From NCBI RefSeq assembly GCF_003259185.1, contig NZ_QGMP01000001.1:558001-622000 (forward strand): DNA of 64,000 nucleotides, given 5' to 3'. The stretch comes from Isoalcanivorax indicus (GTDB lineage Bacteria; Pseudomonadota; Gammaproteobacteria; Pseudomonadales; Alcanivoracaceae). Every line of letters begins with the position of its first letter. Within the stretch, counting starts at the first letter, position 1. The position numbers were made by a program, and so were the translations under genes. The notes beneath the pieces are model-generated. The model ran no database searches, was not told where the DNA came from, and saw only the letters and a program-made list of their open reading frames with translations. Of this stretch, positions 1 to 64,000 are shown in pieces.

Positions 1-1174
1 GCAGCTGTGCATAGGTGTTCCAGAGCGCCTGGTGGCGCCGTGGCATGATCTCCACATAGGAAAAATATTGCATGTTCGGCAGCAGTTCATCACGAAGTAT
101 ACGCATGCAGGCCGGTGAGTCGTCATTCCAGTTGTCTCCGTCGGAGGCCTGGGCGCCATAGATATTCCAGCTGTCGGCGGGATAGCGCTCGCGGATGATG
201 TCAGCGGTCAGTCGCAAGGCGCTGGACACGATGGTCCCACCGGTTTCGCGCGAGTAGAAGAATTCCTGTTCATCCACCTCCTTGGCGCTGGTGTGGTGGC
301 GGATAAAGACCACTTCAGTGTGCTGATAGTTGCGCTCCAGGAAAAGGTAGAGGAGCAGGAAGAAACGCTTGGCCAGCTCCTTCATTTCCTGGCTCATGGA
401 ACCGGACACATCCATGATGCAGAACATGACAGCGCGGCTCACCGGCACCGGCTGGCGCACGGTATGGTTGTAGCGCAGATCGACCGTATCGAGAAAAGGA
501 ATACCGTTGATGCGCCGCTCAAGGCGTTCGATCTGCTGTGCCAGTTCCTGCAGTCGCGCTTGCCGTTCAATGGATTGTTCGGTGTCCAGCAAGGCAGCCT
601 GCTCGGTCTGCAGGTCGCGCAACCGTCTGCGGGTGGCGGCGCTGAGGGCGCGGCGGCGCATGGAGGCCTGACGCATGGAGCGGACGATATTGATCTTGGT
701 CGGGTTGCCTTCACTGACAATGCCACCGTGCACCACCCGGAAGCTGCTGTCGCCCTGGAGCTGGCGTTTTACCAGATTGGGCAGTGCCAGCCCTTCGAAG
801 AGGAAGTTGAGGAATTCCCGTGGGTCCAGCTCGAAGGCGAAATCATCCATGCCCTCACCGCTGTTCGAGGCCTGGCCGCCGTCACCCGCGCCGCCGCCCT
901 CCGGCCTGGCCACCGTGTCACCCTGCTGGAATTCCTTGTTGCCGGGATGCACTACGGTGCGCCGTCCCCCTGGCCCATGGTGGAACTGCGGTTCGTTGAG
1001 GTCCTTGCGCGGGATGATGATGCGCTCGCCGCGCTCCATGTCACGGATGGAGCGCTGATTGACGGCATCGTTGACGGCATCGCGAATATGCTCGCGATAG
1101 CGGCGCATGAAGCGCTGACGGTTGACCGTGCTCTTGTTCTTGCCATTCAGCCTGCGGTCGACGATAAAGCTCAT
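1..1174 (-). CDS. yeaH: YeaH/YhbH family protein (DUF444), partial at window edge
   Basis: Partial gene: 391 codons are visible and the C-terminal end lies beyond base 1. The E. coli homologue has 427 residues, so about 36 are probably missing. The protein opens [15 protein letters not shown], as DUF444 proteins do, has a Gly-rich acidic linker near residue 100, and then a von Willebrand A-like segment with the MIDAS-type motif DVSGSMS starting at Asp255. The family is co-transcribed with the kinase PrkA/YeaG and belongs to the nutrient-stress response; its molecular activity is not established. The start is 34 bases after the prkA stop and is preceded by an AGGAG ribosome-binding site. The third usual member, ycgB/spoVR, would be just outside the window. 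Confidence 0.93.
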
Positions 1175-1185
1175 GCCGCGCTCCT

Positions 1186-1215
1186 GACAGGGGTTACTGC
1201 GACAGGGGTTACTGC
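1186..1215. repeat. 15-bp perfect tandem duplication spanning the prkA stop codon
   Basis: The unit gacaggggttactgc occurs twice head to tail, at 1186-1200 and 1201-1215. The right-hand copy contains the last codon and stop of prkA; the left-hand copy duplicates that stop in the prkA-yeaH gap, upstream of the yeaH ribosome-binding site. It looks like a recent slippage or short duplication that lengthened the intergenic spacer without harming either gene. Confidence 0.8.
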
Positions 1216-3131
1216 GCCTTGCGCACCCGCAGGTACCATTCCGACAGCAGTCGGACCTGCTTCTCCGTGTAGCCGCGATCCATCATGCGTTGTACGAAGT
1301 CGTTGTGTTTCTTCTGGTCTTCCTTCGAGCCTTTGGCGTTGAAGGAGATCACCGGCAGCAGATCCTCGGTGTTCGAGAACATCTTCTTCTCGATCACATT
1401 GCGCAGCTTCTGGTAACTGAGCCAGGACGGATTGCGCCCCTCGTTGTTGGCGCGGGCGCGCAGGACGAAGTTGACGACCTCGTTGCGGAAATCCTTGGGG
1501 TTGGAGATGCCGGCCGGTTTCTCGATCTTTTCCAGCTCCTCGTTGAGCGCCTGGCGGTCGAAGATTTCGCCGGTATCCGGGTCACGGAACTCCTGGTCCT
1601 GTATCCAGAAATCGGCGTAGGTGACATAGCGATCAAAGATGTTCTGGCCATATTCGGAGTAAGACTCCAGATAGGCTGTCTGGATTTCCTTGCCGATGAA
1701 GTCGACATAGCGCGGCACCAGGAATTCCTTGATGTAGCGGCGCAGCTGCTCCTGACGTTCCTGCGGGAACTGCTCCTGTTCGATCTGCTGTTCCAGTACA
1801 TGCATCAGGTGCACCGGATTGGCGGCCACCTCGGTATGGTCGAAGTTGAAGACCTTGGACAGGATCTTGAAGGCAAACCGGGTCGAAATGCCGCTCATGC
1901 CTTCATCGACGCCTGCCGCGTCCCGGTACTCCTGCAACGATTTCGCTTTCGGATCGACATCCTTCAGGTTGTCGCCATTGTAGATGCGCATCTTCGAGTA
2001 GATGCTGGAATTTTCCGGTTCTTTCAGGCGTGTCAGGACCGAAAACTGAGCCAGCATCTCCAGCGTATCCGGGGCACACTGGGCGTCACGCAGGCTGCTG
2101 TTGGCCAGGAGCTTTTCATAGATATGCACCTCTTCGTCGAAGCGCAGGCAATAAGGCACCTTGACGATAAAGACGCGGTCGATAAAGGCCTCGTTGTTCT
2201 TGTTGTTGCGGAATGTCTGCCACTCTGCTTCGTTTGAATGCGCGAGCACGATGCCCTCGAACGGGATGGCCCCCATATGTTCGGTGCCGTTGTAGTTGCC
2301 TTCCTGGGTCGCGGTGAGTAGCGGATGCAGCACCTTGATGGGTGCCTTGAACATCTCCACGAACTCGAGCAGGCCCTGGTTGGCGCGGCACAGGCCGCCG
2401 GAAAAGCTGTAGGCGTCCGGGTCGTTCTGGGCGAAATCTTCCAGTTTGCGAATGTCGACCTTGCCGACCAGGGCCGAAATGTCCTGGTTGTTCTCGTCGC
2501 CCGGCTCGGTTTTGGCCACGGCCACCTGGTCGAGAATGGAGGGATACAGTTTGACCACCCGGAACTGAGAGATGTCGCCGCCGTATTCGTGCATCCGTTT
2601 TACCGCCCAGGGCGACATGACAGAACGCAGGTAGCGGCGCGGTATGCCGTATTCCTCTTCCAGAATGGGGCCGTCTTCATCCGGGTCGAACAGCGCCAGG
2701 GGCGACTCGTTTACCGGTGATCCCTTGATGGCGTAGAAGGGGACTCTCTGGATCAGCGCCTTGAGCTTTTCGGCCAGTGATGATTTGCCACCGCCGACGG
2801 GGCCAAGCAGGTACAGGATCTGTTTCTTTTCCTCCAGCCCCTGCGCGGCATGGCGAAAGTAGGCGACGATATTCTCGATGGCTTCTTCCATGCCATAGAA
2901 GTCGCTGAATGCCGGGTACCGGCGAATCATCTTGTTGGAAAAGATGCGGGAGAGGCGTGTGTCGCGAGAGGTATCAATCAGTTCCGGTTCACCGATCGCC
3001 ATCAGCATGCGTTCGGATGCGGTGGCGTAGGTGGTGGGGTCCGACTTGCACAAGGCGAGGTATTCTTCGAGCGAATACTCCTCCTGCTGGGTGGCTTCAT
3101 AGCGGGCTTGGTAGTGGCTGACGATGCTCAT
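1209..3131 (-). CDS. prkA: PrkA family serine protein kinase
   Basis: 640 residues, the normal PrkA/YeaG length. An AAA+ PrkA N-terminal domain carries the Walker A motif GPVGGGKS at residues 110-117, and the C-terminal PrkA domain runs to the end. The start [12 protein letters not shown] matches the family. E. coli YeaG is a Ser/Thr kinase involved in adaptation to nitrogen and carbon starvation. It heads a probable prkA-yeaH-(ycgB) operon reading leftward. A sigma70/sigmaS-like promoter lies about 85 bases upstream. In Pseudomonas glpE sits between prkA and apaH; here the intervening 143 bases hold no gene. Confidence 0.95.
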
Positions 3132-3212
3132 GCCTGGACTCCCTCACTCAGTGCCTGGTTACATCCGGACGGTATCCTTGTATTGCTGGCGTATTGGTTT
3201 CAAGACACATCT

Positions 3213-3242
3213 AGAATGGACATGAAGCGCGCCGAAAGTCAA
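3213..3242 (-). promoter_or_regulatory. candidate promoter of prkA-yeaH
   Basis: On the minus strand TTGACT (3242-3237) and CATTCT (3218-3213) are separated by 18 bases and lie upstream of prkA. The -35 is good and the -10 is weak. The T-rich run next to it could also form the tail of an apaH terminator. Prediction from sequence only. Confidence 0.35.
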
Positions 3243-3274
3243 AAAAATCAGCGCGTGAAATGTGCTGCTACGGG

Positions 3275-4096
3275 TTAGCGGCGTGGGCTGCAGTCGCAGT
3301 GAAATCGGTGGTTGTCGTCCAGCCGCAGGGCGGTCAGGCGGCCGCCCCAGACGCAGCCGGTATCGAGTGCTTCCAGCTGACTTTCCGACACACGGCCTTC
3401 CAGCGCCGCCCAATGGCCGAACAGGATGCGTACATCGGTGGCGCGCCGCCCGGGGTGTTGGAACCAGGGCATGAAGCCCGGCGGTGCCGTGTCGGCTTCC
3501 CCTTTGGTGGACAAGTCCATGGCGCCATCCATAGCGACAAATCGCATGCGTGTCAGATAGTTGGTGATGACGCGAAGGCGTGTCATGCCGTTCAGGTCAT
3601 CGGACCAGGCGGCAGGGGTGTTGCCATACATGGCGTGAAAGAAATCGCTGGCCTGTTCGCTGCGCAACACCGCCTGTACTTCGGCGGCACGGGCGAGGGT
3701 ATCGGCGGCGCTCCACAGGGGGGGGACGCCGGCGTGCACGAGCAAGGCATTGAAGTCGGGCAACGCCACTGCCAGGGGCTGCTGGCGCAGCCAGTCGAGC
3801 AGGAGGTCGCGGTCCGGGGCCGCCAGGATCTCGGCAAGATCACGCTCTTTTGGGCGCACGTTCGCTGCACCTGCCGCCAAAGCCAGCAGATGCAGGTCAT
3901 GATTGCCGAGCACGCAGGTTACCGCGTGGCGCAGGGCGTATATCCGCCGCAGGGTGCCGAGCGAATCCTCGCCCCGGCTGACCAGATCGCCAGCCAGCAG
4001 CAGGCGGTCACGGTCGGGATCGAAGGCAATCCGTTCCAGCAGGCTGTTGAAGGCGCCCAGGCAGCCCTGGATGTCGCCGATGGCGTAGGTGCTCAT
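3275..4096 (-). CDS. apaH: bis(5'-nucleosyl)-tetraphosphatase (symmetrical)
   Basis: 273 residues, family-typical. It has the metallophosphoesterase signature in order: GDIQGC at residues 7-12, GDLVSRG at 36-42 and GNHD at 64-67, which bind the two catalytic metals. ApaH cleaves diadenosine tetraphosphate to two ADP and so removes Np4-type stress nucleotides and RNA caps. It is the last gene of the leftward lptD-surA-pdxA-rsmA-apaG-apaH string and starts 12 bases after the apaG stop, a conserved gammaproteobacterial arrangement. Confidence 0.96.
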   Translation of the reverse strand: MSTYAIGDIQGCLGAFNSLLERIAFDPDRDRLLLAGDLVSRGEDSLGTLRRIYALRHAVTCVLGNHDLHLLALAAGAANVRPKERDLAEILAAPDRDLLLDWLRQQPLAVALPDFNALLVHAGVPPLWSAADTLARAAEVQAVLRSEQASDFFHAMYGNTPAAWSDDLNGMTRLRVITNYLTRMRFVAMDGAMDLSTKGEADTAPPGFMPWFQHPGRRATDVRILFGHWAALEGRVSESQLEALDTGCVWGGRLTALRLDDNHRFHCDCSPRR

Positions 4097-4108
4097 CAGA
4101 GGGCGGCG

Positions 4109-4501
4109 TCAGTGCAGTGCATGCGGTGGTGCCAGGGTAAAGGGCGGGATGGTGGCGTCAAAGCAGGTGCCGTCTTCGGCCAGCATCTGGTAGCTGCCAT
4201 GCATGCTGCCGACGCTGGTTTCCAGCACCGCGCCGCTGCTGTAGGAAAAGGCCTGACCGGGCGCCAGGCGGGGTTGTTCGCCGATGACGCCTTCGCCGTG
4301 CACCTCCTGAACACGCTCCTCGCCGTCAGTGATGACCCAGTGACGGGTCAGCAGACGCGCCGGCATGTCGCCGTCGTTGCGGATAGTGACGTGGTAGGCA
4401 TAGACCCAGCGCGGGATATCGGCATCGCTCTGCTCGGCGAGAAACTCGGCCTCTACCTCCACGTGAATGCGGTAGTGCGGGTCTTCATTGGCCTGGGTCA
4501 T
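4109..4501 (-). CDS. apaG: Co2+/Mg2+ efflux-associated protein ApaG
   Basis: 130 residues; single ApaG (DUF525) immunoglobulin-like beta-sandwich domain with the typical N-terminal VEAEFLAEQSD and the segment YHVTIRNDGDMPARLLTRHW. The biochemical role of ApaG is not settled; mutants in Salmonella show altered Co2+/Mg2+ transport. Its ATG overlaps the rsmA stop by four bases (4498-4501), so the two are probably translationally coupled. Confidence 0.95.
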   Translation of the reverse strand: MTQANEDPHYRIHVEVEAEFLAEQSDADIPRWVYAYHVTIRNDGDMPARLLTRHWVITDGEERVQEVHGEGVIGEQPRLAPGQAFSYSSGAVLETSVGSMHGSYQMLAEDGTCFDATIPPFTLAPPHALH

Positions 4502-5319
4502 GTCGATGTTCCCTGCGATGGTGATGGCTCTGCGGTGTCGCGTGCTGCGGCAGCGTTGGCCAGGGTGGCAAACTCCGCCAGCCCCAGCTGGTCCGGGCGC
4601 AGCCCCGGGTCAATGTCGAGCGCCTCGATCTCTTCACGCGACAGGTATGATTTTAGCCCATTTCGGATGGCCTTGCGCCGTTGCGTGAACACCTGGTTCA
4701 CCAGCCCGGCAAACACGGTGTAGTCGGTCACCGGGTGTGGCAGTGTGGCATGAGGGGTCAGGCGGACAATGGCGGAATCGACTCTCGGCGGAGGACTGAA
4801 GGCCTCGGGCGGCACGGTAAACAGGAAGTCGGTCTCGCAGTGGTACTGGATCATCACGCTCAGGCGGCCCCAGTCGCTGCAGCCGGGACGGGCCACCAGC
4901 CGGTCGACCATTTCCTTCTGCAACATGAAGTGCATGTCGCGGATGATGCCGATCTGGCTGATCAGGTGGAACATCAGCGGGGTGGAGATGTTGTAGGGCA
5001 GGTTGCCCACCACACGCATGGTGCCGGGGGCATCGCTGATGGTACTGAAATCGAAGCGCAGCGCATCGGCCGCATGCACGGTCAGCCGCTGCGGGCTGAT
5101 CTGCCGCTCCAGCAGGGTGATCAGGTCGCGGTCCAGTTCCACAGCATGCAGATGCTCCACGGCATCCAGCAGTGGGCGGGTCAGCGCACCTTGTCCGGGG
5201 CCGATCTCCACCATCAGGTCGTCCGGCGCGGGGGCAATACTGCGCACCAGACGGTGAATCAGCTGGGTGTCGACAAGAAAGTGCTGGCCGAAGCGCTTGC
5301 GCGCCTGATGTCGGGCCAT
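4498..5319 (-). CDS. rsmA: 16S rRNA dimethyladenosine transferase RsmA (KsgA)
   Basis: 273 residues. It contains the SAM-binding motif EIGPGQG at residues 38-44 and the N6-adenine methylase motif NLPYN at 107-111, both diagnostic of KsgA/Dim1. The enzyme dimethylates two adjacent adenosines in the 3'-terminal hairpin of 16S rRNA, a late step in 30S assembly. It follows pdxA after about 50 bases and overlaps apaG by ATGA. Confidence 0.97.
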   Translation of the reverse strand: MARHQARKRFGQHFLVDTQLIHRLVRSIAPAPDDLMVEIGPGQGALTRPLLDAVEHLHAVELDRDLITLLERQISPQRLTVHAADALRFDFSTISDAPGTMRVVGNLPYNISTPLMFHLISQIGIIRDMHFMLQKEMVDRLVARPGCSDWGRLSVMIQYHCETDFLFTVPPEAFSPPPRVDSAIVRLTPHATLPHPVTDYTVFAGLVNQVFTQRRKAIRNGLKSYLSREEIEALDIDPGLRPDQLGLAEFATLANAAAARDTAEPSPSQGTST

Positions 5320-5369
5320 GGGAGCTCCGTACCGGATTCAGAGGGGCGGCAGTGTAGCACGGGCGAACG

Positions 5370-6347
5370 CTAGCGGGAGCCGGACAGCGTGAGGGCCATC
5401 CGCGTGGCGGCCAGCAGGCTGCCGGGGTCGGCCTTGCCGGTGCCGGCCAGGTCGAAGGCGGTGCCGTGGTCCACGGAGGTGCGCAGGAAGGGCAGGCCCA
5501 GCGTGATGTTCACCGCCTCACCGAAGCCCGAGTACTTGAGCACCGGCAGGCCCTGATCGTGATACATGGCGAGTACCGCATCATGGCCTTCCAGATGGCG
5601 GGGGGTAAAGGCCGTGTCGGCGGGCAGCGGACCGGTCAGCAACAGGCCTTCGCGACGCAGGGCCTCGAGCGCGGGCTGGATGATGTCGATTTCCTCGCGC
5701 CCCAGGTGGCCGCTTTCTCCGGCATGGGGGTTCAGCCCCAGCACCAGGATGCGCGGCGCGTGGATGGCAAAGCGCTGCTGCAGGTCGTGGTGCAGGATGC
5801 GCAGGGTGGTGGTCAGTTCGGCGCCGCTGATGGCATCGGCCACCTGACGCAGGGGCAGGTGGGTGGTGGCCAGCGCCACGCGCAAGGTGCCTGCGGCCAG
5901 CATCATCACCACGCGGGGCGTATTGCTGCGTGCGGCCAGGTACTCGGTATGCCCGGTGAAGGCAGGGTCGGCACCGTCGCAGATCACGGATTTGGCCAGT
6001 GGCGCGGTCACCATGGCGGCATAGGTGCCGTCCAGGCAACCGTCGATAGCGCGATCCAGCAAGGTCAGGGTGCCGATGGCGGTGCGCGGATCGGCATGGC
6101 CGGGGCGCACATGGACGCCGGCCGGGCAGTCGCACACTGCCAGGCCTTCGTCAGGCAGCGGCTGCCCGGGGAGCCATGGCACCAGCCTGACCGCCAGGCC
6201 AAGCTGCTGTCGGCGTGCTGCAAGCACCTGAAGGTCGCCCAGGGCCACCAGTGGCGCCCCGGGCAGATGGGCGGGCAGGCTCAGGACCAGGTCGGGGCCG
6301 ATACCGGCAGGGTCGCCGCAGCTGATGGCAATCGGCGCCTGGGCCAT
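5370..6347 (-). CDS. pdxA: 4-hydroxythreonine-4-phosphate dehydrogenase
   Basis: 325 residues from the chosen ATG at 6347, which reads MAQAPIAISCGDPAGIGPD, the typical PdxA opening. An in-frame ATG at 6464 would add 39 residues inside surA and is unlikely. The surA stop and this start are one base apart (TGATATG), which supports the choice. PdxA oxidises 4-phosphohydroxy-L-threonine in the DXP-dependent pyridoxal 5'-phosphate pathway and needs a divalent metal; the conserved HDQGLPVLKY segment is present near the C-terminus. Confidence 0.95.
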   Translation of the reverse strand: MAQAPIAISCGDPAGIGPDLVLSLPAHLPGAPLVALGDLQVLAARRQQLGLAVRLVPWLPGQPLPDEGLAVCDCPAGVHVRPGHADPRTAIGTLTLLDRAIDGCLDGTYAAMVTAPLAKSVICDGADPAFTGHTEYLAARSNTPRVVMMLAAGTLRVALATTHLPLRQVADAISGAELTTTLRILHHDLQQRFAIHAPRILVLGLNPHAGESGHLGREEIDIIQPALEALRREGLLLTGPLPADTAFTPRHLEGHDAVLAMYHDQGLPVLKYSGFGEAVNITLGLPFLRTSVDHGTAFDLAGTGKADPGSLLAATRMALTLSGSR

Positions 6348-6348
6348 A

Positions 6349-7638
6349 TCAGATGCGGACGTCCACGTAGGCTTCTGCGCGGGATTCCCGCAGCCACTGC
6401 TGCAGTTCTTCCTCGAAGCGACGCTGGTGCAGGGCCTGACGAGCCCGCAAGCGGCGGAATTCATCGCTCATGTCGGCGGTGCGAACGTCATCCACGCGCA
6501 GGAAGTGCCAGCCGAATTCGGTCTGGAAGATCGGCGACAGTTCGCCCTGCGGGGTGTTGCGGAAGGTCTGTTCGAACTGCCCCACCATCTCGCCCGGAGA
6601 GACCCAGCCCAGGTCACCGCCATTACGCGCGCTGCCGGGGTCATCGGAAAACTCCCGTGCCAGCGCCGAGAAGCTTTCGCCGTTCTCGATGCGCTGATGC
6701 AGCTGCACGATCAGCCGCTCGGCCTGGGCCTGGCTGCGTACGGCCGTGCTGCGGATCAGGATATGCCGCACCCGGTGCTGCTCGACGATCTGGGTGGCGC
6801 CACCGCGGCGGTCGATCATCAGCAGGATGTGGAAGCCGTTACCGGCGCGGATCGGCTCTGACACCTGCCCGGCCTGCATGTCGACGGCCTGCTCGGAAAA
6901 CAGCGACGGCAATTGTGCGGCTTCGCGCCAGCCCAGGTCGCCGCCCTCCAGCGCCTGTGGGCCATCGGAGTAGCTCACTGCCATTTCATGGAAGCTGGCG
7001 CCCGCGCGGATGCGCGCCACCAGGTCCTGGGCGCGGGCCAGGGCTTCATCCACCTGGTCGGGATTGGCGCCGTCGGGCAGGCCGACCAGGATATGCCCGA
7101 GGCGGAACTCGGCCTCGAACAGCTGGCGGCCCATCTCCGACTCCAGAAAGCGGTCCACTTCGCGGTCGGTGATGCGCACACGGCGCCCCACCTGGCGCTG
7201 ATGCAGCTGGTTGATCACCATCTCGTTGCGGATCTGTTCGCGAAAATCGGCCCAGTTGTAGCCGTCTTCGCGCAGGGCCGCCACGAACTCGTCCAGGGTC
7301 ATGCCGTTTTGCCGGGCCACCCCGGACAGGGTCTGGTTCAGGGAGCTGTCATCGACGCGGATACCGGCACGTTCCGCCTGGTCCAGCTGCAGGCGCTCGA
7401 CGATCATGCGCTCAAGCACCTGCGGGCGCAGGATATTGCGCGGCGGCAACTGCTGGCCATCGGCCATGAACTGCCGCGCCAGGTCGTCCACGCGCTGGTC
7501 CAGCTCGCTTTCCATGATGACGCTGTCGTTGACCACGGCCGCAATGCGATCCAGCACCTGAAGGGCCTGGGACACACCCGGGATCATCAGGGCCGCCAGC
7601 ATGGCGGCGCCAAGGGTGCGTTTAATAGTTGGTACCAT
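6349..7638 (-). CDS. surA: periplasmic chaperone/peptidyl-prolyl isomerase SurA
   Basis: 429 residues from the ATG at 7638, close to the 428 of E. coli SurA. The start is preceded by GGGAG at good spacing and overlaps the lptD end by 17 bases. Residues 1-25 form a signal peptide with probable cleavage after SQA. An N-terminal chaperone region is followed by two parvulin (PpiC) domains at about 175-275 and 288-388, and a C-terminal strand. SurA escorts beta-barrel proteins, including LptD encoded just upstream, to the BAM complex. Confidence 0.95.
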   Translation of the reverse strand: MVPTIKRTLGAAMLAALMIPGVSQALQVLDRIAAVVNDSVIMESELDQRVDDLARQFMADGQQLPPRNILRPQVLERMIVERLQLDQAERAGIRVDDSSLNQTLSGVARQNGMTLDEFVAALREDGYNWADFREQIRNEMVINQLHQRQVGRRVRITDREVDRFLESEMGRQLFEAEFRLGHILVGLPDGANPDQVDEALARAQDLVARIRAGASFHEMAVSYSDGPQALEGGDLGWREAAQLPSLFSEQAVDMQAGQVSEPIRAGNGFHILLMIDRRGGATQIVEQHRVRHILIRSTAVRSQAQAERLIVQLHQRIENGESFSALAREFSDDPGSARNGGDLGWVSPGEMVGQFEQTFRNTPQGELSPIFQTEFGWHFLRVDDVRTADMSDEFRRLRARQALHQRRFEEELQQWLRESRAEAYVDVRI

Positions 7639-9907
7639 ATTGTCTCCCGTAACCCGGAATGGTGCGTTCCAGCAGGCTTTCCACGCGGCCGCTGAATCCA
7701 CCCAGTCCGAGCATCTGAATCTGCATCATGTAACGCTGATCCGCTTCCAGCAGGCCGTCGCCGGTGCGGTCGGTAAGCTCACGCAGGCCGATCAGGCGCA
7801 ATTGCCAGCAGCAATCACGGTATTCCACCCCGACCAGGTTCTCCAGCGAGCGGTTGTCCTCGACATCATAGAGCCAGCGTCCGATCAGACTCCAGTTGCG
7901 ATGGACCGGCCAGATGGCTGCCAGTTCCGTCTGCTTGATGTCGTCGCGGTCCCGATAGCGGTAGCCCAGGTGCGCCACACGTCGCTCGCCGTCGGCATAA
8001 CCGATGCGCAGGCTGTTCTGTTCGCGGCGGTCATTCTCCCTGTCCCACTGGGTTTCGGCAAACAGCTGCCAGTAGCGGTTCAGGTACCAGGTGGTGTCGG
8101 CCACCACCGGTGACCAGGTGCGATCATCGATCGGGTCGCCGTCCAGCTGCACCTCGCGGTCACTGAAGAAGTAGGCCTGGCCCAGGCGCATCCGCAATGC
8201 TTCGCGGCCGGTAGCGTCGTCGAGGAAGCGTGAGGTCAGGCCAACGGCCAGTTTTTCTTCGTCGCCGATGCGGTCATAGCCGGTGAAGCGGTTTTCGCGG
8301 AACAGGCTGCTGTAGCCGAAGGTCAACTGGCCAGCATCGAAATTGGGCAGATCGTCCTGGTCCTCGAATTCGATGCGGCTGTAGAACAGACGGGGTTCCA
8401 GGGTCTGCTGCCAGGCCCGCTCGTTCAGCTCGAACGGGCGCTCCAGGAACAACCCGCTGTCCACGCTGATCCCCCACAGGTCGCGCTCCGGGCTGCTGCT
8501 CTGGCCGGGGGCCGTGCCCTCGAGGTCGTACCGGGTGTAATAAAGCCGTGCGCGCGGCTCGACATAGCCCCAGGCGCGGGTCAGCGGCAAGGACAGGGCG
8601 GGCTGCAGGTGCAGCCGATCGCCGGTGACATTCTGCGGAGCGAGGTCGGCGGTGCGATCAAAGCGGGTAAAGTCGCTGACCCACAGGCCATAGAGCGGGC
8701 CCGCGAGCTGCGGGCGGCCGCTGAGGGCGAACTGCGGCAGGCGCCGATAGGGCAGGTCTTCAGGCAGCAGGGTCGGGTCGATGGTCTGCCATGCCTGCAC
8801 CCGGGTCAGGAACTGCCAGGTGCGCCCCCGGTAGAGTGCTTCCGCCTGGCGCGGCAGGTTGGTCTGGGAGCGTGCATCCAGGCCGGTATCCAGGTCCTTG
8901 AAATAGAAGTCATCAGAGACGTAGTTGACGTCGGAACTCAGGGTCCAGTCACCGACCTGGCCACGGTGTTGCCAGGTCGCCAGGACACGATCTTCGCCGT
9001 CAAAGCGTCGGTCGTTGCTGATCAGTCCGTAATTCAGCACGCCCTGGCCGAAGGTGGTGAGATAACGCCCCTGGCTGTCAAACCCGGTGCCGCGATTCTG
9101 GATGTGCCGGGGCGCCAGCATGGCATCGAACTGCGGGTGCAGGTTGAAGTAGATGGGCTGGGCGAAATCGACCCCGCCGTCATCGGTCAGGCTCAGGTTC
9201 GGAAACAGCAGGCCGGTCTTGCGCCGGTCATCAATCGGAAACGTCATCCAGGGCAGATACAGGGTGGGCACATCGCGCACCCGTAACACGATATGCCGGG
9301 CCGAGCCCCAGCCGGCCTCACGGTCCAGTTCGATACGACGGGCGTGAATGGCCCAGCCGCGCTGGTCCGGGGGGCAGGTGGTGTAGCTGCCATCCTCGAT
9401 GAAGATGCGCTGGTCACGTTGCTCGACACGCTCGGCCCCACCCCGCGCATGGATATCGAACAGGGCATAGCGGACGCCGCTCAGGGTGGCTTCCTCGCGC
9501 CGTGTATTGCCGGTCATGCTGTCGGCACGGAAGCTGAACAGTCCGGAGTCAGCGTGGACGCTGCCTTCGAGGGAAAAGTCTCCACTGTCCTGATTCATGC
9601 GGGCACTGTCGGCACGCAGCTTCCGACCGGGCTGTTCGATCTGCACATCGCCCAGCAGCTCGGCCAGGCCGTCGGGGGTCAGACGCGAGCGGTCCGCCGT
9701 GATGACTGTGTCGGCACGCGGGTCTGGCTCTCCCAGGCCGGGGTTCAGGTAGGTGCCGTGGCACCAGGCCACCACCGGGCGCTGCTGGTCCGGGGGCAGG
9801 GCGGCGATCTCGTCACGGGTCATCCAGCCGAGCTGTTCAGCGCCCACCAGCGAAGGTGCCATCGCAGCGGCCAGTAACCAGGGGTAAAAACGCAGGCGCA
9901 GTGGCAT
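7622..9907 (-). CDS. lptD: LPS-assembly protein LptD
   Basis: 761 residues with a signal peptide cleaved near residue 23 (LVGA/EQ). The N-terminal periplasmic LptA/OstA-like jellyroll includes the QIEQPGRKLRADSARMNQ segment; a long beta-barrel follows. Conserved disulfide cysteines are visible: AWCHG early and the adjacent pair in YRDCCWQLRL near the end. LptD with LptE inserts lipopolysaccharide into the outer leaflet. It is the first gene of the leftward operon; the 175-base gap upstream separates it from divergent amgK and must hold both promoters. Confidence 0.95.
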   Translation of the reverse strand: MPLRLRFYPWLLAAAMAPSLVGAEQLGWMTRDEIAALPPDQQRPVVAWCHGTYLNPGLGEPDPRADTVITADRSRLTPDGLAELLGDVQIEQPGRKLRADSARMNQDSGDFSLEGSVHADSGLFSFRADSMTGNTRREEATLSGVRYALFDIHARGGAERVEQRDQRIFIEDGSYTTCPPDQRGWAIHARRIELDREAGWGSARHIVLRVRDVPTLYLPWMTFPIDDRRKTGLLFPNLSLTDDGGVDFAQPIYFNLHPQFDAMLAPRHIQNRGTGFDSQGRYLTTFGQGVLNYGLISNDRRFDGEDRVLATWQHRGQVGDWTLSSDVNYVSDDFYFKDLDTGLDARSQTNLPRQAEALYRGRTWQFLTRVQAWQTIDPTLLPEDLPYRRLPQFALSGRPQLAGPLYGLWVSDFTRFDRTADLAPQNVTGDRLHLQPALSLPLTRAWGYVEPRARLYYTRYDLEGTAPGQSSSPERDLWGISVDSGLFLERPFELNERAWQQTLEPRLFYSRIEFEDQDDLPNFDAGQLTFGYSSLFRENRFTGYDRIGDEEKLAVGLTSRFLDDATGREALRMRLGQAYFFSDREVQLDGDPIDDRTWSPVVADTTWYLNRYWQLFAETQWDRENDRREQNSLRIGYADGERRVAHLGYRYRDRDDIKQTELAAIWPVHRNWSLIGRWLYDVEDNRSLENLVGVEYRDCCWQLRLIGLRELTDRTGDGLLEADQRYMMQIQMLGLGGFSGRVESLLERTIPGYGRQYGTNY

Positions 9908-10082
9908 TCGTTATCCGGAACAGGTAAAAAGCGCTGCAACAGTCAGGCACGGCCGTCGGGCAAGGCCTGCTGATCGCCGAAAGGCGCAAGGTTACCGTCC
10001 GGCGGCGCTGCTGTCAGTCCGGATATTGTGTAAGAAAATGTCACCGCCGCCGAGGCGGTGGGGCGCGGGAGGCACCGACGAC

Positions 10083-11078
10083 ATGACGGCAACGGGGCAG
10101 GGCGAGGCAGATACACGTTTTCAGGCGCTGTGCGCGTGGGCCGGCGCCGCGCTGGGCGAGCCGGTGGCGCCGGTGCCGGCGTCGGCCGATGCCAGCTTCC
10201 GCCGCTATTTCCGCTGTCAGGTCGCTGGCCGCAGTGTGATTCTGATGGATGCGCCACCCGCGCAGGAGGATTCGGCGCCCTTTGTGGATATCGCCGGGCG
10301 CCTGACGCGGGCCGGGGTGCCGGTACCGGAGATTCTGGCGCTGGACCTGTCCCGCGGTTTCATGGCGCTGAGTGATCTGGGGCGCGAGACCTGGCTGACC
10401 GCGCTGACGCCCGAAAACGCCGATGCCTGGTTCAGCCAGGCGCTGGATACCCTGATTACCCTGCAGCAGGCCGATACCGGGGGGCTGCCGGTTTACGACG
10501 ATGCGCTGTTGCGCCGTGAACTGGCGCTGTTCCCCGACTGGTACCTGGGGCGTCATCTGCACGCGGCTGACGATCCCCGGCTGATGTCTGTGCTGACCAC
10601 GTTGAATGATCAGTTGGTGGAGGCGGCGCTGGCTCAGCGGCAGGTGTTCGTGCACCGCGACTACATGCCCCGCAACCTGATGGTCAGCACGCCCAATCCC
10701 GGCGTGCTGGATTTCCAGGATGCGGTGCGCGGGCCGGTCAGCTATGACCCCGTATGCCTGTTCCGGGATGCCTTTATCAGTTGGCCCGAGTCCCGCGTGC
10801 TGGGCTGGCTGGCGGATTACCACGGGCGCGCCCTGTCGGCCGGGCTGCCGGTGCCGGCCGAACGGGACGCCTTTCTGCGCGATGCTGACCTGATGGGCGC
10901 CCAGCGCCATCTGAAAGTCATCGGCATCTTTGCCCGCATCCGCTATCGCGATGGCAAGCCGCGCTATCTGGACGATGCGCCGCGCTTTTTCGCCTACCTG
11001 CAGGCCGTCGCCACGCGCCACCCGGAGCTTGAGGCTCTGCGCCGGTTGTTGGCGTTGCTGGCCGAGCGGGAGGGCTGA
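10083..11078 (+). CDS. amgK: sugar kinase of the aminoglycoside phosphotransferase fold, AmgK type
   Basis: 331 residues from the ATG at 10083 after a GGGAGG site; an upstream in-frame ATG at 10026 is less likely. The kinase catalytic loop HRDYMPRN is at residues 191-198 and the metal-binding DFQDA at 210-214. AmgK phosphorylates N-acetylmuramic acid and N-acetylglucosamine at the anomeric position in the Pseudomonas cell-wall recycling shortcut that bypasses fosfomycin-sensitive MurA. The call rests on direct coupling to murU (stop and start share one base) and on the conserved position divergent from lptD. Confidence 0.9.
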   Translation: MTATGQGEADTRFQALCAWAGAALGEPVAPVPASADASFRRYFRCQVAGRSVILMDAPPAQEDSAPFVDIAGRLTRAGVPVPEILALDLSRGFMALSDLGRETWLTALTPENADAWFSQALDTLITLQQADTGGLPVYDDALLRRELALFPDWYLGRHLHAADDPRLMSVLTTLNDQLVEAALAQRQVFVHRDYMPRNLMVSTPNPGVLDFQDAVRGPVSYDPVCLFRDAFISWPESRVLGWLADYHGRALSAGLPVPAERDAFLRDADLMGAQRHLKVIGIFARIRYRDGKPRYLDDAPRFFAYLQAVATRHPELEALRRLLALLAEREG

Positions 11079-11755
11079 TGAAGGCGATGATTCTGGCGGC
11101 CGGTCTGGGTACACGCATGCGCCCGCTGACCGAGCACACGCCCAAGCCGTTGCTGCAGGTAGGCGGCAAGACGCTGATTGAGTACCACATTGCTGCTCTG
11201 GCGCGGGCGGGCATCCGCGATCTGGTCATCAACACGGCCTGGCTGGGTGAGCAGATCGAGGCCGCGCTGGGCGCCGGCGAGGGGCACGGTGTGCGCATTC
11301 AGTGGTCGCGGGAAGGGCAGCCGCTGGACACGGCGGGCGGCATTCGTCGTGCCCTGCCGTTACTGGGCGATGCGCCTTTTGTGGTGGTGAACGGGGATGT
11401 CTGGACCGATTTTGATTTTTCCACGCTGCCTCGGGCGCCGCGTGCCGAAGCGCATGTGCTGCTGGTAGATAACCCGCCGCAGCATCCGCAGGGCGATTTC
11501 TGGCTCGCGCCTGATGGTCGGGTGCAGGATGCCGCCCCGGACGCCGCCGCACGGCGCCTTACATTCTCGGGTATCGGCGTCTATCATCCGGCGCTGTTTG
11601 CCCGATGCCCCGGCGAAGCGCGTCTGGCGCCACTGTTGCGTGATGCCATGGCACACGATGCGGTCAGTGGCTCCGTGCATGATGGGCGCTGGTATGATAT
11701 CGGCACCCCGGCGCGGCTGGCTGCGCTGGATCAGCAACTCAAGGAGACCCCATGA
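11078..11755 (+). CDS. murU: N-acetylmuramate alpha-1-phosphate uridylyltransferase
   Basis: 225 residues. The nucleotidyltransferase signature [10 protein letters not shown] is at residues 9-18, followed by PKPLL at 22-26 and a metal-binding VVNGDVW segment. MurU makes UDP-MurNAc from MurNAc-1-phosphate produced by AmgK. It starts inside the amgK stop (TGATG) and overlaps rpe by ATGA, so amgK-murU-rpe probably forms one transcript. Confidence 0.92.
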
Positions 11756-12432
11756 CTGCATCCGAGAACCGTTACCTGATCGCGCCCTCCATTCTGGCGG
11801 CGGATTTTGCCCGCCTGGGAGAAGAGGCCGAGGCCGTGCTGGCTGCCGGGGCGGATGTCATCCATTTTGACGTCATGGACAACCACTACGTGCCCAACCT
11901 CACCATCGGCCCGATGGTGTGTGAGGCGCTGCGCAAGTACGGCATCACGGCACCGATTGATGTGCACCTGATGGTATCGCCGGTGGATGACCTGATCGGC
12001 AGCTTCGCCGATGCGGGCGCGAGCATGATCACCTTCCACCCTGAGGCCAGCCGTCACGTGGATCGCTCCCTGCAGCTGATCCGTGACCGGGGCTGCAAGG
12101 CGGGGCTGGTGCTGAATCCGGCCACCGGGCCCGACTGCCTGGAGTACGTCATGGACAAGCTGGACATGATCCTGCTGATGTCCGTGAACCCCGGCTTCGG
12201 CGGCCAGAAATTCATTCCCGGTACCTTGCGCAAGATCGAGCAGGTGCGGCGGTTGATCGACGACAGTGGTCTGGATATCCGTCTTGAGGTGGATGGCGGG
12301 ATCAGCGAGAACAACATTGCCGAGGTGGCGGCGGCGGGCGCGGACATGTTCGTGGCCGGTTCTGCGATTTACGGCAAGTCCGATTATCGGGCGGTGATTG
12401 ATGCCATGCGGCATCAGCTGGCGGCGCTCTGA
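11752..12432 (+). CDS. rpe: ribulose-phosphate 3-epimerase
   Basis: 226 residues; TIM-barrel epimerase. [10 protein letters not shown] is at residues 10-19 and HFDVMDN at 38-44 gives metal ligands and catalytic Asp; DVHLMV and EVDGGI follow in order. It interconverts ribulose-5-phosphate and xylulose-5-phosphate. In Pseudomonas rpe is followed by gph and trpE; here neither follows directly and no gph is in the window. Confidence 0.97.
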
Positions 12433-12498
12433 CCGAGCGCCGTCAATCGTCCCAACCCGCGCGCCGGAGGATCCCGGTGCCAGACTGGAGAAAGGCAA

Positions 12499-13059
12499 AT
12501 GATCAGAAAGAACCCCAGTGGTGACCTGCCGGTAGTGGCGGAGTCGGCGTTTGTTGACCCCACCGCCATCATCTGCGGCAAGGTGTTTGTCGGCGAAAAT
12601 GTATTCATCGGCCCCTACGCTGTGATTCGAGCCGACGAAGTGGATGCCGAGGGCGGCATGGAGCCGATCATCATTGGCGACAACTCGAACATCCAGGACG
12701 GTGTGGTCATTCACTCCAAGTCCGGGGCGCGGGTAGAGGTGGGGGCGCATACCTCGATTGCGCATCGCTCGATCGTGCATGGCCCCTGCAAGGTGGGTGC
12801 CCACGTCTTTATCGGCTTCAATTCCGTGCTGTTCAACTGTGAGGTCGGCGAGAGATCGGTGGTGCGGCATAACTCGGTGGTGGAAGGCGTGGTGGTCCCC
12901 GAAAACTTCCATATTCCCTCGACCAGTAATATCCGCAAGGAAAGCGACCTGGCCAACATCGAGCCGGTACCGGCGGACGCCTCCTCCTTCTCTGAGGACG
13001 TGGCGCAGACCAATGTGCGTCTGGTGCAAGGCTACAAGAAAATCCAGAACGAGTTGTAA
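12499..13059 (+). CDS. gamma-class carbonic anhydrase-like hexapeptide protein
   Basis: 186 residues, left-handed beta-helix. The active-site pattern of the archaeal enzyme Cam is visible with correct spacing: Arg44 and Asp46, Gln66, and zinc ligands His72, His89 and His94 (the last two five apart, as in Cam). The C-terminal helix is long. Family enzymes hydrate CO2 to bicarbonate. The Cam acidic loop seems absent, as in many bacterial homologues, so activity is not certain. It begins 66 bases after rpe, and an inverted repeat closes it off downstream. Confidence 0.8.
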   Translation: MIRKNPSGDLPVVAESAFVDPTAIICGKVFVGENVFIGPYAVIRADEVDAEGGMEPIIIGDNSNIQDGVVIHSKSGARVEVGAHTSIAHRSIVHGPCKVGAHVFIGFNSVLFNCEVGERSVVRHNSVVEGVVVPENFHIPSTSNIRKESDLANIEPVPADASSFSEDVAQTNVRLVQGYKKIQNEL

Positions 13060-13073
13060 GCAAGTCCTTGCAC

Positions 13074-13100
13074 AGGCTGCCTTGCAGGCAAGGCAGCCTT
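13074..13100 (+). terminator. hairpin terminator after the carbonic anhydrase-like gene
   Basis: AGGCTGCCTTGC at 13074-13085 and its exact complement at 13088-13099 form a GC-rich hairpin followed by a short TT run, 14 bases after the stop. It separates this gene from the GAF membrane protein. Confidence 0.65.
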
Positions 13101-13205
13101 TCCCGGTTCGGCGATAGCATTGTGCCACTATTTACAGCCGCCCCGGTTTGCACGAATGTTCCCCTTTTGGGTTGTCGAGTCCGACACTGTTTCTGGGGGG
13201 AAACC

Positions 13206-14498
13206 GTGAACCAAGCATCCTTGGCGGTGGAAACACCGCTTCATATCGCCCGTGACTGGGACGCCGAACAGGATGGTCGTCCTGATACGCTGCAAGTCTG
13301 TGACGAGGCCACCCTGCGCCGGGCGCTGGACGGCCCGCTGCTGACCCGCCCGTTGCCCGGGCATCTCGAGTCTGCATTTCGCCAGCATACCCGTGAGCGG
13401 GCGGCGCGCCTGCTGCGTTTGTCGGTGTACGGCATGATTGCCGTGTACACCGTGGTCTCCGGCGCCGCCGCCTTGTTCACGGATGAGCCGGGGTTGAATA
13501 CCTGGTTGCTGGTGGCCGTCTTGCCAGTGGGCATTGTGCTGGCGCTGATCTGGCTGGCCACGCGACTCAATGACATGGAGTCCATCGTCGAACCCTTGCT
13601 GGTGGGCGGTGTGTTTGTCTCCATTCTCGGTTGTGGTGCGGCGGCGCTGTACCTGCGTGATGATCTGTTTGCACAGATTGCCGCCTACGAAACCATCTAC
13701 GTGTTGATTATCGCCTTCTCGATCCTGCGCCTGCCGTTGATTCGGGTGGCGTTGGCGTCGTTGCTGGCGTTTGTCCTGGCGGCCGTCACCATGGTGGCGA
13801 TGGACCACCCGGTGTTGTGGCTTGATAGCCTGCTCTATTTCCTGGTGCCCTGGACCCTGTGTGTGGTGGTCGGGGCGATGCTGGAGCATGCCGAGCGCAA
13901 GGAGTTCTTGCAGAATGAGTTGCTGACGCTGGAGTCGCTGCGCCTGCGGGACATGAACCAGCAGGCTGAGCAGGCGCTGGCACGGCGCACCCTGCAAGCG
14001 GACTACCTGTCACTGATTGCCGGTAACCCCGATGCGCAAGTGCTGTTCCAGCGCACGCTGGGGTTTCTGATCGAGCGCACCGGGGCGCAGGTGGGCGTCG
14101 CCTACCGCTGTGGTGAGGATGGCCTGCTGCACCCCATGGCCACCTGGGGCGCCAGCCTGGGGCGTGCCGTCCGCGAAGAGCCTCTGGACCCTGAGGGGAC
14201 GCTGCTGCAGCCGGTTATTGCGCAACGCACGGCACGCCAGGTGCGCGATCTGCCGCCGGGTTACCTGCCCATCGTGACCGCCTCACAGCGGATGACACCG
14301 GGCGCCATTCTGGTGGTGCCGGTCTGCCAGGGGGATGACGTGGTGGCGGTGGTTGAACTGGGGCGGCTGTCTGCATTCAGCGCAGAGCAGGAAGCGGTAG
14401 CCGGGCTGGTGGTGACGCATTTTGCCTATGCGGTGCAGGCGGCCCTGCTGCGCCAGCAGCAACGGCGCCGCAAGGAGGCCACGCAAAGCGTCAGCTGA
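13206..14498 (+). CDS. six-TM membrane protein with C-terminal GAF domain
   Basis: 430 residues from GTG at 13206, preceded by a G-rich ribosome-binding site. An ATG at 13068 lies within the upstream hairpin and is rejected. Hydrophobic segments at about 72-92, 100-118, 131-149, 160-178, 180-198 and 205-224 predict six membrane helices. A charged helical linker (226-265) leads into a GAF-like domain at about 270-420. This resembles the sensory half of membrane-bound cyclases or kinases, but the protein ends soon after the GAF domain with no GGDEF, kinase or HTH module. The function is unknown. Confidence 0.7.
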   Translation: MNQASLAVETPLHIARDWDAEQDGRPDTLQVCDEATLRRALDGPLLTRPLPGHLESAFRQHTRERAARLLRLSVYGMIAVYTVVSGAAALFTDEPGLNTWLLVAVLPVGIVLALIWLATRLNDMESIVEPLLVGGVFVSILGCGAAALYLRDDLFAQIAAYETIYVLIIAFSILRLPLIRVALASLLAFVLAAVTMVAMDHPVLWLDSLLYFLVPWTLCVVVGAMLEHAERKEFLQNELLTLESLRLRDMNQQAEQALARRTLQADYLSLIAGNPDAQVLFQRTLGFLIERTGAQVGVAYRCGEDGLLHPMATWGASLGRAVREEPLDPEGTLLQPVIAQRTARQVRDLPPGYLPIVTASQRMTPGAILVVPVCQGDDVVAVVELGRLSAFSAEQEAVAGLVVTHFAYAVQAALLRQQQRRRKEATQSVS

Positions 14499-14838
14499 TC
14501 ACCAGCAGGAACAGGCCCAGCATGACCACCGCGCCGATGATGATGAAGCTGAAGGCGCGGTGGCTCACCTCGCCATTGAAGTCTGCCTCCAGGACATCAA
14601 TGTCCTCCACCGGCAGCGGGTCGCGCACGGGGTGATCGGGATCATCCAGCAGGGCCAGTGCATCTTCGTATTGATGGTCCAGCACCACCCACAGACCGAC
14701 ATAGAACGCACCGGAAAAGATGGGCGCCGCCCGATAGGATTCCTTGCCGGCGATATGGGTGGCAATGCCGCGACTGCGCAGGTTCATGGCGACCTGCTGG
14801 GCGTCGAGCAATGAGTTGTACTTGCGCAGCAATTGCAT
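14491..14838 (-). CDS. DUF2007-like small membrane protein
   Basis: 115 residues. The N-terminal half (MQLLRKYNSLLDAQQVAMNLRSRGIATHI) resembles the DUF2007 putative signal-transducing fold found in short regulators. A single membrane helix, FSFIIIGAVVMLGLFLLVIS, closes the C-terminus. It converges on the GAF protein and overlaps it by eight bases. No function is known. Confidence 0.65.
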   Translation of the reverse strand: MQLLRKYNSLLDAQQVAMNLRSRGIATHIAGKESYRAAPIFSGAFYVGLWVVLDHQYEDALALLDDPDHPVRDPLPVEDIDVLEADFNGEVSHRAFSFIIIGAVVMLGLFLLVIS

Positions 14839-14865
14839 CGGTATCCCTCCGCTGCGGGTAAAGGG

Positions 14866-15342
14866 TCACTCTACCGACTGGCGGTGCGGTATGTCATCGG
14901 GATGTTCAACCATGACCTGATGCAGGCGCAGCGGCTGCCCGTCGGCATCGAGCACTTCCACGGGGCGCACCGGGCGGCCGGTGCTGCGATCACGCATGGC
15001 CAGCGGCGGTTGATCCGTGAGCACCCACTTGTCGCCCCACTGGCGCAGGGCGGTCAGCACCACGAACAGATCACGGCCTTTCTCTGTCAGCCGGTATTCA
15101 TGCCGCCGTCCCTGTTCTCCCACATCGACCTTGCGCAGTACCCCGGCTTCCACCAGGCGGCGCAGCCGGTCCACCAGGATATTGCGGGCGATGCCCAGCG
15201 CCTGCTGAAAATCGGTAAAGCGGCGCGTGCCTTGCATGGCCTCACGCACAATCAACAGCGACCACCAGTCACCGATCTGGCTCAGGGCACGGGTGATGGC
15301 GCAGCACTGTTCGTTGGCGGACAAGTCCTGTCGTGGGCTCAT
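14866..15342 (-). CDS. HxlR-family transcriptional regulator
   Basis: 158 residues from ATG 15342 (MSPRQDL). It has the HxlR winged helix: QCCAITRALSQIGDWWSLLIVREAM, then FTDFQQALGIARNILVDRLRRLVEAGVL and the beta wing EYRLTEKGRD. Cys13 and Cys14 lie where redox- or electrophile-sensing HxlR proteins have their conserved Cys. Divergent transcription from an old yellow enzyme suggests that it controls that gene in response to reactive electrophiles; this is inference. The 116-base gap between them carries operator-like repeats. Confidence 0.88.
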   Translation of the reverse strand: MSPRQDLSANEQCCAITRALSQIGDWWSLLIVREAMQGTRRFTDFQQALGIARNILVDRLRRLVEAGVLRKVDVGEQGRRHEYRLTEKGRDLFVVLTALRQWGDKWVLTDQPPLAMRDRSTGRPVRPVEVLDADGQPLRLHQVMVEHPDDIPHRQSVE

Positions 15343-15385
15343 GGCTGCTCGCTTCGTGGGCTCATGGGGGCAGCTTACGCAAAGT

Positions 15386-15442
15386 GGTTGCAAATTGAAA
15401 CCATTGAAATTAGGGTGTCGAAACAAGTTTTCAAATGAAACC
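15386..15442. promoter_or_regulatory. two operator-like palindromes between HxlR regulator and old yellow enzyme
   Basis: GGTTGCAAATTGAAACC (15386-15402) is a nearly perfect palindrome. GTTTTCAAATGAAACC (15427-15442) is a related imperfect palindrome ending 16 bases before the enzyme's ATG. They share CAAAT(T)GAAACCATT as a direct repeat about 41 bases apart, close to four helical turns. This fits binding of an HxlR dimer at two sites to repress both directions. Confidence 0.6.
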
Positions 15443-15458
15443 ATTTCTGGAGCGCTGC

Positions 15459-16574
15459 ATGTCCACCCCTTCCCTTGAGCCGTTGCTGCGGCCGTTCGAG
15501 TGCAAGTCCCTGCGCCTGCGCAATCGTGTCGCCATGGCGCCCATGACGCGGACCTTCTCACCGGGGTATGTGCCCAACGACGAGGTGGTTGGCTACTACC
15601 GCCGTCGCGCTGAAGCGGGGGTCGGCCTGATCATTACCGAGGGCACCACGGTTGGCCACAAGGCGGCCAACGGTTATGAGCGGGTGCCGGCCTTCCACGG
15701 TGAGGCGGCCCTGGCTGGCTGGAAGAGGGTGGTGGATGCCGTCCATGAGGCGGGGGGCCAGATCATTCCCCAGTTGTGGCATGTCGGCGCGGTGCGCAAG
15801 CCGGGTATCGGGCCGGACCCGGACGTCCCGGGACACAGCCCGTCCGGGCTGTTCCGGCCAGGCAAGGAAAATGGCCATGCCATGACCCGCGAAGATATCG
15901 CCGAGGTGGTGGCGGCGTTTGCCGACGCAGCGGTGCAGGCACAGATGCTGGGGTTTGATGGCGTCGAGATCCACGGCGCCCACGGTTACCTGATCGACCA
16001 GTTTTTCTGGGAAGGGACCAACCAGCGTGATGATGAGTATGGCGGCTCGATGGCCAATCGTGGGCGCTTTGCCGAGGAAATCATTCGCGCCGTGCGTGAG
16101 GCCGTGGGCGAAGACTTCACCATTGTCCTGCGCTATTCGCAGTGGAAGCAGCAGGATTATGAAGCCCGGCTGGCACAGACGCCTGAAGAGCTGGCGGCAT
16201 TTCTGGCCCCGCTGTCCGAGGCCGGTGTGGATATCTTCCACGCCAGCACCCGCCGCTTCTGGACGCCGGAGTTTGAAGGCTCTGACCTGAATCTGGCGGG
16301 CTGGACCCGCAAGCTGACCGGCAAACCGGCCATGACCGTCGGCAGTGTCGGCCTGGACGATGATTTTCTCAATGGCGGCAAGATGGGCATGGGCGGCGAT
16401 GCCAGCCCTCAGGGCATTGATGAGCTGGTGCGGCGTATGGCCGCTGACGAGTTCGACCTGGTGGCGGTGGGTCGTGCGCTGCTGGTCGACCCGCAGTGGT
16501 TGCAGAAGCTGGTGGATGGCCGCAGCGACGAGATTCAGCCCTTTACCAAGGCGGCCCTGATGTCCCTGAGCTGA
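15459..16574 (+). CDS. NADH:flavin oxidoreductase, old yellow enzyme family
   Basis: 371 residues from ATG 15459, which has GGAG six bases upstream. It is a flavin-binding TIM barrel: MAPMTR at residues 26-31, QLWHVG at 105-110, and the substrate-binding pair in GVEIHGAHGYLIDQFFW. An FMN-phosphate region near GRALLVDPQW is at the C-terminus. OYE enzymes reduce activated alkenes, quinones or nitro compounds with NAD(P)H. The exact substrate cannot be told from sequence; the divergent HxlR gene suggests electrophile-inducible detoxification. Confidence 0.92.
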   Translation: MSTPSLEPLLRPFECKSLRLRNRVAMAPMTRTFSPGYVPNDEVVGYYRRRAEAGVGLIITEGTTVGHKAANGYERVPAFHGEAALAGWKRVVDAVHEAGGQIIPQLWHVGAVRKPGIGPDPDVPGHSPSGLFRPGKENGHAMTREDIAEVVAAFADAAVQAQMLGFDGVEIHGAHGYLIDQFFWEGTNQRDDEYGGSMANRGRFAEEIIRAVREAVGEDFTIVLRYSQWKQQDYEARLAQTPEELAAFLAPLSEAGVDIFHASTRRFWTPEFEGSDLNLAGWTRKLTGKPAMTVGSVGLDDDFLNGGKMGMGGDASPQGIDELVRRMAADEFDLVAVGRALLVDPQWLQKLVDGRSDEIQPFTKAALMSLS

Positions 16575-16599
16575 CCCGCCCGGCGTTCACCCGGCGTAT

Positions 16600-16633
16600 C
16601 ATGGCCCTCTCACGCCTGACCAGGCGGGCCATG
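16600..16633. terminator. inverted repeat after old yellow enzyme gene
   Basis: CATGGCCC (16600-16607) pairs with GGGCCATG (16626-16633), with an inner CGCCTG/CAGGCG pair. It lies 26 bases past the stop and just ahead of the next gene's start at 16645. There is no T-run, so it may act as attenuator or processing site rather than a simple terminator. Confidence 0.4.
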
Positions 16634-16644
16634 AGGGCGTTCAG

Positions 16645-17343
16645 ATGACACAAGTGAAATACCGGGGCAAGGCGGCACTGGCGGTGTTGGTGGTGGCGGT
16701 GGCGGTCCTCACGGGTTGTATTCCCATGACGGCACGGCAGACGGATTCGCCGCCCGTGGCGGGCGAGGTGTTGAGGGCGTCCAGTGGCGTGCCCCTGGCG
16801 GCAGCGACCGTGAGCGCCATGCCCCGCGATCTGGCGCCGGGGCCGCATACCGTGACGGATGCGATGGGCCGCTTTGAGCTGCCGGAGCGCGACCGGCGCC
16901 GGGTCTTCCTGGCGATGCCAGGGATGGCGCTGGATCGTGTGCCGGTGCGTGCCCGCCACGATGCCGACACGTTGCAGGGTTATGGCCTGGCCGGGAAATG
17001 GCTGAGACAGCCGGCGCCCGCGCCACAGGTCGAGATGGTGATCCTGATGTTGCCGCGCGTCGATACCGTGTCGCTGAGCGATACGTGCCAGCTCGAAGGC
17101 ATTCACGCCTACGCCGCGCAGTTGCTGACGGCGTTACCCTCCTTGCAGGAAGCGCCCTGGTTCCGGGCGCGTTTTCTTGATGATCGAGAATTCGCGCTGC
17201 GCTGGTATCAGGACCTGGACTGGTTCGCCGCCCTGGCGCGCCGCGCCTGCGGCGATGCGGAGGCCTTTGCGCCGCTGGAGGCCGCTCTGGACGCGTTCGC
17301 CAGCGTGGTGCTGGCGTCGCCGGATACAGTTCTGGTCGATTGA
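16645..17343 (+). CDS. predicted lipoprotein with carboxypeptidase-regulatory-like domain
   Basis: 232 residues. A lipoprotein signal ends in LTGC with Cys25 as the lipidation site. Residues about 38-85 (VAGEVLRASSGVPLAAATV, then VTDAMGRFELPERDRRR) look like a carboxypeptidase regulatory-like beta-sandwich of the kind found in surface and periplasmic proteins. The C-terminal 120 residues are helical and unrecognised. It stands alone between two hairpin-bounded or convergent genes. The function is unknown. Confidence 0.6.
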   Translation: MTQVKYRGKAALAVLVVAVAVLTGCIPMTARQTDSPPVAGEVLRASSGVPLAAATVSAMPRDLAPGPHTVTDAMGRFELPERDRRRVFLAMPGMALDRVPVRARHDADTLQGYGLAGKWLRQPAPAPQVEMVILMLPRVDTVSLSDTCQLEGIHAYAAQLLTALPSLQEAPWFRARFLDDREFALRWYQDLDWFAALARRACGDAEAFAPLEAALDAFASVVLASPDTVLVD

Positions 17344-17350
17344 GGCGCCG

Positions 17351-17914
17351 TTACGGGTTGAGCGGTCGCTGATGCCATTCCCCGGCGCGATATTCGTACA
17401 ACTGTCGTTCGTGGGGGCTGGCCGCCAGATCAAGGTAGTCCACCCGGAAGGGCTGTAAAACAAGCAGCCCGAAGCAGTCCGGCGGCGCTGTGGGGGCCGG
17501 GTGGGTGAAGGCGCTGGCCTGGCCCAGGCTGTGCCCGGGTGCCGGGCGGGTAAAGGTCTGCCTGCTGGCCTCTGACAGCCGCTCCCAGAGTTCGTCGCGC
17601 AGTGACGCGCTGCGCCCCGGTCCTTTCAATGTCACCTCGCCACGTAACCGGAACTGCTGCTGTCGCGCAGGCAGGTACCAGCAGGCCTCCGCCTGGCGGT
17701 GATGCTTCAGTCCCTTGACCTTGGTGCTGCGCAGGTCTGTGGTCATGACCAGGCTGGCGGTGGCGTCCAGCAGCGCTCGGCACACCAGGGTGCGGCAGGT
17801 CACCGCGCCGCTGTCATCCAGACTGGCCAGTTGCAGATACCGGGCCGACGGCTGCGGATTGGCGTGCAGGGCGTGTTGCAACAGTGGGAACCAGGCTGGC
17901 AGGACAGTCGACAC
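17351..17914 (-). CDS. pyridoxamine 5'-phosphate oxidase-like FMN-binding protein
   Basis: 187 residues of the Alr4036-type PPOX split-barrel family. The typical order is visible: RYLQLASLDDSGAVTCRTLVCR, TTDLRSTKVKGLKHHRQAEACWYLP, FRLRGEV and the C-terminal FRVDYLDLAASPHERQLYE. Members bind FMN or a related flavin. True PdxH function is less likely than a general flavin-dependent role. It converges on the lipoprotein gene seven bases away. Confidence 0.8.
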   Translation of the reverse strand: MSTVLPAWFPLLQHALHANPQPSARYLQLASLDDSGAVTCRTLVCRALLDATASLVMTTDLRSTKVKGLKHHRQAEACWYLPARQQQFRLRGEVTLKGPGRSASLRDELWERLSEASRQTFTRPAPGHSLGQASAFTHPAPTAPPDCFGLLVLQPFRVDYLDLAASPHERQLYEYRAGEWHQRPLNP

Positions 17915-17944
17915 GGCAACTCCGGCAGGGCAGGGGTGGGCGCT

Positions 17945-18583
17945 TCAGTGTGCCATCAGTGAGGCGCCGATCCTATCCATGGCGTAAGCCACCAGCGCTT
18001 CGGAACTGGCGGCATCCGGGACCTGATGCCCGGCCTCCTGGCGCGTCAGCATGATGATGCCGTGCAGGGTGCCGCGCAGGTACAGGGCAGTCTGGAACGG
18101 GTCGCGCACATGACGCGGGTCGAGGCTGCCGTCCTGGATGCCGCGCTTGAGGGTGTCGGCCATGATCTGCATGACCTCCCCGGAACAGGCTTCCATAGCG
18201 TCATCCTGCTCCGGTTCGCCAGTCTGGGGCCGGTCGCTGGCGGCCAGCGTCAGCAGGTCGAAATAGTCCGGCTCTTCCCGGGAGAACAGATAGTAAGCCT
18301 GACCCATCGCCTGGATCTGCTCGGCGCCGGTCAGTGGCCTGTCGGCTACTTCGCGAAAGCGGCTGCGCAGACATTCGCCCGCACGCAGGATCACGGCACC
18401 GAGAATGGCCGACTTGTCGCGGAAATAGACATACAGCAGGCCGCGGCTGAGCTGCGCGGCACGGGCAATATCGTCCATGGTGCTGCGCTCGAAGCCTTTG
18501 TCGAAGAATACCGTCTCGGCGGCATCCAGGATGGATGTCCGGCGCAGTTCCTTTTCCTGTGCGCGACGGGCGCGAACGCTCAT
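17945..18583 (-). CDS. TetR-family transcriptional regulator
   Basis: 212 residues from ATG 18583; an upstream ATG at 18637 is less likely because it lacks a good site and extends towards the operators. The N-terminal helix-turn-helix covers about residues 17-62 (ILDAAETVFFDKGFERSTMDDIARAAQLSRGLLYVYF). The C-terminal ligand domain is variable. It is divergent from an RND adaptor-pump pair and very probably represses it. Two short palindromes in the shared gap are the likely operators. Confidence 0.9.
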   Translation of the reverse strand: MSVRARRAQEKELRRTSILDAAETVFFDKGFERSTMDDIARAAQLSRGLLYVYFRDKSAILGAVILRAGECLRSRFREVADRPLTGAEQIQAMGQAYYLFSREEPDYFDLLTLAASDRPQTGEPEQDDAMEACSGEVMQIMADTLKRGIQDGSLDPRHVRDPFQTALYLRGTLHGIIMLTRQEAGHQVPDAASSEALVAYAMDRIGASLMAH

Positions 18584-18640
18584 GGGGCCACCCTTTCTGT
18601 TGCGATGTTGTATCGGCTGGTGATGGCATTTCGCCATCTT

Positions 18641-18673
18641 ATTGACAAAATGTCAATTAGTGACAATATGTCA
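18641..18673. promoter_or_regulatory. tandem TetR-type operators overlapping the pump promoter
   Basis: ATTGACAAAATGTCAAT (18641-18657) is a perfect 17-base palindrome and TGACAATATGTCA (18661-18673) a second with the same TGACA-n3-TGTCA core. Their centres are 18 bases apart. The first includes TTGACA, a consensus -35, and the second covers a weak -10 (CAATAT), so a bound repressor would block the polymerase directly. Confidence 0.7.
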
Positions 18674-18719
18674 GCATCAATGATTTCAAGCAACCGGGTA
18701 CTGTCGCTGAGGGGATGCC

Positions 18720-19799
18720 ATGCGCAGCGTAGTGAGAGGAAAGTGGGGTTGGGCCGTGCTGCTGGCGGTGCCTGTCATATTGGTCGTGGCCTGCCGCGGG
18801 CCGGAGGTGGACAGCACCCCGGGGCCGGTCACCGTCCGTGTGGCGCCGGTGCTGGCGGGCGAGGATCAGGCACCGTTGCGGTTTGCCGGTGTGGTGCGCT
18901 CCCGACAGCGCGCCGAGTTGACCTTCCAGGTCAGCGGGACACTCCAGGAGCGCCCTGCAGAACTGGGGCAGGCGGTGCAGCCGGGTGATCTGCTGGCACG
19001 CCTGCAGAACCCGCAGCTGGTGCCGGCCCGCGATTCGGCACGCGCCCGCGTGCGCGAAACGGACGCCCAGTTGCGTCAGGCGGATCAGGAGTACCAGCGT
19101 GCCCAGACTCTGCGTGAGCGCGGTGTGCTGTCGGAACAGGATCTGGAACAACTGCAGGCCCGCCGTGACGCCCTCGAGGCGGCTCGCGGCACGGCCCGGG
19201 CGGCACTGGCTGAGGCGGAGCAGTTGCTGCGCGAGGGCGAACTGCGGGCGCCCTTTGTCGGTACGGTAGAGGCCGTGTTGGCCGAGCCGGGCGAGTTTGT
19301 TGCGGCCGGCCAGCCGGTACTGCGGGTGTCCTCGCCTCAAGGGCTGGAGGTGGAAGTGCGTATCCCCGAGAGCCTGCGCACGAGCCTGTCGCCGGGCGAC
19401 GAGGTGCCGGTCTGGCGGGTCATGGAACGCAACAGTGAGTCGCTGACCGGGGTGGTAACGGAAGTCGGCCGGGGTTCGCGTCGCGGCGAGCTGTATCCGC
19501 TGGTGGTGAGCCTGTCCGAGTCGCCCTCGCTGGCGCCAGGGGTGTCTGTCGAGATCGGGGTGCGACGGGCGCGTTCGGATGCTCTCGCCGTGCCGGTGCT
19601 GGCGGTGCTCCGGTCCGCCGAGGGGCCTGCGGTGTTGCGCGTGCGCGATGGCGTGGCCCAGCGGGTGCCGGTGCTGGTGCAGCAGCTGGCGGGTGAGCAG
19701 GTGCTGGTCTATGCCGATGATCTGGAAGCCGGGGATCAGGTGGTCTACGCCGGTCTGAGCCGTGTGTTGTCAGGTGATCGCGTCGAGGTGCTGCCGTGA
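18720..19799 (+). CDS. RND efflux periplasmic adaptor lipoprotein
   Basis: 359 residues. The signal ends VVAC with Cys25 as probable lipid anchor. The order is that of a membrane fusion protein: an initial beta strand (VTVRVAPV), lipoyl half-motif, alpha-helical hairpin rich in Arg/Gln/Glu (about 100-165), second lipoyl half (GTVEAVLAEPGEFVAAGQPVL), beta-barrel and membrane-proximal domain. It links an inner-membrane RND pump to an outer-membrane channel. The pump follows with a GTGA overlap. No channel gene is nearby, so a TolC-type channel encoded elsewhere must be used. Confidence 0.92.
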   Translation: MRSVVRGKWGWAVLLAVPVILVVACRGPEVDSTPGPVTVRVAPVLAGEDQAPLRFAGVVRSRQRAELTFQVSGTLQERPAELGQAVQPGDLLARLQNPQLVPARDSARARVRETDAQLRQADQEYQRAQTLRERGVLSEQDLEQLQARRDALEAARGTARAALAEAEQLLREGELRAPFVGTVEAVLAEPGEFVAAGQPVLRVSSPQGLEVEVRIPESLRTSLSPGDEVPVWRVMERNSESLTGVVTEVGRGSRRGELYPLVVSLSESPSLAPGVSVEIGVRRARSDALAVPVLAVLRSAEGPAVLRVRDGVAQRVPVLVQQLAGEQVLVYADDLEAGDQVVYAGLSRVLSGDRVEVLP

Positions 19800-22700
19800 T
19801 CGAGATCCTGATGCGCCGCAGGCGCCTGCTCGGCCTGGTGGTGGTGATGATGACCCTGGTGGGCATCGCCGCGTATTTCAACATGGCGCGACAGGAGGAT
19901 CCGAGCTTTCCCTACCGTGCCGGGCTGATTACCGTTCAATACCCGGGGGCCACGGCGGAAACCGTAGAGCGGCTGATTATCCGACCGCTGGAAGATGAGC
20001 TGTTGCAGCTGGAAGAAATCAATTTCGTGGCCAGCACGTCGCGCTCCGGTGTCGGCCTGGTGAACATCATGCTGCGCGACCGGATCTATGCCACCACGGC
20101 GGCGTGGGACCGGGTTCGGCAGGCGATGGAGCGGGCCCGTGTCGAGTTTCCGGAAGGCGTCGGCCAGATGGCACTGGAGGACCGTCTGATCGACACCCCG
20201 GTGGTGGTGCTCGCGCTGAGCGGGTCGGCATCGATAGGTGAGTTGTCGCGCCGGGCAGAAGATCTCAAGGATGCTCTGATCGGCCTGCCTGCACTGTCCC
20301 GGATCGAGATCGAGGGTCAGGCGGATGAGCAGATCACCATTGCGGTAGATGACGCGGAACTGCACCGTGTCGGCCTGACACCGCAACAGCTGGCCGGGCT
20401 GATCGGTCAGCGCAATCAGGTGGTGCCGGGCGGTTTTGTGGTCGCTGGCGGCAAACGCCTCACCGTGTTGGCCAACAGCGAATTCGTTAGTCTGGATGAC
20501 CTTCGCACCACGCAAATCCCTCTGCCGGATGGCAGTTTCGTGCCCCTGGCGGGTCTGGCCGATATCTGGCGTGGCCCGCGCGAGCCGCTGCAATCGGAAA
20601 CCTGGCGCGACGGTGAACGGGTGGTGCTGCTCAATGTGCTGGCACAGCGTGGTCAGGTGGATGCTCTGGCCTTCGGCAAGGCCCTGCGTGAGCGCGTCGC
20701 CGAGGTCGCGCCGGAGTTTGCGCCGCTGCAGATTGATGAAATGTTCTTTCAGCCCGAGAAGGTGGCCGAGCGACTGGAAGAGCTGGAAGGCAGTCTCCTG
20801 ATGGCGGTGCTGATCATTGTCGGCGTCGTGTTTGTGGGCATGGGATTGCGTATGGGGTTGCTGGTGGCGATCACCTTGCCGGTGGTGGCACTGATCAGCC
20901 TGGGCCTCTACAACCTCGGCGGTGGCGTACTGCACCAGATTGCCGTGATCGCGCTGGTCATTTCTCTGGGTATCCTGATCGACAACGCCATTGTCATGGT
21001 GGAAAACGTGCAGACGCGATTGTCCGAGGGGGCTGATCGGGTCATGGCCGTCACCGGCGCGGTGCGCGAACTGGCGGCCCCGCTGGGCGCTTCGACGGCA
21101 ACGACGCTGGCGGCCTTTACGCCCCTGTTGCTGTCGCGCGGTGGGACGGCAGATTTTACCCGGGCCATCCCGATCATGATCATGCTCACCCTGTCGGTCA
21201 GCTATCTGCTGGCGGTGACCGTGGCGCCGATGATCGCGGCGCGTTTTCTCAGCCGCGAAACCGCCCCGCGCAGTGGCTGGGTGCTCAAGCTGGGTGAGCG
21301 GCTTGCCACCCTGAGCACCGGGCGTCCGAAGCTGGTGCTGGGGGTGGGCGCGCTGATGGTGGTGTTCAGTTTTCTGATTACGCCCTTGATGGCATTGCAG
21401 TTCTTCCCCAATGCGGATCGCCCGAAAGTCATTCTTGATCTGCATTTGCCCGAGGGCACCGACCAGTCCTATACCGCCATGGTGGCCGAGCGGATCGAAC
21501 GTGAGGTGCGGCGTCACGAGACGGCGCACAGCGTGCATCGTTTTGTCGGCACCACCGGGCCGACGTTCTACTACAATCTGGTGCGTTTCCCGGAGGCGCC
21601 GAACCGTGCCCGGCTGGTCGTTACGGCCAGTGACCTGGACGCGACCCGGCAACTGATGCAGGACATGCGCGCCTTCGTGCGGGACACCCTGCCGGAGGTC
21701 GAGTTGAGTGCGTTCCAACTGGGTCAGGGGCCCCCGCGCGACTCGCCTGTTGAAGTGCGCGTGTTCCATCCGAATGACACCCAGCGCATGGTGGCGGCGG
21801 AGCAGATCTATGCCCACCTGCGGGCGGTGCGTGGCTCTGTGGACGTGCGCCATGATCTGGATTTCGGCACACCGGCTGTGCGTGTCGATGTGGATGATGC
21901 GGTGGCCCAGCGTTCCGGGCTGAATCGCGCGGATGTGGCCCGCACCCTGTTTGGCCAGAGCTATGGTCTGACGGCCGAACAGTATCGCCAGGAGCGTGAT
22001 GCCATGCCCCTGGTGGTGCGTTCGGTCGAGGGTACGGCGCTGCCGCTGACGCGTCTGCTGTCGGTGAACGTCTATCCGGAGAACGGCGAGCCGGTACCGG
22101 TGATGCAGGTGGCGCGTGTGTATGCCGACTGGGAACCGGCGGGCATCAAGCGCCGCAATGGCGAACGTGTTTTCCGCATCAATGCGAATCTGGAAGACGG
22201 CTACAGCTTCAGCCAGGTGCTGGCGGCACTGGAACAGCGCCTGGCCGAGCAGCCGTTACCCCGGGGCACGCGCATCGAGTACGGCGGTGACAGCGAGGGC
22301 AGTGGCGACGCCAACCAGGCACTGGCGACGTCAGCCCCCATCGGCGTTCTGTTGCTGCTGTTTTTCCTGGTGTGGCAGTTCAACTCGTTCCGCCGCGTTG
22401 CCATTGTGCTGTTGACGGTCCCTATGGCCGCGGTGGGCATTATCCCGGGTCTGGTGATTTCCGGTGCGCCCTTCGGCTTCATGTCGATGCTCGGGGTGGT
22501 GGCGCTGGTCGGCATCGTGGTCAACAACGCCATTGTGCTGATCGATGTGATTGACCAGCGGCTGGCGGAAGGGTTTGCCGTGCGCGACGCCGTGTTCCAG
22601 GCCGTAGCCCGGCGCACGCGGCCGATCCTGCTGACCACGGCGACCACCGTGGCGGGCCTGTTGCCGCTGGCCTTTACCCAGTCCACGCTGTGGCCACCGA

Positions 22701-22813
22701 TGGCCTGGGCGATTATCTCCGGCCTGCTGGCCTCCACCATGCTGACGCTGCTGGTGGTGCCGGCCCTGTGCCTGCTGACCTTCCGGGCGCCCGAGGCCAC
22801 CCGCGCGGCCTGA
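19796..22813 (+). CDS. RND efflux pump inner-membrane permease
   Basis: 1005 residues, GTG start overlapping the adaptor stop. Twelve membrane helices in two halves flank two large periplasmic loops. The first-loop motif QEDPSFPYRAGLITVQYPGA and the TM4 motif GILIDNAIVMVEN (about residue 391) are clear; the second of the two Asp residues of AcrB is Asn here, as in many divergent RND pumps. The matching second-half motif GIVVNNAIVLIDV is near the C-terminus. It exports hydrophobic compounds using the proton gradient; the substrate is unknown. Confidence 0.94.
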   Translation: MIEILMRRRRLLGLVVVMMTLVGIAAYFNMARQEDPSFPYRAGLITVQYPGATAETVERLIIRPLEDELLQLEEINFVASTSRSGVGLVNIMLRDRIYATTAAWDRVRQAMERARVEFPEGVGQMALEDRLIDTPVVVLALSGSASIGELSRRAEDLKDALIGLPALSRIEIEGQADEQITIAVDDAELHRVGLTPQQLAGLIGQRNQVVPGGFVVAGGKRLTVLANSEFVSLDDLRTTQIPLPDGSFVPLAGLADIWRGPREPLQSETWRDGERVVLLNVLAQRGQVDALAFGKALRERVAEVAPEFAPLQIDEMFFQPEKVAERLEELEGSLLMAVLIIVGVVFVGMGLRMGLLVAITLPVVALISLGLYNLGGGVLHQIAVIALVISLGILIDNAIVMVENVQTRLSEGADRVMAVTGAVRELAAPLGASTATTLAAFTPLLLSRGGTADFTRAIPIMIMLTLSVSYLLAVTVAPMIAARFLSRETAPRSGWVLKLGERLATLSTGRPKLVLGVGALMVVFSFLITPLMALQFFPNADRPKVILDLHLPEGTDQSYTAMVAERIEREVRRHETAHSVHRFVGTTGPTFYYNLVRFPEAPNRARLVVTASDLDATRQLMQDMRAFVRDTLPEVELSAFQLGQGPPRDSPVEVRVFHPNDTQRMVAAEQIYAHLRAVRGSVDVRHDLDFGTPAVRVDVDDAVAQRSGLNRADVARTLFGQSYGLTAEQYRQERDAMPLVVRSVEGTALPLTRLLSVNVYPENGEPVPVMQVARVYADWEPAGIKRRNGERVFRINANLEDGYSFSQVLAALEQRLAEQPLPRGTRIEYGGDSEGSGDANQALATSAPIGVLLLLFFLVWQFNSFRRVAIVLLTVPMAAVGIIPGLVISGAPFGFMSMLGVVALVGIVVNNAIVLIDVIDQRLAEGFAVRDAVFQAVARRTRPILLTTATTVAGLLPLAFTQSTLWPPMAWAIISGLLASTMLTLLVVPALCLLTFRAPEATRAA

Positions 22814-22853
22814 CGGCGTCTGTCGTCATTCACTGACACACCATGACCGTGAT

Positions 22854-22881
22854 CACCGACAGTCCTTCGGGGCTGTCGGTG
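22854..22881 (+). terminator. UUCG-capped hairpin after the RND operon
   Basis: CACCGACAG (22854-22862) pairs exactly with CTGTCGGTG (22873-22881), and the inner CC-TTCG-GG makes a very stable C(UUCG)G tetraloop. It sits 40 bases after the pump stop. No strong T-run follows, so it may also act as an RNA-stability element. Confidence 0.6.
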
Positions 22882-22918
22882 GCATGCTGTGGGTGACATC
22901 ATTGACTTATTAAAACTT

Positions 22919-23188
22919 ATGAAATACCGTGTCGACTGGTTGTTGAGGGCGGTCAAACAGGCCGCCCATCTGCCTGCCCGGGAGCGCGCTCGCATGGTCG
23001 AGGCCGTGGACCGGTTGGCGGGCTGGCCGCTGCCGGTGGCGGACATCAGACCGATTCGCGGCCAACCGGATCGTTATCGGCTTCGAGTGGGTCGGTACCG
23101 CGTATTGTTTGAGGTGGCCACAGCCATACAGGTCATCCGTGTGGAAGAGGTGAAAAAGCGTGATGAACGCACATATCAGCGCCGTTGA
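22919..23188 (+). CDS. RelE/ParE-family toxin
   Basis: 89 residues from ATG 22919 (MKYRVDW); an in-frame GTG at 22889 would add ten residues with no family support. The RelE fold is recognisable: an N-terminal strand, helical hairpin, IRPIRGQPDRYRLRVGRYRVLFEV, and IQVIRVEEVKKRDERTY at the end. Members usually cleave mRNA at the ribosome. It overlaps a helix-turn-helix gene by 26 bases, the toxin-first order seen in HigBA-type modules. No obvious ribosome-binding site precedes the ATG, which would keep expression low. Confidence 0.82.
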   Translation: MKYRVDWLLRAVKQAAHLPARERARMVEAVDRLAGWPLPVADIRPIRGQPDRYRLRVGRYRVLFEVATAIQVIRVEEVKKRDERTYQRR

Positions 23189-23528
23189 GACGGATATCGA
23201 GTACGAGGTGCGCGAAGAGCAGGGGCGCCATCTGGCCGTGCTGCCTCTCGGACAGTTCCTGAGCCTGGTGGAGCGCGCGGGCCAACTGGATGCCCTGACC
23301 CTGCCCCATGAGGTGGCCAGTCGCTACCTGCGTGATGGCGTGCCCCTGCCTCGTGGTTGGCGCGAGTATCTGGGCCTGACCCAGGCCGCCGTGGCGGAAC
23401 GGCTCGGTGTGTCCCAGGCGCAGGTGGCGCAGTGGGAACATCCGGATGCGCGGCCGCGACGCACCAGCCTGAACAAGCTGGCGCGGGCGCTGGGCATCCA
23501 TCCGGCCCAGTTGTCGCTGCGGGATTGA
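23163..23528 (+). CDS. XRE-type antitoxin with N-terminal partner-binding region
   Basis: 121 residues from ATG 23163, preceded by GAGGTG. The C-terminal half (LGLTQAAVAERLGVSQAQVAQWEHP and LNKLARALGIHPAQLSL) is a Cro/C1-type helix-turn-helix. The N-terminal 60 residues include an acidic strand and VLPLGQFLSLVERA, probably the toxin-neutralising part. Its start lies inside the toxin gene, so the two are cotranslated. It very likely represses its own promoter. Confidence 0.82.
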   Translation: MNAHISAVETDIEYEVREEQGRHLAVLPLGQFLSLVERAGQLDALTLPHEVASRYLRDGVPLPRGWREYLGLTQAAVAERLGVSQAQVAQWEHPDARPRRTSLNKLARALGIHPAQLSLRD

Positions 23529-23828
23529 TGGATGTGCCGGTTGATGTGCCGGGTACTCGCAGCGCGGCCCGTTGCCCGCTACAATCGGGGTTCGCGCGCT
23601 GGCCTGGCCAGCGCTGACTCGACACGATAAAAGGATCAATCCGGTGCGCCGGACAACTGACACCTTCGTTTCTGCCTGCCTGTTCGCGCCCGCCTGTTGG
23701 CGATGGTGATGCTCGTGTGCGCCTGACCGGTCTGCTGACGGGTCGGCCACGCTGATCCGGCAACGCCGAAGCCGGGTCTTGTCAGCACCCTCGGCATCAC
23801 CTGATTGAAGCAAGACCAAGGACAGTGC
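23529..23828 (+). other. 300-base leader upstream of trpE, no gene
   Basis: I see no coding region here. A -10-like TACAAT is at 23580-23585 without a good -35. A perfect 19-base inverted repeat (GCGCTGGCC-T-GGCCAGCGC) lies at 23596-23614. A tiny frame near 23703 (MVMLVCA) has no Trp codons, so a classical trp attenuator peptide is not supported. The long leader may still be regulatory. Confidence 0.5.
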
Positions 23829-25331
23829 ATGTCACCGGAACAGTTTGATACCTATGCCCGCGCCGGCTATACCCGCATTCCTGTTGTACGCGAAGTGCTG
23901 GCGGACCTGGATACCCCCCTTTCTGCCTACCGCAAGCTGGCCGCGGCGCCTTATAGCTGCCTGTTCGAGTCGGTGCAGGGGGGCGAGCGCTGGGGCCGCT
24001 ACTCGATTATCGGCCTGCCCGCGCGCGAGGTGCTGCGTATCCACGGTGACACCGTGCTGATCAGCGCCCCGGGGGAGCCGACACGCAGCGAGCAGGTGGC
24101 CGACCCGATTGCCTGGATCGATGCCTACCGGCAGCAGTATCGTGCACCGGAAGTGCCTGGCCTGCCGCGTTTCAATGGTGGCCTGGTGGGCTATTTCGGC
24201 TATGACAGCGTGCGGTACTTTGAGCCGCGCCTGGGCCCGGCCCGGGGCGAGGACACGCTCGGGGTGCCGGATATCCTGCTGATGCGCACCGAGGAAGTCG
24301 TGGTCTTCGATAATTTGCGCGGCAGCCTTTTTCTGGTGGTGCTGGCGGACCCGGCCGACGCTGATGCGCTGGCCCGCGCCCGCGCGCGCCTGGATGCCTT
24401 GCAGTTGCAGTTGCGGGCGCCCTTGCCGGAACCGGAGGATCGCCCGCATGGTGCGGCGCTGGACGAAAGCGACTTCGTTTCCGAGTATCCGCAGGCAGAT
24501 TTCGAAGCAGGTGTCGAACGTATCCGTGAATATATCCTGGCCGGCGATGTCATGCAGGTGGTGCCGTCGCAGCGCATGTCGGTGCCGTTTGCGGCGCCGC
24601 CGCTGGATCTGTACCGGGCGCTGCGTTACCTGAACCCGTCGCCCTACATGTTCTATCTGGATCTCGAGGATTTCCATATCGCCGGCAGCTCGCCGGAGAT
24701 CCTCACCCGGGTGGAGCAGGGGGTGGTCACGGTGCGGCCAATTGCCGGCACCCGCCGTCGAGGTGCCACCGAGGCCGAGGATCAGGCGCTGGAAGCCGAT
24801 CTGCTGGCCGACCCGAAGGAGCTGGCCGAGCACCTGATGCTGATCGACCTGGGCCGTAACGATGTGGGCCGGATTGCCGAGGCGGGCAGCGTGCGGTTGA
24901 CGGAAAAAATGGTGGTGGAGCGCTACTCGCATGTCATGCACATCGTCTCCAACGTGGACGGCAGTCTGCGCGAAGGCTGCGGGCCTCTGGACGTGCTGCG
25001 CGCCACCTTCCCGGCGGGCACGCTGAGTGGCGCGCCGAAAATCCGGGCGATGGAAATCATTGATGAACTGGAGCCGGTGAAGCGTGGCGTCTACGGCGGC
25101 GCTGTAGGCTACATCGGTTTCAACGGCGAGATGGATACGGCCATTGCGATCCGCACGGCGGTGATTCGCGACGGCCGTCTTTATATTCAGGCAGGCGCGG
25201 GCGTGGTGGCAGACTCGGTGCCACGTCTCGAATGGGAGGAAACCATGAACAAGGGCAGGGCGGTATTTACCGCCGTGAATATGGCCCTGGGCGGTTTGTC
25301 CCTGCATTCGGCACAGGAGGACGCAGAATGA
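23829..25331 (+). CDS. trpE: anthranilate synthase component I
   Basis: 500 residues from ATG 23829 with an AAGGA site; an upstream ATG at 23805 is rejected. The N-terminal regulatory domain has [14 protein letters not shown] at residues 46-59, the region that binds feedback tryptophan. The C-terminal chorismate-binding domain contains [31 protein letters not shown] and the final [10 protein letters not shown]. With TrpG it converts chorismate and glutamine to anthranilate. It overlaps trpG by ATGA; trpEGDC is a continuous operon. Confidence 0.97.
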
Positions 25332-25912
25332 CTCGTGTGCTGATGATTGATAACTACGACAGTTTTACCTGGAATCTGGTGCAGTACCTGCAGGAACTGG
25401 GTGCTGAAGTGCTGGTACATCGCAATGACCAGATCAGCCTGGCACAGATGGAAGCGCTGGCGCCTGATCGGCTGATGATCTCGCCCGGGCCCTGCACGCC
25501 GAACGAGGCGGGGATCTCCATGGAGGCCATCCGGCATTTTGCGGGCAAGCTGCCGATTCTGGGTGTGTGCCTGGGGCATCAGAGCATCGGCCAGGTGTTC
25601 GGCGGTGAAGTGGTGCGTGCCCGCGAGGTGATGCACGGCAAGACCTCGCCGATCTACCACACCGGGCAAGGCGTGTTTCGCAACCTGCCTTCGCCCTACA
25701 CGGCCACGCGTTATCACTCGCTGGTGGTGCGCCGCGAGAGCCTGCCGGAGTGTCTGGAGATCACGGCCTGGACCCGGCATGACGATGGCCGCATGGACGA
25801 GATCATGGGCATGCGCCATCGTGAGCTGGACATTGAAGGGGTGCAGTATCACCCGGAGTCGATTCTGACCGAGCACGGGCATGCCCTGCTGAAGAACTTT
25901 CTGGAGCGCTGA
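25328..25912 (+). CDS. trpG: anthranilate synthase component II (glutamine amidotransferase)
   Basis: 194 residues from the ATG that overlaps the trpE stop. It is a class I amidotransferase: [13 protein letters not shown] at the start, catalytic Cys81 in [11 protein letters not shown], and His175 and Glu177 in VQYHPESI. It supplies ammonia to TrpE. In many bacteria the same subunit also serves p-aminobenzoate synthase; whether that holds here cannot be seen. Confidence 0.97.
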
Positions 25913-25913
25913 G

Positions 25914-26960
25914 ATGGATATTCGTGAGGCCCTGGCCCAAGTGGTGGAACACATTGATCTGGACTTCGAGGCCATGCGGGCGGTGATGAACCAGATCATG
26001 ACGGGGGGGGCCACCGATGCACAGATCGGCGCTTTCCTCGTGGCTCTGCGCATGAAAAGTGAATCTCTGGACGAGATCACGGCGGCAGCGCAGGTCATGC
26101 GTGAACTGGCGACGCCGGTGGATATCGGTGATCTGCGCTATGTGGTGGACATCGTCGGGACCGGCGGCGACGGTGCCAACCTGTTCAATGTGTCGTCGGC
26201 CTCATCGTTCGTGGCCGCCGCGGCAGGGTGCCACGTGGCAAAACACGGCAATCGTTCCGTCAGCTCGAAGAGCGGCGCGGCGGACTTGCTGGAGGCAGCG
26301 GGCGTGCGCCTGGATCTGAGCCCGGAAGAGGTGGCGCGGTGTATCCGTGAGGTGCGTGTCGGCTTCATGTTTGCACCGGCGCATCACGGTGCCATGAAGC
26401 ATGCGATCGGTCCGCGTCGTGAGTTGGGTCTGCGCACCCTGTTCAATATTCTGGGCCCCATGACCAACCCGGCCGGTGTGCGTCGCCAGGTAGTGGGGGT
26501 GTTCTCCGACAAGCTGTGCCGGCCGATGGCTGAAGTGCTCGGTCGTCTGGGTGCCGAGCATGTCATGGTGGTGCATGGCCTCGACGGCCTGGATGAAATC
26601 AGCCTGGCAAGCAAGACCCATGTGGCCGAATTCCGGGATGGTGAGGTGCGTGAGTACGTGATTACGCCGGAAGCAGTGGGCATCAGTTCGGCCTCCCTGG
26701 TGGGGCTGGATGTCACCGATCCGGCGGCGTCGTTGGCCTTGATTCGTGACGCGTTCGGCAAACGCCAGGGCGAGCATGCTGGCAAGGCGGCCGATATGAT
26801 TGCGTTGAATGCCGGTGCCGCCATTTATGTGGCGGGTGTCACCAGCTCGTTGAAGGACGGTGTGCGCATGGCGGACGATCTGATACACAACGGCGAAGCG
26901 GCGGAGCGCCTGCGCGAGCTGGCCCGGTTCACCGAAATGCTCAAGGGTGCCGAGGCATGA
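25914..26960 (+). CDS. trpD: anthranilate phosphoribosyltransferase
   Basis: 348 residues. GTGGD at residues 82-86 and KHGNRSVSS at 110-118 bind phosphoribosyl pyrophosphate and anthranilate, as in other TrpD enzymes. It transfers anthranilate to PRPP in the second committed step of tryptophan synthesis. It begins one base after the trpG stop and overlaps trpC by ATGA. Confidence 0.97.
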
Positions 26961-27829
26961 GTATCCAGAAAACCGGTACGGTGCTGGATCGCATCCTGGA
27001 CCGCAAGCAGGAAGAAGTGGCAGCACTGCGTGCGCAGAGACCGCTTGCCGAGGTTCGTGCCCGGGCGCAAGAGGCGTCGCCGGTGCGTGGCTTTCGTGCC
27101 GCGTTGCAGCGGCGTATCGATGCCGGTCAGGACGCCGTGATTGCGGAGATCAAGAAGGCGTCACCCTCCAAAGGCGTGATCCGCGAAGACTTTGATCCGC
27201 AAGCCATTGCGCGCAGCTATGCGTCGGGTGGCGCAGCCTGCCTGTCGGTGTTGACGGATCGCGATTTCTTTCAGGGGGCTGACCTGTATCTGCAACAGGC
27301 CCGTGCGGCCTGCAGCCTGCCGGTCCTGCGCAAGGACTTCACGATTGATCCTTACCAGATATGGGAAGCGCGGGCGCTGGGCGCGGATTGTATTCTGCTG
27401 ATCGCGGCGGCACTGGATGATGCATTGATGGCCTCTTTGAACGACACGGCCGTCGAAGCAGGGCTGGATGTATTGCTGGAAGTGCATACCCGCGAAGAGC
27501 TGGAGCGTGCGCTGGCGCTGGACGTTGCTCTGGTAGGTATCAACAATCGCGACTTGCACAGTTTCGAGGTGTCACTGGAGACCACGATAGCCCTGCGTGA
27601 TGCGGTGCCGGATGACCGGCTGCTGGTGACAGAGAGTGGCATTGTGGCGGTGCAAGACGTGGAACGCATGCGCGCGAATGGCGTGCATGCGTTCCTGGTG
27701 GGCGAGACCTTCATGCGTGCCCCGTCTCCGGGGGATGCGCTGGCCAGCCTGTTCCGCGTCCAGCCTGTTGCGGATGGTGTGACAAGTGCCGGGGCGGCGT
27801 CAGGGGGCGCGTCGTCCGGTGATCAGTGA
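26957..27829 (+). CDS. trpC: indole-3-glycerol phosphate synthase
   Basis: 290 residues; standalone TrpC TIM barrel without fused Trp[11 protein letters not shown] at residues 64-73 holds the catalytic Lys, and [28 protein letters not shown] and VTESGI follow in order. The last 20 or so residues are a low-complexity Ala/Gly/Ser tail beyond the usual end. The tail overlaps the convergent DUF1328 gene by 30 bases. trpF, trpB and trpA are not in this window. Confidence 0.96.
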
Positions 27830-27961
27830 GATCACCAGCAGTATCAGAAAGATAAAGAAAAGAATCTGAGCGATACCGGTGGCTGCGCCAGCGATGCCGG
27901 TGAAGCCGGCGACACCCGCAATAATGGCAACAATGAAAAAAAGCAGTGCCCAACTCAACAT
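27800..27961 (-). CDS. DUF1328 (YtjA-type) two-helix membrane protein
   Basis: 53 residues from ATG 27961 ([20 protein letters not shown]), with two hydrophobic helices and a Gly/Ala-rich middle, which is the DUF1328 pattern. An AGGAGG-like site (ggaggaacacatc) precedes the start. Family members are small inner-membrane proteins common in Proteobacteria, often stress-associated; no activity is known. Its 3' end lies antisense to the trpC tail. Confidence 0.85.
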
Positions 27962-28055
27962 GATGTGTTCCTCCTTGTTTGGCGTCGCTTTCACCATTGC
28001 GCGTTGCAGGCAGCGGGTCCATGAAAAAAGCGTAAAAGTCCGTTGAGTGCCTGTC

Positions 28056-28523
28056 TTAATCGCGCTCCACGCGGGTGACCTCGCCGGTGTCGTCCGCGAT
28101 GTAAAGCCCCAGGTCGCGGCCCTCACGGTCTTCGCCTTCCACCTCAATGCGTCCGCGGCGATCAACCTTGATGTCTTCGAAGGTGACCATGCCCTGTGCT
28201 TCGGCGGTGTCGATGGCCGCATGCACCTGATCCAGGGTCATCCCCCAGCTCCCGCCTTCGTGGCGACTGCGCTCTTCCCGGCGGCGGTCACCGCTGGTGG
28301 ACAGCTTGATCTCGGCACGCCAGGTTTCATCAAGCCAACCTTCGATCTCGATGTTGCGCTCATCATGATCCGCGTCGATTTCGATGTACCGGATAAAACC
28401 GTAGTCATCGGCGTGACTCAGGGCGTCGCGAATATCGTCGGCCGGAAGTCCGCCAGACAGGGCAGGGCTGGCCGCAGCGCAGAGCAGTGCAGCGATAAGG
28501 GTGTGCAGGGCGCGGATACGCAT
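28056..28523 (-). CDS. periplasmic PepSY-domain protein
   Basis: 155 residues with a Sec signal peptide ([23 protein letters not shown]). Two PepSY-like repeats can be made out: residues about 28-75 ([28 protein letters not shown]) and 95-155 ([35 protein letters not shown]). The charged linker between them is rich in Arg and Glu. PepSY modules often inhibit peptidases or respond to envelope stress; the partner here is unknown. Confidence 0.8.
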
Positions 28524-28614
28524 GATCGTTATCCTCTATCGATGGTCTTTCGATCTTCCGCCTGCGCCTGACGATGCGCAATCCGACCAGCGCAAAAATA
28601 TGTAAAGCGTCGAG

Positions 28615-29103
28615 TCAGTTCTCTTCCAGATCGCGTTCGGATGCATGCTCAAGTACCCAGGCGCCGGAACCCTCGCTGGCCAGTTCATCCCAGGGGTTGC
28701 GTAGCGGGCAGCTTTCCACCGACAGGCAGCCGCAACCGATGCAGTCGCTCAGGTAATCGCGAAGCCGCTGCAGACGCAGGATGCGGTCATCCAGTGACTG
28801 GTGCCATTTGCGCGACAGGCGTTCCCAGTCGCGGGTATTGGGGGTGCGCCCCTCCGGCAAGGTCGCCAGTGCCTTGCCGATTTCGGCCAGGGGTATGCCG
28901 GTGCGCTGGGCGACCTTGATGATGGCGACGCGCCGCAGCACATCACGGCTGTAGCGGCGCTGGTTGCCATTGCTGCGCGAACTGCGAATAAGGCCTTTTT
29001 TCTCGTAGAAATGAATGGCGGAAACCGCTACGCCGCTGCGTTGGGCTACTTCGCCCACCGACAAGGCGCGTTCGAAGGCGGCTTTCCTGTCTATCGATGC
29101 CAT
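28615..29103 (-). CDS. soxR: redox-sensing MerR-family activator SoxR
   Basis: 162 residues. The MerR helix-turn-helix [26 protein letters not shown] begins near residue 14. The SoxR [2Fe-2S] cluster motif is exact: Cys121, Cys124, Cys126 and Cys132 (C-x2-C-x-C-x5-C). Oxidation of the cluster by redox-cycling compounds or superoxide turns SoxR into an activator. soxS is absent; as in most non-enteric bacteria, SoxR probably acts directly on targets, here the divergent flavin reductase. Confidence 0.96.
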
Positions 29104-29127
29104 AGCATTTTCCTCTCTGTTGTGCGC

Positions 29128-29158
29128 TTTACCTTAAGTAATGTTGAGGTTTTACACT
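29128..29158 (+). promoter_or_regulatory. SoxR box within a 19-bp-spaced promoter
   Basis: A -35 TTTACC (29128-29133) and a -10 TACACT (29153-29158) are 19 bases apart, the overlong spacer typical of MerR-family activated promoters. The dyad ACCTTAAGTAATGTTGAGGT fills the spacer at 29131-29150 and resembles the enterobacterial SoxR site CCTCAAG-n-CTTGAGG. It points rightward to the flavin reductase start at 29224. Confidence 0.8.
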
Positions 29159-29223
29159 GCCTTTCATGTCAGGGCAACCCCGCCGCAAGCGGACAAACAG
29201 GACAGCAAACAGGAGACATGCAC

Positions 29224-29799
29224 ATGAAACAGGCACATCGTATAGCAGTGATCTATGGCAGCACTCGCGAGGGGCGTCTGGCGGATCGGGTCGGCGCCTG
29301 GGTGCGGGGCCAGTTAGGTGAGCACGCAGGGCTTGAGATTGATGTCATTGATCCTCTGTCTGAAGCATTACCGGCGCATCATGAAGCGCAGGACAGCCCG
29401 GCCTTGCAGCGTGTACAGGCACGTCTTGCAGCGGCCGATGCTTTTCTGGTGTTGACGCCGGAGTACAATCACAGCTTTCCGGCAGCACTGAAGTTCCTGA
29501 TTGATTCGGTCTACGATGCCTGGCAGGCCAAGCCGGTGGGCTTCGTGTCCTACGGCGGCCAGTCCGGCGGCTTGCGGGCCGTGGAGCAGCTGCGTCAGGT
29601 GTTTGCCGAGCTGCATGCCATGACCGTGCGCGACGCAGTAGCCTTCGTAAACGTCTGGGAGCAGTTTGCGGACGGGGGTGCCCTGTATGCGCCTGCGCGC
29701 AGCGCCCGTGCCTTCCATCGCATGCTGGATCAGCTGCTGTGGTGGAGCAAGGCCCTGAAAGACGCGCGAAATGACGACGATTACGCGCGGGTCGCCTGA
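29224..29799 (+). CDS. NADPH-dependent FMN reductase family protein, probable SoxR target
   Basis: 191 residues from ATG 29224, which has AGGAG eight bases upstream; ATG 29218 is too close to that site. Flavodoxin-like fold: IAVIYGSTREGRLADRVG binds the FMN phosphate, and TPEYNHSFPAALKFLIDS with FVSYGGQSGGLRAVEQLR forms the flavin pocket. Relatives reduce quinones, azo dyes, chromate or FMN with NADPH. Control by SoxR suggests protection against redox-cycling compounds. Confidence 0.9.
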   Translation: MKQAHRIAVIYGSTREGRLADRVGAWVRGQLGEHAGLEIDVIDPLSEALPAHHEAQDSPALQRVQARLAAADAFLVLTPEYNHSFPAALKFLIDSVYDAWQAKPVGFVSYGGQSGGLRAVEQLRQVFAELHAMTVRDAVAFVNVWEQFADGGALYAPARSARAFHRMLDQLLWWSKALKDARNDDDYARVA

Positions 29800-29854
29800 G
29801 TGGGCGTGTCGAATTGCACTCGCGCGGCGCGATCAGAATCGTTACCGCAAGCAG

Positions 29855-29885
29855 CATTCTGCTGACACCGTGTGTCAGCAGAATG
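29855..29885. repeat. perfect 14-bp inverted repeat upstream of the ABC cluster
   Basis: CATTCTGCTGACAC (29855-29868) and its exact complement (29872-29885) are separated by three bases. It lies 56 bases after the flavin reductase stop and 37 bases before the ABC ATPase GTG. No T-run follows, so it could be an operator or an RNA hairpin rather than only a terminator. Confidence 0.75.
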
Positions 29886-29922
29886 TTCCACACTAGCGCA
29901 CCGTATCGCCTCTGGAGGGAAT

Positions 29923-30849
29923 GTGACTGCCATTATCGAGATAAGTGGCCTGACCAAGACGTATGCGTCCGGGTTTCGGGCACTCAAGGGCGTCGATCTG
30001 ACGATCCGGGAGGGGGAGATCTTCGCGTTGCTCGGACCCAACGGCGCAGGCAAGACGACCCTGATCAGCATTGTCTGCGCGCTGGTGCGTGCCTCGTCGG
30101 GTAACGTGAGGGTCGCCGGGCACGACATCGTGGAGGACTACCGTGCCGCCCGGAGCCTGATCGGGCTGGTGCCGCAGGAGCTGACCAATGACATGTTCGA
30201 GACGGTCTGGGCAACGGTATCCCTGAGTCGCGGCCTGTTCGGCAAGCCGCCCAACGATGCACTGCTGGAACGCATCCTTCGCGACCTGTCGCTGTGGGAC
30301 AAGCGCCATGACAAGATCATGGCGCTCTCCGGCGGCATGAAGCGTCGGGTGCTGATTGCCAAGGCACTGGCCCATGAGCCGCGTGTCCTGTTCCTGGATG
30401 AGCCGACCGCCGGTGTCGATGTGTCGCTGCGGCGTGACATGTGGGCCATGGTGCGACGGCTGCGCGATGAGGGCGTCACGATCATCCTGACGACCCACTA
30501 TATCGAGGAAGCCGAGGAGATGGCCGACCGCGTCGGTGTGATCAATCACGGTGAGATCATTCTGGTGGAAGACACCGCATCGCTGATGCGCAAGCTGGGT
30601 TCCCGGCAGCTGTCGGTGCACCTGACCCAACCGCTTTCGATACTGCCGCCGGGTCTGTCAGATCTGCCGCTGACTCTGGTGGATGACGGGCATACCTTGT
30701 CCTACACCTTCGATGCGCAGGATGAGCGCGGCGGCGTGGTGCCCTTGTTGCGCGCCCTGGAAAAGGAGGGGATCGAGTACCGGGATCTGCACTCCAGCCA
30801 GAGTTCACTGGAGGATATCTTCGTCGGGCTGGTGGAGGCCAGGACATGA
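29923..30849 (+). CDS. ABC-2 type exporter ATP-binding subunit
   Basis: 308 residues from GTG 29923 after GGAGGG. Walker [10 protein letters not shown] is at residues 38-46, the signature is LSGGMKRRV, Walker B is [12 protein letters not shown], and the switch His is in [17 protein letters not shown]-terminal extension of about 90 residues follows, as in drug and polysaccharide exporters. The permease gene overlaps by ATGA. The family exports drugs, lipids or glycans; the cargo here is unknown. Confidence 0.93.
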
Positions 30850-31607
30850 ACACCTACGCAATCCGTTCCATATACCGTTTTGAAATGGCGCGCATGTGGC
30901 GCACGCTGATGCAGAGCATTGCCTCGCCGGTGATATCCACCTCGCTTTACTTTGTTGTCTTCGGGGCGGCCATCGGGTCGCGCATGATGGAGATCGACGG
31001 AGTCAGTTATGGTGCTTTCATCATTCCTGGCCTGATCATGCTGATGCTGCTTAACGAAAGTATTTCCAATGCCTCGTTCGGCATCTATATGCCGCGCTTC
31101 ACCGGAACCATTTATGAACTGCTGTCGGCGCCGGTGTCGCCGCTGGAGATCGTGATCGGCTATGTCGGCGCGGCAGCGACCAAGTCGGTGATCCTCGGGT
31201 TGCTGATCCTGGCGACCGCGCGACTGTTCGTGGATTATCAGGTCATGCACCCGGTCTGGATGATTGGCTTTCTGGTGCTCACGGCGGTGACGTTCAGCCT
31301 GTTCGGCTTCATCATCGGTATCTGGGCGGATGGCTTCGAGAAGCTGCAGATCATTCCGATGATGATCGTTACGCCGCTGACCTTCCTCGGAGGCAGCTTC
31401 TACTCCATCACCATGTTGCCGCCGGTCTGGCAGACCATCACCCTGTTCAATCCGGTGGTGTACCTGATCAGCGGCTTTCGCTGGAGTTTCTACGGCACCG
31501 CAGATGTGCATATCGCCGTGAGTGTGGGCATGACGCTGCTGTTCCTGTTGGCCTGTCTGGGCATCATTGCCTGGATGTTCCGTACCGGGTATCGCCTCAA
31601 ACCCTGA
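30846..31607 (+). CDS. ABC-2 type exporter permease
   Basis: 253 residues with six predicted helices of the ABC-2 (NodJ/YadH-like) type. Segments include [70 protein letters not shown] and [16 protein letters not shown]. It forms the membrane part of the exporter with the preceding ATPase. A YadG/YadH-like role is possible. Confidence 0.92.
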
Positions 31608-31615
31608 GACTGTTT

Positions 31616-33475
31616 ATGTTGCGCTGGTTCGAAAGACGTCTTGATCCCTTTCCGCCTGCGGAGCCGGATCAACCACCGGATTCGCTGGTGGCCTTCTGTC
31701 TGCATTACACCCGTGGTGCCTGGCCGTGGCTGCTGCTGACCACCTCGCTGATGGCCGCCATTGCGCTGATCGAGGTCTGGTTGTTCAGCTTTCTCGGCAG
31801 CATCGTCGACTGGCTGTCGGAGCAGGATCGCAGTACCTTCCTTGCTGACCAGGGTGGCCTGCTCACGGGTATGGCGCTGGTGGCCGTGGTGTTGTTGCCG
31901 CTGATGGTGATTCTGCATTCCACCATCAATCACCAGGTATTGATGGGCAATTTTCCCATGCGCATCCGCTGGCTGGCGCATCGCTATTTGCTGCGCCAGT
32001 CCCTGGCCTATTACCAGGACGAGTTTGCCGGTCGTATTGCCACCAAGGTCATGCAGACGGCGCTGGCCGTGCGCGAATGCGTGATCAAGCTGCTCGATGT
32101 GCTCAACTATGTGGTGGTGTATTTCATCGGCACCGTGCTGATCGTCGGGCTGGCCGATATTCGTCTGGCCTTGCCGTTGCTCGCGTGGCTGGTCTGTTAT
32201 CTGTTGATGTTGCGCTACTTTGTGCCACGCATGGCGCGGGTGTCTCGCGAACAGGCCGATGCGCGCTCGATGATGACCGGCCGCATTGTGGACAGCTATA
32301 CCAATATCCAGACGGTAAAGCTGTTTTCCCATGCCCGCCGCGAGTCCGATTATGCCCGCGATGCCATGCAGGGCTTCATGACCTCGGTGCACCGGCAGAT
32401 GCGTCTGGTCACCGGCCTGAACGCCACCCTCTACCTGCTCAATGCAGGCTTGCTGTTTGCCACGGCGGCACTGGCGCTCTCGCTCTGGGTGAATGCGCTG
32501 ATCTCGGTGGGGGCTGTCGCCATGGCGCTGGCACTGGTGCTGCGCCTGTCGGGCATGTCGCAATGGATCATGTGGGAAGTGGCCGCACTGTTCGAGAATA
32601 TCGGTACCGTGCAGGACGGCATGGCGGCGATCTCGCAGCCACAGGTGGTCACCGATGCGCCGGACGCGCGCCCCCTGAACGTCTCTCGGGGGCGTATCGA
32701 GTTCGAGCGGGTGCGGTTTCATTACGGCAAGGGCAGTGGTGTCATCGAGGACCTGTCGCTGTCGATCCAGCCGGGTGAAAAAGTCGGCCTGGTCGGCCGC
32801 TCCGGTGCGGGCAAATCCACCCTGACGCATCTGCTGCTGCGTTTCCACGATCTGGAAGGTGGCCGCATTCTCATAGACGGTCAGGATATCGCCCGGGTCA
32901 CCCAGGAATCGCTGCGTGCGAATATCGGCATGGTGACCCAGGACACCTCACTGCTGCATCGCAGCGTGCGCGACAACATTCTCTATGGGCGGCCCGCTGC
33001 CAGCGAAGCGGCACTGCAGCGTGCGGCGGGTCGGGCGGAGGCGCTGACCTTCATCGACGGCTTGCAGGACGCCCGCGGTCGCACCGGCCTTGATGCCCAC
33101 GTCGGTGAGCGCGGGGTCAAACTCTCCGGCGGTCAGCGCCAGCGCATTGCCATTGCCCGGGTCATGCTCAAGGACGCGCCCATCCTGATTCTGGATGAGG
33201 CCACCTCGGCGCTGGATTCCGAGGTCGAAGCCGCCATTCAGGAAAACCTGTACCGGCTGATGGCGGGCAAGACGGTGATCGCCATCGCCCACCGCCTGTC
33301 CACCATCGCAGCCATGGATCGTCTGGTGGTCATGGATGAGGGGCAGATCGTCGAACAGGGCACCCATGACGAGCTGCTGGCACAGGAGGGCATCTATGCG
33401 CGCCTGTGGGCACGCCAGTCGGGTGGTTTTCTGGATCCGGGTGATACACTGGAGGCTGCCCGTTCCAATGCCTGA
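31616..33475 (+). CDS. ABC transporter with fused membrane and ATPase domains
   Basis: 619 residues. A six-helix exporter domain covers about 45-320, followed by the nucleotide-binding domain with Walker A GRSGAGKST near residue 394, LSGGQRQR near 503 and ILILDEATSALD near 522. It is a homodimeric half-transporter of the lipid/multidrug type. It lies eight bases after the ABC-2 permease, so two different exporters are cotranscribed. The substrate is unknown. Confidence 0.92.
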   Translation: MLRWFERRLDPFPPAEPDQPPDSLVAFCLHYTRGAWPWLLLTTSLMAAIALIEVWLFSFLGSIVDWLSEQDRSTFLADQGGLLTGMALVAVVLLPLMVILHSTINHQVLMGNFPMRIRWLAHRYLLRQSLAYYQDEFAGRIATKVMQTALAVRECVIKLLDVLNYVVVYFIGTVLIVGLADIRLALPLLAWLVCYLLMLRYFVPRMARVSREQADARSMMTGRIVDSYTNIQTVKLFSHARRESDYARDAMQGFMTSVHRQMRLVTGLNATLYLLNAGLLFATAALALSLWVNALISVGAVAMALALVLRLSGMSQWIMWEVAALFENIGTVQDGMAAISQPQVVTDAPDARPLNVSRGRIEFERVRFHYGKGSGVIEDLSLSIQPGEKVGLVGRSGAGKSTLTHLLLRFHDLEGGRILIDGQDIARVTQESLRANIGMVTQDTSLLHRSVRDNILYGRPAASEAALQRAAGRAEALTFIDGLQDARGRTGLDAHVGERGVKLSGGQRQRIAIARVMLKDAPILILDEATSALDSEVEAAIQENLYRLMAGKTVIAIAHRLSTIAAMDRLVVMDEGQIVEQGTHDELLAQEGIYARLWARQSGGFLDPGDTLEAARSNA

Positions 33476-33489
33476 GGAGAGTCTCCTGC

Positions 33490-34008
33490 ATGCAGCCGGT
33501 TCACCAGATTATGTTACTGGGTCGCAGTGTCGGCCAATGGTTGCGCCATCGACTGTTGCGCCCGCTGCGGCGCGACAGCGTGGAAGGTATCTACAATTAT
33601 CTGCCGCTCGGGCCGGACCTGCTGACCAGCGGGCAACCCACGGAAGCGCAACTGGCGCGTCTGCGCGACAGCGGCGTACGCCGTGTCATCAATCTGGCGC
33701 CGGTGACGGCAGATAACGCGCTGGCGGATGAGGCGGGCACGGTGGCGACGCTGGGCATGGAGTACACGCATATTCCGGTGGACTTCAAGGCGCCCACCGA
33801 AGCGGACTTTCAGCGCTTCTGCGAGGCCATGGCCGCGCGTGAGGGCGAAAAAACGCTGGTGCATTGCGCCGCCAATATGCGTGTTTCCGCCTTCATCTAC
33901 CGCTATCGCTGTGAGGTGCTGGGGGAGGTGCCGGCACGGGCGCAACGAGATCTGCACCGCATCTGGCACCCCCAGGGGGTGTGGCGCGATTTCGTGCGCC
34001 GGTCCTGA
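33490..34008 (+). CDS. dual-specificity phosphatase-like protein with shortened Cys loop
   Basis: 172 residues. The fold resembles the tyrosine-phosphatase / beta-lactamase-hydrolase-like group: YNYLPLGPDLLTSGQPTEAQL, GVRRVINLAP, and the nucleophile region VHCAANMRVSAF. The loop reads Cys-x4-Arg, one residue shorter than the classical Cys-x5-Arg, so catalysis is uncertain. It follows the ABC transporter by 14 bases and ends the cluster. Confidence 0.75.
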   Translation: MQPVHQIMLLGRSVGQWLRHRLLRPLRRDSVEGIYNYLPLGPDLLTSGQPTEAQLARLRDSGVRRVINLAPVTADNALADEAGTVATLGMEYTHIPVDFKAPTEADFQRFCEAMAAREGEKTLVHCAANMRVSAFIYRYRCEVLGEVPARAQRDLHRIWHPQGVWRDFVRRS

Positions 34009-34035
34009 GCGCAGCCGGGCTGGCCGGCGGGTGTC

Positions 34036-34668
34036 CTAGCGGGTGCCGTAGACCACCATGGTCTTGCCCTTTACTGACACAAGTCCTTGATCTTCAAGGT
34101 TTTTCAGTACCCGGCCGACCATCTCGCGGGAGCAGCCGACGATGCGGCCGATTTCCTGGCGGGTGACCTTGATCTGCATGCCGTCCGGGTGGGTCATGGC
34201 GTCCGGCTGTTTGCACAGATCGAGCAGGGTGCCCGCCACACGTCCGGTAACGTCCAGGAACGCCAGATCGCCCACCTTGCGGGTGGTGGCGCGCAAACGC
34301 CCGGCGATCTGGGCGGACACGGTAAACAGGATGTCTGCGTCCTCGCGCGCCAGCTGCCTGAACTTGGCATAGCTGATCTCGGCCACTTCGCACTCGGTTT
34401 TCGCCTTGACCCAGGCGGAGCGGCTGGGCTCCTGTTCGAACAGGCCCATTTCGCCGAAGAAATCCCCCTCATTGAGGTAGGCCATGATCATTTCGCGGCC
34501 GTCGTCGTCCTCGATCATCACCGTGACCGAACCCTTCAGAATGTAATAAAGGGCATCGGACTCGTCGCCAGCGTAGATGATGGTGCTCTTGGCCGGGTAC
34601 TTGCGGCGGTGACAATGGGCCAGGAAATTGTCCAGGTTGGGAATAATCTTGTTGCTGGAATCCGTCAT
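34036..34668 (-). CDS. crp: cAMP receptor protein (Crp/Vfr)
   Basis: 210 residues from ATG 34668, exactly the E. coli CRP length; an in-frame ATG at 34710 would add 14 residues. The cyclic-nucleotide pocket is intact: GE at residues 72-73 and Arg83-Ser84, one position from E. coli Glu72, Arg82 and Ser83. The recognition helix lies in [23 protein letters not shown]. In Pseudomonas the orthologue Vfr controls virulence and quorum genes. The order crp, osmC, speD is the Pseudomonas one. Confidence 0.96.
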
Positions 34669-34710
34669 GGCCTGCTGTTCATCGTTGTGTATAGGTAAAA
34701 AAGGTGACAA

Positions 34711-35078
34711 AACGGTCTGATATTGCCCTTTTTTGGCGGCGCTGCCAAGGCGACATTACAGCGTATGCGCACTGCTTGGCAGTGAGGGCTGACTTTCCTG
34801 CCTGATGGCATTCTGCCATGCCTCTCATCCCCGGGGCCGGCCGTTGCGGCATCCTTCACGTTGCCGGGGAGCATGGGCGCTTGCGGGCGACGTGTCAATT
34901 TCCGACAGGCGTGCCCCGGGCTGACAGACCGTGCTCTGGCGTAAAAAAACTCGCTGACAGCCCCCCGGCATACTGTGTCCGGGCCGACGGTATGATAATC
35001 TGCGCGCCCCCTGTCGATGCTGCGGTCATCGGGCGGGTGAGCGGCCACGGGTCATGCAACGGGCAACGGAAGACGGTA
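34711..35078. other. divergent intergenic region between crp and osmC
   Basis: About 370 bases without a supported gene. It contains the crp promoter, the palindrome at 34770-34784, a wider inverted repeat CTGCCAAG...CTTGGCAG (34742-34749 with 34775-34782), and an AT-rich TATGATAAT at 34991-34999 that could be the -10 for osmC. No CRP-like TGTGA-n6-TCACA site is obvious. Confidence 0.45.
34720..34748 (-). promoter_or_regulatory. candidate crp promoter
   Basis: On the minus strand TTGGCA (34748-34743) and CAATAT (34725-34720) are 17 bases apart, upstream of crp. A palindrome CACTGC-TTG-GCAGTG lies further upstream at 34770-34784 and might bind a regulator. Confidence 0.5.
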
Positions 35079-35504
35079 ATGAAGGCAGTGATACGCTGGC
35101 AGGGCGCGGCCTGCTTCGAGGGTGAATCCGGCACCGGACATCGCGTGCTGATGGACGGCCCTGAGGACCATGGCGGTGAAAACCGCGGTCCGCGGCCCAT
35201 GGAAACCCTGTTGCTGGGTCTGGGCGGCTGCTCGTCGTTCGATGTGGTGCATATCCTGCGCAAGGCTCGCCAGGACGTCACCGACTGCCGTTGCGAGATG
35301 GAGGCAGAAAGGGCAGAAGACGAAGTCCCTGCTGTTTTCACCCGCATCCACCTGCATTTCGTGGTCAGCGGCAATAACCTGAAGGAGAATCAGGTGCGTC
35401 GGGCGGTCGAACTGTCGGCGGAGAAATACTGCTCCGCGTCCATCATGCTGGCGCGCGGCGGGGTGGACATCAGCCACAGTTACGAGATTGACATGCAGGT
35501 GTAA
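35079..35504 (+). CDS. OsmC-family protein
   Basis: 141 residues from ATG 35079 (MKAVIRWQG), after a GGAAG site. The two family cysteines are present: Cys51 in LLLGLGGCSSFDVV and Cys118 in EKYCSASIML. OsmC/Ohr proteins reduce organic hydroperoxides or related stress oxidants through this pair. The sequence is closer to the YhfA-type OsmC subgroup that sits beside crp in Pseudomonas and enterics than to Ohr. The exact substrate is unknown. Confidence 0.9.
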   Translation: MKAVIRWQGAACFEGESGTGHRVLMDGPEDHGGENRGPRPMETLLLGLGGCSSFDVVHILRKARQDVTDCRCEMEAERAEDEVPAVFTRIHLHFVVSGNNLKENQVRRAVELSAEKYCSASIMLARGGVDISHSYEIDMQV

Positions 35505-35633
35505 TGGCCCCGGTGGTACCACTGGCGGGGTTTAACAGACTGGCGCAGCGGGGTATGGTGTTCTCCAGACCTGCCGGCAGCGCCGGTTTCCGGTAATGAC
35601 AGACTGCGTCACGCAGAGGAAAGGTAGACCGAG

Positions 35634-36437
35634 GTGAAAGATCCCAACCCGAAAATCCGGCTGCACGGCTTCAATAATCTGACCAAGTCGCTGAGCTTCA
35701 ATATCTTCGATATCAGCTATGCGAAGACCGAGCAGCACCGCAAGGAGTACATCGAGTATATCGATGAGCTCTACAACGCCGAGCGTCTGACCGAAATCCT
35801 CACCAACGTCACCAAGATCGTTGGTGCCAACGTCCTGAATGTTGCTCGCGAAGACTATGAGCCGCAGGGCGCCAGTGTGACCATGCTGATCGCCGAGCAT
35901 GAAAGCCCACCGACGGATCCCGACTTCGATGAAGAGGCACCGGGTCCGTTGCCGGATACCATCGTGGCGCACCTGGACAAGAGTCATGTGACGGTGCATA
36001 CCTATCCGGAGTCGCATCCGGATAATGGTATTTCCACTTTCCGTGTGGATGTGGACGTCTCGACCTGTGGTGTGATTTCACCGCTGCGGGCGCTGAACTA
36101 TCTGATTCACAGCTTCGACTCGGATATCGTCACGATCGATTACCGGGTGCGGGGCATGACCCGTGATGTGGATGGCACCAAGCACTATATCGATCACGAT
36201 ATCAATTCGATCCAGAACTTCCTGACGGAAGATACGCAGAATGCGTACCAGATGATTGATGTGAACGTGTATCAGGAGAATATCTTCCATACGAAGATGC
36301 TGCTGAAGGACTTTGATATCGAGAACTATCTGTTTGGTGCAGGCTCGGATGAGTTCAATGCTGATGAGCTGGAAGATATCAAGGCGCGGTTGCGCAAGGA
36401 AATGCTGGAGATTTTCTACAGCCGCAATATGGAATAA
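35634..36437 (+). CDS. speD: S-adenosylmethionine decarboxylase proenzyme
   Basis: 267 residues, GTG start at 35634. It is the long bacterial SpeD type of about 264 residues. The self-cleavage site is [13 protein letters not shown], with Ser117 becoming the pyruvoyl group, as Ser112 does in E. coli. It makes decarboxylated SAM, the aminopropyl donor for spermidine. No speE is adjacent. A strong terminator follows. Confidence 0.97.
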
Positions 36438-36465
36438 TGGCCGTTGCGAGCTGGCTGTTCTTGAG

Positions 36466-36491
36466 AAAACCACCCGAAAGGGTGGTTTTTT
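36466..36491 (+). terminator. rho-independent terminator after speD
   Basis: AAAACCACCC (36466-36475), a GAAA tetraloop, then GGGTGGTTTTTT (36480-36491). It is a perfect stem with a T-run, about 30 bases past the speD stop; the A-run before the stem could also serve the convergent methyltransferase gene. Confidence 0.93.
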
Positions 36492-36542
36492 CGTTACGGG
36501 TTTGGTGATCGTGCCCTCCGAGGGCCGTCACGTGCAGCCCGG

Positions 36543-37205
36543 TTAAAGGCTCCCTGCCAGCTTCCGGAGCAGCACGATATTGGTCGCGGGGAGCATTACG
36601 TCATAGCCATGTGTCTGGGCCCACCACTGGAAGGTCGCCGGTTTGTAGAAGCAGACGTGGGTCGGGTCGCGGCGGTAATGCCAGTGCGCGAAGGTGGCGT
36701 CGTTCATCAGCCAGCTGGTCATGATGCCCAGCACGCCGCCGGGGCGCAGCAGGCGATCCAGCAGGGCGAAGCTGTCCCCCGGGGTGTGGAAATGCTCGAC
36801 GACTTCCGTGCAGGTAATGAAGTCGTACTGGCGCGTCAGTCGCGCCGGGTCGGGGGCATACAGGGGGTCGTAGTGGGCACAGGGAAAGCCGCGCTCTGTC
36901 AGCATCAGTGACAGGGTAGGGCCGGGCCCGCTGCCGAAATCCAGGCCCTCGGCACCGGCGGGTAATTCCGCCTGCATGGGGCCCGCCAGGCGATCCAGGA
37001 AAGTCCGGTAGCCGCTGTCGGCGGGATCGTTGCGGTGCAGGTCGTATTGCTCGCGCTCGGTGGCGAGGTCGGGCAGGGCGTCAGGGGTGAGGAAGGTGAG
37101 GCGGCAGCCGGGGCAGCGCAGGTAGTCGACCTGGCGCCCCATCAGTTCGGCCCTGGCGAAATGCGCCGGGGCCGGATGCTGACAGAGCGGGCAGGCCGTG
37201 GCCAT
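36543..37205 (-). CDS. class I SAM-dependent methyltransferase with N-terminal zinc ribbon
   Basis: 220 residues. A probable Zn ribbon is formed by CPLC (5-8) and CPGC (31-34). The SAM-binding motif is LDFGSGPG at 88-95, followed by FITCTEVVEHFHTP and LLRPGGVLGIMTS, as in Methyltransf_11/23 enzymes. The substrate is unknown. It lies six bases downstream of suhB on the same strand. Confidence 0.85.
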   Translation of the reverse strand: MATACPLCQHPAPAHFARAELMGRQVDYLRCPGCRLTFLTPDALPDLATEREQYDLHRNDPADSGYRTFLDRLAGPMQAELPAGAEGLDFGSGPGPTLSLMLTERGFPCAHYDPLYAPDPARLTRQYDFITCTEVVEHFHTPGDSFALLDRLLRPGGVLGIMTSWLMNDATFAHWHYRRDPTHVCFYKPATFQWWAQTHGYDVMLPATNIVLLRKLAGSL

Positions 37206-37211
37206 CGCGGC

Positions 37212-38030
37212 TCAGCGGCGCAGGGCGTCGGTCAGGTGGGGCTGGAGCTTCTGTAGCAGCGCCTTGAATATCTTGGGATTGCCACCGACGATATGGCCGC
37301 TTTTCAGGTGCTTGTGGCCGCCGGTGAGATCACCCACCAGGCCGCCCGCCTCGGTAATCAGGAGGCTGCCAGCGGCCATGTCCCACTCCTGCAAACCGAT
37401 TTCCCAGAAGCCGTCCATGCGCCCGGCGGCGACCCAGGCCAGATCCAGTGCGGCGGAGCCGGCGCGGCGCAGGCCGGCGGTATGACTCATGATGTCCTGG
37501 AGCATCTTCATATAGGCCTCGACGTGCTGGGCCTGGTCCTTGCGGAACGGGAAGCCGGTGCCGATCAGGGCGCCGTCCAGGGTGGCGCGTGGGGCGACAC
37601 GCAGGCGGCGACCGTTTACGGCCGCGCCGCGGCCGCGGCTGGCGGTAAATTCTTCTTCGCGCAGGGGGTCATAGATCACGCCATGCTCGATCTTGCCGTC
37701 GCAGGCGAGGGCAATGGACACCGCGAACTGCGGGAAACCGTGCAGGAAGTTGGTGGTGCCGTCCAGCGGGTCGATGATCCACTGCCAGCGGGCGTCTTCG
37801 CCTTGGCCGGCGATCTCACCGCTTTCTTCGGCCAGGATGCCGTAGCGGGGGTAGGCCTTCTGCAACACGTCGATGATGCGCGCTTCGGCGGCGCGGTCCA
37901 CCTCGCTGACATAGTCATTGAGGCCTTTTTTCTCCACCTTCAGGTGCTGGACATCTTCAGCAGCGCGGCGGATCAACTGGCCGGCCTGGCGGGCGGCGCG
38001 CAGGGCAATATTCACGTGCGGGGCGAGCAT
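37212..38030 (-). CDS. suhB: inositol-1-monophosphatase / Nus factor SuhB
   Basis: 272 residues from ATG 38030 (MLAPHVNIALRAARQAG); the ATG at 38111 is rejected on family length. Metal-binding motifs: EES at 68-70, DPLDGTTN at 87-94, and WDMAAGSLLITEAGG later. E. coli SuhB hydrolyses inositol phosphates in vitro, and joins the rRNA antitermination complex in vivo. It is divergent from trmJ, as in Pseudomonas. Confidence 0.95.
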   Translation of the reverse strand: MLAPHVNIALRAARQAGQLIRRAAEDVQHLKVEKKGLNDYVSEVDRAAEARIIDVLQKAYPRYGILAEESGEIAGQGEDARWQWIIDPLDGTTNFLHGFPQFAVSIALACDGKIEHGVIYDPLREEEFTASRGRGAAVNGRRLRVAPRATLDGALIGTGFPFRKDQAQHVEAYMKMLQDIMSHTAGLRRAGSAALDLAWVAAGRMDGFWEIGLQEWDMAAGSLLITEAGGLVGDLTGGHKHLKSGHIVGGNPKIFKALLQKLQPHLTDALRR

Positions 38031-38164
38031 AGGCGTTGTGCATCTTTTAAAGAACGTGGGAGGTGCGCAGTGTAACAGAAGGCACCCGGCCATGGGCAGT
38101 GGCACGCGCAACGACTAGACTATGCGGCCTTCTGACCTGAACTGACTGATGGACCCACACGATC

Positions 38165-38938
38165 ATGCCCGACTCGCTGCTCGACAAGATTCGTATCGTC
38201 ATGGTGGAGACGACCCACCCCGGCAACATCGGGGCGGCGGCCCGGGCGATGCATACCATGGGGCTCAGTGATCTGCGCCTGATTCGGCCGCAGCAGTTTC
38301 CCCACGTGGAGGCCACGGCACGAGCCAGTGGCGCCGGCCATATTCTGGCCGGGGCGCAGGTCTGCCAGGACCTGGACGAGGCGTTGGCGGGCGCGACCCT
38401 GGTGGTGGGCACCAGCGCCCGGCAGCGGCGTATTCCCTGGCCGTGCCTGTCACCGCGCCCGTTTGCCGAACTGGTGGCGGCGCGGGCCGATGTGGAGCAG
38501 GTGGCGATCCTGTTCGGTCGCGAAGATCGGGGGCTGACCAACGAGGAGTTGCAGCGCTGCCACTACCATGTGGCGATTCCGGCCAACCCTGACTATGGTG
38601 TGTTGAATGTGGCCTCGGCGGTGCAGCTGTTGTGCTATGAACTGCGCTTGGCCCTGGAGGGGGATCCGGACACCGACCAGCCGGTGCGGCGGGCGCGTCG
38701 CCATCAACTGGAGCTGCCGCCGCTGGACTGGGATGCGCCGCCGGCGGACAGCGCCGAGCTGGAGCATTTTTTCGGGCACCTGGAGCGCATGATCATTGAA
38801 AGCGGCTTCCTGGACCCTGATAACCCGGCTCAGGTCATGACGCGATTGCGGCGGCTGTTCCTGCGTGCGCGGCCGGACAAGATGGAAATCAGCACCCTGC
38901 GTGGTGTGCTGGTGAGCCTGGAAAAGAAGCGAGATTGA
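38165..38938 (+). CDS. trmJ: tRNA (cytidine/uridine-2'-O-)-methyltransferase TrmJ
   Basis: 257 residues of the SPOUT family. Visible motifs are [20 protein letters not shown] at the start, [12 protein letters not shown], the knot region [15 protein letters not shown] and [14 protein letters not shown]. TrmJ methylates position 32 of several tRNAs. Only one base separates its stop from cysE. Confidence 0.95.
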
Positions 38939-38939
38939 T

Positions 38940-39755
38940 ATGTTCGACAGCATACGGGAAGACATCCGCTCGGTGTTCGATCGTGATCCGGCGGCCCGCA
39001 ACAGCCTGGAGGTGCTGCTCACCTATCCCGGCCTGCATGCACTGCTGCTGCACCGGCTGGCGCACTGGTGCTGGCGTCGCGGCATGAAGCTGTTGGCACG
39101 ACTGATATCGACCTTCAGCCGATGGGCCACGGGTATCGAGATTCATCCGGGGGCGCGTATCGGCCGGCGGTTCTTCATCGATCACGGCATGGGCGTGGTC
39201 ATTGGTGAGACGGCAGAGGTGGGCGATGACGTGACGCTCTATCACAGTGTGACCCTGGGCGGCACCAGCTGGAACAAGGGCAAGCGCCACCCGACGCTGG
39301 AGGATGGCGTGGTGGTGGGTGCTGGCGCCAAGGTGCTGGGGCCGATCCGTGTCGGCAAGGGCGCTCGCATCGGCTCCAACTCGGTGGTGACCAAGGAGGT
39401 GCCTGCCGGGGCCACGGTCGTGGGTATTCCGGGCCGGGTGATTGCCAAGGCGAACACGGAAGAGGAGAAAAACCGGGAAGAAATGGCGCGCAAGATCGGC
39501 TTCGAGGCCTACGGCGTGACCAACGACATGCCCGACCCGGTGGCGCAGGCGATCCGCAGCCTGCTGGATCACATGCACGCTGTGGATACCAAGATCGACC
39601 GTATGTGCAGTGCGCTGCGCGAGCAGGGCATCCGGGGTTGCGACGAGAAGCTGCCAGAGCTGAACGATGCCGATTTCGACGCGGTGGATGGTGCGGATGC
39701 GGGGCCGGACATGGCGCACCCGCCGCGCCGGGACGGCACAGACAGTAATACTTGA
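38940..39755 (+). CDS. cysE: serine O-acetyltransferase
   Basis: 271 residues. An N-terminal helical domain is followed by the left-handed beta-helix: [45 protein letters not shown], then the catalytic loop. It makes O-acetylserine for cysteine synthesis. Standing directly before iscR-iscS, it supplies the cysteine that desulfurases consume. The C-terminal tail is long and acidic. Confidence 0.95.
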
Positions 39756-39780
39756 CCAAAATACTCGGGATTAGTAACCT
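39748..39780 (+). promoter_or_regulatory. iscR promoter overlapping an IscR type-1 operator
   Basis: The operator-like stretch runs from ATACTTGACC (39748) to TACTCGGGAT (ending 39772) and fits the type-1 site bound by [2Fe-2S]-IscR. It overlaps a promoter with -35 TTGACC (39752-39757), 17-base spacer and -10 TAACCT (39775-39780). Holo-IscR would therefore repress its own gene. A closely related site precedes sufB. Confidence 0.82.
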
Positions 39781-39810
39781 CCCAAGGCTTGAGGTGATTG
39801 AGGTGCGGTG

Positions 39811-40293
39811 ATGCGACTCACTACCAAGGGCCGTTATGCGGTCACGGCGATGCTGGATCTGGCACTGCATGCCCGTAGCGGGCCGGTTTCCCTGGCGGAT
39901 ATTTCAGAGCGCCAGGGCATTTCCATTTCCTATCTGGAGCAGCTGTTTGCCAAGCTGCGGCGGCGCAAACTGGTGTCCAGTGTGCGCGGGCCGGGTGGTG
40001 GCTATCAGTTGAGCGCCGAAAGCGCCTCCATCAGTGTGGCCAGTGTGATCGACGCGGTGGACGAGTCCGTGGACGCCACCCGTTGCGCGGGTCTGGGGGA
40101 TTGTCAGGACGGCGAGACCTGCCTGACCCACTACCTGTGGTGTGATCTGTCCGATCAGCTGCACAGCTTCCTCAACGGCATTTCACTGGGGGACCTGGTG
40201 GACCGCGCCGATGTGCGCCAGGTGGCGGAGCGTCAGAAACGCCGCCAACGCCAGCATGAGCAGGAACGCGTGCCGCTTAGCGTTATTAACTGA
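39811..40293 (+). CDS. iscR: Fe-S cluster assembly regulator IscR
   Basis: 160 residues from ATG 39811. The Rrf2 winged helix starts [18 protein letters not shown]; the recognition segment is [29 protein letters not shown]. Cluster ligands match E. coli IscR exactly: Cys92, Cys98, Cys104 and His107. The holo form represses isc-type promoters; the apo form can act at type-2 sites such as suf. Confidence 0.96.
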
Positions 40294-40315
40294 ACAAGCC
40301 ATTGCTGAAGCCCGC

Positions 40316-41485
40316 ATGAAACCTGTCTATCTGGATTATGCCGCCACCACCCCGGTGGACCCGGCCGTGATTGAAGTCATGGCCGGTTGCCTGGGTCAGG
40401 ATGGTCTGTTCGCCAATCCAGCGTCCCGTTCCCATCTGTACGGCTGGCAGGCCGAGGACGCGGTCGAGAGGGCGCGCCGCCAGGTGGCTGATCTGATTCA
40501 CGCTGACCCCCGCGAAATCGTCTGGACCAGTGGCGCCACCGAAGCCAACAACCTGGCCTTGAAAGGTGCGATGCAGGCACGCAGCAAACTGGGGCGGCAT
40601 ATCGTGTCGGTGGCCACCGAGCACAAGGCGGTGCTGGACACCCTCGCCTGGCTGGCGCGTCAGGGGTTCGAGGTGACCTTGCTCACGCCGTCGGCCGATG
40701 GACGGCTGGAACCTGCTGCATTGCGGGGTGCCCTGCGGGAGGACACCACGCTGGTGTCGTTCATGCATGCCAACAATGAAACCGGGGTGATCCATGATAT
40801 CGCCGCCCTCGGCCAGATCTGCCGCGAGGCCAGTGCGGCGCGGGCGCGGGGTGAGGGCATCCTGGTGCATGTGGATGCCGCCCAGACCCTGGGCAAACTG
40901 CCGATAGATCTGTCGCAGCTGCCCGTCGACCTGATGTCCTTCTCCGCTCATAAACTGTATGGCCCCAAAGGTGTTGGCGCGCTCTATGTGCGCCGCGCGC
41001 CGGGCGTGGTGCTGGAAGCCCAGATACACGGCGGCGGGCACGAACGCGGCATGCGCTCCGGCACCCTGGCCACGCATCAGTTGGCGGGATTTGGCGCTGC
41101 CTGCGCCGTTGCCAGCGAGAAGATGGACAGCGACAACATCCGTATTCGTGCGTTGCGTGATCGACTTTGGGAGGGCCTGCAGGCGTTGGGCGGCGTGCAC
41201 CTTAACGGCCATCCCGAGGCCCGGCTGCCGGGTCACCTCAACGTGGCGTTCGAAGGGCTGGATGGCGAGTTGCTGTTGACGGCCCTGTCCGAGATTGCCG
41301 TGTCGACCGGATCGGCCTGCACCTCGGCCTCCCTCGAGCCGTCTTATGTCCTCAAGGCCATGGGCGTCAGCGATGCCCTGGCCCACGCCTCGCTGCGTTT
41401 CTCCGTGGGGCGCTATACCTCCGAGGCGCAGATCAGCAGCGCCCTTGCCCACCTCACAGAAACCCTCGCCAGATTGCGGGGCTGA
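40316..41485 (+). CDS. iscS: cysteine desulfurase IscS
   Basis: 389 residues from ATG 40316 ([16 protein letters not shown]), 22 bases after iscR. The PLP lysine lies in [11 protein letters not shown], and the catalytic loop [15 protein letters not shown] has Cys335, which is the group I (IscS/NifS) type. E. coli IscS is 404 residues, so this form is slightly short at the C-terminus. No iscU, iscA, hscB, hscA or fdx follows. It may feed tRNA thiolation and other sulfur acceptors, with SUF making clusters. Confidence 0.94.
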
Positions 41486-41662
41486 TGTCCCTCTGGCCTT
41501 CACGACCGCCGGGCGCTTTCACCTTGACGGCCATGCCGGGAGAGGAAAATGATAGCGCTGTCACGTCCGTGACGGCGATGACGGCTGCGGGGCCGTGCTC
41601 TTCCGCAGGGTTTGGCAGCCTGTCAATGCAAATAACCTGATCAAACTTTCTGGGGTGGGGAA

Positions 41663-42865
41663 ATGTCTATCGTAAAGCGGCCCAACGTGGCTGCCCTTCT
41701 TGTAGTGTTCATCAGTTTATCCCTGAGCGCCTGCGGCGGCTCTTCTTCGGCGAAGTCATCTGACCTCATCATTGCTGACGGGGCGACCTTGCGGGCATTG
41801 ACGATCGAGGGGAGTGGTGAGAATACCACGCTTTCCCAGGTGCGTTCAGCGTCGGTGCCGGGTAATGATGGTTTTCCTGTGTCAGGTTTTCTTCCCGAGC
41901 ACACGATCTTTGCAATGATTCCGCATCCCTCCAGGCCGTGGGTCTATGTCACATCGTTCAACGATTGTGGTGTGGCGGAACTGGGCTGCTGGGGCAACGC
42001 TCGCGTTGACTTGTTTGAAATCCAGCCGAAGCGCCTGCGTCATATCTCGCGGGTATTCACCTTTGACGAGTCGCAGCTGGACATCAGCTGTGCGCAGAAT
42101 GATGTAGGGATCGAAGGGCAGCACGGCGCCTGTGCCATTGTCAGTGGTGTGATATCCCCGGACGGCTCCCGCCTTTACCTGCAGGATGATGACTTTGATC
42201 TGCTCATGATATTTGCCATTAATCCCCTCACCGGTGCGCTGACTTTCCTTTCCGAGGGGGACCAGAGTGACGTGCGGCTGCATGGTCTGGCAATGCATCC
42301 GCAGGCGGCGCTGGTGTACAACGGCAGCAACGTTCTTGATGTCAGCGACGACATTATCAGCTTTGAATTCAATGGTGCAGGTGGAAACGGGACCCAGGTG
42401 CTTGCCGGTGGTGAAGGCGCATCGGACCTGCTGCTGACGACGGAAGAAAACCGCCACGTTCGAATCTTCCATCTGGATGAGCCATTGGCGCCGGTGCTGG
42501 TGGATGGTTATGACGCAGGACAGCGAGGTGCGCGGGATGTTGCTATCAACAATGCACGGAACAGGCTGGTTGTAGTAGGTCGTAACCGTGTGACGACCCT
42601 GTCTTTTGACGGTAACGATATCACTGAGCTTGATGTATTCGATATGCAGGACCCGGATGGGCGTGATATCGAGTATCGCTCGGTTGTGCTGACCCGTCAG
42701 GGCGAGCAGCTGCAGGCCGCTGTGTCATGGTTTGTGAACGACGACAGCAATGATAGCGGCTTCTCCGGTGGTGTATCGCTGTTCGATGTGGATGCAGATG
42801 GCGTGATCACGCCAGCGGCAACGCGCCTGACGAGCCGTGCATCACGTACGTTGATGCGTCCGTGA
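41663..42865 (+). CDS. lipoprotein with lactonase-like beta-propeller
   Basis: 400 residues. The lipobox is LSAC with Cys24. The rest is beta-rich, with repeats such as FAMIPHPSRPWVYVTS, GVISPDGSRLYLQD, LHGLAMHPQAALVYN and AINNARNRLVVVG, typical of seven-bladed lactonase/YncE propellers. Conserved Cys residues (DCGVAELGC, SCAQ...GAC) may form disulfides. The enzymatic role is unknown. It is the first of three genes between iscS and the suf operon. Confidence 0.75.
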   Translation: MSIVKRPNVAALLVVFISLSLSACGGSSSAKSSDLIIADGATLRALTIEGSGENTTLSQVRSASVPGNDGFPVSGFLPEHTIFAMIPHPSRPWVYVTSFNDCGVAELGCWGNARVDLFEIQPKRLRHISRVFTFDESQLDISCAQNDVGIEGQHGACAIVSGVISPDGSRLYLQDDDFDLLMIFAINPLTGALTFLSEGDQSDVRLHGLAMHPQAALVYNGSNVLDVSDDIISFEFNGAGGNGTQVLAGGEGASDLLLTTEENRHVRIFHLDEPLAPVLVDGYDAGQRGARDVAINNARNRLVVVGRNRVTTLSFDGNDITELDVFDMQDPDGRDIEYRSVVLTRQGEQLQAAVSWFVNDDSNDSGFSGGVSLFDVDADGVITPAATRLTSRASRTLMRP

Positions 42866-42871
42866 TACTCG

Positions 42872-42903
42872 ACAGCAGCCCCTTGGTCACAAGGGGCTGC
42901 TGT
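42872..42903. terminator. perfect 14-bp hairpin between two convergent genes
   Basis: ACAGCAGCCCCTTG (42872-42885) pairs exactly with its complement at 42890-42903, loop GTCA. It starts seven bases after the lipoprotein stop and reaches within three bases of the AEC permease stop. It could serve both directions, though neither side has a T-run. Confidence 0.7.
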
Positions 42904-42905
42904 GC

Positions 42906-43802
42906 TCAGGGCAATACATGATTGAACAGCGGCACGGTAATCAGTGACAGCACAATACCGATGCCGACAATGCGGCTGGCCAGTCCCGGCGCCAGCCCGT
43001 GCTGCTGGGCCAGGATGCCCGCGGTGATCATGGGGGCCATGGCACCCTGCAGTACAGCGATGGACAGCGCATCCCCGGTCACATTCAGACTTGTCGCCAG
43101 ACCCCAGATCAGCAACGGGGCCAACAGCAGCTTCCAGCCCAGCCCCCAGGCCATGGGCTCGGCCTCATTGCCCGGCATGGTCAGTTTCAGCTGCATGCCC
43201 ACCGAAAATAACGCCAAAGGCGTCAGTGTGGAGCCCAGGCGTGCAGCGACCTCAGCCAGGGGGGCCGGCAAGCCGCCCAGGCCGCGTAGTGCAAAAGCCG
43301 CCATCAGGGCGATAAAGGCCGGAAACAGCAGCACGCGTTTGGCCAGTTGCCGGGGAGCAATATGCTGGCCCGCATACAGCGCGGCGACCATCACGCCCAG
43401 CGAGGACAACACCAGAAACGAGCCGAGCTGATCGGCGATCACGGCGGTGCCCAGACTGTCTGTGCCGCGCAGGGCTTCCACTAGCGGGTAGCCGACAAAG
43501 GCGGTGTTGCCCAGGCCGCAGGTCAGCACCAGCGCGCCGATCTGGCCGCGCGTCCAGCCGCGCCAGCGGCCCACCAGCGCGATCAGCGCCCAGGCGCCGA
43601 GGAAGACCCCCCACATGGCGGCTGCCGGGAACAGCATGCTCGGTGACCAGGCCAGACGGGTGATCTGGTCCAGCACCAGTGCGGGCAGGGCGATATACAG
43701 CATCCACCAGTTGAGCGACAGCGACAGCCCTTCGGGATGCCTGAGCCGTGCGACGACAACGCCGGCGCCCAGGCAGATCAGAACCAGCCAGAGTGCGCTC
43801 AT
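42906..43802 (-). CDS. AEC-family (auxin efflux carrier-like) permease
   Basis: 298 residues with ten hydrophobic segments in two halves, as in AEC permeases. It starts MSALWLVLICLGAGVVVARLRHPEG and includes LVLTCGLGNTAFVGYPLVEAL, the conserved N-x2-F-x-G-P-like crossover region, and GLATSLNVTGDALSIAVLQGAMAPMITAGILA. Family members carry organic acids or amino acids; the substrate is not predictable. Confidence 0.88.
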   Translation of the reverse strand: MSALWLVLICLGAGVVVARLRHPEGLSLSLNWWMLYIALPALVLDQITRLAWSPSMLFPAAAMWGVFLGAWALIALVGRWRGWTRGQIGALVLTCGLGNTAFVGYPLVEALRGTDSLGTAVIADQLGSFLVLSSLGVMVAALYAGQHIAPRQLAKRVLLFPAFIALMAAFALRGLGGLPAPLAEVAARLGSTLTPLALFSVGMQLKLTMPGNEAEPMAWGLGWKLLLAPLLIWGLATSLNVTGDALSIAVLQGAMAPMITAGILAQQHGLAPGLASRIVGIGIVLSLITVPLFNHVLP

Positions 43803-44101
43803 GCGTGGTCACGCAGAGGTGGGTGCCAGGTGTTGCGATGCGGGCCGGGCATGAAAGAGATTCCTTGCGGTGTCAATAAACGGGTAATGGCAAAACGCCA
43901 TTATAGAGCGTCATGGCCGCCGTTAGAAATGGACTTTGGTCGCCAATGCGGGCGGCCTGAATATGATATCAGGCTGATATCACTTTTATTTTTTTGTTGA
44001 AAGAAAAAATATCCTCTGACACTGTCGGCATATTCCGGAAATGTGAAGCCGGAATAATACCTTTCAAAAAATGGATAATAATCATGACATGGGGGTCTCC
44101 A
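43803..44101. promoter_or_regulatory. AT-rich divergent intergenic region with palindromes
   Basis: The region between the AEC permease and the CVNH lipoprotein is much richer in A+T than its neighbours. It has a perfect palindrome GATATCAG-G-CTGATATC at 43965-43981 and an inverted repeat TATTCCGG (44031-44038) with CCGGAATA (44049-44056). Both precede the lipoprotein gene and look like operator or leader elements. No known regulator site is recognised. Confidence 0.6.
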
Positions 44102-45721
44102 ATGCCTGTTACCTTTTCGCGTCTCCGCGACGCTGCCTTGTGTGTTGCCGCTGCTCTGGCGCTGGCAGCCTGCACGGACGGCGCCGATAGCGACAAGCAA
44201 ACCGTCTCTGAAAAACAGCCGCTGGCGCAACAGGCCAGCCTGTCGTTGCCGCCAGGTTCATGGCAGCTTTCCTGTAACAATGCCTCCCTCAGTAATGACG
44301 TGCTGACAGCGTCCTGCAAGACGCTTTCGGGCAACACGACCCAGGCATCCCTGTACGGTGTCAGCAACTGTCTTGGTCGTATTGTTCAGGGTGGTGATAT
44401 CGGCAATATCGATGGCAGTCTGATCTGCATTCCTGATCTGCCGCGCGTCGATGCCTCGTTTGTGTTTCCTCAATCCGAGCGCACCATCAACAACTGGGTC
44501 TATGGCGGTGATGATGAGGCCATGTATCGGCATGGCTGGGGTATCTGGGCCGGGCTGACGCAGCAAGCCGGTGTGGTGGACGGTCAGCCGGTGCGCGCGT
44601 TCCAGACCTGGGCGACGCCCTCCAACATGAAGTACCGGATGAAGAACGAAACGGCGCCGCCGCAGCGCCATCTGGATCTGGAGCCTGCTCGCCAGTTCCG
44701 CAACAAGGCGCATCTGGCGAGCCAGGCGCAAGCACAGGGGGATGGCGACACGCATATTGCGGTATCCGTGGCCTATAACCCGCCAGCGGCCAATCATGCG
44801 ATTCGCAATCGCCTGTTCCTGCAAAGCACGCTGGAGACTTTTCTCAAGGAAGGCTATGAGGAAATTCCCAACTTCCCCAGTAACGCCATTACCATCAAGC
44901 CGGTGTACAAGGTGATCAATGCCAGCAACACGCAAGATGGCATTTACACTATGCCGGGCTGGCCTGGCACACCCTCGCCGGCCAGAACTTTCGGCGAAGA
45001 CACCTGGAATGCCTGCGTCTACATTGACGTCAACGGCAGCGGCAGCGGTGGCAGCGAGATAGATCAGGGCTGCTCGGGCCGTAACGCCAGCAACACCTTC
45101 TACCTGAGCAATTTCATCCATCATCCGGTCACGGCGGCCGATGCGGAATATCTGGCGGCACAGTTGAGCGTCAAGGTCAGCGAAGGGGATTACGTCATTC
45201 TGGTCGGCATGCACGTCGGCACGCGTGAGGTGAAGCGCTGGGCCTGGCAGACCTTCTGGTGGTCGGCCAATGCGGATCAGCCTGAGTTGCCCAGCAGTGA
45301 AAGGATCGCCAGCTTGCGGCCTGCAGTGCTGGATGAGGCGGCCCGTCACTATGCGATGAGCGTGGGTTATGCCATGGTCTCACCGGCACAGCCGATCATC
45401 GGCGGCAAGAATGAAGGTGAGCCGGTGATCTCCTATAACCCGCACCTGGAAGCCGGTTTCGATCCGGGTGTGTTCCAGATCAAGCGTCCGATCAACGGTG
45501 ATCAGTTGATGGAGTATGGCGTGCAGACCAACTGCATGACGTGCCATGGGCTGGCGTTCTACGACCCGAAGGTGGATTACAGCGCGGATGGCGGTGCGAA
45601 TCGGGAAAAGCCCTATGCCGCGGATTTCTACATGTCGCTGGACGACGCTGTGTTTGAAGGCAAGCTGAAACTGGATTTCGCCTGGTCCATTCTCGGTGTG
45701 CTGGAGCTGGACGCCGAGTAA
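44102..45721 (+). CDS. lipoprotein combining a cyanovirin-like (CVNH) unit and a CxxCH haem motif
   Basis: 539 residues from ATG 44102, which follows a GGGGGT site; upstream in-frame ATGs at 43994 and 44084 are possible. The lipobox LAAC places Cys24 at the membrane anchor. Residues about 48-110 (PGSWQLSCNNASLSNDVLTASC ends at Cys72, then IGNIDGSLIC) match one CVNH repeat, with Cys58 and Cys72 spaced like Cys8 and Cys22 of cyanovirin-N. A large unrecognised central region is rich in Trp. CMTCH at 478-482 is a c-type haem-binding motif. CVNH domains bind glycans; the combination suggests a surface redox or sensing role, but function is unknown. Confidence 0.72.
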   Translation: MPVTFSRLRDAALCVAAALALAACTDGADSDKQTVSEKQPLAQQASLSLPPGSWQLSCNNASLSNDVLTASCKTLSGNTTQASLYGVSNCLGRIVQGGDIGNIDGSLICIPDLPRVDASFVFPQSERTINNWVYGGDDEAMYRHGWGIWAGLTQQAGVVDGQPVRAFQTWATPSNMKYRMKNETAPPQRHLDLEPARQFRNKAHLASQAQAQGDGDTHIAVSVAYNPPAANHAIRNRLFLQSTLETFLKEGYEEIPNFPSNAITIKPVYKVINASNTQDGIYTMPGWPGTPSPARTFGEDTWNACVYIDVNGSGSGGSEIDQGCSGRNASNTFYLSNFIHHPVTAADAEYLAAQLSVKVSEGDYVILVGMHVGTREVKRWAWQTFWWSANADQPELPSSERIASLRPAVLDEAARHYAMSVGYAMVSPAQPIIGGKNEGEPVISYNPHLEAGFDPGVFQIKRPINGDQLMEYGVQTNCMTCHGLAFYDPKVDYSADGGANREKPYAADFYMSLDDAVFEGKLKLDFAWSILGVLELDAE

Positions 45722-45756
45722 CGGAAACGCGACCTGACCGATCAGCCCGCGCCGTG

Positions 45757-46212
45757 TTACAGGCGGCGGCGGGCTTCTTCCTGAATGCGACTGACCATGG
45801 CGCGGACGCCGTTACCGCGTGTGGGGCTCAGATGCTTGAGCAGATCAATCGCGGTGAAGTAGGTGTTCATGTCGTAGTCGACAATCTGCTGCGGGGTCTT
45901 GTGGTTCAGGGCGGCCAGTACAATGGCGGCCAGCCCGCGCACGATCAGGGCGTCGCTGTCTACCGCCATATGCATGCGGTTCTCGCTGCTGTCGTGCTGG
46001 ATTTCCAGCCATACCTGACTCTGGCAACCGCGAATGAAACGGTCATCCGTTTTCAGGGCATCAGGCAGGGGGGGCAACTGTTTGCCCAGATCGATGATGT
46101 AGCCGTAGCGCTCTTCCCAATCGTCAAAGAACGACAGGTTGTCCACCACGTCTTCGGCGGTGATGTCCTGGCCCAGTGCCAGCTGTTCCAGCGGTTGCAA
46201 CGACTCATTCAT
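45757..46212 (-). CDS. sufE: sulfur acceptor protein SufE
   Basis: 151 residues from ATG 46212. The SufE motif FIRGCQSQVWL has the sulfur-accepting Cys63, and LSPTRGNGVRAMVSRI is the conserved C-terminal helix. SufE takes persulfide from SufS and passes it to SufBCD. It is the last gene of the leftward suf operon, 13 bases after sufT. Confidence 0.95.
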   Translation of the reverse strand: MNESLQPLEQLALGQDITAEDVVDNLSFFDDWEERYGYIIDLGKQLPPLPDALKTDDRFIRGCQSQVWLEIQHDSSENRMHMAVDSDALIVRGLAAIVLAALNHKTPQQIVDYDMNTYFTAIDLLKHLSPTRGNGVRAMVSRIQEEARRRL

Positions 46213-46225
46213 CAAGGCTTACTCG

Positions 46226-46774
46226 TCAGAAGATACCCAGTTCGACCTGGGCCTCCTCGCTGATCATGTCGCGGCTCCAGGGCGGATCGAATACCAGCGC
46301 GACTTCTACTGCGTCCACATTCGGAACGCGCGCAAGACGATATTCCACGTCACTGACCAGTACCGGCCCCATGCCGCAGGTCGGGGCGGTGAGGGTCATG
46401 CGCACCTGCACGATGTTCTTGCCATCGCGCTGGATGACGTCCACACCATATACCAGACCCAGTGACTGGATGCTGACCGGGATTTCCGGATCGAAAATGG
46501 TATCGAGGGTGCGCTCCACATCGCTCATGCGCACACTGCCGTCGGTCTCGGCAGGTTCGAAGGTCAGTTCAAGGGGCTGTTGGCCGATGGCGTCGGCGTC
46601 GGTGCCGTCAATGCGCAGCATGTTGCCGTTCCAGGTGACGGTAAAGGTGCCACCCAGTGCCTGGCGCAGATTGACGAAACTGTTTTTCGGTATGGTCACC
46701 GGCGTGCCGGCGGGCACGCGGCGAGCCGCTACGTCGCGGTTGACGACGACGGTGCGCTGTTCCTGTTGGCTCAT
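46226..46774 (-). CDS. sufT: Fe-S assembly factor SufT (MIP18/DUF59 family)
   Basis: 182 residues. An N-terminal SufT-specific region (about 1-85) precedes the DUF59 domain with DPEIPVSIQSLGLVYGVDV and TLTAPTCGMG. SufT proteins in Gram-positive bacteria help maturation of Fe-S enzymes when cluster demand is high; this longer form is common in Proteobacteria that rely on SUF. It lies between sufA and sufE. Confidence 0.92.
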   Translation of the reverse strand: MSQQEQRTVVVNRDVAARRVPAGTPVTIPKNSFVNLRQALGGTFTVTWNGNMLRIDGTDADAIGQQPLELTFEPAETDGSVRMSDVERTLDTIFDPEIPVSIQSLGLVYGVDVIQRDGKNIVQVRMTLTAPTCGMGPVLVSDVEYRLARVPNVDAVEVALVFDPPWSRDMISEEAQVELGIF

Positions 46775-46779
46775 GGCGA

Positions 46780-47142
46780 TCAGACGCTCACAGAGAAGCT
46801 TTCACCGCAGCCGCACTCGCCTTCGGCGTTCGGGTTGCGGAACTTGAAAAAGCGGTTCACGCCTTCGGTGACGTAGTCGATTTCGGTGCCGTTGACCAGT
46901 GGCAGACTCTTGTCGTCCACATAGACGCGCACGTCATCGGTGATGGTCACCTCATGATCGCCCGGCGCAGGGGCATGCACATACTCCAGCACATATTTGT
47001 AGCCGGAGCACCCGGACGGTTTGACACCCAGGCGCAGCCCGCGCGCTTTTTCGCGCAGCAGTTCACGACGGGCCTGCTGTTCGGCGCTGCTCGTCATGGC
47101 GATTCGGGGCGATCCGGGTACATAGGTCTGTACGGAAGTCAT
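46780..47142 (-). CDS. sufA: A-type Fe-S carrier SufA
   Basis: 120 residues with the three A-type cysteines: Cys45 in PSGCSGYKY, and Cys110 and Cys112 in ECGCGESF. A-type carriers hold clusters and deliver them to apoproteins. ATG 47142 gives a short N-terminal extension before the conserved domain; Met16 is an alternative start. Position between sufS and sufT supports SufA rather than ErpA. Confidence 0.93.
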   Translation of the reverse strand: MTSVQTYVPGSPRIAMTSSAEQQARRELLREKARGLRLGVKPSGCSGYKYVLEYVHAPAPGDHEVTITDDVRVYVDDKSLPLVNGTEIDYVTEGVNRFFKFRNPNAEGECGCGESFSVSV

Positions 47143-47170
47143 AGCCTGCTCTCTGTCACGCCTGCCTGGT

Positions 47171-48412
47171 TCATAGGAAGCGCCGGACTTTTTCCAGCGC
47201 CGCGAAAAGCTGATCTACCTCTGCGCGGGTGTTGTAGGGCGCAAAGGCCGCTCGCACCGTGCCGGGGATGCCCAGAGCGTTCATCAGCGGCATGGTGCAG
47301 TGGTGGCCGGTGCGCACGGCAACGCCCTGCTGGTCGAGCAGCGTGCCGACGTCATTCGGATGGCTGCCCTCCAGAAGAAAGGATAACACTGCTATCTTGG
47401 TCGGGGCGTCCCCGATGATTTTCAAGCCCGGAAAGGCGCGCGCCTGCTCGGTCGCATAGTGCAGCAGGTCCGCCTCGTGGGCCGCCATGGCAGCGCGGTC
47501 CTGCTGGTTGAGCCAGTCAATGGCCGCACCAAAGGCGATTACGCCACCAATATGCGGTGTGCCGGCCTCGAACTTGTAGGGCAACTGGTTCCAGGTGCTG
47601 GCCTCGAAGGTCACCGTCTCGATCATCTCGCCGCCGGTCTGCCACGGCGGCATGGCTTCCAGCAGGGCCTTGCGGCCGTAGAGCACGCCGACCCCGGTGG
47701 GGCCGAACAGCTTGTGTGCAGAGAAGGCATAAAAGTCACAGTCCAGCGCCTGCACATCTACCGGGAAATGCGATATCGCCTGCGCGCCGTCGAGCAGCAC
47801 TTTTGCCCCCACCGCACGGGCCCGGGCAATCAGTGCCGCCACCGGATTGATGACGCCCAGCGCATTGGAGACCTGCACCAGCGCCAGTATGCGGGTGCGC
47901 TCGGTAATGATGTCCTCGAGACGGGACAGGTCGAGCTCACCGTTGTGCGAAGGATGCAGGGGAATGACTTTCAGCGTGGCGCCGGTGCGTGCACACACTT
48001 GCTGCCAGGGCACGATATTGGCGTGATGCTCCAGACTGGAGATAACCACCTCATCGCCTGGCTTGAGCGTGTCGCCACCATAGCTGTGCGCCACAAGATT
48101 GATAGCTTCCGTGGTGCCACGGGTCCAGATGACTTCCTCGCGGCTGGCATTGATCAGTGACGCGACTTTCTCACGCGCGTCCTCGAAAGCGGCCGTGGCG
48201 CGCTCCGCCAGGCAGTGCGCGCCACGATGCACGTTGCTGTTGTCGTGCTCATAGTAGGCGGCCAGCGCGTCGATGACGGCGCGCGGCTTCTGCGTGGTCG
48301 CAGCGTTGTCCAGATACACCAGCGGCTTGCCATACGGCCGCTCGGCCAGGATCGGGAACTCGGCGCGCAGGGTGGCCAGATCCAGAGTGCCTGTCATCCG
48401 AGTGCCTGTCAT
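47171..48412 (-). CDS. sufS: cysteine desulfurase SufS
   Basis: 413 residues from ATG 48412, which overlaps the sufD stop by ATGA; Met at 48397 is an alternative. Group II desulfurase: VYLDNAATTQKP near the start, PLP lysine in FSAHKLFGPTGVG, and the short catalytic loop TGHHCTMPLMN with Cys372. It works with SufE to supply sulfur to SufBCD. A repeat in the start region duplicates the first five codons. Confidence 0.96.
   Translation of the reverse strand: MTGTRMTGTLDLATLRAEFPILAERPYGKPLVYLDNAATTQKPRAVIDALAAYYEHDNSNVHRGAHCLAERATAAFEDAREKVASLINASREEVIWTRGTTEAINLVAHSYGGDTLKPGDEVVISSLEHHANIVPWQQVCARTGATLKVIPLHPSHNGELDLSRLEDIITERTRILALVQVSNALGVINPVAALIARARAVGAKVLLDGAQAISHFPVDVQALDCDFYAFSAHKLFGPTGVGVLYGRKALLEAMPPWQTGGEMIETVTFEASTWNQLPYKFEAGTPHIGGVIAFGAAIDWLNQQDRAAMAAHEADLLHYATEQARAFPGLKIIGDAPTKIAVLSFLLEGSHPNDVGTLLDQQGVAVRTGHHCTMPLMNALGIPGTVRAAFAPYNTRAEVDQLFAALEKVRRFL
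48385..48412. repeat. 13-bp direct repeat (period 15) at the sufS start
   Basis: gagtgcctgtcat occurs at 48385-48397 and 48400-48412. On the coding strand it makes the N-terminus MTGTRMTGTL and gives two in-frame ATG codons, the upstream one overlapping the sufD stop. It is the second short period-15 duplication at a gene junction in the window. Confidence 0.75.
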
Positions 48413-49713
48413 GGCTTCTCCGTGACCGTCAGCGCGCCTTCCAGCCAGGGGCGGGCCCACTCGGCCACGGCGGCGTCAGGCAGGGCGCTGAGCAATTCGT
48501 TGACAAAGCCGAAGGCCAGCATGCGTTTCGCTTCGTCACCAGGTATGCCGCGAGAGCGCAGATAGAACAGCGCCTGGGCATCCAGTTGCCCGCAGGTGGA
48601 GCCATGGCTGCACTTGACGTCGTCGTTGTAAATTTCCAGTTCCGGCTTGGTGTTGATTTCGGCGCCGTCGGTCAATAGCAGGTTCTTGTTGCTCAACTCG
48701 GCACGGGTGCCGCGCGCACCTTCGAAGATATGGATGCGGCCGTTGAAGACCAGCTTCGCCTGGTCGCCTGCCATCCCCTTGAACACCTGCTCGCTGCTGG
48801 CGTGGGGAGTACGGTGTTCGACGCAGATCTGGTTGTCGGTATGGGTCTTGCCCTGGCCGACAAAGATGCCATTCAGACCGACATGGGCGCCGCTGCCATC
48901 CAGCAGCACACGCACGTCATTGCGGCGCAATGCGCTGCCCTGCATCAGCTGGAAACTGTGGGCGCGGCTGTCGCGCCCCGGATTGATGACCAGCGTGCCG
49001 ATATGCAGTGCCTCGGGGGCTTCAGCCTGCAGACGGTAATGCACCAGATCACCGCCGATACCGCTGAACAGCTCGGTGACGGCATTGGTAAGCACGGCGC
49101 CAGTACCGATATAGCGCTCGATCAGGGTGGCGCGACTGCCAGCGCCGACATGCAGGCGCAACCGGGGATGGCATACCGAGGGCGTATCGCCGCAGCTGAC
49201 CAGCAGCACTTCGATGGGGGCATCCAGGGTAACGCCGTCGGGCACCGTGAGTACCAGGCCATCTTCCAGTGCGGCGCTGTTGAGCCAGGCAAAGGGTGTG
49301 CGCAGGCTGTCGTCGATGACGGTCAGAGGGGCATTTTCGCTGCCGTCCAGGCGGGTCAGGCGAAGGCCTTCCGCTGGCGGGTTGGACAGCCCGGGCTGGT
49401 AGCGCCCGTTTATCAGCACCAGACGATGGGGCGCCAGCGGCGCCGGCAGGTCAAACGGCAGATCCTTTTCGCTGGCCGCCGCTGCGCTGTGGGCCAGATG
49501 GCCGTTGTCCAGGGCGGTCAGACGCGTGTACTTCCACTGCTCGGTGCGCTTGTCCGGGAACACGTTATCGGCAAGCTGCTTGCGCGCCTGCTCGCGCCAT
49601 GCCGCCAGCGCGTCGTCGCGCGCTGCCGCGTTGGCCAGCGCAATGGCCTGGGCTGCCAGGGTAACGGCGAGCGGTTCAGCGAGGGGCGCGGAGCGGGTTG
49701 CGGAAGCGCTCAT
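48409..49713 (-). CDS. sufD: SufD, Fe-S scaffold subunit
   Basis: 434 residues. The N-terminal helical region is followed by the SufBD beta-helix with GSALRRNDVRVLLDGSGAHVGLNGIFV and the C-terminal KCSHGSTCGQLDAQALFYLRSRGI, whose His is conserved for cluster binding. With SufB and the ATPase SufC it forms the SufBC2D scaffold. Its ATG overlaps the sufC stop by four bases. Confidence 0.96.
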   Translation of the reverse strand: MSASATRSAPLAEPLAVTLAAQAIALANAAARDDALAAWREQARKQLADNVFPDKRTEQWKYTRLTALDNGHLAHSAAAASEKDLPFDLPAPLAPHRLVLINGRYQPGLSNPPAEGLRLTRLDGSENAPLTVIDDSLRTPFAWLNSAALEDGLVLTVPDGVTLDAPIEVLLVSCGDTPSVCHPRLRLHVGAGSRATLIERYIGTGAVLTNAVTELFSGIGGDLVHYRLQAEAPEALHIGTLVINPGRDSRAHSFQLMQGSALRRNDVRVLLDGSGAHVGLNGIFVGQGKTHTDNQICVEHRTPHASSEQVFKGMAGDQAKLVFNGRIHIFEGARGTRAELSNKNLLLTDGAEINTKPELEIYNDDVKCSHGSTCGQLDAQALFYLRSRGIPGDEAKRMLAFGFVNELLSALPDAAVAEWARPWLEGALTVTEKP

Positions 49714-50471
49714 GCGGTGGCGTCCTCCTGCTCTCCGGTGATCCAGCCGTAGCCTTTCTTTTCCAGCTCCAGCGCCAGCTCCTTGCCGCCGGATTTGACG
49801 ATGCGGCCACCGGCCAGCACATGCACATGATCCGGCACGATATAGTCCAGCAGGCGCTGATAGTGGGTCACCAGCACGATGGCGCGTTCCGGACTGCGCA
49901 GGGAATTGACGCCGCGCGCCACCACCTGCAGGGCGTCGATATCCAGGCCGGAGTCGGTTTCGTCCAGCAGGGCGAGCTTGGGCTCCAGCAGCAGCATCTG
50001 CATGATTTCGTTGCGCTTCTTTTCGCCGCCGGAGAAGCCCTCGTTGACACCCCGCTTGAGGAATTGCGGGTCCAGATCCACCTGCTTGCTGACCTCGCGG
50101 GCTTTCTTCAACAGGGTCACGGCATCCCAGGGCTCCTTGCCCTGTGCCTTGCGGGTGGCCTCCAGCGAGGCCTTGAGGAATTCGAGGTTGCTGACGCCGG
50201 GAATTTCCACCGGGTACTGGAACGCCAGAAACAGGCCGGCATGGGCGCGCGCTTCCGGGTCCAGCTCGCTGATGTCGCGGCCGTCGACCAGCGCCTGGCC
50301 GCCGGTGATTTCATAGCCGTCACGGCCAGCCAGGACATTGGTCAGGGTGCTCTTGCCGGAGCCGTTGGGGCCCATGATGGCATGCACTTCGCCAGCCTTG
50401 ACCGTCAGGTTGAGGCCCTTGAGGATGTCTTTGCCCGCCACACTGGCGTGCAGGTCCTTGATTTCCAGCAT
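49710..50471 (-). CDS. sufC: SufC, Fe-S assembly ATPase
   Basis: 253 residues from ATG 50471. ABC ATPase with Walker A GPNGSGKST at 34-42, EGFSGGEKKRNEI signature and LALLDETDSGLDIDALQ Walker B. It dimerises on SufB-SufD and powers cluster assembly. It starts 29 bases after the sufB stop. Confidence 0.97.
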   Translation of the reverse strand: MLEIKDLHASVAGKDILKGLNLTVKAGEVHAIMGPNGSGKSTLTNVLAGRDGYEITGGQALVDGRDISELDPEARAHAGLFLAFQYPVEIPGVSNLEFLKASLEATRKAQGKEPWDAVTLLKKAREVSKQVDLDPQFLKRGVNEGFSGGEKKRNEIMQMLLLEPKLALLDETDSGLDIDALQVVARGVNSLRSPERAIVLVTHYQRLLDYIVPDHVHVLAGGRIVKSGGKELALELEKKGYGWITGEQEDATA

Positions 50472-50500
50472 CAATATCTACGCCTTTCGGTTGGTAGGGG

Positions 50501-51943
50501 TTACCCGACAGCCCCTTCGAGACTGACTTCCAGCAGCTTGCCGGCTTCCACCGCAAACTCCATGGGCAATTCCTTGAACACTTCCTTGCAGAAGCCGTTG
50601 ACGATCATCGATACCGCCTTCTCCGGGTCGATGCCCCGGTTGCGGCAGAGGAACAGCTGATCGTCGGACACCTTGGAGGTGGTGGCCTCGTGCTCGATGG
50701 TCGCCGAGCGGTTGCGGCTCTCTATATAAGGAAACGTGTGGGCGCCGCAGGCGTCGCCCAGCAGCAGGGAGTCACACTGGGTGAAGTTGCGGGCGTTTTC
50801 CGCGCGCGGGCTGATGCGCACCAGGCCACGGTAGCTGTTGCTGCTGCGACCGGCGGAAATGCCCTTGGAGATGATGGTGCTCTTCGTGTTCTTGCCCAGG
50901 TGGATCATCTTGGTGCCGGTGTCCGCCTGCTGCATGTGGCGGGTCAGGGCCACGGAATAGAATTCGCCGATGCTGTTGTCGCCGCGCAGGATCACGCTGG
51001 GGTACTTCCAGGTGATCGCGGAACCGGTCTCCACCTGGGTCCAGGAGATCTTGCTGTTCTCGTGGGCCACGCCGCGCTTGGTGACGAAGTTGTAGATGCC
51101 GCCCTTGCCGTTCTCGTCGCCGGGGTACCAGTTCTGCACCGTGGAGTACTTGATCTGGGCACCGGGCAGGGCCACCAGCTCGACCACCGCAGCATGCAGC
51201 TGGTTCTCGTCGCGCATCGGCGCCGTGCAGCCTTCCAGGTAGCTGACGTAGCTGCCTTCGTCGGCGACGATCAGGGTGCGCTCGAACTGGCCGGTCTTGG
51301 CTTCGTTGATACGGAAGTAGGTGGACAGCTCCATCGGGCAGCGCACGCCCTTGGGGATATAGACAAAAGAACCGTCGGAGAACACCGCCGAGTTGAGGGC
51401 GGCATAGAAGTTGTCGCCCTGGGGCACGACGCTGCCCAGATACTGCTTGATCAGCTCCGGGTACTCATGCACCGCCTCGGAGATGGAGCAGAAAATGACC
51501 CCGGCCTCCATCAGCTTGGCCCGGAAGGTGGTGCCCACGGATACCGAGTCGAATACGGCATCGACTGCCACGCCGGCGAGCATTTCCTGCTCGTGCAGGG
51601 GAATGCCCAGCTTCTCGTAGGTGCGCAGCAGCTCCGGGTCGACCTCGTCCAGGCTCTTGGGACGGTCTTCCATGCTCTTGGGGGCGGAATAGTAGGAGAC
51701 CTCGTCGAAGTCCAGCGGCGGATGCTTCAGGTGTGCCCAGGTAGGCAGCGGCATGTTCAGCCACTTTTGGTAGGCCTGCAGGCGCCACTCCAGCAGCCAT
51801 GCCGGCTCGCCTTTCTTGCCGGAGATGAAACGGATCACGTCCTCGCTCAACCCCGGGGGCAGCGTGTCCGATTCGATCGCGGAGACAAAACCTGCCGCGT
51901 AGTCGCTGCGGATCAGCTTGTCGAGTTCGGCTTGGCTCGTCAT
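50501..51943 (-). CDS. sufB: SufB, Fe-S scaffold subunit
   Basis: 480 residues. Motifs characteristic of Suf[52 protein letters not shown] and, near the C-terminus, the [16 protein letters not shown] block that holds a cluster-binding Cys. It is the first gene of the leftward suf operon and has a promoter with an IscR-like site just upstream. Confidence 0.97.
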
Positions 51944-51997
51944 AGGCGTGACCTTTGCTGATGACCTGTGCTGGGGCGGCGGCGTGTGCCACCATGA

Positions 51998-52026
51998 ATA
52001 CCAGAGTAAAACGGTCGGGTATTATA
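51998..52026 (-). promoter_or_regulatory. sufB promoter with IscR type-1-like operator
   Basis: On the minus strand TATAAT (52026-52021) is a consensus -10. The adjoining sequence from ATACCCGACC to TACTCTGGTAT (52022 down to 51998) shares the pattern ATACYYGACC-n4-TACTCKGGNAT with the iscR operator. The site would cover the transcription start, so IscR bound here would block initiation. The -35 (TTTCAA, 52049-52044) is weak. Confidence 0.75.
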
Positions 52027-52179
52027 TGCCATCGCCGGAACGATTGAAAATCCCGATGGTCTCCACTGGGGTGGGGGTGGCGTGCTCCATGCTGGCTCCA
52101 TGTGAGCGCCCGCTAACACCCTGTCGGGCGGCCCCGGTGGCGGCGCGGGCGAACGGTATCATATTTCGCCCCGCATGCG

Positions 52180-52185
52180 TATAAT
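52180..52185 (+). promoter_or_regulatory. -10 element of the ndk promoter
   Basis: A perfect TATAAT lies 47 bases before the ndk ATG. No good -35 is seen at 16-18 bases. The rest of the 289-base gap between sufB and ndk holds the sufB promoter and no gene. Confidence 0.55.
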
Positions 52186-52232
52186 CCTGCGCCTCACGAA
52201 CCACCCCGAAATCATGTGGAGTTAAGAGTCCG

Positions 52233-52664
52233 ATGGCTGTTGAGCGTACCCTTTCCATCATCAAACCCGATGCCGTGGCCAAGAATGTGATTGGTCAGAT
52301 CGAGTCCCGCTTCGAGAACGCCGGCCTGCGTCTGGTTGCCCTGAAAATGGTGCAACTGAGCCAGGAGCAGGCGGAAGGCTTCTACGCCGAGCACAAGGAG
52401 CGTCCCTTCTTTGGCGACCTGGTGGCCTTCATGACCAGTGGTCCGGTGGTGGTGCAGGTACTGGAAGGTGAAGACGCGATCAGCAAGAATCGTGAACTGA
52501 TGGGCGCCACCAACCCGAAAGAAGCGGCGGCAGGCACTATTCGTGCCGACTTCGCTGTGAGCATTGACGAGAATGCCGTGCACGGTTCCGACTCGGCCGC
52601 TTCCGCCGAGCGCGAGATCGGCTATTTCTTCAAGCCGGAAGAAATCTGCGCGCGCATTCGCTGA
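52233..52664 (+). CDS. ndk: nucleoside diphosphate kinase
   Basis: 143 residues, canonical length. It begins [18 protein letters not shown]; the phospho-accepting His117 is in NAVHGSDS. It balances NTP pools by ping-pong phosphate transfer. It follows the isc region in Pseudomonas as well, which supports the idea that the DNA between iscS and ndk was exchanged. Confidence 0.98.
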
Positions 52665-52683
52665 GCAGACAGGGGTTTCCCTC

Positions 52684-53844
52684 ATGAGCACTGAACAGAA
52701 GGTCAATCTGCTGGGTTATTCCTGGCCGGAAATGGAGGCGTTCTGCCTCGATATCGGCGAGAAGAAGTTCCGTGCCCAGCAGCTTCTGAAGTGGATTCAT
52801 CACCACCAGGTCGATGATTTCGAGCAGATGACCGATCTGGGCAAGGCGTTGCGTGCGAAGCTGGCGGCCATCGCCGAGATTCGCGCGCCGGAAGTGCTCC
52901 ATGAGGGGATTTCCCGTGACGGGACCCGCAAATGGGTGTTCAAGGTGGACGGCGGCGGTGCGGTGGAAACCGTGTTTATCCCCGACGGTCGCCGCGGCAC
53001 CCTGTGTGTCTCGTCCCAGGTCGGCTGCGCCGTGGATTGCAGTTTCTGCTCCACCGGCAAGCAGGGCTTCCAGCGCGACCTGTCCAGTGCCGAGATCATC
53101 GGTCAGGTGTGGCTGGCCAGCCGCACCTTTGGCCCGCGCCGCAACCTGGGTGAGCACCCGGTCACCAATGTGGTGATGATGGGCATGGGCGAGCCGCTGC
53201 TGAACTATGACAATGTGGTGCGCGCCATGCGCATCATGAAGGACGATCTGGGATACGGCATCTCCAAGCGCCGTATTACCCTGTCCACCTCCGGCGTGGT
53301 GCCGATGATCGACCAGCTCGGCCAGGATATGGACGTGTCGCTGGCGATCTCGCTGCATGCACCCAATGATGAATTGCGTAACGTACTGGTGCCGCTGAAC
53401 CGCAAGTACCCGCTGGACAAGCTGCTGGACGCCTGCCAGCGCTACAGCGAGGGCATCGAGCACCGGCACAAGTCGATCACCATGGAATACGTGATGCTCA
53501 AGGGGGTCAACGACCAGCCCGAGCATGCCCGGCAGCTGGTGAAGCTGCTGCGCAACCGTTTCCCGGTCAAGATCAACCTGATTCCGTTCAACCCGTTTCC
53601 GCATTCAGGGTATGAGCGCCCGGCCAAGCCGGACGTGCTGGCTTTCCATAAGTACCTGAATGACAATGGCCTGATGACGACCATTCGCACCACGCGCGGC
53701 GATGATATCGATGCCGCCTGCGGGCAGCTGGTCGGTGAGGTCATGGACCGTACGCGGCGCAGCGAGCGTTGGCAGCAGACGGTCTTTCTGCGCAGCCATC
53801 CACAAGGGCATGCACAAAGCGACGAGGCGACCCCGGCGCAATGA
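52684..53844 (+). CDS. rlmN: dual-specificity 23S rRNA / tRNA adenine-C2 methyltransferase RlmN
   Basis: 386 residues from ATG 52684. Radical SAM motif C-x3-C-x2-C at Cys115, Cys119 and Cys122; the mechanistic Cys108 lies seven residues earlier, and a C-terminal Cys in [10 protein letters not shown] matches the second one. It methylates A2503 of 23S rRNA and A37 of some tRNAs and needs a [4Fe-4S] cluster. The stop overlaps pilF by ATGA. Confidence 0.96.
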
Positions 53845-54641
53845 TAATGATATCAAGGCACTCCATCTTGCTGGTCCCGATCGTGCTGGCCACGATTCTT
53901 TTTCTGGCGGGCTGTGTTACATCGGGCACTGGCGGCCACGAAGTCCGGATCGGCGAGGCGGTGCAGAACCGTATCGCAGCGGGTATGGAATACCTGCAGA
54001 TGGGCAAGCCGAATGAGGCTCGCCAGCATTTTTCCCGTGCCCTGGAGCTGGAACCGCGCAGCCCGCAGGCGCACAACGCCATGGCGCTGATGTATCGCTA
54101 CGAGGGTGACAGCGAGCGCGAGGAATTTCATTACCGTCGCGCCCTGCGTGCGGACAGGAATTTCTCCGTAGCGCGCAACAACTACGGCATCCTGTTGCAC
54201 CAGCGCGGTGACTATCGTCAGGCGTTGCGCCAGTTCGAACGTGCCGCCAACGACCCCGGTTACAATTCCCGCGGGCTGGCTTTCGAGAACATGGCACGCA
54301 GTCACATGGCGCTGGGGCAGCGGGATGAGGGCATCGCCGCCTACAACCGCGCCCTGCGCCTGAACCCCAACGCCAGCAGTATCCTGCTGGATCTGGGCAA
54401 TATTCATCTTGAGGATGGTGATGTGCGCATGGCGCGCCGTTACCTCGACCAGTACTACCGCGTGATCGAGCGTCCTCGCGCCGCCGCTGTCTGGCTGGAC
54501 ATCCGCCTCGCGGCGGCGGAGGGGGATACCAACCGCCAGATGGAGCTGGAGCGTCAACTCACGGAAGACTTCCCTAACGCCGCCGAGACGCGCGCCTGGC
54601 GCAGCTGGCGGGATGACATGGCCCGGGGGACTGCCGGATGA
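53841..54641 (+). CDS. pilF: type IV pilus biogenesis lipoprotein PilF/PilW
   Basis: 266 residues. The signal ends LAGC with Cys25; six TPR-like repeats follow from about residue 45, such as [25 protein letters not shown] and [23 protein letters not shown]. PilF helps the secretin PilQ reach the outer membrane. The start overlaps the rlmN stop (ATGA). The rlmN-pilF-rodZ-ispG-hisS order is that of Pseudomonas. Confidence 0.93.
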
Positions 54642-55465
54642 GTGATGAACTGAATCTGCCAGGTCAGCGCTTGCGGGCCGAACGTACCCGCCAGGGCTTG
54701 TCGGAGCAGGATGTCGCGGCACGCCTGCACCTGTCCATGAGCTACCTGCGCGCGCTGGAGGCCGACGATTACGATCGCCTGCCGGAAGCCGCGTTTGTGA
54801 AGGGCTATGTGCGCAACTATGCGCGCATGCTGGGGCTGCCGGGAGAAGAGCTGGTGGCCCAGTTCAAGGCACTGGTGCGTGAGGATCAACGCGATCAACT
54901 GGTCTCGCCGGTGCACACCATGGCACCGCCGCGCCGGGTTGTCTGGCTGGCGCCGCTGCTGGCCTTGCTGGTGGTACTGATTGTGGCGATGGGCTGGTGG
55001 CTGGTGGGTGCCGACCACGATGCAGGCACAGACGCCCGGCAGCCGGTTGCCCAGGAGCGCGAAGTGATCCCGCCCGATGAAGAGCCGGAAGTGCTCGCCG
55101 GAGGACAGGGTGATCTGCCCGAGGCGCAGGACAATCCTGCACCTGAACTGGCGCCAGGTACACCAGTGGGGGAGCCGGAACCGGTGGGCGAGCCACCGGA
55201 GGTCGTCAGCCCCAGTGAACCGGTTATCGACCAGCTTGCCATTTCATTTTCCCAGGAGTGCTGGGTGGAAGTCAGCGACGCCGCTGGCGAGCGCCTGTTC
55301 CAGGGGCAGCGCAACGCCGGCCAGAACCTGTCCCTGCGCGGCGAAGCGCCGTTCCGGGTGACGCTGGGCAACGCCGCTGCCGTCACCCGGATGCAATTCA
55401 ACGGTGAGACGATGCCGCTGCCGCAGGGAAATCCCGGGCGGGTAGTGCGCATCTCTGTGCCGTAA
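54638..55465 (+). CDS. rodZ: cytoskeletal membrane protein RodZ
   Basis: 275 residues. An N-terminal helix-turn-helix (LRAERTRQGLSEQDVAARLHLSMSYLRALE) that contacts MreB is followed by a single membrane helix at 101-124, a Pro/Glu-rich periplasmic linker and a C-terminal DUF4115 beta domain from about 195. It guides rod-shape elongation. ATGA overlap with pilF. Confidence 0.93.
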   Translation: MSDELNLPGQRLRAERTRQGLSEQDVAARLHLSMSYLRALEADDYDRLPEAAFVKGYVRNYARMLGLPGEELVAQFKALVREDQRDQLVSPVHTMAPPRRVVWLAPLLALLVVLIVAMGWWLVGADHDAGTDARQPVAQEREVIPPDEEPEVLAGGQGDLPEAQDNPAPELAPGTPVGEPEPVGEPPEVVSPSEPVIDQLAISFSQECWVEVSDAAGERLFQGQRNAGQNLSLRGEAPFRVTLGNAAAVTRMQFNGETMPLPQGNPGRVVRISVP

Positions 55466-55483
55466 ACCGTTACAGGCCTGATC

Positions 55484-56611
55484 ATGAACATGGAGCCGGA
55501 AATCCGCATCACGCGCCGCCCGACGCGGCAGATCATGGTGGGCAAGGTCCCCGTGGGGGGCGATGCGCCGATCGCGGTGCAGAGCATGACCAACACCGAG
55601 ACCTGCGACGTTGACGCCACCGTGGCACAGATCCGGCGACTTGAAGATGCCGGTGCGGATATCGTGCGCGTATCGGTGCCGAGCATGGACGCCGCAGATG
55701 CCTTTGGCCGTATTCGGCAGCAGGTCAATGTGCCGCTGGTGGCGGACATCCATTACGACTACAAGATCGCCCTGCGTGTCGCCGAGCTGGGTGTGGATTG
55801 CCTGCGTATCAATCCGGGCAATATTGGCCGCGAGGACCGCATCAGGGCCGTGATCCAGGCGGCCCGTGATCACGGCATCCCGATCCGCATCGGCGTCAAC
55901 GCCGGTTCGCTGGAGAAGGAGCTGCAACGCAAGTACGGCGAGCCCTGCAGCGATGCCCTGGTGGAGTCGGCCTTGCGCCACGTCGAGATTCTCGACCGTC
56001 ACGACTTCCAGGACTTCAAGGTCAGTGTCAAGGCCTCCAACGTATTCATGACCGTACAGGCCTACCGCAAACTGTCGGCGCAGATCGAGCAGCCGCTGCA
56101 TCTCGGCGTCACCGAGGCCGGCGTGTTCCGCTCTGGCACCGTCAAGTCATCGGTGGCCATGGGCATGCTGCTGATGGAAGGCATCGGTGACACCATCCGT
56201 GTATCGCTGGCGGCGGATCCGGTGGAAGAGGTGCGGGTGGGCTTCGACATTCTCAAGAGCCTCAACTTGCGCAAGAAAGGCGTCAACATCATCGCCTGCC
56301 CGAGCTGTTCGCGGCAGAATTTCGACGTGATCGCGACGGTCAATGCGCTGGAAGCCCGGCTTGAAGATATCAACGAATCGGTGGACCTGGCGGTGATCGG
56401 CTGCCTGGTCAACGGCCCGGGCGAAGCCCGGGAGGTGGATGTCGGCCTGACAGGCGGCACCCCGAATAACCTGTCCTACGTGGATGGCGAGAAAAGCCAT
56501 CATATCCGCGCCGAGGAACTGGTGGACGAGCTTGAGCGCATGGTGCGTGACAAGGTCAAGCGCATGCGTGACGACGAGCAGGCCGGGGTGATCCTGCGCA
56601 GTCAGGATTAA
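55484..56611 (+). CDS. ispG: 4-hydroxy-3-methylbut-2-en-1-yl diphosphate synthase
   Basis: 375 residues; short bacterial IspG. Start [20 protein letters not shown], then [15 protein letters not shown]. The [4Fe-4S] ligands are CPSC and the Cys in [13 protein letters not shown]. It is the sixth step of the MEP isoprenoid pathway and depends on the Fe-S machinery encoded nearby. Confidence 0.97.
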
Positions 56612-56642
56612 GTCCGGTCCCGGTGTATCCCAGGAGTTTCAA

Positions 56643-57920
56643 TTGAGCAGGAAAGTCGCCTCCATTCGGGGCATGAACGATATTCTGCCGACGCAGACGC
56701 CGCTGTGGCAGTGGCTGGAAGCGCGCGTGACCGACGTGCTGGCGGGCTATGGCTACAGCGAAATCCGCATGCCGATCGTGGAGCCGACGGAGCTGTTCAA
56801 GCGCTCCATCGGGGAAGTCACGGATATCGTTGAAAAGGAAATGTACACCTTCGACGACCGAAACGGCGATTCGATCACCCTGCGCCCTGAGGGCACGGCA
56901 GGTTGCGTACGCGCCTGCGAGCAGCACGGGCTGCTGTATAACCAGGTTCAGCGGCTCTGGTATCGCGGACCGATGTTCCGCTACGAGCGCCCGCAAGCGG
57001 GCCGTTATCGCCAGTTCCATCAGATTGGCGTGGAATCCTTTGGCATGTCCGGCCCGGATATCGATGCCGAAATGATTCTGATGACGGCGCGCCTCTGGCG
57101 CCAGCTGGGTCTGGCCGACAAGGTGCGTCTGGAACTGAACACGTTGGGACTGGCCGAAGACCGTGCGGCCTATCGGGACGCCCTGGTGGCCTGGCTGCGC
57201 GCCCGCGAAGAGCGGCTGGACGACGACAGCCGCCGTCGCCTGGAGCGCAACCCGCTGCGTATTCTGGACAGCAAGCACCCGGACACGCGGGCCTTGCTGG
57301 CGGATGCGCCCGCCCTGGCGGATTACCTGGGCGATGAAGCCCGCAGCCATTTCGAGGGCTTGCGCGCGCTGCTGGATGCCGCCGGGATTCCCTACGTGAT
57401 CAATCCCTCGCTGGTGCGCGGGCTGGATTACTACGGCAAGACGGTATTCGAGTGGGTGACCGATGCGTTGGGCGCCCAGGGCACTGTCTGTGCCGGCGGC
57501 CGCTACGATGGCCTGGTGACGCAGCTGGGCGGCAAGCCGACGCCGGCGGTGGGCTTTGCCATGGGCGTGGAGCGGCTGATCCTGCTGCTGGAACAGCAGC
57601 CTCCGGAACTGCGTCCGGATGCGGAACTCTATATCGTCTCCAGCGATGCAGGCGCGGCCCTGCGGCTGGCGGAGGCATTGCGTGATACCCTGCCGGGTCA
57701 ACGCATCCGCTGCCACTGTGGCGGCGGCAGTTTCAAGAGTCAGATGAAGAAGGCAGACCAGAGCGGGGCGCGTTATGCCCTGATTCTGGGCGAGACAGAG
57801 CTTGCCGAGGGGCTGGTCACAGTGAAGCCGCTGCGGCAGGATGGCGAACAGCAACAGGTAAGGCAGGCTGAGGTCGGCGCTTATCTGGCAACGTTGGATC
57901 ACGATACACAGATCGGGTGA
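56643..57920 (+). CDS. hisS: histidyl-tRNA synthetase
   Basis: 425 residues. The start is TTG at 56643, with AGGAG upstream; the reading [15 protein letters not shown] matches the family N-terminus, and the next ATG would cut it off. Class II motifs are clear: [22 protein letters not shown] and the histidine-specific LVRGLDYY and [11 protein letters not shown]-terminal anticodon-binding domain follows. Confidence 0.97.
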
Positions 57921-57930
57921 GGAGACGCAG

Positions 57931-58578
57931 GTGCGCAGCGAAGAAGAACAGGCAGAACTGCTGAGGGAGTGGTGGGAAAAGAACGGCCGGGTCCTGATTG
58001 TCGCCATTGTGGTGAGCGTCGTGGGTCTGCTGGGCTGGCGCCAGTGGAGCGCGACCCAGGACGCACGCGCCGAGAGCGCCTCCACGGTGTACAGCGCCCT
58101 GAGCCGCGCGCTGGAGCAGACCGGCGCGGGTGAGGATCAGAGCGCCATGGCGGCGGTGCGCGAGCACGCGGATCGGCTGCTGGAGGAATACCCGCGCACC
58201 ACCTACGCTGCCCAGGCCCGTCTGGCCCTGGCGCGTCTTGCTGTGATGGACGAAGACTACGAAGAAGCCGCGTCACAGTTGCGTGCCGTGGTGGACCGCA
58301 GCCCGACCCGAGCCATCGAGCAGATGGCACGCCTGCGCCTGGCGCGGGTGCTGTTGCAGCAGGGTGATGCAGACGGCGCGCTGGCGCTGGTGCGCCATGA
58401 CTACCCCGAAGCCTGGCGTGGCCAGGCCCTGGAGATCCGCGGCGACGCGCTGCGTGCCCAGGATCGCCGTGACGATGCCCGGGCCGCCTACAGCGCGGCC
58501 CTGGAGGCCATGGCCTCCGGTGAGCCGATCCGCGACCGGGTGCAAATGAAACTTGACGACATGACGCCTGCCTCGTGA
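57931..58578 (+). CDS. yfgM: YfgM-family ancillary SecYEG translocon subunit
   Basis: 215 residues from GTG 57931. A short cytosolic segment MRSEEEQAELLREWWEKNG is followed by one membrane helix at about 19-37 and periplasmic TPR-like repeats. E. coli YfgM joins PpiD at the translocon and is encoded beside bamB, as here. bamB starts within its stop (GTGA). Confidence 0.92.
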   Translation: MRSEEEQAELLREWWEKNGRVLIVAIVVSVVGLLGWRQWSATQDARAESASTVYSALSRALEQTGAGEDQSAMAAVREHADRLLEEYPRTTYAAQARLALARLAVMDEDYEEAASQLRAVVDRSPTRAIEQMARLRLARVLLQQGDADGALALVRHDYPEAWRGQALEIRGDALRAQDRRDDARAAYSAALEAMASGEPIRDRVQMKLDDMTPAS

Positions 58579-59717
58579 AAAAACTTCTGGTCCTCGCCTG
58601 CAGCCTGCTGTTCATCGCCGGCTGCAGCAGCAATCCGCACGCTATCGAGCCCAATCCGCTGCCCGACTTTGATGCCCAGTATCAGGTCAAGTGCGATTGG
58701 TCACGCAATGCCGGCAAGGGTATCCACAAGGCGTATCTGCATCTTGCGCCGGCGGCCACCCACCGTGCTGTGTATGCGGCGGACCTGGAGGGCCGAGTCA
58801 CGGCCTATAGCCACGACCGTGGCCGTCGTCAGTGGCGCGTCAACAACGACGATCGTATCAGCGGTGGCCTCTATGCCGGTTACGGCGTCGTCATGTACGG
58901 CACCCGCGAAGGCGATGCGGTGGCACTGTCGGAAGAGGATGGCAGTGAGCGGTGGCGGGTGCGCCTGAGCAGCGAAATTCTGGCGGCTCCGGCGGCCAAT
59001 GCCGACGCCGCCGTCTTCAAGACACTGGACGGGCAGGTGATCGCCCTGGATATGGAGTCGGGTGACGAACTGTGGCGCTTTGATGATCCGGTGCCGATTC
59101 TGGTGCTGCGTGGTGCGGCGCGACCGACCATTGCGGGCGATCGTGTCTATGTCGGTTTCGCCAATGGCAAGGTGATTGCGCTGGATGTGCGCAATGGTGT
59201 GCCGGTATGGGAGCGCCGGGTAGCCGAACCGACCGGGCGTTCCGAACTGGAGCGGCTGGTGGATCTGGCCAACAACCTGATCGTGGAAGGGGGTGGCGTT
59301 TTCGCTGGCAGCTTCCAGGGGCGGGTGGCGGTGCTGGACCAGGACAACGGCCGCCCCTACTGGGGCAAGGACCTGTCCACCTACGGCATGATGGCCTCGC
59401 GCCTGGGGGTGCTGTTCGTCGCCGACAGCACCGGTCATGTCTCCGCCATCGATCAGCGTACCGGCAATGCCCTGTGGAAGCAGGACCTGCTGTACGGGCG
59501 CGGCTTGACCGGTGTGGCGGTGCAGGATGACCAGATCGTTGTCGGTGACAGTGAGGGCTATCTGCACTGGATGGATGCGTCAACGGGCCATATCACGGCG
59601 CGTCGCCGACACCATCGCAAGGGCTTTGCCGCCGCGCCGGTGGCCCATGATGACGTGATTTATGTACTCGGCCGTCGTGGCCGTCTGTCGGCGTACAGCA
59701 TCACGCCACGTAACTGA
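58575..59717 (+). CDS. bamB: outer-membrane assembly lipoprotein BamB
   Basis: 380 residues, GTG start overlapping yfgM. The signal is [17 protein letters not shown] with Cys17 lipidated. Eight PQQ-like propeller blades follow; typical pieces are [15 protein letters not shown] and [23 protein letters not shown]. BamB supports the BamA barrel-insertion machine and thus works with SurA and LptD of this window. Confidence 0.95.
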
Positions 59718-59728
59718 GAAACGCTTCC

Positions 59729-61120
59729 ATGAAACCCGTTCTGGCACTGGTGGGCCGCCCCAATGTGGGCAAGTCCACCCTGTTCAATCGCCTGACCCGC
59801 ACGCGTGATGCGCTGGTGGCGGATTTCCCCGGGCTGACCCGTGACCGCAAGTACGGTATGGGTCAGGTGGGGGAGCGGCCCTATGTGGTGATTGATACCG
59901 GCGGCATCGGCGAAGGACTGGAAGGCGTTGAAGCCCCCATGACCGAACAGGCCAGCGCAGCATTGCAGGAAGCGGATGCGGTGCTGTTTCTGGTGGATGG
60001 CCGGGCCGGCCTGACAGCGGCGGATGAACAACTGGCACGCGATATGCGGGCGTTGAACAAGCCGGTGCATCTGGTGGTGAACAAGACCGATGGCCTGGAC
60101 GAAGACACGGCCAGCGCCGAGTTCTACGCCCTGGGGCTGACCCAGGTGCATGCCATTGCGGCCGTGCACGGTCGTGGCGTGCGCCGCATGATGGACCAGA
60201 TCCTGGCTGAATTTCCGGAAGCGCCGGAAGAGACTGACCGGGATGATGCCGAGAGCGGCATCAAGGTGGCCATTCTGGGCCGCCCGAATGTCGGCAAATC
60301 CACCCTGGTGAACCGCCTGCTGGGCGAGGAACGTGTGGTGGTGTATGACATGGCCGGCACGACCCGCGACACCATCTCCATTCCTTTCGAGCGTCAGGGG
60401 CGCCGTTACACCCTGATCGACACCGCCGGCATTCGCCGCCGCGGCAAGGTTTTTGAAGCGGTGGAAAAATTTTCTGCCATCAAGGCCATGCAGGCGGTTG
60501 ACGATGCCCATGTGGTGTTGCTGGTGATTGATGCCCGCGAAGGGCTGACCGAGCAGGATCTGCATCTGCTGGGTTACATCATCGAGGCTGGCCGTTCGGT
60601 GGTGATGGCGGTGAACAAGTGGGATGGCCTGAGTGTGGACCACCGCGAACAGGTCAAGGCCGAGCTGGGTCGACGGTTGCAGTTTGCCCCCTGGATCCGC
60701 ACGCATACCATCTCGGCCCTGCATGGCACCGGGGTGGGTGATCTGTACCCCTATATTCATCGCGCCTGGGACTCGGCTTATCCGAAGGTCAGCACGGCCC
60801 AGCTCACCCGCATGATGGAGGAAATAGTAGCCCGGCATCAGCCCCCCGTGGTGGGCCGCAACCGCATCAAGCTGCGCTATGCGCACATTGGTGGCGGCAA
60901 CCCGCCGCGTATCATCATCCACGGCAGCAAGGCGGATGCGGTGCCAGCGGGTTACCGGCGCTATCTGGAAAATCGCTTCCGTGAGTTGCTCAAGCTCGAA
61001 GGCACGCCGGTGCGGGTCGAGTTCAAGAGCAGTGCCAACCCTTACGAGGGCAAGAAGAACGAGCTGTCCGAACGGCAGATTCGACGAAAGAAGCGCCTGA
61101 TGAAGCACGTCAAACGCTGA
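59729..61120 (+). CDS. der: ribosome-assembly GTPase Der (EngA)
   Basis: 463 residues. Two G domains, each with GRPNVGKST: the first at residues 9-17, the second near 184-192. A C-terminal KH-like domain follows, ending in KRLMKHVKR. Der is essential for 50S assembly. Confidence 0.98.
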
Positions 61121-61153
61121 TATGCTTGCCTGAACGCAAGTTCGGGGCAAGAC

Positions 61154-63286
61154 ATGACATACCGGGGATGGGCCGTTCTGGGGCTGTTGCTGCTGAGCAC
61201 GCCGCTGCGCGCGGATGAGCTGATCTGGCGTCCGGAGGGCGCCGCCGACATCCCCACTGTGCTGACCCCGGCGCGCCTGCGCCAGCCCCAGTCTGAAGTG
61301 CCCGCCAGTGTCACCGTGATCGACCGTACCCTGATTGACGCCAGTGGTGCCCGCGAGTTGTACCAGGTGCTGCGCCTGGTGCCGGGCATGGTGGCCGTCA
61401 AGGCCGACGGTAATGTGCCCACCGTGGCTTACCACGGCACCCTGGCCCGCGACACCCGGCGCATGCTGGTGCTGGTCGATGGCCGTTCGGTCTATCAGCC
61501 CGGCTTTTCCCGCGTCCTCTGGAACGATATTCCCGTTGATCTGAATGATGTCGAGCGCATTGAAGTGACGCGCGGCCCCAACGCGGCCGCCTATGGTGCC
61601 AACGCCTTCACCGGCATCGTCAACATCATCACCCGGCATCCCCAGGACATGCCCGGCGGCAGTGTCATGCTGCGTGGCGGCAACAACGGCGTGCGTGACG
61701 CCCGGCTGACAGATGTGCAGCACTGGGCGGGTGGTGGTGTGCGCACGACGGTCGCGCGCCGGGCGGATGACGGCTACGACAAGCCGTTTCGGGGCCGCGA
61801 GATACGTGACGGGAAAGTGGTGGAGACCCTGGACGTGCGGTTGTCCCATGACCTGAACCGGCGCGACAGCGTGGACGTCATGCTGGGCGGCGCTCGTTCG
61901 GACCTGGCGCGCCTGGAGGAAGGGGCGTTGCTGGATTTTGCCGAGGTCTATGGTGCGCCGGACGAAACCTCGCAAAGTGTGTTTGCCCAGGCCCGCTGGC
62001 AGCGCGTGTTTTCGCCGGACCATGCGCTGCGGCTACAGGTTTATGGCCAGCATACCGATGGCAACCAGCGTACCGAGTTGTGCCCGCGGGATATTCGTAC
62101 GGGCGCCGTGGGACCTGGCGGGGCCTTGCTGTACAGCCGCGAGATGCGCGATCTGTTCGAGGCTACCGGCCGCGATACCCTGGCCACGGTGGTGGCCGCC
62201 GCGACGCCCGGGACGGATGCGGCCATCGATCAGCGTTACGCCGCCCTGGTCAACAGTGGTGCCGGTCCCTTCTGCCATCGCTTGCAGCAGGATGTCACGG
62301 AACGGCGGGTGGACATCGAGATCGAGGACACCGTGCGTTTGCATGAGCGGGTCCGCCTGGTGACCGGCGGCTCCCTGCGGCGCGACGAGGCGCGTTCGGA
62401 TGCCTTGCTGGATGGCTCCGTCAGCAACCAGACCCGCGCCCTGTTCGGCAACCTGGAACTGATTCCCCTGAACAGCGTGCATGTGAATCTCGGCGGCTAC
62501 TGGCAGTGGGACCAGATCAACAGCGGGCGCCTGAGCCCCCGGGCTGCCGTGATCTGGCGTCCGGCGCCGGGGCATGGCGTCAGGCTGGTCTATTCCGAAG
62601 CCGTGCGCAACGTGGATATCTATGAAGAGCGGGCCAACACCGCCCTGCGCCCGGCCTTGCTGCCAGCCACCTATGCCGCCGATACGGTCGGTCTGCTGGG
62701 CTGGGCAGACCCGCAGCTGTTCGTCACCCAGACCTCCCCCGGTGACTTGAAGCCGGAGCGTATCCGCTCGCGGGAGATCGGCTATTTTGGCCGTGCCGGG
62801 CAATTCGAGCTGGATGTGCGGGTGTTCGACGAAGCCTTGCGCGACCTGATCAGCCAGCCCACCAACCCGTTCCGGTTCGAGGCCAACAACGACACCCAGG
62901 TCACGCAGCGCGGCTGGGAGTCGCAACTCGCCTGGCGCCCTCATCCACGGCATCTGTTGCGCGGCACCTATGCGCGGCGTCACGGGGACGCCCCGATCGT
63001 CGCGGAAACCCGCTTGTTTGCGCGGCACATGAGTAGCATGCTCTGGCGGTACGATTTCAGGGACGGCTGGATGTTCTCCAGCAGCTATTACCTGGCGCGC
63101 CGATACGACGACTTCACCTATGAACAGCTGAGCGCCCAGTTGATGCGACGTCAGCGCCTGGGCCGCCACGAGTTGTCCCTGGCCGGGACGGTGGAACACA
63201 ACGTTTCCGGTGACAGCATCGTGTTCCGGCGCAATGATTATCTGGACCGGAGTCGCTATTGGCTCAGTGCCACGCTGCACTTCTGA
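61154..63286 (+). CDS. TonB-dependent outer-membrane receptor
   Basis: 710 residues with a signal peptide (MTYRGWAVLGLLLLSTPLRA). The plug domain has VPASVTVIDRTLIDASGARELYQVLRLVPGM, VLVDGRSVYQPGF and VERIEVTRGPNAAAYGANAFTGIVNIIT. The barrel ends in LSATLHF with a C-terminal Phe. The ligand is unknown: cobalamin, siderophore or another nutrient. It follows der by 33 bases and precedes a periplasmic binding protein, which may be a partner. Confidence 0.92.
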   Translation: MTYRGWAVLGLLLLSTPLRADELIWRPEGAADIPTVLTPARLRQPQSEVPASVTVIDRTLIDASGARELYQVLRLVPGMVAVKADGNVPTVAYHGTLARDTRRMLVLVDGRSVYQPGFSRVLWNDIPVDLNDVERIEVTRGPNAAAYGANAFTGIVNIITRHPQDMPGGSVMLRGGNNGVRDARLTDVQHWAGGGVRTTVARRADDGYDKPFRGREIRDGKVVETLDVRLSHDLNRRDSVDVMLGGARSDLARLEEGALLDFAEVYGAPDETSQSVFAQARWQRVFSPDHALRLQVYGQHTDGNQRTELCPRDIRTGAVGPGGALLYSREMRDLFEATGRDTLATVVAAATPGTDAAIDQRYAALVNSGAGPFCHRLQQDVTERRVDIEIEDTVRLHERVRLVTGGSLRRDEARSDALLDGSVSNQTRALFGNLELIPLNSVHVNLGGYWQWDQINSGRLSPRAAVIWRPAPGHGVRLVYSEAVRNVDIYEERANTALRPALLPATYAADTVGLLGWADPQLFVTQTSPGDLKPERIRSREIGYFGRAGQFELDVRVFDEALRDLISQPTNPFRFEANNDTQVTQRGWESQLAWRPHPRHLLRGTYARRHGDAPIVAETRLFARHMSSMLWRYDFRDGWMFSSSYYLARRYDDFTYEQLSAQLMRRQRLGRHELSLAGTVEHNVSGDSIVFRRNDYLDRSRYWLSATLHF

Positions 63287-63322
63287 ATCATGGCGTCGTG
63301 ACGCAGGGACGACAGGCACGTG

Positions 63323-64000
63323 ATGATGCATAGGACAACCCCACAGGCTGGACACTCCGCGCGGCGGCGCTGCTGGCGGTGGGGCGGGCTGCTGTCATGG
63401 TTCCTGGCATGGTCCCTGGCGTGGTCCCTGGTCTTGTTATGGCCGTTGCCGGTGTTGGCCGATGGCCCACGATTGGCCCTGCTCGGTGGTGATGAGGCCT
63501 TTCAGGCACGTTTCGGTGCCGCGCTGGCCGAGCAGCTGGTGGAACGCGGAGAGGGCGAGATCGGTTGGCAGGCGCCGCGGCGCAGCGATCTGATTGTTGC
63601 CCTGGGGGACGACGCCTTCACGCGGGCCCTCAGTTACCAGCGGCCCGTGATCGGGGTTTTCGTGAGCCGTGATGTGGCCCTGGAGGCCTACTCGGCGGGT
63701 TGTGCCTGCACCGCCTTCTTTGCCGAGGCCGATCCGGTGCGTCAGCTGCGTCTGGCGCGGTTGATGTTTCCTGCGGCCCAGCGTATCGGGCTGGTGACCG
63801 GGCCTCACTCCGCCTGGGCGGCTGGCCTGTTGCAGACCGATGCCGAGAGCGCGGGTCTGATCCTGGTGCATGAAGCGGTGGCCGGGCCCGCTGATATGGC
63901 GCGTCAGCTCCCGCGCCTGCTGTCGCGTGTGGACCTGTTGATTGCGGTGGGAGACTCGGCCCTGTACGGGCCCGATACGGCCCGCACGGTGCTGTTGACC
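63323..64000 (+). CDS. periplasmic ABC-type substrate-binding-like protein, partial
   Basis: 226 codons visible; the gene runs past the window end. From ATG 63323 the N-terminus has a long, Trp-rich signal sequence (WFLAWSLAWSLVLLWPLPVLA). The mature part, with LVERGEGEIGW, SDLIVALGDDAFTRAL, RPVIGVFVSRDVALEAY and FPAAQRIGLVTGPHSAW, resembles the DUF534/ABC-substrate-binding family with two periplasmic-binding lobes. Such proteins sometimes lie beside TonB receptors or membrane sensors; what follows cannot be seen. Confidence 0.72.
   Translation, partial: MMHRTTPQAGHSARRRCWRWGGLLSWFLAWSLAWSLVLLWPLPVLADGPRLALLGGDEAFQARFGAALAEQLVERGEGEIGWQAPRRSDLIVALGDDAFTRALSYQRPVIGVFVSRDVALEAYSAGCACTAFFAEADPVRQLRLARLMFPAAQRIGLVTGPHSAWAAGLLQTDAESAGLILVHEAVAGPADMARQLPRLLSRVDLLIAVGDSALYGPDTARTVLLT
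63396..63431 (+). repeat. three tandem 12-bp units in the signal-peptide coding region
   Basis: Units 63396-63407, 63408-63419 and 63420-63431 (catggttcctgg, catggtccctgg, cgtggtccctgg) differ by one or two bases and encode the repeated SWFL/AWSL/AWSL hydrophobic core. Repeat number changes would alter signal-peptide length by four residues per unit. Confidence 0.7.

Follow-up and report, generated by a model that had tools for sequence, protein, structure and literature searches.

Gene content of the locus

The stretch of DNA analysed here (the window; 64,000 nucleotides of Isoalcanivorax indicus, contig NZ_QGMP01000001.1, positions 558,001 to 622,000) carries genes of both the ISC and the SUF systems. 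Open reading frames combined with NCBIfam and Pfam profiles gave the order suhB (minus strand), trmJ, cysE, iscR and iscS to the left of suf, followed by three other genes and a complete leftward sufBCDSATE cluster that extend up to ndk (52233..52664, plus strand, PF00334). The latter marks the right flank of the exchanged segment and is followed by rlmN and further genes. None of iscU, hscB, hscA, fdx and iscX was found between iscS and ndk by the same three approaches, which confirmed the original prediction of a complete leftward suf cluster at a locus without iscU-iscA-hscBA-fdx.

The iscR gene (39811..40293, plus strand) encodes an Rrf2-family regulator (TIGR02010, 214.8 bits, cut-off 207.55). 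The adjacent iscS gene (40316..41485, plus strand) encodes a protein of 389 amino acids which, according to its TIGR02006 match and alignments, is devoid of the C-terminal IscU-docking tail and keeps the catalytic loop. The iscS/sufE junction is occupied by a putative lipoprotein gene (41663..42865, plus strand; no Pfam or NCBIfam family), an AEC-type membrane transporter gene (42906..43802, minus strand; PF03547, 90.4 bits, cut-off 25.7) and an open reading frame of 575 codons with one CxxCH motif and an uncertain true start (43994..45721, plus strand; no Pfam or NCBIfam family). For the putative lipoprotein, tblastn gave no match at the same place in the congeneric locus L075. The three genes had been described as unrelated; comparison within the family identifies them as passengers at a junction of variable length, which measures between about 50 bp and 26 kb across the 14 loci of the family compared, that of the window among them. 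In all 14 loci suf is convergent with iscS, i.e. inverted as compared to the tandem in-place cases described below.

The suf genes are all on the minus strand. They encode the scaffold SufB (50501..51943; PF01458, 260.7 bits), the ABC ATPase SufC (49710..50474; PF00005, with the sufBCD order kept in the mapped family loci), SufD (48409..49713; TIGR01981, 251.6 bits, cut-off 222), the cysteine desulfurase SufS (47171..48412; TIGR01979, 566 bits, cut-off 475.1), the A-type carrier SufA with three cysteines (46780..47142; TIGR00049, 104.3, cut-off 58.8), a long form of SufT (46226..46774; TIGR03406, 243.8 bits, cut-off 202.6) and SufE, the sulfur acceptor of SufS (45757..46215; PF02657, 151.9 bits). 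With sufB, sufC and sufD together in the window, the system is of the SufBCDSATE type. Its desulfurase is its own SufS with SufE as acceptor, not SufU, and the genome has no NifU_N match. In the SUF genomes compared, SufB shows 74-100% identity along most of the protein, fragments aside. Rfam gave zero matches in the window at gathering scores.

Distribution of ISC and SUF in the genome and the order

The genome, 3.44 Mb in 9 contigs with a listed completeness of 100%, was searched for a second ISC set through IscU, HscB, CyaY and the ISC ferredoxin, and none was found. There was no match to IscU (PF01592), HscB (PF07743) or CyaY (PF01491) in the whole genome, and the best match to the ISC ferredoxin (TIGR02007) had E = 1e-6, under its cut-off. 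The genome-wide check for iscU, hscB and fdx that the original prediction called for thus returned nothing above cut-off, and IscU, HscB, the ISC ferredoxin and the IscS docking helix and tail, by which an ISC system is recognized, are all missing. Neither a full isc cluster elsewhere nor an indication that the arrangement is ancestral was found. MnmA was found here as well as in 188 of the 194 order genomes.

All 36 Alcanivoracaceae genomes searched are devoid of IscU. Recurrence throughout the family means that the arrangement is not due to chance and, together with the listed completeness of the genome, rules out an artefact. A census of the order (n=194) gave 101 genomes with SUF and without IscU, 85 with IscU and without SUF, four with both and four with neither. 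The IscU-like matches were sorted by score, length and place; the IscU count left out NifU-like matches (G158, G203, G117, G169 and the second match of G080), and weak matches of SufU-like or other kind (G064, G101, G104, G090, G197, G174, G122, G149, G135 and the second matches of G105 and G184). Among the 101 genomes with SufB and without IscU, HscB and CyaY occur in none and an ISC-type ferredoxin in a single one, G164.

In E. coli the gene order is suhB-trmJ-iscR-iscS-iscU-iscA-hscB-hscA-fdx-iscX, and IscU-positive families of the same order as the window have suhB-trmJ-(cysE)-iscR-iscS-iscU-iscA-hscB-hscA-fdx-iscX-ndk-rlmN. In other families iscR-iscS-sufBCDSATE-ndk fills the exact ISC position, with iscR-iscS-suf in tandem, for example in loci L109, L100 and L186. 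Families f9 and f20 have iscR-iscS-ndk with suf elsewhere, and iscS is likewise separate from suf in family f4 and genome G168. Either system occurs within the genus in three congener pairs, as judged by genus codes (G221/G058, G168/G114 and G173/G196). The claim of a replacement at the same locus is supported by these comparisons, since the site holds ISC in E. coli and in numerous families of the order, and SUF instead in Alcanivoracaceae and others. The replacement is not peculiar to one genome; it is family-wide and recurs in other families.

Lost and eroded docking surfaces of IscS

The match of the window IscS to TIGR02006 ends at position 379 of 402, and its scores are under the equivalog cut-offs (TIGR02006, 521.4 versus 643.2; NF010611 (PRK14012), 544.1 versus 548). 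The contact positions of IscU, CyaY and other partners on IscS have been mapped, and IscS without residues 376-404 reportedly fails to bind IscU (both according to the accessible text of PMC2854127). As judged by the end of the E. coli IscS match, and by direct reading in 40 IscU-positive and 56 IscU-negative genomes, the tail is intact in 88 of 88 readable IscU-positive genomes versus 0 of 99 readable genomes with SufB and without IscU. Decayed tails are kept in G180, G168, G052 and G081 of the order set and in OM182 locus L212. Apparent partial tails in G131, G145 and G187 are not remnants; these matches overran the stop codon. Genome G216, which appeared to combine IscU with a missing tail, has an assembly gap of N beyond which the tail reads on. 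The four genomes with both systems retain the tail, so the presence of SUF alone does not remove it.

Retention of residues in IscU-negative sequences was calculated as a family average over columns fixed in IscU-positive IscS, with P values against random conserved core columns. The core average is 0.82 and the median over 237 conserved columns 0.90. Catalytic columns have a retention of 1.00 (C328, K206 and H104 are, like A327, at 100% in 82 IscU-negative sequences, including that of the window), helix 379-391 of 0.22, the IscU core contacts of 0.61 (P about 0.02) and the CyaY/IscX mutant positions of 0.50 (P about 0.0002); inclusion of the well-retained R39 and A327 brings the latter value to 0.58 (P 0.0006). 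Positions at which mutation reduced ThiI binding, a set that overlaps with the CyaY patch, also show erosion when taken together (0.66, P 0.02). Special retention of the TusA contacts was tested and not borne out for the set (0.85 versus the average of 0.82, P 0.46; E49 is down to 0.61), and TusA thus does not stand out. Many surface residues fixed in IscU-positive sequences now vary. An IscS match was found in 57 of 57 relatives, although that of G020 (64% complete) only reached E = 1.4e-28 and may be SufS. An independent-pairs test, in which the IscU label stood for both traits since an intact tail equals the IscU state in 50 rows, counted seven supported contrasts and adds no further evidence. 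The proposal that IscS was left without its scaffold is strongly supported, tail and IscU/CyaY contact residues being lost where IscU is lost. Loss of the docking parts for vanished partners suggests that IscS serves other sulfur jobs.

IscR and predicted regulatory sites

IscR has the ligand residues C92, C98, C104 and H107 in the same places as its E. coli counterpart (ligand numbering from the accessible text of PMC8593673). Candidate IscR sites were scored against a type-1 consensus sequence. A type-1-like site upstream of iscR (ATACTTGACCAAAATACTCGGGATT, 39748..39772, plus strand) has 4 mismatches in 25 positions, against a mean of 9.5 and a minimum of 8 in shuffled sequences. The second site, a near-palindrome located 54 bp before sufB (ATACCCGACCGTTTTACTCTGGTAT, 51998..52022, minus strand), has 3 mismatches in 25 positions; it is the only match in the window at ≤3 mismatches and no such match occurred in 100 shuffles. 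All 16 family loci scored have a type-1-like site before sufB. An IscR with intact cluster ligands would control both iscRS and suf through these sites, which suggests that suf occupies the place of isc in the cluster-feedback loop.

Proposed history and alternative explanations

We consider it likely, with a probability of roughly 0.8, that cluster assembly passed to SUF with the former ISC regulator still in charge and that IscS turned into a sulfur donor without a scaffold, probably in tRNA thiolation. This reading builds on direct observations, namely the gene content, the synteny and its recurrence, the missing tail and contact residues of IscS and the conserved sites; what it says of expression, of regulation and of the partners that IscS has today is predicted from sequence. 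In an ancestor of Alcanivoracaceae, iscU-iscA-hscBA-fdx-iscX would have been exchanged for sufBCDSATE at the old ISC locus with retention of iscR and iscS. To judge by family membership, clusters would be made by SUF, with sulfur supplied via SufS-SufE, SufBCD as scaffold and SufA and SufT aiding delivery. IscS would stay active with the IscU-docking helix and most of the CyaY/IscX patch gone; its sulfur most likely goes into tRNA thiolation of the MnmA type and perhaps into further thio-cofactor routes, via TusA-like acceptors. The original suggestion that IscS is used for sulfur transfer only, for example in tRNA thiolation, fits these features. Points that weigh against the overall reading are the unremarkable retention of the TusA contacts, the erosion of the ThiI positions, the tree results given below, the ISC-type ferredoxin of G164 and the reported effect of M. 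tuberculosis IscS on cluster enzymes.

A different history is a serious possibility that we rate at somewhat under even odds: the tail would have disappeared on one or a few occasions, and iscS in this form, frequently within an iscR-iscS-suf block, would then have been passed between lineages, perhaps by recombination via the conserved flanks, in place of repeated tail loss at the resident locus. The IscS-core tree groups IscU-positive sequences, disagrees with the housekeeping tree and implies three changes of IscU state against 11 on the housekeeping tree, the row sets of the two trees being different. Moreover, genomes G040 (f6) and G123 (f16), from different families, pair in the trees of both IscS (98) and Suf (95), the Suf tree is discordant with the family groups, and one-clade tests (30 rows, simpler model) reject in-place descent in f14 (p 0.015) and f16 (p 0.013). 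However, the same tests do not reject it in f24, f38, f41, f29 and f18 (p 0.06-0.22), the IscS of G168 has as its sister the IscS of G114, a congener with ISC (99), and the decayed tails in four order-set genomes and OM182 and the iscR-iscS-ndk arrangement of f9 and f20 with suf elsewhere also speak against transfer of a block. In addition, tail-less branches are longer, which may draw tail-less sequences together. In some lineages the present iscS probably arrived along with suf and is not a retained copy of their own.

The longer branches and the now variable surface residues might also be taken as signs that IscS, its main role gone, is in decay and no longer does anything important. This is very improbable in view of the invariant C328, A327, K206 and H104, the high median retention and the presence of an IscS match in every relative examined, with the reservation on G020 given above. 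We further think it unlikely that IscS still takes part in cluster building without IscU, passing sulfur to SufE/SufBCD or directly to clients. Such a role is reported for M. tuberculosis IscS (accessible text of PMC10848736) and would agree with the position of iscS beside suf in many families and with the IscR-like sites at both in Alcanivoracaceae, but the suf operons carry their own SufS and SufE, the ISC ferredoxin, CyaY and HscB are absent save for the ferredoxin of G164, and iscS lies away from suf in f9, f20, f4 and G168. Returning to the exchange of assembly genes around a retained IscS, we lean slightly towards a wider view in which the gammaproteobacterial isc locus is an exchange site where suf repeatedly displaces ISC under the resident IscR, IscS sheds its IscU, CyaY and IscX surfaces to become a sulfur donor without a scaffold, and the tail marks ISC use.

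Relation to known systems

The mutual exclusion of ISC and SUF and the alphaproteobacterial isc-suf operon are already known. In Caulobacter and Rhodobacter, iscR-iscS followed by suf is described as the sole cluster-assembly operon, with IscR as repressor (accessible text of PMC11475020 and PMC7728643). The window shares with it the presence of iscR-iscS and suf at one locus, whereas its suf genes, in the gammaproteobacterial suhB-trmJ-...-ndk locus, run leftward towards iscS as an operon distinct from iscRS and have an IscR-like site of their own; they do not belong to a single-direction iscR-iscS-suf operon. Other families of the order do have the tandem form, as in the alphaproteobacterial gene order. 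The available part of PMC11475020 assigns iscRS to an isc operon in Beta- and Gammaproteobacteria outside the Enterobacteriaceae, a rule to which the SUF families described here are exceptions. A patchy distribution of ISC and SUF in Gammaproteobacteria, mostly with one system per genome, and a map of both systems over 139 Pseudomonadales have been reported (PMC10631705 and PMC11559095, respectively); the accessible portions of these accounts give presence and absence, and do not include the exchange at one locus or the lost IscS docking surfaces.

Similar to the window genome, M. tuberculosis has a lone iscS beside a full SUF system, its ISC system being reduced to iscS without IscU, in another lineage and at another locus; its iscS shares an operon with trmU, and IscS is reported to affect cluster enzymes (accessible text of PMC10848736). 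The E. coli IscS belongs to the same enzyme family, has the same catalytic residues and, as in the tail-less enzymes, W45 and D/E52 of the TusA face. Unlike these, it retains the 383-404 tail and the CyaY/IscX patch.

The natural series of repeated switches bears on the role of IscS in SUF-only bacteria, which becomes testable with congeners that hold either system, and provides an evolutionary check on the mapped contact surfaces of IscS. Present IscS equivalog cut-offs should be used with caution, since they miss at least the tail-less IscS of the window; the IscS tail itself is a simple sequence marker.

Organization of the iscS-ndk region

In I. indicus the suhB-trmJ-cysE-iscR-iscS genes are followed by three further genes, a leftward sufBCDSATE operon and ndk-rlmN-pilF-rodZ-ispG. 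Genome-wide profile searches gave no IscU, HscB, CyaY or ISC ferredoxin above cut-off, in agreement with the original prediction that the ISC assembly genes are absent (IscU, HscB and ISC ferredoxin), while MnmA was found. The IscS protein (window 40316-41485) lacks the IscU-docking C-terminus of E. coli-type IscS, here called the tail, and falls below the NCBIfam equivalog cut-offs TIGR02006 and NF010611, so its automatic naming may be vague. IscU was missing in all 36 Alcanivoracaceae genomes searched, I. indicus included, and each gave a SufB match, that in G017 being a fragment at a contig end. In this family suf sits in the iscS-ndk interval but in reverse orientation, so that it and iscS are convergent. 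The distance from the iscS match to the sufE match varies between ca. 50 bp and 26 kb across 14 loci, the window among them, a count that leaves out G009 (sufE apart, beside iscS) and G012 (two contigs); with such variation the three intervening genes of the window are regarded as passengers. One of them (43994-45721) encodes 575 amino acids with a single CxxCH motif, belongs to no family in Pfam or NCBIfam, and might be an atypical cytochrome c-like protein. The convergent iscS/sufE junction (window 41486-45756, loci L074-L093) is an insertion-prone spot in the family, with ABC-ATPase-like matches in some loci. In G009 (L080/L081) sufE is separated from the suf operon and adjoins iscS on the iscS strand.

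Mapping of 40 fetched stretches, 20 more and 80 named loci showed that the same position holds ISC in IscU-containing families, in the order trmJ-(cysE)-iscR-iscS-iscU-iscA-hscB-hscA-fdx-iscX-ndk-rlmN (e.g. L094, L097, L190, L193), and SUF in some SUF-only lineages, which bears out the proposal that suf occupies the ISC position between iscS and ndk. A tandem form, iscR-iscS-sufBCDSATE-ndk in one direction, occurs in L109, L186, L187, L198, L212 and L218, with ca. 4.5 kb ahead of ndk in L100, and likewise in Alteromonas (L211, L214, L216), a member of another order. Elsewhere iscR-iscS-ndk remains with suf at another place (L102, L111), suf lies directly upstream of trmJ (sufBCDSATE-trmJ-iscR-iscS-ndk; L184, L185, family f24), or iscS adjoins ndk with iscR relocated beside suf (L095/L096). 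One genome combines ISC at this position with suf at another site (L097/L098), the kind of intermediate expected for an exchange. At the same site L104 (G044, f10) has a changed order on one strand, suhB-trmJ-iscS-iscR-sufBCDSATE-ndk. In other Gammaproteobacteria (L225, L232, L245, L264) the iscR...ndk site holds iscR-iscA-sufBCDS-(IscU/SufU-like)-sufT without an iscS match, the IscU/SufU-like gene being undetected in L264.

Distribution of ISC and SUF in the order

Among 194 Pseudomonadales genomes from 47 families, housekeeping IscU was present in 89 (IscU+) and SufB in 105; four had both and four neither, the latter with listed completeness of 75-93%. SUF-containing genomes without IscU (IscU-/SufB+) occur together with IscU+ members in nine families (f14, f16, f18, f24, f25, f29, f38, f41, f44). 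A tree of TrmJ, RlmN, IspG, SuhB and Ndk from 50 of 52 chosen genomes (two were dropped for missing markers) gave 11 changes of IscU state, at least seven of them forced by supported branches; its rows were hand-picked, with many drawn from mixed families, a quick search was used, and the G216 and G053 rows are long. HscB accompanies IscU (85/89 IscU+ versus 0/101 IscU-/SufB+), as do CyaY (51/89 versus 0/101) and ISC ferredoxin above cut-off (87/89 versus 1/101). The sole ferredoxin case lies in G164 (contig C15:4731-5060), and CyaY is also present in G086, one of the four genomes with neither system. ISC/SUF exclusion in Gammaproteobacteria (PMC10631705) and a mixed distribution within Pseudomonadales (PMC11559095, section 12) have been published. 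An alphaproteobacterial isc-suf operon is also already in print. The literature searched, available in part, yielded no statement on IscS tail loss or exchange at the isc locus; the survey cited as ref. 16 in PMC10631705 may hold parts of it.

Loss of the IscS tail and of contact surfaces

The tail was scored by where the match to the E. coli IscS query ends, and called intact when residue 404 was reached. This held for 86 listed genomes, every one IscU+, and for 88 once G093 and, with its tail after an assembly gap, G216 are added; the 89th (G156) has no IscS match. None of 99 readable IscU-/SufB+ genomes has an intact tail, the other two of the 101 (G096, G149) being cut. Tail sequences were read directly for 40 IscU+ genomes, 56 of the 101 IscU-/SufB+ genomes and 26 further family genomes, and the remainder judged from the match end; the IscS match of G215 is weak. 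Decayed tails are retained in G180, G168, G052 and G081. The tail is missing in 33/33 Alcanivoracaceae genomes with IscS read, a count outside which G024 and G030 stand; G020 gave no clear IscS match. An intact tail is likewise missing from all 17 IscS genes of the named loci, with a remnant in OM182 (L212) and a partial tail in a deltaproteobacterial locus (L269). The tail persists in each of the four genomes that have both systems, pointing to loss of IscU rather than gain of SUF. In the Protein Data Bank, the solved cysteine desulfurase 7mhv_A (395 amino acids) gives an E. coli IscS match ending at residue 386 (E = 3e-155) and is possibly another such tail-less IscS.

Shi et al. (2010, PMC2854127) place IscU contacts on IscS at residues 309-316, 347, the end of helix 11 and 379-391, report no IscU binding by IscS without 376-404, and map TusA to W45, E49 and D52 and CyaY/IscX to R116, R220, R223, R225/E227, G234, R237/M239, A327 and R340. 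Comparison of 41 IscU+ (E. coli included) with 82 IscU- sequences showed C328, A327, K206, H104 and W45 at 100% in both sets and D or E at position 52 in both. R220, G234 and R237 are still at 96-98% in IscU- IscS, where R225 is down to 35%, E227 to 28%, and E309, S312, M315 and E347 to 18-29%; R112, R116, R223 and R340 drop from 97-100% to 7-20%. In averages over 25 IscU- families, erosion of helix 379-391 and of the CyaY/IscX set clearly exceeds that of random conserved columns, and that of the IscU core contacts exceeds it by less; the ThiI set, overlapping the CyaY set, is eroded as well, and the TusA-contact set is retained like an average column. For the tail-less IscS this pattern makes a predicted uncoupling from IscU and CyaY well supported, and dedication to TusA only compatible with the data.

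Origin of the iscS-suf arrangement

In a tree of the IscS core the IscU+ sequences, E. coli included, cluster together with G168 and G180, which fits either transfer of iscS with suf or rapid convergent evolution of the tail-less IscS sequences. Descent in place was not rejected by one-clade tests in f24, f38, f41, f29 and f18, but was rejected in f14 and f16; the Suf tree disagrees with the family groups. Both routes, descent in place and transfer with suf, have probably contributed. Alcanivoracaceae suf forms one clade, next to a clade (support 85) holding tandem-type operons, so that its reversed orientation may stem from inversion or separate insertion.

Predicted IscR sites

The IscR of the window retains its cluster ligands, and a 25-bp type-1-like site lies 54 bp upstream of sufB, the sole match with at most 3 mismatches in the window (0 in 100 shuffles). 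Such a site precedes sufB in 16/16 family loci with 0-3 mismatches to a type-1 consensus (shuffled means ca. 9). Directly behind iscS, sufB is mostly without its own site, the exceptions being L109 and L211 (4 mismatches each). Where suf lies apart from iscS, a site is present in L112 (2 mismatches), L184 (4) and L185 (5), or an iscR-like gene stands in front (L096, L177, L103), in L103 with a poor site ahead of it. No site was found upstream of sufB in L098 and L107, the latter with a distant Rrf2-like gene, and these count against a general rule. Type-1 sites are described in PMC8593673 as bound by holo-IscR alone and found mainly at isc, erpA and nfuA, the E. coli sufA site being type 2; on the basis of the predicted sites, SUF here appears to take the housekeeping feedback slot of ISC under IscR.
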